Shown here: in pieces, positions 1-37,462 of the stretch
How the letters are laid out: every line of letters starts with the position of its first letter
How positions within the stretch are numbered: the first letter of the stretch is position 1
Assembly (NCBI GenBank): GCA_018263335.1
Contig: JADFCY010000018.1
Span: forward strand, 1-37,462
DNA length: 37,462 nucleotides
Reading direction: 5' to 3'
Origin: Methanolinea sp.
Lineage (GTDB): Archaea > Halobacteriota > Methanomicrobia > Methanomicrobiales > Methanospirillaceae
Made by a program: the position numbers and the translations under genes
Notes under the pieces: generated by a model
What the model saw: the letters and a program-made list of their open reading frames with translations, nothing else
The model's database searches: none
Told to the model about the DNA's origin: nothing

Positions 1-323
1 GTGATCTTCGAAGATGCGGAATAGGGGAGGTTCGAGACCACGACCTCAAACGGCGGCAATGGGCAGCGGATTGCGTCCCCCCTCGTGATGGTCAGCCGCC
101 CGGCACGGATCTCATCCTCGAATTCAAGGACAAGGCATTCCGCAAGAAAAGGGTCGATCTCCACCGCATTGACTTTCGCACCCCTGTCAATGAGTGCACG
201 TGTCAGAATGCCCCTTCCAGGTCCGATCTCGAGCACCGTCCGGCCCGCCACCTCAATTGCACCGGCGATGCGCCCGACCGCCCTCCGGTCCACCAGGAAG
301 TGTTGATCGTTCCGAGCGCTCAT
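1..323 (-). CDS. rsmA: 16S rRNA dimethyladenosine transferase RsmA/KsgA (N-terminal part)
   Basis: The leftward reading frame from the ATG at 323 runs off the window edge, so only about 107 N-terminal residues are visible. It begins with a short QHFLVD segment, typical of KsgA/Dim1 proteins, followed by the SAM-binding motif I VLEIGPGRGILT, an acidic VEID loop and the NLPYSASSKI motif of N6-adenine methyltransferases. The family dimethylates two adjacent adenines near the 3' end of 16S rRNA late in small-subunit assembly. The start codon overlaps the stop of the upstream DUF655 gene by 4 nt (ATGA), which implies translational coupling. The rest of the catalytic domain and the C-terminal domain lie outside the window. 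Confidence 0.93.
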   Translation of the reverse strand, partial: MSARNDQHFLVDRRAVGRIAGAIEVAGRTVLEIGPGRGILTRALIDRGAKVNAVEIDPFLAECLVLEFEDEIRAGRLTITRGDAIRCPLPPFEVVVSNLPYSASSKI

Positions 324-880
324 CGGGACGTGAAGAGGTGGTATTTTACCGTGGGGTCCTGCAACTCCTCGAGCACCCGGGCGATGATCATCTTCTCGGG
401 GTGCGGGATAGACTTTATACGCTGGCTGATCTCGGCATAAGTCTCGAAGGGCTTCTTCTCGCGCTCCTGGAGGATCTCCCACATCAGTTTCTTCCCGATC
501 CCAGGCAGGAGGTGGAGCATGTGGAGCTTCGGGCTGATGGATATGGACTTATTGAAGAACTGCACGAACTCGGGCTCCTTCTCCTTCACGATATGTTCAA
601 CCGCAAAGGGAAGCTCAAGGCGTGCGGTCTGAGTCAGGTCCTCGTAGCTGATCCGGCGCTTCACCCGCTCTATCTTCTCGCGCTCACCGTCACCGATGTA
701 CACCCTCTCGTGAATCTGGATCTCGAGGGTCTTTGGGACCATCTCGAGGAGCTTGAACTGGTCCAGCCCGACGCCCTGGACCAGCGGTTCACGCTTGAAC
801 ACCGGGCGGGGATCATCAGGATGCCCTTTCTGGAGGACATCCAGGACTATTGCATTGATCTCCTTCTTCTCCGTCTTCAT
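320..880 (-). CDS. DUF655 family RNA-binding-like protein
   Basis: This 186-residue protein matches the archaeal DUF655 family in length and position, between rpo4 and rsmA. Residues about 8-75 look like a compact beta-rich, OB/S1-like half. Residues about 115-165 contain a helix-hairpin-helix segment around LLPGIGKKLMWEIL, which is usually a nucleic-acid backbone-binding element. Charged residues are abundant throughout. The biochemical role is not established to my knowledge; its constant association with rsmA and ribosomal genes suggests ribosome assembly or RNA binding, which is inference. It starts 8 nt after the rpo4 stop and overlaps rsmA by 4 nt. Confidence 0.87.
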   Translation of the reverse strand: MKTEKKEINAIVLDVLQKGHPDDPRPVFKREPLVQGVGLDQFKLLEMVPKTLEIQIHERVYIGDGEREKIERVKRRISYEDLTQTARLELPFAVEHIVKEKEPEFVQFFNKSISISPKLHMLHLLPGIGKKLMWEILQEREKKPFETYAEISQRIKSIPHPEKMIIARVLEELQDPTVKYHLFTSR

Positions 881-888
881 GTGACCAC

Positions 889-1239
889 TCAGGAGTGCGT
901 TCTGACGACCTCGATAATGGTATCGAGTTCATCGGTCTGGAGGGTGAACTTCTCCTTGGCGTAGATGGCGCGGAGTTCATCCCGTGTCCGGGGCATGACA
1001 TTGGCGATGCGGAACGCAATGTCAGGCTTCATCTTCTCCATCTTCAGCAGTTCGCCCACAAGAAGGCGCGACTTCTCGGACGATGCCCTGGAGAGCTGAT
1101 TGGCATGCTCGATGCTCTTGCGGAGCTCGTATGACATCTCCTTCCCTGCGTCGATCCGTTCTGTCTCCACCTGGTGGAGTACCTCGCGGAGCTCGGGAAG
1201 GGTAATCCTTTCCTCACGAATAATTCCCTTCACCTTCAT
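889..1239 (-). CDS. rpo4: DNA-directed RNA polymerase subunit Rpo4 (RpoF)
   Basis: A 116-residue Rpo4/RpoF (eukaryotic Rpb4 counterpart), which pairs with Rpo7 to form the polymerase stalk that helps open DNA and binds emerging RNA. Recognisable family features are the N-terminal ERITLPE segment, a long central helix, and the C-terminal HRDC-like part with RTRDELRAIYAKE and a DELDTIIEVV ending. The frame is open to a TTG at 1251, but the ATG at 1239 has a GGTGAT Shine-Dalgarno about 4 nt upstream and gives the usual N terminus, so I chose it. It lies between rpl21e and the DUF655 gene, as in many Euryarchaeota. Confidence 0.93.
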   Translation of the reverse strand: MKVKGIIREERITLPELREVLHQVETERIDAGKEMSYELRKSIEHANQLSRASSEKSRLLVGELLKMEKMKPDIAFRIANVMPRTRDELRAIYAKEKFTLQTDELDTIIEVVRTHS

Positions 1240-1273
1240 GCCAATCACCAAAATGTTCGCGTTTGTTGAGTGT

Positions 1274-1564
1274 TTACTTTTGTGCTTTTAGATGTTGCGG
1301 TCTGGCAATCACGATCTTCTCGCTTCCCCCGTCCCTGATGGACAGGAGCCAGGCCCTTCCCCGTTGCCCCACGACCGTCCCGGTCATTCCATGGAAACGC
1401 CTGTGCGGCATGCCCTTCTGGATGCTGGGCTCACAGACCACGTGCACCTTCTGCCCGAGGTCGAACTTCTGGATGAGCGAGGTCACCGGGACCACACCGC
1501 GCTTGCGGAGATCCTTCTTGAACTTGTACCGTGTCTTCTTGCGTGGGCCGTTATGATGCGCCAT
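1274..1564 (-). CDS. rpl21e: 50S ribosomal protein L21e
   Basis: A 96-residue, strongly basic protein with the L21e features: an N-terminal GPRKKTRYKFKKD segment, the FDLGQKVHV strand, and the MPHRRFHGMTGTVVGQRG block of its SH3-like fold. It is an archaeal/eukaryotic-specific protein of the large subunit near the central protuberance. The ATG at 1564 follows the pus10 stop by 5 nt and is preceded by a GGGAG Shine-Dalgarno that overlaps the pus10 stop region. A 34-nt gap separates it from rpo4. Confidence 0.96.
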   Translation of the reverse strand: MAHHNGPRKKTRYKFKKDLRKRGVVPVTSLIQKFDLGQKVHVVCEPSIQKGMPHRRFHGMTGTVVGQRGRAWLLSIRDGGSEKIVIARPQHLKAQK

Positions 1565-1569
1565 GTTGC

Positions 1570-2799
1570 TTACTCTCCCTCATTGTGTCCTTGTACCTGC
1601 ACCACGTCCAGGCTGCACACCCGGGCGGATCTCCCCAGGAGGCCGGAGAGGCTCGGTTCGGTTCTGCCCTGGTCACCGGATATCAGCTCCTTGATGTAGA
1701 GGCCCGCTTCGCCGGTGACCTCCAGGATCACCATCGAGTTCTCCTCTCCCGTGATACTGATATCCAGGACCTGGCGTTCCCGAACCCGGTCTGCCCGGCG
1801 GTGTGCGACCCTAATCGGGGTGCGCTGGCTTATTTTTGCCCCTTTAAGGGCTCGGATTGCGGATTGGAGCTCTTCTTGCGAGTACGATCCGTCAATCTCG
1901 ACCAGGATCCTGTATTTTTTATACCCCTTCGTCGATTTAATAATTTCCACCTCTTCGCGGGTGCTCCACCGCTCGAGGGTGACCGATACCCGCCCTTCGG
2001 CTTCCCGGTTGACTGCGTCCTCGACTTCTGCGAGGTCCCGCACACGCACCCGGGGGGACACCACCTCCATCACAAACGGCCGGCCGGTCCCGACCATCAG
2101 CGCGTCGATATCCTCGCGGCCTGAACCATGGAGGATGGCGTTCTCTGCCAAAAAGAGCCTCGTGACCGGTCTTCCTATCAGCTCCTCCACAGAGTCCTGG
2201 TACTGCTTGCCGGTAAAATTGCAGGCCTCGCACCCCTTCCCCTGGCAGGCACGGCAGTGCCAGTGTGTCTGGGGAATGCCGCGCTCGAGCTTCCGGTACC
2301 TCCCGTAGAAGAAGAGCGGGTTGACCTGCACCTCAACGAACTCCTCCGCGAGGTTGAGGATCGCGACCACTTCAGGCTGCTTCGGGTCTGCGGTCTTCCG
2401 GGTCTTTTTTGCGACCGCCTTTCCCACCTCGCGGTTCATCTCGGACTTCAGGGGCTCGGCGTGGGCAAGGGAAAGATCGCTCCAGACGATCTCCTCGCTC
2501 TCTGCCATCAGGGGAGGGACCCTGGTGCCGATGACGAACCGCTCGAACTCAATTCCCCGGGTTGCTTCGATCACCCGGTCTGCCCACTCGTCGACCCGCG
2601 AGAAGAGGTCCCCGCATATCCAGCACTGGCCGGGAGGCCTGTACGGGAGGTGGTCACGAAGGAAGAGGGAGATGCGGAGAGCCCTCCCCCGCTCCTCGTT
2701 GGTGAGGCCAAACGACCGTTTCCCAAAGAAACGACCGAGGCAATGGTCGCAGGTCTCACCATATGAGAGGATCTTCTCCGCCTCTTCGAGGATCACCAT
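1570..2799 (-). CDS. pus10: tRNA pseudouridine synthase Pus10
   Basis: A 409-residue Pus10, the archaeal enzyme that makes pseudouridine 54 and 55 in the T-loop of tRNA. The N-terminal third holds the accessory THUMP-like domain with Cys pairs CDHC (about 17-20) and CWIC (about 59-62), which probably bind zinc. A further CRACQGKGCEAC cluster lies mid-protein. The catalytic motif GSGREDIDALMVGTGRPF supplies the conserved Asp. The C-terminal half has the KYRILVEIDG and ITGEAGLYIKELISGD segments of the synthase fold. It overlaps the upstream trmY by 7 nt. This pairing is functionally meaningful, since TrmY methylates the pseudouridine 54 that Pus10 makes. Confidence 0.95.
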   Translation of the reverse strand: MVILEEAEKILSYGETCDHCLGRFFGKRSFGLTNEERGRALRISLFLRDHLPYRPPGQCWICGDLFSRVDEWADRVIEATRGIEFERFVIGTRVPPLMAESEEIVWSDLSLAHAEPLKSEMNREVGKAVAKKTRKTADPKQPEVVAILNLAEEFVEVQVNPLFFYGRYRKLERGIPQTHWHCRACQGKGCEACNFTGKQYQDSVEELIGRPVTRLFLAENAILHGSGREDIDALMVGTGRPFVMEVVSPRVRVRDLAEVEDAVNREAEGRVSVTLERWSTREEVEIIKSTKGYKKYRILVEIDGSYSQEELQSAIRALKGAKISQRTPIRVAHRRADRVRERQVLDISITGEENSMVILEVTGEAGLYIKELISGDQGRTEPSLSGLLGRSARVCSLDVVQVQGHNEGE

Positions 2800-3368
2800 C
2801 CCGCTTCCCTCCGGTCAATTTCGTTCCAGAGCACGGTGATGGCATGGTCGGCATGCAGCGACCGGGGACCAAGAGATATCCGTTCCAGCCCTTCCAGGGA
2901 ATGGTTCTCCTCTTCCGCAAAATCCAGGTGATCGCTCAGCAGGAATGCGTCAGGCAGTGTTGCCATGGCCCGGGCATCAGTCCCGTTCTCATCAAGAACG
3001 GCAAAGGTATATTCGCACAGGAGATCCGAGAGCCCGCCCTTCTTCACCTCGACTCCGGGGGTCGACTCGCGAAATCCGGTCCCGGCAGGAACTGCCAGCG
3101 CCTTCTTGATGAGTGACCCGGCACTCCTCTCATCGGGGCTCAGATAGCGGAGGCGTCCGCCAGAGAACCGGATGGTCTTCGGGGGGTCGGGCTCGCCGAG
3201 CAGGACGAGGAAGCACTCGACATCCCTCCGGAACTCGTGGGAGAGGAAGAATGCGGCATTGACACAGCGGCACAGGACGTCCATCCGGCCGGCGCTTCCC
3301 GGCATATCCGAGAGGTTGAAGTCTCCTGCTGTGCGGGCCAGGTGCCCAATGATGGCAACCCGTCGCAT
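2793..3368 (-). CDS. trmY: tRNA (pseudouridine54-N1)-methyltransferase TrmY
   Basis: A 191-residue SPOUT-class methyltransferase of the TrmY family, which converts pseudouridine 54 to N1-methylpseudouridine in archaeal tRNA. The sequence has the family's N-terminal FNLSDMPGSAGRMDVLCRC block, the central ECFLVLLGEPDPPKTIRFSG segment, and a C-terminal knot region with LSDHLDFAEEE and ISLGPRSLHADHAI, where the AdoMet-binding loops lie. It starts 9 nt after the srp54 stop and overlaps pus10 by 7 nt, placing both enzymes of the m1Psi54 pathway next to each other in the translation cluster. Confidence 0.94.
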   Translation of the reverse strand: MRRVAIIGHLARTAGDFNLSDMPGSAGRMDVLCRCVNAAFFLSHEFRRDVECFLVLLGEPDPPKTIRFSGGRLRYLSPDERSAGSLIKKALAVPAGTGFRESTPGVEVKKGGLSDLLCEYTFAVLDENGTDARAMATLPDAFLLSDHLDFAEEENHSLEGLERISLGPRSLHADHAITVLWNEIDRREAGW

Positions 3369-3377
3369 CGCGCTCTT

Positions 3378-4697
3378 TCACATCCCGCCGAACTTCTTCA
3401 TCATGCGCTGCATGTTGAACTTTCCCTGGCCGCCGCGGACCCCCTTCAGCGCTTTCTTCATCATCTTGTAGTAGCGCAGGAGTTCGCGCACCTCTTCGGG
3501 GCTTGCACCCGCCCCGATCGCAATCCGGTGAATGCGGGAACTTCCCATGACAGAGGGATCGTCAAGTTCCGTGCTCGTCATGGAGTCCATGATGATGCGG
3601 TAGCGCTGCATCTTGGTGCTGGTGATGTCGTAGGCGTCCTGGGGGATCTCCATGTTCCCGAGCGGGAGCATGCTCATGATCTGCTTGAGCGGCCCCATCC
3701 GGTTCACCGCCTCCAGCTGCTGGTACATGTCACGCAGCGAGAACTTGCCCCTGAGCATGGCGTTCACATCGACATCGCGGCCTGCCATGGTCTCTTCAGC
3801 CCTCTCGACGAGCGCTTTCAGATCCCCCATGCCAAGGAGCCTGGAGATGAACCCGTCGGGCTCGAAGCGTTCCAGGTCTTCGCTCGTCTCGCCGCTGCCG
3901 ATGAACACGATCCCGGCTTTCGTCTCCGCCACTGCAGAGAGTGCCCCGCCGCCCTTTGCAGTCCCGTCCATCTTGGTGATGATCACCCCGTCAATGGTGA
4001 TCGCCTCGTGGAAGCGGCGGGCCTGTTCTGCCGCCTGCTGGCCAAGGGCCGCGTCTATCACGAGCCAGCGGTGCTTTGCCGAGGCGATTTTCTGGATATC
4101 GATGATCTCCTGGATCAGATCTGCCTCGAGTGCATGCCTTCCCTGGGTGTCGATGATCACCACCTCGTTTCCGGACATCGCGGGAAGCCCATCGCGGACA
4201 ATTCTTAGGGCATCTTTCTCCTTCGGGTCACCGAAGCAGGGGATGTGTATCCGGGAACAGAGGGTGTGCAACTGCTCGAACGCGCCTGGACGGAACGTAT
4301 CGGCACAGATCACTCCCACCCTCAGGCCTTTTCTCTGGAAGTACCGGGCAAGCTTTGCAGTGGTGGTGGTCTTGCCGCTGCCCTGGAGGCCGGCCATGAG
4401 GATGACCTGGGGCTCAAGCTTCACCTCACCCGCGCTGCCGACCAGTTTCACGAGCTCCTGGTACACGATGCGGAGGACATGCTCCCTGACCGTCATGCCC
4501 TTCGGGGGCTGCTCCTCGAGGGAACGTGTCTTTATCGCCTGGGAGAGCTGCATCACCAGTTTCACGTTCACGTCGGCCTGGATGAGCGCCCTCTGGAGGT
4601 CTTTTACGAGTTCTTCGACTGCGGCACGGTCTACGACCGTCTTTCCCGCGAGCTTCTTGAGGGCATCCTTGAGAGATGTCCCGAGCCTGTCGAGCAT
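3378..4697 (-). CDS. srp54: Signal recognition particle GTPase SRP54
   Basis: A 439-residue SRP54, which binds signal sequences and 7S RNA and docks with FtsY for co-translational export. The N domain is residues 1-90. The GTPase motifs are GLQGSGKTT (about 103-111), [11 protein letters not shown] (about 133-143), DTQGR (183-187) and [11 protein letters not shown] (about 241-251). The methionine-rich M domain follows from about 300, with [17 protein letters not shown] for RNA binding, and ends in KKFGGM. The G3 motif has Gln where DTAGR is usual (codon 4143-4145). The start ATG overlaps the ftsY stop by one nucleotide (TGATG), so SRP and its receptor are translationally linked. Confidence 0.96.
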
Positions 4698-5722
4698 CAG
4701 GCGGAGACCCCCAGGAGTTCGTCGACCACCCGATCCGGAGAGAAGGGGATGATATCATCATATCCCTGTCCCACTCCGAGGAACATCACCGGTTTTCCTA
4801 TGGTATGCGCAATCGAGATCGCCGCACCACCCTTCGGGTCCATGTCAGCCTTCGTGAGCACGACCGCATCCGCCCCGACTGTCTTCTCGAACTCGTGCGC
4901 TCTGACCACGGCATCGTTGCCAGCAACGGCCTCGTCCACGTACACGATGAGGTCGGGCTTCATCACTCTCCTGATCTTCCCGAGCTGGTTCATCAGGTTC
5001 GCCCTGTTGTGGAACCGTCCTGCAGTATCGGCGAGGACGGCATCGATGCGGTTCGCTTCTGCATGCTGGACCGCGTCAAAGAGGACTGCCGACGGATCGG
5101 CGCCTGCCTGGTGCTGGATGACCTTGATCCCGAGCCGCCCTGCATGCACCTCGATCTGCTCGAGTGCACCCGCACGGAAGGTATCCCCTGCCCCGATGAC
5201 AACCGAACATCCGTTCTTTTTCAGGTACGAAGCCACCTTTGCGACCGTCGTGGTCTTGCCGGTGCCGTTCACACCGGTGAAGAGGATCTTCACCGGTTTT
5301 TCATGGTCCCGGACATAGGAGAGCAGGTCAAACCCCTGCCCGAGCACGCCAAGGATGGCACCCCTCAGCGCGGAGACCACAATCCCGTCCACTGACTCCC
5401 CAATTTTTCTCCGCCTTCCGGTGAGATCTGCCCTCACCCTCTGAATAATCTCCTCGGTGACAGGGAGGGCGACATCATTCTCGAGGAGGATCATCTCCAG
5501 TTCAAAAAGGGGTTCCTCGACATCTTTTTCGGCAATGAAAAATTCGCGGTCGGTGATGAGGACTTTTACCCGGGAGAGAAGGGACGGGTCTTTCTCTTCT
5601 GGCCCTGTCCCGGACAATGCCTTGTTTTCCGGCGCGCTCTCTGCAGGAGATGCGGTCTTTGCGATATTCTCCTCCAGTCTTCCCTGGATCTTCTGGAGCC
5701 TGGCCCTGAGCCCCTCGAACAT
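4697..5722 (-). CDS. ftsY: Signal recognition particle receptor FtsY
   Basis: A 341-residue archaeal FtsY, the membrane-associated GTPase receptor for SRP. A charged A-like N-terminal region of about 60 residues precedes the N domain. The GTPase motifs are [40 protein letters not shown] and [10 protein letters not shown], followed by [12 protein letters not shown] near the C terminus. The G3 motif here is the canonical DTAGR, unlike that of the neighbouring SRP54. A GTG at 5725 also opens the frame, but the ATG at 5722 has a GGGGTG-type Shine-Dalgarno and is preferred. It lies 22 nt after the prefoldin gene. Confidence 0.95.
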
Positions 5723-5744
5723 CACGCACCCCCCGCCCGCAGCA

Positions 5745-6203
5745 TTATCCCGATTGTTCGTCCGGAATCGGCCGGGCCTGCTGCATCTGGTACTGCTGGT
5801 ACCCTGCTTCCAGGCGGCGGGCGATCTCGTTCATCTGGTACTTGAGCTGTTCGAGGGTCTCGATGACCTTCTTTGAAGAGGCCTCCATCTCGGTGAGACG
5901 GTCTTTTAGGTATTCCACCGCCTCTTCGCTTGACCGTTCGACCACGACCTCGGCCCCGATGTTCAGGAGGACCCGCTCAGGCTCCTCGATGCGTGCCCGG
6001 AGACTGACCCCTCCTCCGATCTGGAGCAGCACGGTGTCCCCGGATGATTCCTTGATGCCATGTATTGCATCGATCGCGGCAAGCGCTTCCACTCTCCCCT
6101 CTTCGAGGAGGGCCAGCTGCTGCGAGAATATCTCGGACTGCTGCCGGTACTCGTTCAGGTACAGCTGGAGCGACTGCAGCTCCCTCGGGTCAATCCCTTC
6201 CAC
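5745..6203 (-). CDS. pfdA: Prefoldin subunit alpha
   Basis: About 152 residues with the prefoldin architecture: an N-terminal helix (about 8-55, RELQSLQLYLNEYRQQSEIF), a central beta-hairpin region (VLLQIGGGVSLRARI and VLLNIGAEVVVERSSEEAVEYL), and a C-terminal coiled-coil helix (about 105-145). Prefoldin is the hexameric holdase that hands unfolded proteins to the thermosome. GTG codons at 6215, 6212 and 6203 are all possible starts. I chose 6203 because GGTGAG, within the end of the LX gene, sits about 4 nt upstream; the longer versions add only four residues. The position after LX is conserved in Euryarchaeota. Confidence 0.92.
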   Translation of the reverse strand: MEGIDPRELQSLQLYLNEYRQQSEIFSQQLALLEEGRVEALAAIDAIHGIKESSGDTVLLQIGGGVSLRARIEEPERVLLNIGAEVVVERSSEEAVEYLKDRLTEMEASSKKVIETLEQLKYQMNEIARRLEAGYQQYQMQQARPIPDEQSG

Positions 6204-6204
6204 C

Positions 6205-6396
6205 TTACTCACCACTGAACAGAGTTACGGACTTCACGGTGATATAACTTCTTTTCAGCCGGTGTTTGCTCCCGATAAGGGTATATATCCGCTCTTTTGC
6301 CTGGCCTTCATTCGGGGCCTCCACCACTTTCGTGTAGGGGCGCCACTCGTCTCCCATCCTGAAATCGCCTTTTACCTCAAACTTTTGGTCCGCCAT
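6205..6396 (-). CDS. rpl18a: 50S ribosomal protein L18Ae (LX)
   Basis: A 63-residue LX/L18Ae protein. KFEVKGDFRMGDEWRPYTK and IYTLIGSKHRLKRSYI are the hallmark segments of the single archaeal L18Ae domain, of which the eukaryotic protein has a longer version. The ATG at 6396 gives the usual MADQKFEVKG start. A GTG at 6408 overlapping the aIF6 stop (GTGA) would add four residues and cannot be excluded. The gene lies between aIF6 and prefoldin alpha, a characteristic archaeal arrangement. Confidence 0.92.
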   Translation of the reverse strand: MADQKFEVKGDFRMGDEWRPYTKVVEAPNEGQAKERIYTLIGSKHRLKRSYITVKSVTLFSGE

Positions 6397-6404
6397 TCTC
6401 TCAC

Positions 6405-7067
6405 TCACTCCAGAAATCCAAATACATCCTCTACTCTTCCAAGTTCAAAGCCGGTGGTCTCGAGCCCGGCAACGTACCCATGCTCGTTCACGAGGAGGCC
6501 TGTCCCCACAAGGCCGGTCCCCCTGTTGATCGACCCGGTCCCGATGGGCACACCCGCAGCCTCCTCCAGCACCTGGATCTCGGCCCGGGTGCTGCGCGGG
6601 TGAACCAGTATCCCCCTGTTTGTGGCAACTCCCGCCATCCCAACCGTCCTGATGCCGCCGAGGGTGAGAGGGATGGTCGCAACTCCCAGGAATTCGCCCA
6701 CCTCGCGTGCCATCTGCTTTGGCATGTCGGGGTGGACAGCGGCAAAGGAGTCGTTTGCCATGATCACATTGCCTGCGGCATTCATGGTATGCTCGAGGAG
6801 GAATACCTGGCCATACTCCTCGAGGAGGGCAATCTCGCGGTCATCCGCAAGGCCGCTCGTGACGAAACCGCGCCTGTTTCCTGCAAGGAGCGATCCGACG
6901 ATCTCGCTCCCCTGGATGGTGGTGGGAATGATCTCCACGTCCAGCAACTCCATCAGGGCCTGGCAGAACTCCTCAGGTGCACTGGGTGGGACTACCGCAA
7001 GGCCGTCGACAACCCTGGAGAACACGCCGATATTCGAGTCGCCGGCAATGGAGATCGTCCTGTCCAT
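6405..7067 (-). CDS. eif6: Translation initiation factor 6 (aIF6)
   Basis: A 220-residue aIF6, the anti-association factor that binds the large ribosomal subunit and blocks premature joining. It shows the repeated pentein pattern: [71 protein letters not shown] and [19 protein letters not shown]. The frame opens at 7106, but the ATG at 7067, one nucleotide after the L31e stop and just behind GAGGAG, gives the standard length and N terminus. Confidence 0.96.
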
Positions 7068-7068
7068 C

Positions 7069-7332
7069 TCACTCCTCAGCAAGTTCCGCCTGGACCTGCC
7101 CGTCATCGAACTTCATGGCCCGGACACGAATGCGCGACGGAGGTTTCTTTGCGCCGCGGTCCCAGACCCGCTCGTTGATGGTTCTGTCCAGTTTGACGTC
7201 CTGGCTCTTCATGTGCTTGGCCAGGAACTTCCTGATATCCTTTATTGCGGTATTGCTCCTCTTCCAGCTGGGAGCCCTCTTTGCATCCCGCAACGGGATG
7301 ATGTAAATCTGCTCCTGCATCTTGTCTGCCAT
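7069..7332 (-). CDS. rpl31e: 50S ribosomal protein L31e
   Basis: An 87-residue L31e, which lies near the peptide exit tunnel and is archaeal/eukaryotic-specific. Family features are [31 protein letters not shown] and a C-terminal strand with [16 protein letters not shown] at 7341 is in frame, but the ATG at 7332 is preceded by a GGTG element inside the end of the L39e gene and gives the expected start, [12 protein letters not shown]. It lies between rpl39e and aIF6, as in many archaea. Confidence 0.95.
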
Positions 7333-7337
7333 AACCC

Positions 7338-7490
7338 TCACACCTTCAGCGTACTCCTTCTCCAGTTACGCCTGCGGGGATGGGTCGAGACCTTCCGTTT
7401 GGTCCGCATCATCACCCACGCAGGAACCCTGCGGTTCTGCTCACACGCCTTTGCCAGGCGTACCTTGTATCCTTTGGTTGATCTGCTCAT
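7338..7490 (-). CDS. rpl39e: 50S ribosomal protein L39e
   Basis: A 50-residue, very basic protein read directly from the complement strand. It starts [20 protein letters not shown] and ends [12 protein letters not shown], with the [13 protein letters not shown] block diagnostic of L39e. The protein lines the large-subunit exit tunnel. Its start overlaps the stop of the upstream PP-loop gene by 4 nt (ATGA), and its last codons contain the Shine-Dalgarno of rpl31e. Its small size makes it easy to miss in automated annotation. Confidence 0.96.
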
Positions 7491-8095
7491 GTGTATCTCA
7501 CCCTCATGTCGTCAATTATACCCGTGACCAGGGACTGTGCATGGCCCGCGGGAAAAAATCCTGCCGCATCCTTGCCCCTGGCCCGCACCCCTTCACGGAT
7601 CTCCGCCTCATAGTCCCCGTTCTCGATTCTTCCCGTCTCACCATGTGCGATCTGCAGGTGCCGTGCCACCAGGCGGTCCACTTCCCTGCGGGGAAACCCG
7701 AGCAGCGGGCGCAGGTAACTGCACCCGGTGGTGTCCTGAAGGGACTGCACCTCGTCCCGCGAGAGCATGGGGATCCTGTCGTCGAACCGGGTCCCGTCTG
7801 CGATCACCCTGTACTCAGCGGCGAGAGCGCGGAGGGCTTCCCTGTGCACCATCTGGATGGCGCCGTTGGGATAGCCGCTCGCGAGGACCATTTCCACTGC
7901 ACGGTCCAAAAGTCCCTCGCCGAATGTCCGCCGGAACCAGGGCAGGCCTATTGCGCGGGCCGCTCTCTCGACGGCATGCAGGCTCCTTTCGGGGCTGAAC
8001 ACGAAGGTGTTCAGTTCCACCGCGTAATCTCTTGAGAGAAGGACTGCTGCAAGGGAGCTGTCCTTGCCCCCGCTGAAGAGGACTCCGGCCTTCAT
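7487..8095 (-). CDS. PP-loop ATP pyrophosphatase-like protein (COG2117 type)
   Basis: A 202-residue protein that begins with the PP-loop signature [14 protein letters not shown] (about 7-20), the AMP-forming ATP-binding loop of N-type pyrophosphatases such as tRNA thiolases and asparagine synthetase. [13 protein letters not shown] segment mid-protein is typical of the second substrate-binding region in this family. The substrate is unknown; COG2117 is sometimes described as related to tRNA 2-thiouridylation, which fits the translation neighbourhood but is inference. It overlaps both neighbours by 4 nt (ATGA junctions with the PDCD5-like gene and rpl39e). The C-terminal 40 residues carry no motif I recognise. 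Confidence 0.84.
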
Positions 8096-8433
8096 CCTTT
8101 CCTGGTGATCCTGAAATCCTTCTTTGCCGGCTGCAGCTGCTGCAGCAGGGATTTCAGCTGTGCATCCGTGATCTTCTGCTTGAGACGCCCGCTCTGGGCC
8201 AGCATCACCAGCTGCTGCTCGACAGCGCGTGCGAATTCGGGCTTGGTCAGCTTGATGGTATTGAGCCGCTCCCTCGCTTCAGGCTCGAGAATCTGCATGA
8301 GCACGGCATGGATCTGTGCATCCATCTGTTTCTGGCGCTCCATCTCCTCCTGCATCATCTGCTGGTCGATGGACTGCTGCTGCAACTGCGCCATTCTCCT
8401 GCGCCTGAGTTCCGCGAGTTCGTCGTCTCCCAT
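8092..8433 (-). CDS. PDCD5-like DNA-binding protein
   Basis: A 113-residue, highly charged, helix-rich protein with the archaeal PDCD5/TFAR19-like layout: ELAELRRRRMAQLQQQ at the N terminus, a Met/Gln-rich helix, the conserved ILEPEARERLNTIKLTKPEFARAVEQQLVMLAQSGRL core, and a basic tail ending FRITRKG. Family members bind DNA nonspecifically and associate with ribosomal gene clusters; the cellular role in archaea is unclear. The ATG at 8433 is preferred over the GTG at 8442 because GGTGAG, right after the S19e stop, sits 5-6 nt upstream of it. Confidence 0.9.
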   Translation of the reverse strand: MGDDELAELRRRRMAQLQQQSIDQQMMQEEMERQKQMDAQIHAVLMQILEPEARERLNTIKLTKPEFARAVEQQLVMLAQSGRLKQKITDAQLKSLLQQLQPAKKDFRITRKG

Positions 8434-8443
8434 CCCGCTCACC

Positions 8444-8881
8444 TTACTGTGGTGCCCTTGCCGCGCTTTCCTTTGCGATCCTGTCAGCCAGGCCGTCCAT
8501 GTAGGAGATACCGGCAGGGCTGACCCTGCGCCCGGTCTTGTCGTGGAGGACGAGCCCTGCAGTCTCGAGTTGCTGGAGCGATTTTCTCAGAATGGACCCG
8601 CTTCCCTTCCTGAACTGTGACGGGCGGGAGCCCCTGTCCTTCTTTCCTCCATAGATGGAACGCATCCGCTGGACGCCGATAGGGCCCTCGATGTAGACCC
8701 TCCGGAGGATTGATGCCACTCTCACGAACCACCATTCGGGGTCCTGGGGGGGCATCTCCTTGTGCACTCCCGTCTTGGCGAATGCAGCCCATGCCGGGGG
8801 TGTGATCTCCGGCTTCTTCTTCAGTTCGTCGGCCAGGGTGCGGATGAACCTGTCGGCCGGAACATCATAGACGGTTGTCAT
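8444..8881 (-). CDS. rps19e: 30S ribosomal protein S19e
   Basis: A 145-residue S19e, an archaeal/eukaryotic small-subunit protein needed for 16S/18S 3' maturation. Signature segments are TTVYDVPADRFI, PPAWAAFAKTGVHKEMPP, WWFVRVASILRRVYI, GVQRMRSIYGGKK and a winged-helix-like end with SILRKSLQQLETAGLV. It is the first gene of the long leftward translation cluster. The ATG at 8881 is preceded by GAGGT and by two TATA-like elements 45-75 nt upstream, so the cluster promoter probably lies directly in front of it. Confidence 0.96.
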   Translation of the reverse strand: MTTVYDVPADRFIRTLADELKKKPEITPPAWAAFAKTGVHKEMPPQDPEWWFVRVASILRRVYIEGPIGVQRMRSIYGGKKDRGSRPSQFRKGSGSILRKSLQQLETAGLVLHDKTGRRVSPAGISYMDGLADRIAKESAARAPQ

Positions 8882-8925
8882 ATGTACTGGAACCTCACTG
8901 TCACCGATTGGATATAACAGTCTTT

Positions 8926-8956
8926 ACTTATATGTTGCCTGCACTTTTATATATTT
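8926..8956 (-). promoter_or_regulatory. Probable TATA-box promoter of the rps19e-led cluster
   Basis: On the leftward strand this stretch has two A/T-rich elements, ATATATAAA (about 8945-8953) and CATATAAG (about 8927-8934), in otherwise GC-rich DNA. The nearer one would place a transcription start about 24 nt before the rps19e ATG, leaving room for the GAGGT Shine-Dalgarno. Which TATA element is used cannot be decided from the sequence. Confidence 0.55.
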
Positions 8957-9002
8957 CGAGCGTGGAGGCGTATCCGTGGCGGCACAGGAGATATCCTGCA
9001 GA

Positions 9003-9248
9003 TTACAGGGATTTTCGTTCCGTGAACACCGCTGTCCTGCCCCTGACCTCCAGGAGAACCGCTCCTGCGCTCCTGGCGAGCTCCCGGGGGTCGACATCGG
9101 TATTTCGCAGCCATTTCACCTTGACCCGGTGACGCTTCTTCAACTGCTGGACAAGCTCTTCGACGACAGTGGATGTGAGCCCCTGTTTTCCTATCCATAC
9201 CGTGGCCCTCATCTCCTGCATGCCGGATTCTTGGCGGTCCTCTCTCAT
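9003..9248 (-). CDS. CRM-domain (YhbY-like) RNA-binding protein
   Basis: An 81-residue protein whose body is one CRM domain: ATVWIGKQGLTSTVVEELV (the GxxG-type RNA-binding loop is GKQG), then LKKRHRVKVKWLRN, and a C-terminal SAGAVLLEVRGRTAVFTE strand pair. CRM/YhbY proteins bind pre-ribosomal RNA. The ATG at 9248 overlaps the rnp4 stop by 4 nt (ATGA). Internal ATGs at 9221 and 9212 would also leave the domain intact. Pairing with an RNase P subunit supports a role in RNA processing or ribosome assembly. Confidence 0.88.
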   Translation of the reverse strand: MREDRQESGMQEMRATVWIGKQGLTSTVVEELVQQLKKRHRVKVKWLRNTDVDPRELARSAGAVLLEVRGRTAVFTERKSL

Positions 9249-9559
9249 CTCTCTCTCCGTGCCAAAAACCTCGTCTGCTGGTGGCAGGAGAGGCAGGTGA
9301 TTACCACCATCCCGCGCCGTATCCTTACCCTCATGTTCACCCCGGGGACAAGGAGACGGCCGCAATGATGGCAGAACTGCCTCCTTAACCCCCGATCAAG
9401 GCGTACCCGGTGTTTCATGGAGATCTTCCGTGCAAGTGCGACGTACCTGTCGCTTCGTGCAGGTTCCAGGGGAATGCACTCGCGTGCCCTCTGAAAGAGG
9501 ATGGCGATCCGTTCCCGGGCAATCCGCCTCGTATCAGATCGTGGTATCTTTCTTGCCAT
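9245..9559 (-). CDS. rnp4: Ribonuclease P protein component 4 (Rpp21/Rnp4)
   Basis: A 104-residue Rnp4, one of the archaeal RNase P protein subunits that help the catalytic RNA trim tRNA 5' ends. An N-terminal pair of basic helices (RRIARERIAILFQRAREC, then RYVALARKISMKHRVRL) leads to a zinc ribbon with CHHCGRLLVPG and CLSC. The frame is open to 9649, but the ATG at 9559 has a perfect GGTGAG Shine-Dalgarno and matches the family's MARK start. It overlaps the CRM-domain gene by 4 nt. Confidence 0.94.
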   Translation of the reverse strand: MARKIPRSDTRRIARERIAILFQRARECIPLEPARSDRYVALARKISMKHRVRLDRGLRRQFCHHCGRLLVPGVNMRVRIRRGMVVITCLSCHQQTRFLARRER

Positions 9560-9617
9560 GGATCTCACCGGGGGGCAGTGTCGCCTGATGCAGATCGATG
9601 AACCATGTTCTCGCCGG

Positions 9618-10238
9618 TCAGGCACCAGGGCCTGCCTTATCCAGGACAACCCGGCGGCCGATTAAGGCCAGGCGGCCCTCGCAATACAGCCTCACCGCCA
9701 GAGGCAGGCAACGGTGCTCCTCGGCAAGGATACGATCCGCGAGCCGCTCCTCGTCGTCGCTGTCAAGGACTGGCACACAGGCCTGGACAATGATGGGGCC
9801 GGTATCCATCCCCTCGTCCACGAAGTGGACCGTGCATCCCGAGACCTTCACCCCGTACTCGAGTGCCTGCCGCTGTGCGTGGAGTCCTGCAAAACTCGGG
9901 AGGAGCGCGGGGTGTATGTTGATCATCCTCCCTGAAAACTCCCGGACGATCCCCGGCCCAAGGATGCGCATGTAGCCGGCGAGCACAAAGAGATCGGCAT
10001 CGAGGGATTTCATCTCGGCAAGGAGTGCCGACTCAAAGGCCCCCTTCTCAGGGAAGAGGGTGTAATCGACGACCCGGACTGGTATCCCCACCTCCCTTGC
10101 CCGGGTGATGGCATATGCAGCGGGGTTATCGGTGACGAGACCGACGCACACTGCAGGTATCTGCCCGTCCCGTATTGCATCGATCAGCGCCTGGAAGTTC
10201 GAGCCCCGGCCTGATGCGAGGACGGCGATGCGCTTCAT
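9618..10238 (-). CDS. purN: Phosphoribosylglycinamide formyltransferase PurN
   Basis: A 206-residue PurN, the folate-dependent GAR transformylase of purine synthesis. It begins RIAVLASGRGSNFQAL (phosphate-binding loop) and carries the catalytic and cofactor region FVLAGYMRIL, then NIHPALLPSF with the catalytic Asn and His, and GCTVHFVDEGMDTGPII with the catalytic Asp. Length matches the bacterial enzyme. Many methanogens use the formate-dependent PurT instead, so this enzyme implies a suitable formyl donor. It overlaps the upstream CNNM-type gene by 4 nt (ATGA). Confidence 0.94.
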   Translation of the reverse strand: MKRIAVLASGRGSNFQALIDAIRDGQIPAVCVGLVTDNPAAYAITRAREVGIPVRVVDYTLFPEKGAFESALLAEMKSLDADLFVLAGYMRILGPGIVREFSGRMINIHPALLPSFAGLHAQRQALEYGVKVSGCTVHFVDEGMDTGPIIVQACVPVLDSDDEERLADRILAEEHRCLPLAVRLYCEGRLALIGRRVVLDKAGPGA

Positions 10239-11524
10239 CGCCTCGGATCCTCCGTTCCATCCTCTCCCACGTGGTGCTGGATGAGCTTCACCTTCACGAT
10301 GCGGCGCGAGAGCATCTGGGTGACGACGAGCGAGATGTGGCTCTCGGGGATGTAGACACTCTCCCCAGGGTGGGGGATATGGCCGAGGCGATCGATGATG
10401 AGTCCCCCGATGCTCTCGTAAGCTTCTGAGACAGGGAGGGTGATGTCAAGCTCGTCATTTATCTCCTCCACCCACACCTTGGCATCCACGAGGTAAACCC
10501 CCTCCCCGATCTTCTGTATCTCCTGCTCCTCGCGGTCAAACTCGTCAAGGATATCCCCCACGAGCTCCTCGAGGATGTCCTCGACTGTGACGATGCCGAC
10601 GAAACTGCTGTACTCGTCGAGGACGATCGCGATCTGCACTTTACGGAGCTGGAGCTCTTTCAGGAGGTCATCGATCTTCTTGCTCTCCGGGACAAAGAAC
10701 GGGTCGTACATCAGGTCCCTGATGTGGATATTCTTCTTCCCCGCAATCTGGCTTGAAAAGACGTCCTTGACGTTCAGTACCCCGATGATGTTGTCCATGT
10801 GCTCGTGGTAGACGGGGATCCGCGAGAACCCGGTCTCATTGAAGATATGGAGCGCTGCCTCGAGCGTGCTCTCGTCGTCGATCAGCACCACGTCAACCCT
10901 CGGCGTCATGATCTCGCGGGCAGTGGTATCGCCGAATTCAAGCACGGAATAGAGCATCTCCCGCTCTTCCTGCTCGATTGCCCCCTCTTCCTTCCCCACC
11001 TCGATCCACTCACGAATCTCCTCCTCGGTCACCGAAGGCTCGGCAAGCCCGCTCTCTTTAGCCCTCCTTTCCGTCACCTTCTCGATTGCCCAGATGAGGG
11101 GGGAGAAGACGATTGCAAGGTAGTAGATCGGCCTCGCAACGGAGAGGGCGAATCGTTCCGTGTTCCGGGTGGCATACATCTTGGGCCCGATCTCCCCGAA
11201 GAAAAGCAGGAGGATCACCACGACACCGGTCGCGATTCCCACTCCTATATCGCCAAAGATGCTGATGGTGACTGAAGTTGCGATCGCCGCTGCGGCAACG
11301 TTGACGATGTTGTTGCCAATCAGGATGGTGATAAGAAAACGGTTTGGGTGTTCCTTGAGGAGGGTCAGGGCCTGTGACCCTGGCCTCTGCTCGTTTGCAA
11401 GGGTGCGGACTTTTGCCCTGGTGATGGAGACGAGGGCAACTTCGGATGCCGAAAAAAATCCGGAGAGTACCAGGCAGAGGATGAACAGCAAAAGGAGTAA
11501 AAAGTCCTCGATCATTCGATCCAC
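10235..11524 (-). CDS. CNNM/HlyC-type membrane protein with CBS pair
   Basis: A 429-residue protein of the CNNM/CorB (formerly 'hemolysin-like') family, linked to Mg2+ and Co2+ export. The DUF21 transmembrane domain spans about 1-180 and includes an N-terminal Leu-rich helix, SGFFSASEVALVSI and FLITILIGNNIVN. A CBS pair follows (about 205-325; REIMTPRVDVVLI, GFSRIPVYHEHMDNIIGVLNVKDVF, AIVLDEYSSFVGIVTVEDILEELVGDI), then a CorC_HlyC domain (about 335-420). A GTG at 11524 or the ATG at 11515 could be the start. A leftward TTTATAAA near 11591-11598 is the likely TATA box. It overlaps purN by 4 nt, an unusual partner. Confidence 0.9.
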   Translation of the reverse strand: MDRMIEDFLLLLLFILCLVLSGFFSASEVALVSITRAKVRTLANEQRPGSQALTLLKEHPNRFLITILIGNNIVNVAAAAIATSVTISIFGDIGVGIATGVVVILLLFFGEIGPKMYATRNTERFALSVARPIYYLAIVFSPLIWAIEKVTERRAKESGLAEPSVTEEEIREWIEVGKEEGAIEQEEREMLYSVLEFGDTTAREIMTPRVDVVLIDDESTLEAALHIFNETGFSRIPVYHEHMDNIIGVLNVKDVFSSQIAGKKNIHIRDLMYDPFFVPESKKIDDLLKELQLRKVQIAIVLDEYSSFVGIVTVEDILEELVGDILDEFDREEQEIQKIGEGVYLVDAKVWVEEINDELDITLPVSEAYESIGGLIIDRLGHIPHPGESVYIPESHISLVVTQMLSRRIVKVKLIQHHVGEDGTEDPRR

Positions 11525-11606
11525 GCCGCCTGGACGGCTATTTCAACGTTGTTCATATGTCCTGGGACACTACATGTATCGTGCTGACATTTTATAAAGC
11601 CGTCGA

Positions 11607-12428
11607 TTATACGAAGCAATCTCGCATGAATGCCAATTCCCTGGAGAGTACGAGGACCTTCTCCTCTGCAGTAAGGTCGTGGGTGAAGTTGCGGTCCTCG
11701 AGCTCAAGAGTCAGGTTACCCCTGTACCCGGATTGCAGGAGGTAACGGAGTATCCCTGCCATCCCGTCGTCTCCATCGATAGGAAGGTGCATCCTCCCAT
11801 CTGCAGATCCCCCCACGTGGACGTTTGCAAGCCGGTCCCCGCACAGGTCGATATAGCGGCGGACCTCTTCGGTGCCGGCTCGAAGGGCATGCGAGATATC
11901 CAGGGTGAACCAAAGCCAGTGCTCCCTGTCAAGGAGCTCGCGCATATCATCAGGGGTGCAGAGGAGCGAGTTGACCTTCCTCTCCATGTTCTCCATTGAG
12001 ACCTTTACGCCTGATCCCGATGCTGCCTCTTCGAGGGCCCGGATATACCATGCGAATCGCACATAATCAGGGGCACTTGGAGGCCTCTTTGCAGTTCTCC
12101 GGCCAGGGTGGACCGTCACTACCGTGATACCGGTCCGTGCAGCAAGCCTGATCGCGTCGACTGTGCACCGTACCGACACCTCCGCGACCGCCGGGTTGAT
12201 CGACGTCGGGTTCAGGTCAAGAATCGGCGCATGCAGGGTAGGGGAGACCAGCTCCGGGAACTTCTGCATGGTCTGCACGAGGTCATCCTCCGGTTGTCCT
12301 GCCATCCAGTAAGAGGGAGTCTCCACCCAGAATTCCACCGAATCGCAGCCTGCCTCCACGACGAAGGAAAATATCTCCTCCAGGGGATATTCGTGGAAAA
12401 ACATGCTGGATACGGCGAGATGCACCAT
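11607..12428 (-). CDS. Sugar phosphate isomerase/epimerase-like TIM-barrel protein
   Basis: A 273-residue protein of the AP-endonuclease-2/xylose-isomerase-like TIM barrel superfamily. Candidate metal ligands and strand ends are visible: DSVEFWVE (about 30-37), LHAPILDLNP, VVTVHPG, VSMENMER, WFTLDISHAL, NVHVGG and LTLELED. These fit a divalent-metal isomerase, epimerase or phosphodiesterase, but the superfamily is broad and no substrate can be assigned. It diverges from xseA across a short intergenic stretch, so a DNA-repair role (endonuclease IV-like) is possible but speculative. Confidence 0.83.
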   Translation of the reverse strand: MVHLAVSSMFFHEYPLEEIFSFVVEAGCDSVEFWVETPSYWMAGQPEDDLVQTMQKFPELVSPTLHAPILDLNPTSINPAVAEVSVRCTVDAIRLAARTGITVVTVHPGRRTAKRPPSAPDYVRFAWYIRALEEAASGSGVKVSMENMERKVNSLLCTPDDMRELLDREHWLWFTLDISHALRAGTEEVRRYIDLCGDRLANVHVGGSADGRMHLPIDGDDGMAGILRYLLQSGYRGNLTLELEDRNFTHDLTAEEKVLVLSRELAFMRDCFV

Positions 12429-12514
12429 GATCGTAATTCATAAACCGCGGGCCATAATAATTGTTGATGACCTGGTACCAACAGGGACTCTCCACCGAGC
12501 GCGGCGGGCATGCC

Positions 12515-13720
12515 ATGGAGGTGCTCAGCGTGTCGGAGGTCTCCTCTCTCGTGGAGACCCTCCTGGATGACCCGAGGCTGCTGGAGATCTGGATCCGTGG
12601 GGAGATCACAAACCACAAGCTCCACGGCTCAGGCCACCGGTACTTTTCCCTCGGTGAGAAGCGCAACGAGCACTCCGCGGTGCTCTCCTGCGTGATGTGG
12701 CGAAACGATGCCCGGAGAGTGGACTTCGATCTCCATGACGGTATGGACGTCCTCGTCTTTGGGTCGATCGGGCACTACGCACCCCAGGGGCGCTACCAGC
12801 TCTACGTGAAGGAGGTGAGGCCTGCAGGCCTCGGCGAGAAGCACCTGATGGTGGAGAGATGGAAGCTGCAGCTTGAAGCCGAAGGGTGCTTTGACCTGGG
12901 GAGGAAGCGGCCACTGCCCCCATACCCGGAACGGGTGGGGGTCGTGACATCAGAGACCGGGGCCGTCCTCCAGGACATCCGCAACGTGGTTTCGCGGCGC
13001 TACCCCCTCGAGCTGGTCATCTCCCCGACCGCGGTGCAGGGCGACGGGGCGCACGAGGAGATCACCCGCGCTCTCCGGCGCGTGGAGCGCCAGGTCGACG
13101 TGATCATCCTTGCACGGGGGGGAGGAAGTTTTGAGGATCTCTTCCCCTTCAACCATCCTGAGGTCGTCAGGGCGGTCTCCTCCTGCCCTGTCCCTGTGGT
13201 GAGTGCAATCGGGCACGAAATTGATGTCACACTCGCCGACTTCGCGGCGGATATCCGGGCGCCAACCCCATCGGCGGCAGCCGAGCTGGTTGTTCCCGAC
13301 CGGATATCCGTCATGGAATCCCTGGCAGGCTACAGGAAAACGATGGGGGACCGCCTCCTTGGACGGCTTGACCGGGCAGGGTCCGACCTCTCGGATGTGA
13401 GGGAGAGGCTTGCGCCCCGCAGGGTATCGCAGCGGGTGACCTCCCGGCGGGAGGATCTCTCCGTCATCTCCGGGAGGATAGAGAGGGGCATCCTCTCACG
13501 GGTTGGGAGGGAACGGGAACGGCTCGCGGCGACCGCTGCGGTGCTCGCCGCGCAAAACCCTGCTCAGCTCCTCGGGAGGGGGTACTGTATCCTGCAGAAA
13601 GAGCGGCGGGTGATCCGGTCCGCAGGCGAGATCGAGAAGGGGGACCGCCTCACCATCCGCATGGTGGACGGGCGGCTCGGGACACGGGTCGAGGAGGTGC
13701 ATCTTGACACAGAAATTTGA
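12515..13720 (+). CDS. xseA: Exodeoxyribonuclease VII large subunit
   Basis: A 401-residue XseA, the catalytic subunit of the bacterial-type single-strand exonuclease VII. An N-terminal OB fold (about 1-100; IWIRGEITNHKLHGSGHRYF, VLVFGSIGHYAPQGRYQLYV) precedes the catalytic domain with GVVTSETGAVLQDIRNVVSRR, IILARGGGSFEDLFPFN, SAIGHEIDVTLADFAAD and RAPTPSAAAEL. A coiled-coil region of about 100 residues follows. It is somewhat shorter than the E. coli protein. The frame is open to a TTG at 12461; the ATG at 12515 gives the usual N terminus directly before the conserved LSVSEVSSLVE helix. It overlaps xseB by 17 nt. Confidence 0.93.
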   Translation: MEVLSVSEVSSLVETLLDDPRLLEIWIRGEITNHKLHGSGHRYFSLGEKRNEHSAVLSCVMWRNDARRVDFDLHDGMDVLVFGSIGHYAPQGRYQLYVKEVRPAGLGEKHLMVERWKLQLEAEGCFDLGRKRPLPPYPERVGVVTSETGAVLQDIRNVVSRRYPLELVISPTAVQGDGAHEEITRALRRVERQVDVIILARGGGSFEDLFPFNHPEVVRAVSSCPVPVVSAIGHEIDVTLADFAADIRAPTPSAAAELVVPDRISVMESLAGYRKTMGDRLLGRLDRAGSDLSDVRERLAPRRVSQRVTSRREDLSVISGRIERGILSRVGRERERLAATAAVLAAQNPAQLLGRGYCILQKERRVIRSAGEIEKGDRLTIRMVDGRLGTRVEEVHLDTEI

Positions 13721-13886
13721 AGATATCATGAAGGAATTAAAAGAGATCCTCTCGAAGATCGAAGACAACCAGACAGGGCTTGACGAGGCGATCGCCCTCT
13801 ACGAGAGGGGTGCCGTCCTTGTGCGGCAGGCAGAGGAACTCCTTGCCTCCGCGGAGATGAAGATCACGATGCTTGGCAGGGACTAA
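13704..13886 (+). CDS. xseB: Exodeoxyribonuclease VII small subunit
   Basis: A 60-residue XseB, the helical-hairpin partner that coats the XseA coiled coil. The family pattern FEDIMKELKEILSKIEDNQ, LDEAIALYERG and LVRQAEELLASAEMKI is clear. The start is a TTG at 13704 supported by GGAGGTG (13693-13699) four nt upstream; the first in-frame ATG, at 13728, would remove part of the first helix. The last 4 nt overlap the convergent DUF371 gene. Confidence 0.94.
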   Translation: MTQKFEDIMKELKEILSKIEDNQTGLDEAIALYERGAVLVRQAEELLASAEMKITMLGRD

Positions 13887-14323
13887 ACTGAATCCGGGAC
13901 GGTCACGGTGAGGACCGCGATCATATCACTTCCTCTCCGCAGCGCGTTGATGAACTCCCGGGGGATAGTCCGGGCAACAGTGTCCGCCTCGATTGCAACA
14001 GTACGCCCGCAGACATAGCGGCTCTTTCTCCATACCAGGTCAGACGGATGGTCCAGTGTCATTGAAGAGGACCCCCTCCCCCGGGTCTCCACGCTCATCC
14101 CATCACAGGAGAGGACGGTAAGAAGAGACGCATCGTCCCTGCAGAGGAGCGCTCCAAACTCCTCCGGCAGGTCGCGTGCGCCGCGATCTGCGGCCACCGC
14201 GAGGATGCAGTCCCCCTTGAGTGTCAGGCCGGGCTCCCGCGTGATCTCAAAAGTGGAGGGGTGTGTCGCTGTCACGAGCGGATGTCCTCTGCAACGGATC
14301 GTCACGGATACTTCCCTGGTCAT
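13883..14323 (-). CDS. DUF371 family archaeal protein
   Basis: A 146-residue protein matching the archaeal DUF371 family: an N-terminal VTIRCRGHPLVTATHPSTFEIT, the GDCILAVAADRGARDLPEEFGALL block, then LDHPSDLVWRKSRYVCGRTVAI and IPREFINALRRG. The repeated 'G-C-I/T-hydrophobic-A-D...DLPxE' pattern suggests two related halves. Its function is unknown. There are no membrane segments. Transcription is leftward from the 333-nt gap upstream, and the ATG at 14323 follows an AAGGA only 1-2 nt away, so translation may depend on another signal. Confidence 0.86.
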   Translation of the reverse strand: MTREVSVTIRCRGHPLVTATHPSTFEITREPGLTLKGDCILAVAADRGARDLPEEFGALLCRDDASLLTVLSCDGMSVETRGRGSSSMTLDHPSDLVWRKSRYVCGRTVAIEADTVARTIPREFINALRRGSDMIAVLTVTVPDSV

Positions 14324-14376
14324 TCCTTGATATGGTGGTATTCAGGAGAGTAAAGAGATGATGCATCGGGGCGACC

Positions 14377-14395
14377 GGGATATTCGCCATATCCC
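14377..14395. repeat. Perfect 7-bp inverted repeat, possible operator or hairpin
   Basis: GGGATAT (14377-14383) and ATATCCC (14389-14395) are perfect reverse complements separated by TCGCC. The element lies 54-72 nt upstream of the DUF371 start, a position compatible with an operator or an upstream activator site for that gene. It could also fold as a hairpin. There is no second copy that I noticed in the window. Confidence 0.4.
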
Positions 14396-14636
14396 TCCCG
14401 GGCACTGGTGAGAGCCTGGGCGGATTCCTCTCAAGGCCGATGCCCCGAAAAAATGCCTTTTCGCTCTATTCTGTGGGGGAACTGAATTGGGGGTATTCTC
14501 TGCATTCCCTCTTCTCTATTCGGACTGCCGCCCGGGTGTTCCCCGGAGGAGGGGGCGTGCATTGCAATTGCGGGGATGGGAACGGATACCGACGAAAAAA
14601 TATGCATGGTTCGTCAGGCCTGCCTTTCCCAGGCGG

Positions 14637-14652
14637 AAAAAAAGCCGAAAAA
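14637..14652 (-). terminator. Oligo-T terminator after the membrane protein gene
   Basis: Read leftward, two T-tracts (T5 at 14648-14652 and T7 at 14637-14643) follow within 20 nt of the stop codon of the multi-pass membrane protein gene. T-tracts of this kind are the usual intrinsic terminators of Euryarchaeota. Confidence 0.6.
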
Positions 14653-14656
14653 TTGA

Positions 14657-15496
14657 TCAATACTTGTACCAGCGCCCCTTCTCGTCGTACTCTCCCTGCA
14701 GCACCACGGGTGCGCCGACGGGTGTTTCCCCGCAGATATCCCGGTAGAAGACTGCCTTGAATGCATAGATGATATTCCCCGCAATTGTCACCCCTGCAAG
14801 GTAGAATGCCGCAGTGATGAGGATTCCTTCGGGCCCGAGCATCTCGTTGAACATGGAGACCGAGAACGCCTGGACCTGGGCAGGATCCATGCTGGCAAGG
14901 GGAAGGAGCTGGTCGTAGAGAAGCGCGGTCCAGATGACCGCGAGGGGAATTGCCACCACGATCACGATCCCAAGCGATGTCAGGTAAAAGAATACCACCT
15001 TTCCGGGCCGGTTCATGACCACTTCCACGCTCCGGCGTATACTGTCAAACACCTTCCGGTCCTCGAATACTGCCGCCACGTCAAAGAAGAACGAAAAAAA
15101 GAGGATTGGGATTGTGCACCCCATGACCACGAACGGGAGGACCGCCTCGACTGCCCCTATGAGCGTAAGGGGCAGGACCACCAGGAAGATCGTTGCAATG
15201 ACCGCAAAGACGATCACGAGCGAGGGGAGGAGTATCCTGAAATAATAGGCCGTCCCCCCCGCGAAAAACGCAACTGCGCCTCTCTCACCAGAGCGTATCT
15301 GGACGTACGCTCCTGCAAGGAGGAACGGGACGAGGAGTGCCTCGATGAACCAGAGCCTCGTCGCGAGGAATGTGCCGAAGTAATACTGGATCAGGATGTC
15401 TGCGGCGCCGAGCGCGCCTGCTGCAAGGCCGGGGAGCCAGAGGAAGGGGTTCTGCAGCAGCAGGGCGAACGCACGCTTCAGCGAGTCCAGGACCAT
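14657..15496 (-). CDS. Multi-pass membrane protein of unknown function
   Basis: A 279-residue protein with about six hydrophobic segments: about 12-38 (FLWLPGLAAGALGAADILI), 48-68, 85-115 (LPSLVIVFAVIATIFLVVLP), 120-145, 175-205 (VVFFYLTSLGIVIVVAIPLAVI) and 230-255. The pattern resembles archaeal DUF7847-type or glycerophosphodiesterase-membrane-domain-like proteins. A conserved amphipathic stretch, DSIRRSVEVVMNRPGKV, sits between two of the segments. The frame is open to 15547, but the ATG at 15496, with GGTGAAGGG just upstream, is preferred. It lies 4 nt after the pyruvate-kinase-C-like gene, so the two are probably co-transcribed. Confidence 0.78.
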   Translation of the reverse strand: MVLDSLKRAFALLLQNPFLWLPGLAAGALGAADILIQYYFGTFLATRLWFIEALLVPFLLAGAYVQIRSGERGAVAFFAGGTAYYFRILLPSLVIVFAVIATIFLVVLPLTLIGAVEAVLPFVVMGCTIPILFFSFFFDVAAVFEDRKVFDSIRRSVEVVMNRPGKVVFFYLTSLGIVIVVAIPLAVIWTALLYDQLLPLASMDPAQVQAFSVSMFNEMLGPEGILITAAFYLAGVTIAGNIIYAFKAVFYRDICGETPVGAPVVLQGEYDEKGRWYKY

Positions 15497-15500
15497 CCCT

Positions 15501-16091
15501 TCACCGGTTCCTGGGCATTGCCACGATCTCACGCACCTGCAGGTCAAAGAATGAGGCAGTGTGGGACGGGCGTATGACGCAGACCGTATCCGCCCCGCTG
15601 GCAGTCCCGCCGACCGCGATGACCTCCTGGTCGACAGGGATGGCGCCCTGGTCGGCGGCGATCAGGGTGCACTCGACCGCCACCTTCAGGCCGACTGCCA
15701 CCACCCGGCGGAGGGCCTCTGCAACAGCCTCGGTACGGGATCCTCCTCCAACCTTGGAGGAACGGGAGAAGGCACGCTCCATTCCCGAGAGGACATGGGT
15801 CCCGGTCACGACCGGGATCTTCTCCTGCTTCAGGGTCCTGGCTGCCTCGGGCGAGAACTCCCATTCACCCGGCCGGGAGAACCCCACGACGTGGGTGACG
15901 ACCACCAGCTTGACGCCTGAGCCCCGAAGCATGCGGTAAAAGGCAAGTGCGGTGTCACCAGACGTGCTGGCCACCACCACCCTCTCTATTGACAGTTCAC
16001 GCGCCCGCTCGAGGGCAAACCTGGCGCAGTCCACGGTATTGGCAGGACCAGGTGCATCGAAATAATAGCAGCTTCTCTCGACAAACGACAT
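15501..16091 (-). CDS. Pyruvate kinase alpha/beta (PK_C) domain protein
   Basis: A 196-residue stand-alone protein similar to the C-terminal alpha/beta domain of pyruvate kinase. Features are RVVVASTSGDTALAFYRML near residue 40, VKLVVVTHVVGF, IPVVTGTHVLSGMERAFSRS, and an Ile/Ala-rich GLKVAVECTLIAADQGAIP with EVIAVGGTASGADTVCVIRP. There is no kinase barrel, so it cannot catalyse the pyruvate kinase reaction; in full-length pyruvate kinase this domain binds allosteric effectors. Stand-alone forms are common in archaea and functionally unassigned. It diverges from ychF across 42 nt. Confidence 0.85.
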   Translation of the reverse strand: MSFVERSCYYFDAPGPANTVDCARFALERARELSIERVVVASTSGDTALAFYRMLRGSGVKLVVVTHVVGFSRPGEWEFSPEAARTLKQEKIPVVTGTHVLSGMERAFSRSSKVGGGSRTEAVAEALRRVVAVGLKVAVECTLIAADQGAIPVDQEVIAVGGTASGADTVCVIRPSHTASFFDLQVREIVAMPRNR

Positions 16092-16133
16092 AGCACCCTA
16101 AGGTTAAGGTGGTACCAGGTAAAGGGAATTGCT

Positions 16134-17303
16134 ATGATCACGCTCGCACTCGCCGGGAAACCGAACTGCGGCAAGTCAACATTTTTCCGGGCGGCGACGA
16201 TGGCCCACGCCGAGATTGCCAATTATCCATTCACGACCATCGATGCAAACTTCGGGGTGGCCTATGTCCGCACCGAATGCCCATGCAGGGGCCTTGGACT
16301 CATGTGCGGGAACTGCGCTGACGGAATCCGGTACGTGCCGGTGAACCTCATCGATGTGGCAGGGCTCGTCCCCGATGCACACAAGGGCAAGGGCCTCGGA
16401 AACCAGTTCCTTGACCACCTGCGCCAGGCCGACGCCATCATCCATATCGTCGACGCGAGCGGCTCGACCGACAGCGAGGGGAACCCCGTGGAAGCCGGCA
16501 GCCACGACCCGCGGGAGGATATCGCATTCCTCACCTTCGAGATGACGATGTGGGTGTACGGGATCCTGGATAAGCACTGGGCCAGACTGCTGCGCCAGGC
16601 CCAGTCCCGTACCTACTCCCTTCACCGGGGCATCTCCGAAGTCTTCACTGGCCTTGGAATAACCCCGGAAGATGTCCAGGACGCGGAGCGGACGGCTTCA
16701 GTCGACCTGTCCAGGGCGGATCAAGACGGCCTGGTCAGGTTCTGTGCCGAGATCGTGGCCATCAGCAAGCCCATGCTCCCGGTCGGAAACCGCGTAGACA
16801 TGGCGCCACCTGCCCTTGTCGAGAACCTCCGCTCCACGGGACTCATCTTTGCAACTGCGGCGGGAGAACTTGCGCTCCGGAATGCAGTCTCTGCAGGCCT
16901 TATCTCCTATCACCCTGGCGACCCTGCCTTCTCCATCATTAAGGAGGAGGCCCTCTCTCCTGCCCAGAGGGCTGGGTTGCAGACGATTGCGTCGGTGATG
17001 AAGGCCAACGGGGGGACCGGGGTGCAGCAGGCTGTCGACAGGGCGGTTTACACGCTTCTCGACATGATCGTTGTCTATCCCGTCGAAGACGAGCACAAGT
17101 TCTCGGATTCCCAGGGGAGAATCCTCCCCGATGCGTTCCTCATGAAGAGAGGCTCGACTCCCCGTGACCTTGCATTCCAGGTGCACACCGATATCGGGAA
17201 GGGCTTCCTTTATGCCGTCGACGCACGGACCAATATGCGGGTCAAGGACACCCATGAACTCAAAAACGGCGACATCATCAGGATCGTGAGCACCGCGAAA
17301 TGA
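16134..17303 (+). CDS. ychF: YchF/OLA1-type P-loop NTPase
   Basis: A 389-residue Obg-family NTPase. The P-loop is ALAGKPNCGKSTFFRA (about 5-20), the G2 region is NYPFTTIDANFG, and the G3 motif is LIDVAGLVPDAHKGKGLGN. The G4 position reads GNRVD, a variant of the NKxD/NxxE motif that sets nucleotide choice. An archaeal-type Cys-rich insertion, CPCRGLGLMCGNC, sits between G2 and G3. A helical insertion lies at about 120-190 and a TGS domain at the C terminus (LPDAFLMKRGSTPRDLAFQVH... DGD-like end). The family binds ribosomes and is linked to stress responses. A T7 tract follows the stop. Confidence 0.93.
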   Translation: MITLALAGKPNCGKSTFFRAATMAHAEIANYPFTTIDANFGVAYVRTECPCRGLGLMCGNCADGIRYVPVNLIDVAGLVPDAHKGKGLGNQFLDHLRQADAIIHIVDASGSTDSEGNPVEAGSHDPREDIAFLTFEMTMWVYGILDKHWARLLRQAQSRTYSLHRGISEVFTGLGITPEDVQDAERTASVDLSRADQDGLVRFCAEIVAISKPMLPVGNRVDMAPPALVENLRSTGLIFATAAGELALRNAVSAGLISYHPGDPAFSIIKEEALSPAQRAGLQTIASVMKANGGTGVQQAVDRAVYTLLDMIVVYPVEDEHKFSDSQGRILPDAFLMKRGSTPRDLAFQVHTDIGKGFLYAVDARTNMRVKDTHELKNGDIIRIVSTAK

Positions 17304-17306
17304 CCC

Positions 17307-17313
17307 TTTTTTT
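17307..17313 (+). terminator. Oligo-T terminator after ychF
   Basis: A run of seven T residues begins 3 nt after the ychF stop codon in otherwise GC-rich DNA, which fits archaeal intrinsic termination. The next gene has its own TATA box 40 nt further on. Confidence 0.6.
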
Positions 17314-17352
17314 AAAGAATTGGAGGAAGATAACGCCTGTTCGTGCAATAGG

Positions 17353-17373
17353 TTTATATACTGGCAATTGCCA
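17353..17373 (+). promoter_or_regulatory. TATA box followed by a perfect 12-bp palindrome
   Basis: TTTATATA (17353-17360) is a consensus archaeal TATA box whose predicted start point falls at about 17381, a few nt before the ATG at 17388. Directly downstream, TGGCAATTGCCA (17362-17373) is a perfect palindrome lying between TATA and the transcription start, where a bound dimeric regulator would block polymerase. This makes it a strong repressor-operator candidate. Confidence 0.65.
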
Positions 17374-17387
17374 ACCGGAGTAGTAGC

Positions 17388-17708
17388 ATGGGTGGCGAGG
17401 TCTACCAGGCCCAGATACTGCGGAACTTCTTTGATACCATCACGGGTACCGACAGGAACCTCACCCGCATCTACATGTGTGTCGTGAGCATGGCAAAGAT
17501 CCGGATGGAGCCCCCGGAGAAGTTCTCCTTCCTCATCGAGCAGTTGCGTAAGAGCAAGCAGCACAAGGAACTCTCAGTGGATATCCTTGACTACATGTGC
17601 GATGTTGCAACCCAGCTCGAGATTGCCGCAGTCAAGACTGCGTTCGGGGTAAAGGAGATCGGGGAGATCAGGCAGGAGTTCGAAAGCATCAGCATGGACT
17701 CCCTGTAG
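17388..17708 (+). CDS. Small helical protein of unknown function
   Basis: A 106-residue protein that I do not recognise. It is soluble, Met- and Leu-rich and predicted mostly helical, with no Cys pairs beyond isolated cysteines (MCVVSM, YMCDVA) and no signal peptide. Segments such as KFSFLIEQLRKSKQHKELSVDILDYM suggest amphipathic helices that could pack as a bundle or dimer. Coding status is supported by a consensus TATA box, a GGAG close to the start, and a stop followed by T-rich DNA. It stands alone between ychF (same direction) and a convergent membrane protein gene. Confidence 0.7.
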   Translation: MGGEVYQAQILRNFFDTITGTDRNLTRIYMCVVSMAKIRMEPPEKFSFLIEQLRKSKQHKELSVDILDYMCDVATQLEIAAVKTAFGVKEIGEIRQEFESISMDSL

Positions 17709-18003
17709 GCGCACACCCTTCACTTTTTTTGGGCGCAATTTTTGGGGCCGGAACTGCCCTTTTCCCAGTCATCTCTGAACCATTATACCCGGGGCCCGGG
17801 GTAATGCTCGACATGAACCAGGAGGAAGGCCACTCCCCCCATCTCGGATCCTGGTTTTCCCGGGCAGAAAGCCCCCTCATACCCCAATCAAAAAACCCGT
17901 GACCCGTGTACTGCATGAAAAAGCACGGTGATACCCTCCATGCCGCAAGGGTCAGGCAGACCGCAGGCCCATGAGGGGAGAAAAAGGGATCTTCATATTT
18001 TCG

Positions 18004-18813
18004 TTATTTCAGGTTCAGCGGCTCGCGGTAGCTCTCCAGTATCTGGATCACGAAATTCTGGTGCTCGTCGAGGGACTGACCGTCGTCGGGAGACTGGAGG
18101 TAAGCTGCAGTGTAGAGGAGCAGGAGGGCATTGTCGAGTGCCAGGGTGTCCTTATCGTAGACCTGGTCATCGCCGAGCACAACGGGCAGGTACGGGAGAT
18201 CCCCGGCATCGAATTTCACTGGCGAGAACTCCCCCACTCTGGCTTCTTCGAGCGCCCTGGCGCGGTCGCTAAGAATACTCAGGGCTTTTCCAATCACTTC
18301 GCCGGTCCTGTCTTTCGGGAGGCGGGAGGCTGCCTTCCTCACATCGGTCACGACCTTTGCATACAGGCCGAATTTGAAGGAGAGGACCGCAGATGCAATC
18401 TCGTGGGCAGTCGCGGGATCAATTACCCGCAGGAAAGGGGTCATCCGGTGAATATAGTCATACAGGTACTTTTCCATGGGATCTTCCTCTTTGGGAACGG
18501 TTTTAGGGGTGCTGAACCGGTAATGAAGCCTGACAAGGAGGAGAGTGATGCTCAGGGCATAGAGTGCCTGCAGGAGAAGAGATGCCTTCGTCTCGAGTGG
18601 GACGATGAAGATGAGGAGCGCGTAGAATGGAGCGAAGAGGGAGACGATGTCCCTCCTTGGCTTGAGGTACGCGAGGTACGCGAGGATCACGGACGCTGCC
18701 ACGCTCCCCCAGTAGAAGTCCGCTGCGTCCGCTATGATGCCTGTATCCTGGAGCAGGATGGCAAGGCCGAGCCCCCCGAATGCACAGATCGGCACGGCCA
18801 GGGTGAGCTGCAT
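18004..18813 (-). CDS. Membrane protein of unknown function
   Basis: About 269 residues. The N-terminal part has four hydrophobic segments (LTLAVPICAFGGLGLAILL, WGSVAASVILAYLAYL, IVSLFAPFYALLIFIVPL and LLQALYALSITLLLVRL). A cytosolic-looking helical domain of about 150 residues follows, with MEKYLYDYIHRMTPFL and ASRLPKDRTGEVIGKALSIL. I recognise no family. The frame continues upstream to an ATG at 18915 and a GTG at 18936. I chose the ATG at 18813 because it follows AAAGGAAGAAG and begins right at the first membrane segment, but a shared TTTAAA element near 18974 would favour a longer form. Confidence 0.68.
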   Translation of the reverse strand: MQLTLAVPICAFGGLGLAILLQDTGIIADAADFYWGSVAASVILAYLAYLKPRRDIVSLFAPFYALLIFIVPLETKASLLLQALYALSITLLLVRLHYRFSTPKTVPKEEDPMEKYLYDYIHRMTPFLRVIDPATAHEIASAVLSFKFGLYAKVVTDVRKAASRLPKDRTGEVIGKALSILSDRARALEEARVGEFSPVKFDAGDLPYLPVVLGDDQVYDKDTLALDNALLLLYTAAYLQSPDDGQSLDEHQNFVIQILESYREPLNLK

Positions 18814-18970
18814 CTCTTTCTTCTTCCTTTGAAGGTCAGGGTTCCTTTGCGCAGTGGTTGGCAAGATACCATTGAGAGTGTGGGGACACCACCAGAAAAA
18901 GATTTCAATACGCATCGCTGTCGGTCCTGAATGCACACCGGCTAGCCGCGGCAGAAACGTCTCCCGGATG

Positions 18971-18978
18971 GTTTAAAC
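18971..18978 (+). promoter_or_regulatory. Symmetric TATA element between divergent genes
   Basis: GTTTAAAC is an 8-bp palindrome in a GC-rich intergenic stretch. Its centre is 27 nt upstream of the nucleotidyltransferase ATG at 19002, so that transcript would be leaderless or nearly so, in agreement with the weak Shine-Dalgarno there. Being symmetric, it could also serve the leftward membrane protein gene. Confidence 0.5.
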
Positions 18979-19001
18979 ATCTTTGAGAAGAACCATTGGG
19001 T

Positions 19002-20180
19002 ATGAAGGTGTGCATCATGTGCGGGGGGGAGGGGACAAGGCTTCGCCCGCTTACCTTCGAGCGTCCAAAGCCCTGCATCCCCATCGTGAACCGCCCCTCC
19101 ATCCAGCACCTGGTCTCGCATCTCTCGAACCTCGGGTTCCGGGACGTCGTGATCACCCTCGGGTACATGGGAGAATCAATCAGAGAGGCGCTGGGAGACG
19201 GCTCGCTCTTTGGGGCCGACATCACCTACGTCCATGAGAAAGTCAAGCTCGGGACCGCAGGAAGCGTGAAAAACGCCCAGAAATACCTCGAAGAGGGCGA
19301 CTTCCTGGTGGTCGGCGGGGATCACGTCACCGACCTCAACCTCCTCGATTTTTACCGCGAGCATGCCAGGCACCCGGCACCTGTATCCATAGGGCTGATC
19401 AGCATCGATGAACCAGGCGAATACGGGATTGCGGAGATAGATGCGGACTTCCAGATCAAGAGGTTCAAGGAGAAGCCGGCTCCCGGCGAGATATTCTCAA
19501 ACCTTGCCAGCACGGGGATATATGTCTGCGCACCGGAGATCTTCGACGAGATACCCCAAAAAAAGAAGTATGACTTTGCGAGGGATCTCTTCCCGAGCCT
19601 CATGGAGAGCGGCCAGGTCCTTCGTGCCTGGCTCGCACGGGGGAACTGGACTGACGTCGGGAACCCCGCCTCCCTTCGCCAGGCGGAACGCTGGAAGCTG
19701 CAGGAGATCCCCTACACGAGCATCAGCGGCGACCTGACGATCCGGGCCGGGCAGATCCAGGGGCCGGTGCAGCTTGGGACATCCTTCTCAATGGGGGAGA
19801 ACTCGAGGATCATCGGGCCTGTTGCGATCGGGGCAGGGACCGCCATCGGAGACCACGTGCTCATCGGGCCGTACACGAGCATCGGCGAGAACTGCCTGGT
19901 GAAGAGCAATGCCAAGATATTCTCCTCCTCGCTCTACAACCGGGTCGTGGTGGGGAGGAACAGCACCGTGTCGGGCAGCATCATCGACAACGACACAGTG
20001 GTCGGAGACGACTGCAGCCTCGAGAACGACACGGTCATCGGGCCGCGGGTGGTCTTCAGGAACGGGGTGGTGGTCCACTCCAGGACAAGGATATGGCCGG
20101 AAGTGGTCGTGCCTGACAGGGCAGTCGTAAAGGAGCACCTCCTCAACGAGGAGTATGCCGTCAAATACGAGGGTTCTTAA
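19002..20180 (+). CDS. Sugar-phosphate nucleotidyltransferase with left-handed beta-helix
   Basis: A 392-residue enzyme of the NDP-sugar pyrophosphorylase family. The N-terminal Rossmann-like domain (about 1-235) has the signature MCGGEGTRLRPLTFERPKP, the metal- and sugar-binding GGDHVTDLN, and EYGIAEIDADFQIKRFKEKP. The C-terminal half (about 250-375) has hexapeptide repeats (IIGPVAIGAGTAIGDHVLIG, SGSIIDNDTVVGDDCSLEN) forming a left-handed beta-helix. This architecture fits mannose-1-phosphate guanylyltransferase or glucose-1-phosphate uridylyl/thymidylyltransferase-like enzymes that make sugars for glycans; the exact substrate is uncertain. Its 3' end overlaps the convergent CBS-ParB gene by 4 nt. 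Confidence 0.9.
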   Translation: MKVCIMCGGEGTRLRPLTFERPKPCIPIVNRPSIQHLVSHLSNLGFRDVVITLGYMGESIREALGDGSLFGADITYVHEKVKLGTAGSVKNAQKYLEEGDFLVVGGDHVTDLNLLDFYREHARHPAPVSIGLISIDEPGEYGIAEIDADFQIKRFKEKPAPGEIFSNLASTGIYVCAPEIFDEIPQKKKYDFARDLFPSLMESGQVLRAWLARGNWTDVGNPASLRQAERWKLQEIPYTSISGDLTIRAGQIQGPVQLGTSFSMGENSRIIGPVAIGAGTAIGDHVLIGPYTSIGENCLVKSNAKIFSSSLYNRVVVGRNSTVSGSIIDNDTVVGDDCSLENDTVIGPRVVFRNGVVVHSRTRIWPEVVVPDRAVVKEHLLNEEYAVKYEGS

Positions 20181-20962
20181 CCCCTCCGCACCAGCCTGTG
20201 CGTGATGGCCACCAGCGGGTGGCGGGCATAATCGAGGACCTGGATGTCGTCGAGAGAGCGCAGGTTCATCGCACGTGCGGTCCGCTCCATCCCAAGTTCA
20301 ATGTCCTCGTTCACCTCGATGACATAGGCATCAAGAGTCTTTATCCCCATCTTTTTTGCGGCAATTGCCCGGTGGTGACCATCGACAAGGATGAGCTTTC
20401 CCGGCCTTCTCACGACGATGAGGGGTTCGGCAAGCCCTTTTTTTATCTCGTAGATCCGGCCCTCGAGTTCGTCCTCGTAGATTCGCGACTGGGTGGGAAG
20501 GAGCTGGTCTATCGGGACTGCCTCCCTCTTCAGTTCAGGGGAAATCCCATGGAGCGTCTTTAGTGTCGTGATAAAGTTGAATACTTTCTCAGGGGAGACA
20601 TGCTCTATCTGTGAGCGGATCACGTCGGTATTGGATATGATGCCAAGCAGCCTGTTCTGTTCGTCTACGACAGGGAGTTTCTGGATCCCTGAACGGAAGA
20701 TGACCCTTGCCGCATCGTTGATGCTCATATCTGGGTCGGCCACGATCAGGTGCTCGGACATCACCTTACGGACAGGGGTGGACACGGGCTGGAAGAGGAG
20801 GTCCCGGGCTGCGACATATCCCACCACTTCGTTTCCTGTGACGACAGGAAAGCCGTCATGCCCGGTCTTCTGGATCTTCTCCATGACCTCCCGCACGGTC
20901 CCCTGTGAGTCCACAGTGACGACGTCGTAGGTCATGTAGTCCCTGACCTTCTTCTTATCCAT
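20177..20962 (-). CDS. CBS-pair protein fused to a ParB-like domain
   Basis: A 261-residue fusion. Residues about 5-120 are two CBS motifs (VRDYMTYDVVTVDSQGTVREVM, DGFPVVTGNEVVGYVAARDLL, VRKVMSEHLIVADPDMSINDAA, KLPVVDEQNRLLGIISNTDVI), which typically sense adenosyl nucleotides. Residues about 145-225 are a ParB/Srx-like fold with PIDQLLPTQSRIYEDELEGRI, EPLIVVRRPGKLILVDGHHRAIAAKKMG; the GHHR motif is the ParB/sulfiredoxin-like phosphate-binding signature. No helix-turn-helix of true partition ParB is obvious. The combination suggests an energy-sensing nucleotidase, kinase or DNA-binding switch. It lies 48 nt after hsp20 in the same direction, with an oligo-T tract between them. Confidence 0.86.
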   Translation of the reverse strand: MDKKKVRDYMTYDVVTVDSQGTVREVMEKIQKTGHDGFPVVTGNEVVGYVAARDLLFQPVSTPVRKVMSEHLIVADPDMSINDAARVIFRSGIQKLPVVDEQNRLLGIISNTDVIRSQIEHVSPEKVFNFITTLKTLHGISPELKREAVPIDQLLPTQSRIYEDELEGRIYEIKKGLAEPLIVVRRPGKLILVDGHHRAIAAKKMGIKTLDAYVIEVNEDIELGMERTARAMNLRSLDDIQVLDYARHPLVAITHRLVRRG

Positions 20963-21001
20963 CGTATCTCATTTTTGGGTCAAGGGACTAAAAACCATCG
21001 G

Positions 21002-21008
21002 AAAAAAA
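21002..21008 (-). terminator. Oligo-T terminator after hsp20
   Basis: Leftward T7 tract 3 nt past the hsp20 stop codon, in the 48-nt gap before the CBS-ParB gene. It suggests that hsp20 is transcribed as a single gene, at least under some conditions. Confidence 0.55.
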
Positions 21009-21010
21009 GA

Positions 21011-21481
21011 TTAATCGATTTTTATCCGGCTTCCCCGCTCTTCCTTTGATTTCTTCATCCGTATCTCAAGGACACCGTTCTTGAAGCTTGCGGAAGCCCC
21101 TTTTTCCGTGACGTCATGGGGGAGCGCGACAATCCGTGCCATGGATCCGTACATCCTCTCCCTGACGTAGTACCCCTCGTCCTTCTCCTCCTTGTCCATC
21201 TTCCTCTCGCAGGAGATCTCGAGGGTGTTTGGGCTGAGCAGGGAGATAGAGACATCCTCCTTGTCGACACCGGGGAGATCGGCGACGATCATGACTTCAT
21301 CCTCATGCTCTCTCACATCAACCCGGAACTCTCCTCGGATCGCCGGAAGCATCCTGTCCGCGACTCCGCCGGGCGGGAGAAGTCGCCCCCCTCCTCCCCA
21401 GAACCGGTTCTCGAGCTCCGCCATCATCTCCTCAAAGTCGCGCATCATCCACCCGAAAGGGTATCTCCTTCTGTATACCAT
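21011..21481 (-). CDS. hsp20: Small heat-shock protein Hsp20 (alpha-crystallin family)
   Basis: A 156-residue ATP-independent chaperone that binds unfolding proteins as large oligomers. After a Met/Arg/Phe-rich N-terminal arm of about 45 residues (YPFGWMMRDFEEMMAELENRFWGGG) comes the alpha-crystallin domain: FRVDVREHEDEVMIVADLPGV, ISLLSPNTLEISCERK, and GSMARIVALPHDVTEKGASASFKNGVLEIRM. The C-terminal RIKID supplies the I-x-I oligomerisation motif. The ATG at 21481 is fixed by AAGGAGG seven nt upstream; an in-frame TTG at 21487 would be too close to it. Upstream lie a consensus TATA box and a CTAAC-N5-GTTAG palindrome, so the gene is probably heat-shock regulated. Confidence 0.95.
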   Translation of the reverse strand: MVYRRRYPFGWMMRDFEEMMAELENRFWGGGGRLLPPGGVADRMLPAIRGEFRVDVREHEDEVMIVADLPGVDKEDVSISLLSPNTLEISCERKMDKEEKDEGYYVRERMYGSMARIVALPHDVTEKGASASFKNGVLEIRMKKSKEERGSRIKID

Positions 21482-21523
21482 TGTCAAGCCTCCTTGTGGT
21501 CCTCCAGCAGTATGGGTGCTGGA

Positions 21524-21538
21524 CTAACTTGATGTTAG
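21524..21538. promoter_or_regulatory. CTAAC-N5-GTTAG palindrome, candidate HSR1-type operator
   Basis: The plus strand reads CTAAC-TTGAT-GTTAG, a perfect 5-5-5 inverted repeat. It lies 7 nt downstream of the hsp20 TATA box and covers the predicted transcription start, the expected place for a repressor. From memory, the heat-shock regulator HSR1 (AF1298) of Archaeoglobus fulgidus was reported to bind a palindrome of exactly this form. The regulator in this cell would plausibly be the Phr/HSR1-like protein encoded at 31010-31627. Confidence 0.8.
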
Positions 21539-21545
21539 GAGTTAT

Positions 21546-21553
21546 AATATAAA
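21546..21553 (-). promoter_or_regulatory. TATA box of hsp20
   Basis: Leftward TTTATATT inside an A/T-rich 16-nt island. The predicted start about 25 nt downstream (near 21524) gives a leader of about 40 nt that carries the AAGGAGG Shine-Dalgarno. Confidence 0.75.
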
Positions 21554-21722
21554 TACTTTTTGCATGGGGTTGCAACATTTCTCCGCACCTCCTCCCCTCA
21601 CAGGTGAGGAAGAGAACTACCTGGGCCTTCGCTTCTGCCTCCCCCCCGGACGCATATCTGCGGCAGGCAAAAAAACCAAACATTTTCAGTCCCGCTTTCC
21701 TCATCGCACACCATCTGGTATG

Positions 21723-21730
21723 TTTATTTT
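21723..21730 (+). promoter_or_regulatory. TATA box of the FKBP-like gene
   Basis: TTTATTTT is centred about 26 nt upstream of the ATG at 21753. The predicted transcription start coincides with the start codon, so the message is probably leaderless, consistent with the absence of a Shine-Dalgarno. Confidence 0.55.
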
Positions 21731-21752
21731 CCCATGAGCCAATCGTATACGG

Positions 21753-22457
21753 ATGAAGGATCAAGAGAAAGGAAAGAAAAAGAAGAAACCCGCCTCCAAA
21801 TGGACTGCAAAAAAGATAGGGGTCATCGTCATCGGGGTCGGGTTTGCAGTGATCATGGTCGTCAGCTCTCTTGGGATGGGCTGGCTCATCACCATGCACC
21901 CGGCAGCCGCCGGTGACGGGGCGGTGGTGGACGTCACCCTGTTTGACGGGATGGGGCGGCCGGCACTCACCTCCAATATCCGTACTTTCAACGCTACGAC
22001 TGAAGCCGGGAATATGGTATGGTTCTGCGGGCAGTTCTCTACAAGGGTCAAGGCAACGAGCCAAAAAGAGATAATCTCCATCCCTGTTTACAACTATTAT
22101 TACGGCGAGGCAAAGTATGCCCTCTTCGCCCCTGAATGGGATGCGATCGCTGCCGAACTGGAAGGAATGCGGCAGGGGGACTCCCGAAGGATTACGTTCC
22201 CGACACCCGAAGGTTTCGAGCGGGAGATGAGTCCCGAAGAGTTCAACGGGATTGGGGGCAACTTCACCACTGTGACTACGGGTGACCAGATAGTGCTCGG
22301 GTTTGCCGAGAATCCCGAGGTCTCGCTTGAAGAGAATGTGACGCCCAGCTACGTGATCCGCACGGGATATGTGACTGAAAAGACCGACGCAGGCATACGG
22401 GTAAACTACTCCCTCCCCTCGGCACAGATATCACTGCTCCAGCTCACCAGGGCCTGA
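21753..22457 (+). CDS. Membrane-anchored FKBP-like protein
   Basis: A 234-residue protein with a very basic N terminus (KGKKKKKPASKWTAKK), one transmembrane helix (about 22-48, IGVIVIGVGFAVIMVVSSLGMGWLI) and an extracytoplasmic domain. The domain begins GDGAVVDVTLFDGMGRPALTSN, which resembles the first strand pair of FKBP/SlyD prolyl isomerases, and contains ELEGMRQGDSRRITFPTPEGF, like the GMKxGExRxxxIP stretch of that family, but lacks several of its aromatic active-site residues. I infer a divergent, surface-exposed FKBP-like fold that may not be an active isomerase. Sequons (NAT, NFT, NVT, NYS) suggest glycosylation outside the cell. A T7 tract follows the stop. Confidence 0.72.
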   Translation: MKDQEKGKKKKKPASKWTAKKIGVIVIGVGFAVIMVVSSLGMGWLITMHPAAAGDGAVVDVTLFDGMGRPALTSNIRTFNATTEAGNMVWFCGQFSTRVKATSQKEIISIPVYNYYYGEAKYALFAPEWDAIAAELEGMRQGDSRRITFPTPEGFEREMSPEEFNGIGGNFTTVTTGDQIVLGFAENPEVSLEENVTPSYVIRTGYVTEKTDAGIRVNYSLPSAQISLLQLTRA

Positions 22458-22467
22458 AATACCAGAG

Positions 22468-22474
22468 TTTTTTT
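22468..22474 (+). terminator. Oligo-T terminator after the FKBP-like gene
   Basis: T7 tract 11 nt after the stop codon. It also sits about 25-30 nt before the next ATG, so the same stretch could double as a TATA element (TTTTTTAT) for the thioredoxin-like gene. Confidence 0.5.
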
Positions 22475-22498
22475 ATCATCACCCCCCCATTTTTCTGC

Positions 22499-22765
22499 AT
22501 GGCACTGCGGATACTCTATTTCTCACAGGACGGGTGCATGGCATGCGAGGAACAGGAACCGATAATCCCCGAGGTAGAAAAGGACTGCAATGTGAAGGTT
22601 GAGAGGATCAGCATCAACCCGAAATTGAGCCGGGAACTTATCAGGGAGCATCGCCTGAGCGTGACCCCTACCATCATCCTGATCCGCGACGGAGTCGAGG
22701 TGGAACGCTTCGAGGGCCTGGTATACCGGGAACAGATGGACGAAGCCATCCGCCGTCACCTATAA
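22499..22765 (+). CDS. Small thioredoxin-like protein with CMAC active site
   Basis: An 88-residue minimal thioredoxin fold. ALRILYFSQDGCMACEEQEPII contains the redox pair C-x-x-C (CMAC, about 14-17), SVTPTIILIRDGVEVERFEG contains the cis-Pro loop (TPT), and the C-terminal helix ends the protein. Such small thioredoxin/glutaredoxin-like proteins act as disulfide reductants in methanogens; the partner is unknown. The 3' end overlaps the convergent zinc-finger gene by 6 nt. Confidence 0.9.
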   Translation: MALRILYFSQDGCMACEEQEPIIPEVEKDCNVKVERISINPKLSRELIREHRLSVTPTIILIRDGVEVERFEGLVYREQMDEAIRRHL

Positions 22766-23341
22766 GGGATAGGCAAAGATCCTCCGGATCTCCCGGGCCT
22801 TCGCTTTTGCACCCTCTCTTCGGAGCATCGTTCCCTGCCGTACCTTGATCCTGGACACGCGTATCCTCCTCTGGCCGGCCTTATATGTCTCACCGACGAC
22901 GAACGGCTCCTCGCCGGGGACGACAATCTGGAGGGACGTGGTGGTCCGGCCTAAATGGAGTGAGATCCTCACTGCCACCTCTTCGACCTTCCTCGTCCAG
23001 AGTGTGGTGATATCGTTGCTGATCGCCTTGTGTGGCCGGGATTCCCCCCGCTCTATCGCGGTCACCTCCACGCCGATGTATTCGTCCCCGCACTCGGCCA
23101 CGAAACGGTCGCCGATGCGGCAAATTTCCCCTTCCTCCATCTCGACATTGCAGACCCGGGATATGCCCTCAACGCTCACAATGGCTTTTACCCGGAAGAC
23201 TTTTTTTTCTCTCGCCCCCTCAAAGGGATGCACGCTCCCGCATTCAAGGCACCGGGCAAGGGGGTTTCTTCCCATGGCGATCACTTCGTGTTCCGTCACT
23301 TCACCGCAGGCAGGGCAGAAGCACTCCTCGTTTCTCTCCAT
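22760..23341 (-). CDS. HVO_0476-type zinc-finger protein
   Basis: A 193-residue protein with an N-terminal zinc ribbon (CFCPACGEVTEH ... ARCLECGSVHPF, two CxxC pairs about 25 residues apart) and a body rich in beta strands. The EEGEICRIGDRFVAECGDEYIGVEVTAIERG and LWTRKVEEVAVRISLHLGRTT segments match the archaeal family named after Haloferax HVO_0476. Its function is unknown; the ribbon plus an OB/KOW-like body suggests nucleic-acid or ribosome binding. The ATG at 23341, behind GGTGAAGG, is favoured over the GTG at 23344. A leftward TATATT element near 23384-23391 could be its promoter. Confidence 0.85.
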   Translation of the reverse strand: MERNEECFCPACGEVTEHEVIAMGRNPLARCLECGSVHPFEGAREKKVFRVKAIVSVEGISRVCNVEMEEGEICRIGDRFVAECGDEYIGVEVTAIERGESRPHKAISNDITTLWTRKVEEVAVRISLHLGRTTTSLQIVVPGEEPFVVGETYKAGQRRIRVSRIKVRQGTMLRREGAKAKAREIRRIFAYPL

Positions 23342-23507
23342 CACCCTTCACCATTCCTGGTATACCATTCCATCTCCCCTCCAATATAGACTCTCGTACC
23401 TGCCAAGAAAGTCCTCTCCCTCTTCCTCTTAGCCATTTTCGGCCACACTCGTGAGATCCTTATCCGGCACCCCGGCCCGCAGTATGGTGCGAATCGGGGA
23501 CCTCTCC

Positions 23508-24707
23508 CTACCACCACAGTGACGAGAGGGCGACTGCGCAGACTCCCCCGCCGAGTGTCGCAAGGAAGTTCGTGCCCGCGTTCCCGACAAGCCCGGGGTT
23601 CTCCATCAGCGCTCCCACCACGCTGTCGATGTTGGTGCCGATGAATCCGGCGACCATGCAGGCTGCCGCGGTCGGAAGGTCAATGATCCCGAGGAGAAAG
23701 GCGAGCATGGAGATGATGATGGATCCTGCAATTGCCACGCCTTCACCTGTGAGCGTCACGCCGCCATTTGTCCCCGCCGGTACCCGCTCAAACGTGGTGA
23801 TCAGAAACGGGCTGCCTCCCGTCACCCCGATCTCGCTTGCCATGGTATCGGCTGCGGCTGTGGCAATGCTCCCGACAAACAGGGCAAGGAACACCGGCGA
23901 GCCGGTCACTCCCCAGAGAACGGCCGCGGCCGCAGAGACGCTCCCGTTCGCAAAGACATTCAGGTATCCCCTTGCACCCCCGTGGACCTGCTCGACCCCG
24001 ATCCGGAGTTTATAATCGTACCGGTATTTTGTACTTGCCGATCCCATGATGAAGAATGCAAGGACGACCAGGAACCAGCGGATATCGGCAAAGATAATGA
24101 GGATGATCCCCACCAGCGCAGCCGAGAAGAGCCCGCTCACGTCCGCGGTCCCTGCCCGGTAGGAGAAGTAGGCAAAAGAGAAGGCGATTGCGACGGCAAT
24201 CCCGATGAGCGCCATGTCTGCATGGTAATTAAGCTCGTAAATGAGGAACATCGTCATGGCGATTCCGAGCGCCTCGATCATCAGCGCGTCCTCCCGTTCC
24301 CTGAGAATCGCCCTGAGGAGGACTGCGACGATGACCCCGAAGAGCACGACAAGGAGCACCCAGATGTTGAGGTAGGCCATGACGAGGACGCACCCCACCA
24401 GGGCCGAGGCAATATACCCGATGTACGAGTAGAGACGCTCATCCGTCCCCCTGAACGCAAGCTCGCCCATCACCATAATGGTGAGGGTGCAGGAGAAGAC
24501 CACCAGGGGAAGGATCGAGATGCCATAGAGAATGGAAATGGGGATGAGGGCCATCGCAAGGAACCGGGTCTTCCTGATAAGGAAGAGCACCATCGAGAAG
24601 AGCACCACCATGACTGCCAGGATCCACGGCGGCTGTACGACAGGTGCAATGAGGATGAAAGAGAGTACGAGGACAGCGGCGAGGCGCTCCCCCATTCGAT
24701 TCATCAT
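23508..24707 (-). CDS. DUF92 family integral membrane protein
   Basis: A 399-residue, Ala/Gly/Ile-rich membrane protein with about ten hydrophobic segments. The C-terminal 220 residues are the DUF92 (TIGR00297) domain: [56 protein letters not shown], the highly conserved [33 protein letters not shown], and [16 protein letters not shown]. Plant and cyanobacterial relatives (VTE6) are phytyl-phosphate kinases; archaeal members may phosphorylate isoprenoid phosphates in lipid synthesis, which is inference. The ATG at 24707, behind AGGAGAA, is preferred to the open frame from 24785. It diverges from valS. Confidence 0.87.
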
Positions 24708-24870
24708 TCTTCTCCTGTTGGCCCGGACAAGATATGAGCTTTTGTCTGGGTCCGCTGGGTTAGGAGAGGTGACGATCCGTGCCAATCAGCCCGGTTCCGC
24801 AGATGCCGCCCACTCCGGCAGTATTTACATTCGATTAGGTATATCTCCTGTAAAGACCCATATTGAGAAA

Positions 24871-27465
24871 ATGTCGCCGTCTTTGGATCTCCCCAAGAAT
24901 TACGAATTTTCGGAGGTGGAACGGCGCTGGCAGGACGCCTGGCGCGATGAAGACAACTATTTTGACCCGGCATCCACGAAGCCAAAGTACATCATCGATA
25001 CCCCTCCCCCTTACCCCACCGGCACCTTCCACATTGGAAATGCCTTCAACTGGTGCTACATCGATTTTATCGCCAGGTACCGGAGGATGAGGCAGTTCAA
25101 CGTGATGTTTCCCCAGGGATGGGACTGCCACGGCCTTCCTACCGAGGTGAAGGTGGAGGAGATCCACGGCATCACCAAGAACGATGTGCCACGCGAGGAG
25201 TTCAGGAAGATGTGCCGGGAACTGACCCTCTCCAACATCGAGAAGATGCGGGGTACCCTGAGAAGGATGGCCTTCTCGGTCGACTGGAGCCATGAATATA
25301 TCACGATGCTGCCTGCCTACTACCGCAAGACGCAACTCTCATTTCTACGGATGCTCGCCGGCGGGTACATCTACCAGAGCGAGCACCCCGTCAACTTCTG
25401 CACGCGGTGCGAGACCGCCATTGCCTTTGCGGAAGTGGCGTACGAGCCGCGCGAGACCACCCTCAATTACTTCGATTTCGATGGACTCGAGATCGCCACC
25501 ACGCGGCCCGAACTGCTCGCGGCATGCGTGGCGGTGGCAGTCCACCCGGAAGACGAACGATATCGCGGCATGGCAGGAAGGACACTCACAGTGCCGCTCT
25601 TTGGACATGGGGTCCCCCTGATTACTGATCCCGCCGTCGACCCGACGTTCGGGTCTGGGGCCGTGATGATCTGCACCTTTGGCGACAAGCAGGACGTGCA
25701 CTGGTGGAAGCAGCACAACCTCGATTTGAGGAAGGCTATCGACCGGCAGGGGCGGATGACCGGGATCGCAGGCAGCTATGCGGGCATGAAGTCCTCCGAG
25801 TGCCGGCAGGCCATCCTTGATGACATGAAACGGGCACAGATCCTCACCCGCCAGGAAGTCCTCGAGCAGAGGGTCGGCACCTGCTGGAGGTGCAAGACCC
25901 CGATCGAGATCATGAGCGAGCGCCAGTGGTTCGTGAAGATCGATCCCGATGCGATCATGAAGGCGGCACGCGAGATCACCTGGAACCCGGAGCACATGTT
26001 CCTGCGGATGGAGAACTGGGTCTCGCAGATGGAATGGGACTGGTGCATATCCCGCCAGCGCATCTTTGCAACCCCCATCCCGGTCTGGTTCTGCAGCCGC
26101 TGCAACGAGATGGTGGTCCCGGCCGAAGAGGATCTCCCTGTCGATCCCACAACCTCCCGGCCATCCCATCCCTGTCCCGGGTGCGGTTCGACCGAATTTG
26201 TGGGGGAAGAGGATGTCCTCGATACCTGGATGGACTCCTCAATCTCTGTCCTGAACGTGACGGGGTGGGACGGGACGTCCATGCCGCCACTCTTCCCCGC
26301 CGAACTCCGGCCGCAGGGGCACGATATCATCAGGACGTGGGCATTCTACTCCATCCTTCGTTCTGTGGCCCTCACCGGGTCAAAGCCCTGGGACCAGATC
26401 CTCATCAACGGGATGGTCCTTGGAGAGGACGGCTTCAAGATGAGCAAGAGCCGGGGCAACATCATCTCCCCCGAGGATATCATCGAGAAGTATGGGGCCG
26501 ATGCCCTCCGACAGTGGGCGGCCGCAGGTGCCGCCACCGGGTCCGATATCATGTTCAACTGGAACGATGTCATTGCCGCCTCCCGTTTCCAGACCAAGAT
26601 ATGGAATATCGCCCGCTTCGTCCTTCTTCAGCTCGAGCGCAAGCCATATTCCCGCGATGCACCGATCGAGGCTCCTGCCGACCGCTGGCTGATGGCCCGC
26701 CTCTCAGGCACAGTGCGAGAGGTGACTGCCGCGATGGAAGCATGCCAGTTCGACCGTGCACTCAAGGCTCTGCGGGAGTTTGCCTGGGACGTGCTCGCCG
26801 ACAATTACATCGAGCTTGTCAAGGGGCGGCTCTATTCCGACGAAAAAGAACGGGACGGCGCCTGCCGGGTGCTGCATGCGACCCTCGATACCCTCTGCCG
26901 CCTGATGGCGCCTTTCACCCCGTATTTTGCAGAGGAGTGTTACTCGCACCTTGGCAAGGGGAGCGTGCATGCATGCACATGGCCAGAACCCGGCCAGCAA
27001 GACCCCGATGGGCTGGCATTTGGCGATCTCCTCGTGCGAATCGTTGCCGAACTCCGGCGCTACAAGCATGAGAAAGGGCTTGCCCTGAATGCACCGATGG
27101 GCAGGGTGGCAGTATTCTCTTCTCCCATCACAGATGACGGCGGTGACGCGGGCAGGGCGCTGAATGCCGCATTTGAATGGCACGCGGAGCCGCCGAAACT
27201 CGAGAAGGTCCCTTCAGAACTGAAGTTCAACATGGCAGTCATTGGCCCAAAACTCCGGAAGGACGCGGGGGCATTTATGAAGGCAGCACGGGCGCTGCCC
27301 CGTGATCTCCAGGAGAACCCTCCCAATGAACTCGATATCGGTGGGCGAAGGGTTCCCGTCCCCGAAGGTGCTTTCTCACTCGAATACCGTTACCTCGAGG
27401 CCGGGGAGCAGGTAGACGTGATCAGCGTCGGCGGCGTGACCGTGACGATTCACACCACTCCCTGA
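24871..27465 (+). CDS. valS: Valyl-tRNA synthetase
   Basis: An 864-residue class I synthetase charging tRNA-Val. The HIGH-type motif is [14 protein letters not shown] (about 47-60) and the KMSKS motif is [10 protein letters not shown]. The CP1 editing domain includes [20 protein letters not shown]. Zn-type Cys pairs are visible ([32 protein letters not shown]). The C-terminal anticodon domain lacks the long bacterial coiled-coil arm, as usual for archaea. The frame extends back to 24532, but that part is antisense to the DUF92 gene; the ATG at 24871 begins the conserved [10 protein letters not shown] segment. The 3' end overlaps tmk by 44 nt, convergently. Confidence 0.96.
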
Positions 27466-28042
27466 TCACCCCTTCTGCAAAAGAGGCGAGTTCTCCCTCC
27501 TTCATCTCTGCGTCCGCCACCACGAACCTGGCAGGCTCTTCCCCTGCCAGGCGGAGGTAATTTTCCTGGACCCGGGCAAGGAGTGAGGCTTCCTCAAAGT
27601 GTTCCTTCTTCCCCGCATCCTTCTTTCGCGAGAGCGCCACCTCCACCGGGAGGACGAGGAGGAGGGTGTGGTCGGGAGGGATCGTCCACCCGTCATGCAC
27701 CTGGCGGAGCCAGGTGAGGGGATCAGGGAGCACCCCCTCGAGGGTGGCCCACTGGTAGGCATACCTGCTGTCGGTGTACCGATCTGAGATCACCGTCCTC
27801 CCGCTGGCGAGAGCCGGCCTGATGACCGTATCAAGGTGGGCGGCATGGTCGGCGGCAAAGAGAAGGGCTTCGGTGACGGGGTCGACCTCATCTGCGATGG
27901 CCCGTCGCACCTGATCGCCTATCCAGGTGGCGCCGGGCTCCCGGGTAAAGACCGGGGAGAGGTCAGAAAGAGCGCGCTGAAGAGAGGCAAAGAGGGTGCT
28001 CTTCCCGCTGCCATCGATCCCCTCCAGGGTGATCAGGACCAT
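27422..28042 (-). CDS. tmk: Thymidylate kinase
   Basis: A 206-residue dTMP kinase. The P-loop is [16 protein letters not shown] (about 6-21), followed by [15 protein letters not shown] (the DR/E-type loop), [18 protein letters not shown] with the catalytic Arg, and a LID region [14 protein letters not shown]. It makes dTDP from dTMP for DNA synthesis. It overlaps the upstream HisA-like gene by 10 nt, and its last 44 nt are antisense to the end of valS. Confidence 0.93.
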
Positions 28043-28704
28043 CTGCCCCTCCGCAGGTTCTCGAGGGGGATTGTGCCCCTGTGTATCGCCGTGGCGATGA
28101 TGGCGCCGTCGAACCCGAGTGCCGCCAGCGTATCCAGGTCAGCAGGAGACGCGACGCCTCCGCCATAGAGGAGCGGCCTGTCGTATGCAGCCCTCAACCC
28201 TGCCAGGAAACGGAAAATGATCCCACTTTCAGTTCCCACCGCTCCCACGTTCAGTATGATGGCCCCCTCGAAATGCCAGTCACCTGCCTTCCTGAGGAGG
28301 AGGCGGGGATCTTCGCCGGATGGCATGACCCGTCCGCTCCGCACATCCACGCTCAGGTAACCGTCCGGGTAGGTCGAGAGATCCGCATCCGATGTCTCGG
28401 TCGCCGCAATGTCCGTGATTCGTGGCTGGCGGAGGTAATCCCACGGCCCCCTGCAGCCCCTGTCAAGGTAGCAGGTCTCGACACGCGAACTGCAGGCTAT
28501 GACCTGGTTCATGTGGTCACCATTCCCCATAATGCGGTCAAGGTCCGCGACATAGAGGTGCCTGGGAGAGAGCTGCGCCAGGTAGCCGACCGGATCTGCA
28601 GTGGATGAGAGGCCCCACGTGAGCGGGCGGTAGGAATCCCGGTTTCCGGATGCGCCGTGAACCACCTCTCCGGCCTTCAAATCCATGGCTAAAATCAATT
28701 CCAT
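28033..28704 (-). CDS. HisA/HisF-like TIM-barrel protein (COG1411 type)
   Basis: A 223-residue (beta/alpha)8 protein related to ProFAR isomerase. LILAMDLKAGEVVHG gives the N-terminal acid/base Asp of HisA, GYLSVDVRSGRVMPSG the second Asp, and LLYGGGVASPADLDTLAALGFDGAII the C-terminal phosphate-binding site. The middle is diverged from true HisA (YVADLDRIMGNGDHM, ETCYLDRGCRG), so it fits the archaeal COG1411 family of unknown function rather than histidine synthesis. The frame opens at 28740; the ATG at 28704 gives the standard N terminus. It is back to back with mfnB, which makes a role near methanofuran synthesis worth testing. Confidence 0.83.
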   Translation of the reverse strand: MELILAMDLKAGEVVHGASGNRDSYRPLTWGLSSTADPVGYLAQLSPRHLYVADLDRIMGNGDHMNQVIACSSRVETCYLDRGCRGPWDYLRQPRITDIAATETSDADLSTYPDGYLSVDVRSGRVMPSGEDPRLLLRKAGDWHFEGAIILNVGAVGTESGIIFRFLAGLRAAYDRPLLYGGGVASPADLDTLAALGFDGAIIATAIHRGTIPLENLRRGRWS

Positions 28705-28748
28705 GCTGTCAGCGCAATCACTATTAGCCAGCAGGATCATTAAATCCT

Positions 28749-29435
28749 ATGCAATTACTGGTCAGCCCGAGGGACATTGAGGATGCCAGACGTTCTCTTG
28801 CTGCTGATATTGTGGACGTGAAGAAACCGTCCGAGGGATCTCTGGGTGCAAATTTTCCGTGGGTGGTGCGGAGCATCAAGGCCCTCTCCCCAAAGCCAGT
28901 CAGTGCCGCAATCGGGGATTTCGATTTCAGGCCAGGAGGGGCAGCCATGGCCGCATATGGAGCAGCATGCGCCGGGGCTGACTATATCAAAGTGGGGCTG
29001 ATGTTTGACGGTATCGATCGTGCCAGGGAGCTGATCCAGGCAGTGGTAAGGGCAGTCAAGGAAGAGTTCCCCGAAAAGAAAGTAGTGATTGCAGGGTACT
29101 CCGATTACCGGCGGCTCGGGAGCATCTCACCTTTCGAGATCTCGTCCCTCGCTGCGGAAGCTGGCGCTGACGTCGCGATGGTTGATACCGGCATCAAGGA
29201 CGGGCGCAGCACGTTTGAATTCATGGACGAGGAGTCTCTGGTACGTTTCTGCACGCTGAACAGGGATGGCGGCATGGCCACGGCACTTGCAGGATCGCTC
29301 AAGTTCGAGGATATCCCTGCCCTGAAGCGCATAGGGCCTGACATCATCGGGGTCAGGGGAATGGTCTGTGGGGGTGACCGGAACGACGGCATACGCGAAG
29401 AACTGGTTGACCGCCTGGTAAGGATGGTGCACTGA
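28749..29435 (+). CDS. mfnB: (5-formylfuran-3-yl)methyl phosphate synthase MfnB
   Basis: A 228-residue MfnB (DUF556/COG1891), which condenses two glyceraldehyde-3-phosphate molecules into the furan precursor of methanofuran, the first C1 carrier in methanogenesis from CO2. The signature MQLLVSPRDIEDA, DIVDVKKPSEGSLGANFPWV (Schiff-base Lys at 25/26), ADYIKVGLMFDG and DVAMVDTGIKDGRSTFEFM are clear, as is the C-terminal IIGVRGMVCGGDRN phosphate site. Length is normal for the family. It is followed by guaB after 2 nt. The divergent HisA-like gene shares its short promoter region. Confidence 0.95.
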   Translation: MQLLVSPRDIEDARRSLAADIVDVKKPSEGSLGANFPWVVRSIKALSPKPVSAAIGDFDFRPGGAAMAAYGAACAGADYIKVGLMFDGIDRARELIQAVVRAVKEEFPEKKVVIAGYSDYRRLGSISPFEISSLAAEAGADVAMVDTGIKDGRSTFEFMDEESLVRFCTLNRDGGMATALAGSLKFEDIPALKRIGPDIIGVRGMVCGGDRNDGIREELVDRLVRMVH

Positions 29436-29437
29436 TC

Positions 29438-30904
29438 ATGTTCAGGGAAAAACTCGACGTACCGCTTGCCCTGACCTTTGACGACGTACTCCTCGTCCCA
29501 GCACCCTCACTCGTGGAGCCAAACGAGGCCGACATCCACACCCGCTTCTCCCGGAATATCCCCCTCAACATCCCTCTTGTCGGTGCTGCGATGGACACGG
29601 TGACAGAATCTGCGATGGCGATGGCGCTCGCACGCGAGGGCGGCATCGGGGTCATCCACCGGAACATGTCCCCTGAACAGGAGATCGAGGAGGTGCACAG
29701 GGTCAAGAGGGCGGAGGAGTTGATCGAGAGGAACGTGCTCTCGGTCAGCCCCACGACCAGCGTGGCAGATGTCGAGCGCCTGATGGTTGAGCACGGCATC
29801 GGCGGTGTGCCGGTCCTTGAGAACGAGAAGATCGTGGGGATCGTGAGCCGGCGGGATGTCCGTGCCATCGCCTCCCGCCGGGGTTCCGAGAGCGTGCAGG
29901 CCATCATGACGAGGCAGCCGATCACTGCCGGCGAGGACATCTCCATGGAGCAGGCGCTCGAGACGATGTACACCAACAAGGTTGAACGGCTCCCGGTGGT
30001 CGACAAAGGCGGCCGCCTTCTCGGTATCATCACCATGCAGGACATCCTAGAGAAACGCCAGTACCCGAATGCCACCAGGGATGCAAGGAAGAGACTCAGG
30101 GTGGCGGCCGCAGTCGGCCCGTTCGACATTTCCCGGGCTCACCTCCTTGACGAGTGCGGTGTCGATGCCCTGGTGGTCGATTGTGCCCACGGCCATAACC
30201 TCAATGTCGTGAGGGCAATCAGGGACATCAAGGGGAGCGTGAAGGCCGACGTTGTGGCCGGAAATATCGCCACCCGCGAGGCGGCCGAGGACCTCATCGA
30301 TACTGTCGATGGGTTGAAGGTCGGCATCGGGCCCGGGTCCATCTGCACGACAAGGATCGTGGCCGGCGTCGGCGTCCCGCAGGTTTCTGCCATCGCAAGC
30401 GTCGCTGACGTGACAAGAGGGACAGGAGTCCCGGTTATTGCGGATGGAGGGATACGGTTCAGCGGGGACGTGGCAAAAGCGATCGCTGCCGGTGCCGACT
30501 GCGTGATGATCGGGAGCCTCTTTGCCGGCACCGATGAGTCGCCGGGCCGGGTGATCACGATGAAAGGCCGGCGTTACAAGCAGTACAGGGGAATGGGGTC
30601 GCTTGGCGTAATGAGCGGCGGGGTCTCGAGCGACCGCTATTTCCAGAAGAAGGAGATCGGGAAGACCAAGTTTGTTCCCGAGGGGGTGGAGGGGGTGACT
30701 CCTTACGTTGGCACCGTCTCCGATGTCGTCTATCAGCTCGTCGGCGGCCTGAAATCCGCCATGGGGTACACGGGTTCCCGGACGATCCCCGAGATGCACG
30801 AGAAGACGCGGTTTGTCAGGATCACCGCGGCCGGGCATACCGAGAGCCACCCTCACAACATCATGATCACAGACGAGGCTCCCAACTACCGGATATCGGA
30901 TTGA
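29438..30904 (+). CDS. guaB: Inosine-5'-monophosphate dehydrogenase
   Basis: A 488-residue IMP dehydrogenase, the committed step to GMP. The barrel starts LALTFDDVLLVPAPS and NIPLVGAAMDTVTESAMAMALAREGGIGVIHRNM. Two CBS motifs are inserted at about 95-205. The catalytic Cys loop is GIGPGSICTTRIVAGVGVPQ (near residue 300), then VIADGGIRFSGDVAKAIAAGAD, GSLFAGTDESPG and a flap RYKQYRGMGSLGVM. It is essentially co-transcribed with mfnB (2-nt gap), with GGTG inside the mfnB end as Shine-Dalgarno. Confidence 0.96.
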   Translation: MFREKLDVPLALTFDDVLLVPAPSLVEPNEADIHTRFSRNIPLNIPLVGAAMDTVTESAMAMALAREGGIGVIHRNMSPEQEIEEVHRVKRAEELIERNVLSVSPTTSVADVERLMVEHGIGGVPVLENEKIVGIVSRRDVRAIASRRGSESVQAIMTRQPITAGEDISMEQALETMYTNKVERLPVVDKGGRLLGIITMQDILEKRQYPNATRDARKRLRVAAAVGPFDISRAHLLDECGVDALVVDCAHGHNLNVVRAIRDIKGSVKADVVAGNIATREAAEDLIDTVDGLKVGIGPGSICTTRIVAGVGVPQVSAIASVADVTRGTGVPVIADGGIRFSGDVAKAIAAGADCVMIGSLFAGTDESPGRVITMKGRRYKQYRGMGSLGVMSGGVSSDRYFQKKEIGKTKFVPEGVEGVTPYVGTVSDVVYQLVGGLKSAMGYTGSRTIPEMHEKTRFVRITAAGHTESHPHNIMITDEAPNYRISD

Positions 30905-30975
30905 ACACTTCTCCTCTTTTCGATCGCAAAAAATACCTCTCTCCTGTAATGTTTCCAGATGAGTAACCCCCAAAG

Positions 30976-30983
30976 TATAAATA
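30976..30983 (+). promoter_or_regulatory. TATA box of the Phr/HSR1-like regulator gene
   Basis: TATAAATA in an A/T-rich island. Its predicted start lies near 31004, six nt before the ATG at 31010, so the transcript is leaderless or nearly so. No Shine-Dalgarno is seen, which fits. Confidence 0.7.
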
Positions 30984-30992
30984 ATGAAAAGA

Positions 30993-31007
30993 CTAACATA
31001 AAGTAAT
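30993..31007. promoter_or_regulatory. Degenerate CTAAC-N5-GTTAG site in the regulator promoter
   Basis: CTAAC-ATAAA-GTAAT keeps the left half-site of the hsp20 palindrome exactly, with the same 5-nt spacing, and three of five bases in the right half. It lies 9 nt downstream of the TATA box (7 nt at hsp20) and overlaps the predicted transcription start. This is what an autoregulatory, weaker operator would look like. Confidence 0.6.
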
Positions 31008-31009
31008 CA

Positions 31010-31627
31010 ATGCTGGATCAGGTAGAGGTCGCACGACTCCTCGATATCCTTGGAAACCGGAACAGGCGCCGAATCATCGAGCTGTTGAGACAGAAGCCCT
31101 GCTTCGTCACCGAGATATCCGACCGCCTGATGCTCTCTCCAAAAGCCGTGATTGAGCACCTGCAGCTGATGGAGCGCGAGGAGATCCTTTCCTTTCGGCT
31201 TGACGAGCGCAGGAGGAAATATTACTTCCTCGCAAATGACATCGATGTGATGGTCAGGCTGCTCCGGCAGGACCAGATCAGCGTTGTGACAAAGGACAAC
31301 TCCCACCGCCTCCGCGCCTCGCTTGCCAGGCTCCAGAAGATGGTGGAGACGAGGGAGGAGATGGCAGAGAGCCTGAAGAACCTTGAGAGGGACATTGACC
31401 AGCAGATAAAGGAGATCATCTCCTTTGGGCAGGAGATCCTTGCAAACGAGACCCAGATAGATCTCCTAATCAGCCTTGCGCACTGCAATCTCACCCTCCA
31501 GGAGCTCGCTGAACTTGTCGAGGCCCCTCGCGATGCCGTATCCGATAGCCTTGAATGGTTGCGCAAGAAACACATAGTTGAGCGGGAAGGGGAGACCTAC
31601 CGTCTCTGTGATGCACATGCCCAGTAA
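31010..31627 (+). CDS. Phr/HSR1-like ArsR-family transcription regulator
   Basis: A 205-residue regulator. Residues 1-75 are a winged helix closely resembling the Pyrococcus heat-shock repressor Phr: LLDILGNRNRRRIIELLRQKP, FVTEISDRLMLSPKAVIEHLQLM, then the wing FRLDERRRKYYFLA. A coiled-coil-like stretch (about 95-145, KMVETREEMAESLKNLERDI) should dimerise it. The C-terminal part (about 150-200, LLISLAHCNLTLQELAELVEAPRDAV and LRKKHIVEREGETYRL) looks like a second, degenerate winged helix. A CTAAC-type site covers its own promoter, and a small-heat-shock-like gene overlaps its end, so a heat-shock repressor role is a strong inference. Confidence 0.87.
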   Translation: MLDQVEVARLLDILGNRNRRRIIELLRQKPCFVTEISDRLMLSPKAVIEHLQLMEREEILSFRLDERRRKYYFLANDIDVMVRLLRQDQISVVTKDNSHRLRASLARLQKMVETREEMAESLKNLERDIDQQIKEIISFGQEILANETQIDLLISLAHCNLTLQELAELVEAPRDAVSDSLEWLRKKHIVEREGETYRLCDAHAQ

Positions 31628-32054
31628 TGAGAACCCGTATGACGAGTTCATCAGGAATATTGCGAAGATGGTGGAGGAACTTCTGAGGAAGATGCCTGAC
31701 CAGGATACGACGCATATCATTGGTTGCACCATCATCACCGGGAATGGACAGAACAAGCCCCACATCCATTTCAACAGCGACCGGCAGGACGAAGAGACCA
31801 GGTTTGAGCTTATTGAGGGGCCTGACAGGGTCTTTGTCACCGCCAATCTCCCCCCGGTCCTGCACTCGGCACCCTACGCAGATATCACCCCCGACTCCCT
31901 GCACATCGTCGTGAACGAAAAGAGGACAAGGGTGGAACTTCCCTGCAGGGTGGACGTGATCCACAGCTTCTACCAGGTCCGCCATGGGGTCATCGATGTC
32001 ACCCTGAAGAAGAGAACGGGTGCGACCCCAAGCACCAGCATCGAGCACAGGTAA
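31611..32054 (+). CDS. Divergent Hsp20/alpha-crystallin-like protein
   Basis: About 147 residues (ATG at 31611, or at 31617 for two fewer), overlapping the regulator gene by 11-17 nt. The N-terminal helix NPYDEFIRNIAKMVEELLRKM is followed by a beta-rich domain: IIGCTIITGNGQNKPHIHFN, FELIEGPDRVFVTANLPPV, DSLHIVVNEKRTRVELPCRV and VRHGVIDVTLKK. The last segments align in pattern with the alpha-crystallin fold (strand, 'LP' loop, 'L-x-I' strand, and a final 'GVL-x-I-like' strand reading GVIDVTL). It lacks the C-terminal I-x-I tail. Likely a chaperone or regulator partner produced with the Phr-like protein. Confidence 0.78.
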   Translation: MHMPSNENPYDEFIRNIAKMVEELLRKMPDQDTTHIIGCTIITGNGQNKPHIHFNSDRQDEETRFELIEGPDRVFVTANLPPVLHSAPYADITPDSLHIVVNEKRTRVELPCRVDVIHSFYQVRHGVIDVTLKKRTGATPSTSIEHR

Positions 32055-32076
32055 GAGACTGGTTCTTTATACTCAA

Positions 32077-32106
32077 TTTCTTTTTTAGGGTCATCCCGCC
32101 GCGGGA
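32077..32106 (+). terminator. Oligo-T terminator and adjacent hairpin after the regulator operon
   Basis: A T-rich run interrupted by one C (32077-32086) follows the Hsp20-like stop by 22 nt. Just beyond it, TCCCGC (32094-32099) and GCGGGA (32101-32106) form a perfect inverted repeat around one base. The T-run is the likely terminator; the GC-rich dyad may block readthrough between the convergent operons. Confidence 0.5.
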
Positions 32107-32265
32107 CAAATATTGGTCCATTCCTCCCCGCGATACACTCACCAGAAGGGAAGGGTCATCCTGGTGATCGGCCCGCATGCACACGACGCCTGATGCAGGG
32201 TATGCATCGGATAGGATCTCCTCCGATGAGAATGAAAAAAAGGATGGAGTGTTCCGGAATACTCT

Positions 32266-34452
32266 TCAGGCCTGGATCCTTCCACCGGCAGACACCCATT
32301 CCGAGATCCTGTTCCTGTCGCTACGGAACTCGCGGAACTGGTGGAGCGAGACGGTGAGGTCCCGGGTGAATGCAAAGTACCCGATCTGGGTCGTTTTACA
32401 GAGGTTCATCGCCATCTCCATCAGGCCTCTGGGATCCGGACGTGACTCGCCGAGCCATATGTGGAAGATGTTTCCGCCGTCGACGATTGGGAAGAAGACG
32501 TGCTCAATTGACATCCGTTCCGCCATCGTCACATTTGCCCCTGGCGCCACATGGGTCCCGTTGGTGTAATAGATAGGAAGGTCCCTCGTGGACCCAAGGC
32601 GCAAAAGAGCCTTTGCGAGATCGCCCTTGATCACCTTCGCGGCCCATTCACGGTATTCCTTGTTGAGGAGGTCGGCAACGGCAAAACGCTGCCCGGTCGT
32701 TTCGGCCGGCGTCCGGGCAAGCGCGATGGTCATGTGGTGCCGCCTCGAGAGCTCGCGGGCGTACTGCTCCATGTGGGTCATTGCAAGGATGGCGAGGCGG
32801 AAGGCATCCCTTGACTCGTGCAGTTGTGACCCTGTGTGGTGCTGGACCATCTCGTTCACCCCGACGACCCCGATCGTGTAGACGAGGCCGTCAAGGTCAA
32901 CGGCAACCGAACCTCTCTCCCCGGTGACGGGGTCCCTTGGGCGCTGCATCGCAAACGGCATCCTGCCCTGTGACCGGATCGTCTCAAGCCACCTCCGCTT
33001 GATGCGGAAGACCTCGACACAGACATCCATCAGTGCCCGTAACTCGGAAAAGAGCCGCTCATTGTCCCCGTCTGCCCGATATGCTGCCCGCGGGCAGTTG
33101 AGGGACACCACCTGCCAGGAACCCATGGAGAAGTGCTTGCCTTCCCTGAAGTACAGCTTCTCCTCGAACTCCGAGTCCTGGTCCGCGACCGCCGAGAACT
33201 GGTATGCGCAGCACTGGTAGCAGGAGATCCCCTTGCCGGCACCGCGGTATGGCGGGATCTGGTTGTCGTAATAGGGGGTGCCAAACTTCGATGCAAGTTC
33301 GAACGTGAGGAGGTAGAGGTCCTTATAGGTGGGCAGATCAGGGTGGGCATCGTTGTACGCTTTGTCTTCCTCCATGAACTCGGGCTCGATGCTGATCTCG
33401 GGTTTTGGGAAACTGAAGGGCTTGCCCCATGCATCTCCCTCAAGCATGACCTCTATGAGTGCCTTGAAGAGGAGGCGGACTTCCCGCTCGAACTGACCGT
33501 ATGTCCGGCGGGGACCGCTGCTTCCATCCCAGACCCTGCCCCTGAATACGACCGGCTTGTCCTTCCAGAGGGATGGAACGCCCGGGCTGAGCTGGACAGA
33601 TGAGAAGACGAGCTGCCCGCCTCTTGCGACCATCATCTGCGTCATCTCGTAGACAAACATCTGCATCAGCTGCTTGATCTCGTCGTATCCCATCCCTTCA
33701 AAGAAGGGGGCAAGGAAGGTGAGGAAGTTGTAGTAGCCCTGCCCGCCGGCAAAGTTGGTCTGGGCGCTCCCGAGTGCCTTGACGGCGTGGAGGACCGCCA
33801 CCTCCGCACGCTTCGCAGGCCCTGCAACCGACGCCTTCGTCCCGTTCCCGTCCGGCATCAGCCCATAGTAAAAGAAGTAGCGGAGGTCCCAGTCCTGACA
33901 GAACGGTCTTGTCCCGAAGTATTCCAAATCGTGGATGTGGATGTCGCCCGACAGGTGGTGGTCCGCAAGGTGAGGGGGCAGCTGCAGGAGGTACTGCTCC
34001 TTGCTGATCTTGTCGGCCTTCTTCTTGTGCGAGGTCTCCGCATTCTCCTGGAGGTTTGCGTTATCCTTGGCCTCAAACCCACGGCCAACGTCGATCAGGT
34101 GCGCGTCGAATACCGGCGTCCCGACCCTGGTGCAGACGTTGCGGTACTGGACCATCCCCTTCTCGAGAAGTGTGATGTTCATGATCTCCCGGATGAGCGG
34201 GCCGCTCAGGGTGCGAAGGTTCATCGACTTGATGCGCTGCTCGACGAGCCGGGCAATCTCCTGGGCCGTCTCTTCCGATGCGCTCTCGTAGCCGTAGAAC
34301 GTCTCTACGAGCGTTGTCTCCTCGAGGATCTGGCGCACGATCCGCTGCCGGTCCCACTCCAGGATATGCCCGTCCGAAGTCCTGACCGGGGGCATGCTGG
34401 GGATGAAGATCCCATCAAGCGTGGACTGGCGCGTATCCCGGGTTGGCATCAT
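32266..34452 (-). CDS. nrdD: Anaerobic (class III) ribonucleoside-triphosphate reductase NrdD, C terminus atypical
   Basis: A 728-residue NrdD. An ATP-cone occupies about 15-110 (SDGHILEWDRQRIVRQILEE, EIARLVEQRIKSM). The reductase core follows with GDIHIHDLEYFGTRPFCQDWDLR, GGQGYYNFLTFLAPF, GISCYQCCAYQF (probable active-site Cys), MGSWQVVSLNCPRAAY, GVVGVNEMVQHHTG and TNGTHVAPGANV. After IGYFAFTRDLTV the protein ends within about 30 residues (SLHQFREF ... SAGGRIQA) without the CxxC zinc ribbon or an RVxGY-type glycyl-radical motif, and other frames do not supply them. The ATG at 34452 overlaps the redoxin stop by 4 nt; the open frame continues to 34821 only over that gene. Confidence 0.9.
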   Translation of the reverse strand: MMPTRDTRQSTLDGIFIPSMPPVRTSDGHILEWDRQRIVRQILEETTLVETFYGYESASEETAQEIARLVEQRIKSMNLRTLSGPLIREIMNITLLEKGMVQYRNVCTRVGTPVFDAHLIDVGRGFEAKDNANLQENAETSHKKKADKISKEQYLLQLPPHLADHHLSGDIHIHDLEYFGTRPFCQDWDLRYFFYYGLMPDGNGTKASVAGPAKRAEVAVLHAVKALGSAQTNFAGGQGYYNFLTFLAPFFEGMGYDEIKQLMQMFVYEMTQMMVARGGQLVFSSVQLSPGVPSLWKDKPVVFRGRVWDGSSGPRRTYGQFEREVRLLFKALIEVMLEGDAWGKPFSFPKPEISIEPEFMEEDKAYNDAHPDLPTYKDLYLLTFELASKFGTPYYDNQIPPYRGAGKGISCYQCCAYQFSAVADQDSEFEEKLYFREGKHFSMGSWQVVSLNCPRAAYRADGDNERLFSELRALMDVCVEVFRIKRRWLETIRSQGRMPFAMQRPRDPVTGERGSVAVDLDGLVYTIGVVGVNEMVQHHTGSQLHESRDAFRLAILAMTHMEQYARELSRRHHMTIALARTPAETTGQRFAVADLLNKEYREWAAKVIKGDLAKALLRLGSTRDLPIYYTNGTHVAPGANVTMAERMSIEHVFFPIVDGGNIFHIWLGESRPDPRGLMEMAMNLCKTTQIGYFAFTRDLTVSLHQFREFRSDRNRISEWVSAGGRIQA

Positions 34453-34718
34453 CCACCCTCGATGAAGGGGATGACCTGCTCCTCTCTCAATGCCCCCTGC
34501 GAGAACATCTCGGCCGACGTGAGGAACCGTGTATCCCTCTGCAGGACCGGGGCCTCGGAGACAAAGACACCGTTTATGCGAAGTTCGGTGAGCGATTCGG
34601 CGGTAGAAAGATCCCGCTCCTGGAATGGCACTGCCTTCTCCTTCAGGAAATGCTTCAGGGTATCGCAATTCGGACAGAATTCCAGTGTATATACAATCAG
34701 GTCGCTGGGTGTGCTCAA
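34449..34718 (-). CDS. nrdH: Glutaredoxin/NrdH-like redoxin
   Basis: An 89-residue thioredoxin-fold protein with VYTLEFCPNCDTLKHFLKEK (C-x-x-C near residue 14), FQERDLST, the INGVFVSEAPVL cis-Pro region and a C-terminal TSAEMF helix. Its position immediately upstream of nrdD with an ATGA overlap suggests it re-reduces the reductase, as reported for the NrdH-type redoxin of the Methanosarcina barkeri class III enzyme. The start is uncertain: a TTG at 34718 behind a G6 run gives a compact protein, while a TTG at 34748 would add ten residues. Confidence 0.85.
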   Translation of the reverse strand: MSTPSDLIVYTLEFCPNCDTLKHFLKEKAVPFQERDLSTAESLTELRINGVFVSEAPVLQRDTRFLTSAEMFSQGALREEQVIPFIEGG

Positions 34719-34900
34719 AGATGTCCCCCCGGTTTGAATCTGAATCAATGATAGATCTTCTGTGAAAAAATATTTGTTGATCTGATAGTAATTGTACCTT
34801 CAGAATTGAGAATTTTTGCAAAAAAAAGCAGATTTCACGCGTGACAGATGATGAACCACACGATGGTCAGCAACAGGGTGCCTGCCCAGGAGCCTGGCTG

Positions 34901-35440
34901 ATGGACAGGCTCTTTGTGGCCGTGGAACTCCCGGCAGAGGTGAGAGAGGCATTATCCTCCGTACAGGAGGCCCTGAAGGAGAGCCGTGCACGGCTCACGC
35001 TGGTGCACCCGGACATCATCCACATCACCCTCAAGTTCATCGGGGACGTGCCCGAGACCCACACTGCCAAAATTGGAGAGGTGCTGGGGCAGGTGAAGGC
35101 TGACCCGTTCCCGCTTCACGTGCGTGGCATCGGTGGGAACAACCCGCGCCAGCCCCGCGTGATATGGGCACGCATTGACGAGGGGGGAAAGTGTGGCCTC
35201 CTCCATGCACAGATTGAGGACCTGCTCGCACCCCTCGGGGTAAAAAGGGAAGACCGCGCATTCCGCCCCCATGCGACGGTGGCGAGGGTGCGGGAGTTCC
35301 ATCCTGATCTCCTGGAACGCATGAAACCATTCCGGGAGAGGGACTTTGGCGAGGGAGTGGTGCAGGGGGTTGTCCTGAAGCGGAGTACCCTGACTCCCCG
35401 GGGCCCCGTATACGAGGATGTCAAGGAAGTGCATTTTTGA
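34901..35440 (+). CDS. thpR: RNA 2',3'-cyclic phosphodiesterase ThpR
   Basis: A 179-residue member of the 2H phosphoesterase family (LigT/ThpR). Both catalytic motifs are present, HITLKFIG (about 44-51) and HATVARV (about 125-131), along with the N-terminal RLFVAVELPAEVREALSSVQ. It opens 2',3'-cyclic phosphates on RNA ends, such as those left by the tRNA splicing endonuclease. The frame opens at 34841, but the ATG at 34901 gives the family start MDRLFVAVELP. The stop overlaps the TTG start of cca (TTGA), so the two tRNA-end-processing genes are coupled. Confidence 0.93.
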   Translation: MDRLFVAVELPAEVREALSSVQEALKESRARLTLVHPDIIHITLKFIGDVPETHTAKIGEVLGQVKADPFPLHVRGIGGNNPRQPRVIWARIDEGGKCGLLHAQIEDLLAPLGVKREDRAFRPHATVARVREFHPDLLERMKPFRERDFGEGVVQGVVLKRSTLTPRGPVYEDVKEVHF

Positions 35441-36831
35441 CCCGCACCGCACTCGAGGAAGAGGTGCTCGCCGGGATTCGCCCTGCCGAAGACGAGGCCC
35501 GGCACATCCACGAGGTGGCGGAGAGGATCCTCTCCCGCGTGGAGAGTTCCGGAAAGGCGACCGCCATGATGGTGGGGTCAGTTGCGCGGGGTACCTGGAT
35601 CCACGGCGACCGGGACCTCGATATCTTCCTCCTCTTTGACCCTTCTCTTCCGAGGGAGGAACTCGAGATTCAGGGACTCTCCCTCGCTAGGGAGATTGCA
35701 CATGCCGAGTCCGGGAGGTTCCGGGAGAAGTACGCGGAGCACCCGTACATCAACGCGAGCATCGACGGCCTCGACGTTGACCTGGTCCCCTGCTACCAGG
35801 TAGAGTCGGCAGCATGCATCCAGAGCGCGGTCGACCGCACGCCTTTCCACACGCGGTACATCAGGGAGAGGATTTCGCCATTCGTCGACGACGTGCTGCT
35901 TCTCAAGCAGTTCGCAAAGGCAGGGGGGATTTACGGCTCTGACCAGATGACGGAAGGGTTCGCGGGCTACCTCTGCGAGCTGCTGGTCCTCCATTACGGG
36001 GGATTTCTCCCGCTGCTCGAAGCCGCGTCCCACTGGAGACCGGGCGTCCTCATCGATCCGGAGGGACACCGGTCACGCGACTTCTCCGAGCCCCTGGTGG
36101 TGGTGGACCCGGTGGACCCCGGAAGGAATGTCTCGGCATCGGTATCCCTGACCCGGATGTGCGAGTTTATCGAGCTCGCCCGCGGATACCTGGAGCACCC
36201 CTCGCGGGAGTTCTTCTTCCCCCCTCCCTGCCCGGTCCTCTCCCTGGACGAGGCGGCAGACCACCTCGCACGGAGGGAGACGTTCCTCTACGCCATCACT
36301 CTCCAGACACCGCCCTACATCGAGGATATCGTCGTCCCGCAGTTACGAAAGAGCCTCGATGCCCTCCAGGCACTCCTGGACCGGCACGGCTTTCTCGTCA
36401 ACCGCGCCGATTGCGAGATGCACGAGGAGCAGTCGATGCTCCTCTTCGAGCTCCTTGTCGACGAGCTCCCCGCGGTCAGGCGGCATACCGGCCCGCCGGT
36501 CTGGAACCGGGTCAATGCCGGGAAGTTTACTGCCAAGTACCTGGATGCAGACGAGCGGGGGTTCTTTACGGGGCCTTTCATCGACGAGGGGGTCTATGTC
36601 GTCGAGATCCGGCGCCCGTATACCCGTGCAATCGATCTCCTCCGTTCCGATCAGGTGCTGCAGGTCGCGCTCGGAAAGCACGTGAAGCAGTCGATGGAAC
36701 GCTCGCTTCAGGTCTTTCGCGGCATCGAGTGCTACCAGGAGGAGTTTGCCCCGTTCATCTCGGGGTTCCTCCAGAAGACATCCCCCATGATGCGAATCGA
36801 GAGGAGCAGGAGAGATCACGCCGCGAAATGA
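35437..36831 (+). CDS. cca: CCA-adding enzyme (archaeal class I tRNA nucleotidyltransferase)
   Basis: A 464-residue class I CCA-adding enzyme that builds and repairs the tRNA 3' CCA without a nucleic-acid template. The nucleotidyltransferase motif is MVGSVARGTWIHGDRDLDIFLLF (about 47-69), whose two Asp residues (DLDI) bind metal; a third carboxylate is in INASIDGLDVDLVPCYQV. The central domain contains RTPFHTRYI and QMTEGFAGYLCELLVLHYGG, and the body and tail follow with GPPVWNRVNAGKF and HVKQSMERSLQVF. Length is typical. The start is a TTG at 35437 behind AAGGAAGTG, overlapping the thpR stop by 4 nt. Confidence 0.95.
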   Translation: MTRTALEEEVLAGIRPAEDEARHIHEVAERILSRVESSGKATAMMVGSVARGTWIHGDRDLDIFLLFDPSLPREELEIQGLSLAREIAHAESGRFREKYAEHPYINASIDGLDVDLVPCYQVESAACIQSAVDRTPFHTRYIRERISPFVDDVLLLKQFAKAGGIYGSDQMTEGFAGYLCELLVLHYGGFLPLLEAASHWRPGVLIDPEGHRSRDFSEPLVVVDPVDPGRNVSASVSLTRMCEFIELARGYLEHPSREFFFPPPCPVLSLDEAADHLARRETFLYAITLQTPPYIEDIVVPQLRKSLDALQALLDRHGFLVNRADCEMHEEQSMLLFELLVDELPAVRRHTGPPVWNRVNAGKFTAKYLDADERGFFTGPFIDEGVYVVEIRRPYTRAIDLLRSDQVLQVALGKHVKQSMERSLQVFRGIECYQEEFAPFISGFLQKTSPMMRIERSRRDHAAK

Positions 36832-36969
36832 AGGGAAAACGGCCGATACCCTTCCCGGACAGATCTTGTAAGAGGCAACGCTCCCGCACGCCGCATTTTA
36901 ACTGAATCCTGACAAAATGTGCGAATTTCGTGCCGGATCTCCCCGTTTCCCCGTGGATCTTTTGATACT

Positions 36970-36977
36970 TTTATATA
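36970..36977 (+). promoter_or_regulatory. TATA box of the pilin-like gene
   Basis: TTTATATA in an A/T-rich island, centred about 34 nt before the ATG at 37008. It predicts a transcription start near 37000 and a leader of only a few nucleotides. Confidence 0.65.
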
Positions 36978-37007
36978 ATGACCCGCCACACATACTCAAT
37001 AATCTCC

Positions 37008-37462
37008 ATGCCGTCCAGACGCCGCGAGGATGCCCTCTCCGAGGTCATCGGGTTCATCCTGATCCTCGCCCTGATTGCGGTGCTCGCCTCGCTCTATCTC
37101 ACCTACGTCGTCCCTGCCCAGGGGAGAGAGGCAGAGATCAGGCACATGGCAGAGATCAATGACCAGTTCCTCGGCTATAAGACTTCGGTCGATTCCCTCT
37201 GGATCAACGACCAGAGGAATGTCCCCATTTCCAGGACTTTTACCCTCGGGACGCTCACGGGCCTGACGCAGGGTGCGTTCGTGGTCCCGCTGTTCCAGCC
37301 GTATCCCTCGAGTGGGACAATGGTGGTGAACGGGAGGGGGGAGAGCATTAGTATTGAAGTAGACACCATCACTATTGATTTCCCTGGCAATGTACTTCCA
37401 AATCTCACATCTATGATTAGTGAACCCAGATATGCCTATATTCAAATTAAGACAACCAATAT
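37008..37462 (+). CDS. Type IV pilin/archaellin N-terminal domain protein (partial)
   Basis: The open frame runs off the right edge (about 151 residues visible). The N terminus MPSRRREDALSEVIGFILIL is a class III signal: a short, basic, acidic-ended leader cut before a hydrophobic helix (about 13-33, continuing ALIAVLASLYLTYVVPA) that packs pilus filaments. The beta-rich rest (ISRTFTLGTLTG, GAFVVPLFQPYPSSG, ESISIEVDTITIDFPG) lies outside the cell. It matches the archaeal DUF1628-type family of pilin-like proteins. The number of subunits and the filament cannot be told from one gene. A T-rich promoter precedes it. Confidence 0.85.
   Translation, partial: MPSRRREDALSEVIGFILILALIAVLASLYLTYVVPAQGREAEIRHMAEINDQFLGYKTSVDSLWINDQRNVPISRTFTLGTLTGLTQGAFVVPLFQPYPSSGTMVVNGRGESISIEVDTITIDFPGNVLPNLTSMISEPRYAYIQIKTTN

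Follow-up and report, generated by a model that had tools for sequence, protein, structure and literature searches.

Only two archaeal heat-shock regulators, Phr and HSR1, have been characterised, both of them in hyperthermophiles (PMC9133787). HSR1 of Archaeoglobus fulgidus reportedly recognises CTAAC-N5-GTTAG in front of its own operon, where it has been proposed to obstruct the transcription machinery until it is released by heat (PMC9133787). Phr of Pyrococcus furiosus likewise represses its own gene as well as hsp20 and the gene of VAT1, a Cdc48 homologue; sites for Phr are located upstream of HSP20 and VAT1 in Pyrococcus (PMC10746257), and the Phr operator has been described as TTTA, TGGTAA and AAAA blocks (PMC9133787). 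According to PMC5852551, furthermore, the regulator family is widespread and probably ancestral in euryarchaea, its role having been suggested from protein distribution and proteomics, and the arCOG01684 protein AMET1_0853 of Methanonatronarchaeum is proposed there as a heat-shock regulator of Cdc48 outside hyperthermophiles.

In this study, we analysed a stretch of 37,462 nucleotides from Methanolinea sp. (contig JADFCY010000018.1; the window hereafter), in which a regulator gene of this kind lies 9.5 kb from a candidate operator of hsp20. The features concerned are the following:

21011..21481, minus strand: hsp20, encoding a 156-aa small heat-shock protein of the alpha-crystallin family (Pfam PF00011, E 1e-16)
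about 21489..21495, minus strand: hsp20 Shine-Dalgarno AAGGAGG (direct reading of the sequence)
21503..21523, minus strand: hsp20 leader hairpin TCCAGCA-CCCATAC-TGCTGGA (position kept in relatives)
21524..21538, minus strand: predicted hsp20 operator of the HSR1 type, CTAACATCAAGTTAG, a perfect 5-5-5 inverted repeat
21546..21553, minus strand: hsp20 TATA box, TTTATATT (direct reading of the sequence)
29438..30904, plus strand: IMP dehydrogenase gene (guaB), upstream neighbour of hsr1 (Pfam PF00478)
30975..30983, plus strand: regulator TATA box, GTATAAATA (direct reading; match to the TATA-plus-site pattern)
30993..31007, plus strand: variant of the operator, CTAACATAAAGTAAT, in the promoter of the regulator itself (two mismatches; predicted site)
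31010..31627, plus strand: hsr1 orthologue, encoding a 205-aa heat-shock regulator of the ArsR class and Phr/HSR1 type (A. fulgidus HSR1 as reciprocal best match)

On the minus strand, the hsp20 region runs from the TATA box through the operator, a 7-bp hairpin, AAGGAGG and the ATG (21481-21479) to the stop codon ending at 21011. A TTG at 21487, given as the start of hsp20 in a mechanical list of open reading frames, was rejected, as the ATG at 21481 is favoured by comparison with relatives. An earlier note made from the sequence alone had described a perfect CTAAC-N5-GTTAG palindrome between TATA and the coding region of hsp20; indeed, the palindrome is exact at 21524-21538 (minus strand), with the TATA box at 21553-21546, the repeat at 21538-21524 and the ATG at 21481. 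Archaeal transcription usually starts some 20 bp past the centre of the TATA box; the hsp20 operator, whose own centre lies at about this distance, would thus sit at the transcription start. When one mismatch at most was allowed, CTAAC-N5-GTTAG was found at only one place in the whole 2.03-Mb genome, namely the hsp20 operator, and 0.17 such matches are expected in a shuffled window of this size. The motif that the note had named for HSR1 was also right as judged from PMC9133787, and the hsr1 operon of A. fulgidus has CTAACATAAAGTTAG. Two MAGs encode Hsp20 proteins with 98-99% identity to that of the window, and several MAGs named Methanolinea encode ones with 85-93% identity. Most of the hsp20 promoters in relatives, which comprise 14 named MAGs (Methanolinea, Methanoregula, Methanofollis and their relatives) and 30 further loci of the same order, carry a version of the site at the same place (e.g., CTCACATAAAGTTAG, TTAACATAAGGTTAG and CTAACCAGGGGTTAG); several genomes of one family (f2) and a few others have only a weak site or none.

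The protein encoded at 31010-31627 had been called Phr-like in the earlier note. It is present in a single copy in the genome. When A. fulgidus HSR1 was used as the query, this protein was the best match in the genome (E 1.4e-16; next, 1.4e-5), and in the opposite direction HSR1 was its sole match in A. fulgidus at E 1e-8, with an overall identity of about 25%. Also, an IMPDH-like ORF is found directly upstream of hsr1 in three distant families (loci L175, L179 and L181). The assignment of the protein at 31010-31627 as the HSR1 orthologue is thus supported by the reciprocal best match, the single copy and the shared IMPDH neighbour. The presumed recognition helix, (S/A/G)PKAV(I/L)xHL, is nearly identical in this protein and HSR1, and P44, K45, H50 and L51 are invariant across 42 aligned regulator sequences.

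In terms of structure, Phr of P. furiosus (2p4w) was the best PDB sequence match of the regulator (E 1e-12), and its AF2 model (mean pLDDT 84.9) is composed of an ArsR-type winged helix, a long helix at residues 97-143 and a C-terminal winged helix, which is the Phr/HSR1 fold with two winged helices and a long coil as in 2P4W. A Foldseek search with this model returned PF0095 and 2p4w first; 2p4w was hit at E 2.7e-7 and a probability of 1.00 with a TM of only 0.37, and this low value is attributed to domain placement in the monomer model. Membership in the NCBIfam Phr family (NF053602) was rejected, given 65.9 bits against the cut-off of 320 bits; nonetheless, A. fulgidus HSR1 itself scores 85.2 bits and does not pass either, and the model is therefore too narrow for both proteins.

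The predicted operator CTAACATAAAGTAAT directly precedes the ATG of the regulator, downstream of its TATA box. At the same promoter, CTAACATNNNGTWA is found in nearly all orthologues of the order Methanomicrobiales and often ends 1-3 nt before the ATG. Exact CTAAC-N5-GTTAG occurs in eight non-redundant regulator promoters within the order, and symmetric variants such as CTTACATAATGTAAG are found in those of one genus (g27). In other classes, 20/28 regulator promoters, including that of A. fulgidus, have the exact palindrome.

To compare promoters across relatives, a site was scored when at least 8 of the 9 positions of CTWAC-N5-GTWA were matched within 100 bp upstream, and only non-redundant promoters were counted. 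This consensus had been picked after inspection of the same promoters, so that the comparison was not blind and the thermosome promoters and shuffled sequences serve as safeguards: the site was detected in 59/61 regulator promoters of the order and 25/28 of those in other classes, 34/41 hsp20 promoters and 24/28 cdc48 promoters of the order, versus 3-8% of dinucleotide shuffles, 0-3 promoters per set with the reversed pattern and 0/23 thermosome promoters despite equally clear TATA boxes. The earlier note had stated that a lack of enrichment upstream of chaperone genes in related genomes would speak against its proposal; the enrichment is seen for hsp20, cdc48 and the regulator gene. Furthermore, the centres of TATA and operator are 20-21 bp apart in the median, with hardly any variation (20.5 bp for hsp20 in relatives); archaeal transcription starts at about this distance, and a bound dimer would hence cover the start site.

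These results establish the sites and their conservation, their constant spacing from TATA, and that the regulator is an orthologue of HSR1. We consider it highly probable that the palindrome serves as operator for the HSR1-type repressor encoded at 31010-31627, which would repress hsp20, cdc48 and its own gene until heat. In the absence of heat stress, the repressor most likely occupies CTWAC-N5-GTWA as a dimer that spans the transcription start, some 20 bp after TATA, and would stop RNA polymerase from starting at the three promoters. This layout fits the negative loop described for HSR1 and Phr. Upon heat, the repressor would be released, and the small heat-shock protein and Cdc48 would rise; the repressor gene would be induced along with hsp20 and cdc48, by which repression could be restored afterwards.

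The bare motif string needs to be read with caution, and this bears on two other explanations. The earlier note had advised a scan of the genome and its relatives for the strict motif, and the advice was borne out in part: the sole site in this genome is that of hsp20, but the string alone is not specific. Within the order, there is about one exact CTAAC-N5-GTTAG per genome, a frequency close to that of the reversed-pattern control, as would fit a repeat that is fortuitous or an initiator-like part of the core promoter to which no regulator binds. In Methanoculleus-like genomes (family f5/g19; L012-L032), moreover, most exact sites are upstream of a gene for a DUF2178-like membrane protein of 120-128 aa, and so are two of the four exact sites in A. 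fulgidus, at one of which (L282) a small gene for an XRE-type HTH protein comes after the membrane-protein gene. The strict string was therefore rejected as a genome-wide finder of the regulon; since chance alone yields about one copy per genome and the XRE/membrane-protein module carries it as well, the string by itself proves nothing, and the evidence is instead position and the phylogenetic footprint. The TATA-plus-site pattern gave only two matches in the genome, at hsp20 and hsr1 and both in the window, but the reversed control gave 1-3. The enrichment is confined to three gene families and absent from the thermosome promoters, and for the family as a whole it already refutes the chance reading, which we regard as extremely improbable for the repeat at hsp20. 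An XRE-type protein, or another HTH regulator sharing the half-site, as the owner of the operator is also very improbable. The module resembles the present system in its half-site and spacing and in its place just after TATA, but differs in regulator class and target; its palindrome is usually extended inwards as CTAACA-N3-TGTTAG, whereas CTAACATCAAGTTAG at hsp20 has no such extension, and the regulator that has the site at its own promoter, in 59/61 cases, is the HSR1 orthologue.

Alternatively, the HSR1 orthologue might bind the site as an activator or sense a signal other than heat, such as redox or metal. Other ArsR-class proteins do respond to redox or metal, and the regulator, being of the ArsR class, also resembles SurR, MsvR and metal-sensing ArsR models. 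Nonetheless, an operator over the expected start about 20 bp after TATA fits repression rather than activation, and, as in A. fulgidus and Pyrococcus, chaperone genes are the predicted targets; we thus find this explanation very improbable as well and retain repression by the HSR1 orthologue until heat.

The genes concerned are arranged differently among these archaea. In the present genome, hsr1, cdc48 and hsp20 are at three loci, and a single hsr1-cdc48-hsp20 operon is not present; cdc48, which is located elsewhere in the genome, has the operator CTTACTAAAAGTAAA downstream of its TATA box, and the operators at the regulator gene and cdc48 deviate in the right arm. Outside the order, A. fulgidus and the majority of the other genomes examined around the regulator have a cdc48-like gene after that of the regulator, and in most of these arrangements an hsp20-like gene comes next; in Archaeoglobus and several other lineages, the three genes constitute a single operon with one operator in front. 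A. fulgidus, whose genome was assigned by a protein identical to AF1521 over 183/183 residues, has the exact palindrome four times: at the hsr1-cdc48-hsp20 operon, a second hsp20 and two membrane-protein genes (L282 and L283). As judged from gene order, therefore, the hsr1-cdc48-hsp20 operon is split into three loci in Methanomicrobiales, each of which has kept its predicted operator about 20 bp after TATA. The separate loci are an arrangement and not the defining function of the HSR1 regulon, and they provide an example of a regulon that outlives the break-up of its operon, the operator being retained at every piece with constant spacing to TATA.

Compared with the HSR1 system of Archaeoglobus, the operator sequence and its position after TATA, the orthologous regulator and the predicted targets (hsr1, cdc48 and hsp20) are the same. 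The differences are the three separate loci instead of one operon, the drift of the methanogen operators to CTWAC-N5-GTWA (the right arm being GTAA at hsr1 and cdc48), the lack in the methanogen of the second, overlapping TAAC half-sites found downstream in Archaeoglobus, and the protein identity of about 25%. Phr shares the protein family, the domain order and the predicted kinds of target genes, but its operator consists of the TTTA/TGGTAA/AAAA blocks, and the NCBIfam Phr model is not passed by the methanogen regulator. AMET1_0853 is in the same family as the methanogen regulator, though from a different class, and no operator is reported for it in the passages of PMC5852551 consulted.

The earlier note had further supposed that the HSR1 regulon would thereby be extended to a methanogen lineage where it was undescribed. 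We found no paper mapping the operator in methanogens in the open-licence literature, and this half of the supposition stands; a role for the family across euryarchaea has, however, already been suggested in PMC5852551, and what is extended is therefore the DNA element rather than the idea. Within the phylum, this cis-element of HSR1 can be followed across the Methanomicrobiales as well as in Archaeoglobaceae and several further families, with dozens of related genomes having the same site at hsp20, the repressor gene and cdc48. A testable regulon of three genes (hsr1, hsp20 and cdc48) with exact predicted binding sites is thereby given.

Besides the operator, most hsp20 leaders have a hairpin directly after it, near the likely 5' end of the mRNA, with stems that vary by genus: CCAGCA/TGCTGG, CCAGCGGC/GCCGTTGG, CCACAC/GTGTGG and others (L033-L046 and L113-L142). 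Tested against shuffles, the hairpin gave a combined P < 1e-9 over 32 non-redundant leaders, a value that is optimistic because hsp20 leaders are related, and 12-14 of the 32 reached P < 0.05 individually; the same test on cdc48 leaders detected no hairpin (median P 0.69). Covariation is suggestive, with two pairs changing on both sides among seven alignable Methanolinea-type leaders, to which the count was confined as the hairpin lengths are too unequal for alignment of all. An Rfam search with the leader hairpin gave nothing credible, the best matches being far below the cut-off. The pairing that is kept while the sequence changes points to an RNA element rather than a second DNA-binding site. 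A classic RNA thermometer hiding the Shine-Dalgarno sequence is disfavoured, since this sequence is outside the stem in the window, and for the same reason our preferred guess is that the hairpin stabilises the 5' end of the hsp20 mRNA. The conserved hairpin thus suggests a second control step. Tentatively, and with a likelihood that we put somewhat short of even, the hsp20 mRNA of Methanomicrobiales might be under two adjacent controls, the HSR1 operator at the start site and an undescribed leader hairpin acting on mRNA stability or temperature-tuned translation, on top of the dispersed operon whose operators have been kept.

Many regulator operators outside the order are followed by TAAC, some of which belong to a second, overlapping TAAC-N5-GTTA located 14 bp on. 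In some regulator promoters from outside Methanomicrobiales (L143, L145, L146 and L149), these make up overlapping tandem copies, TAAC-N5-GTTA-G-TAAC-N5-GTTA, repeated every 14 bp, an arrangement that might accommodate two dimers side by side.

The thermosome genes were also considered as a target of the regulon and rejected, none of their 23 promoters having the site and another element being common to them. Indeed, many thermosome promoters (L242-L271, including L243 and L266 of the present genome) have this other conserved element, similar to TATATAGAACYACAAACCAA, directly after TATA, pointing to a further, unnamed control of the chaperonin within the order.
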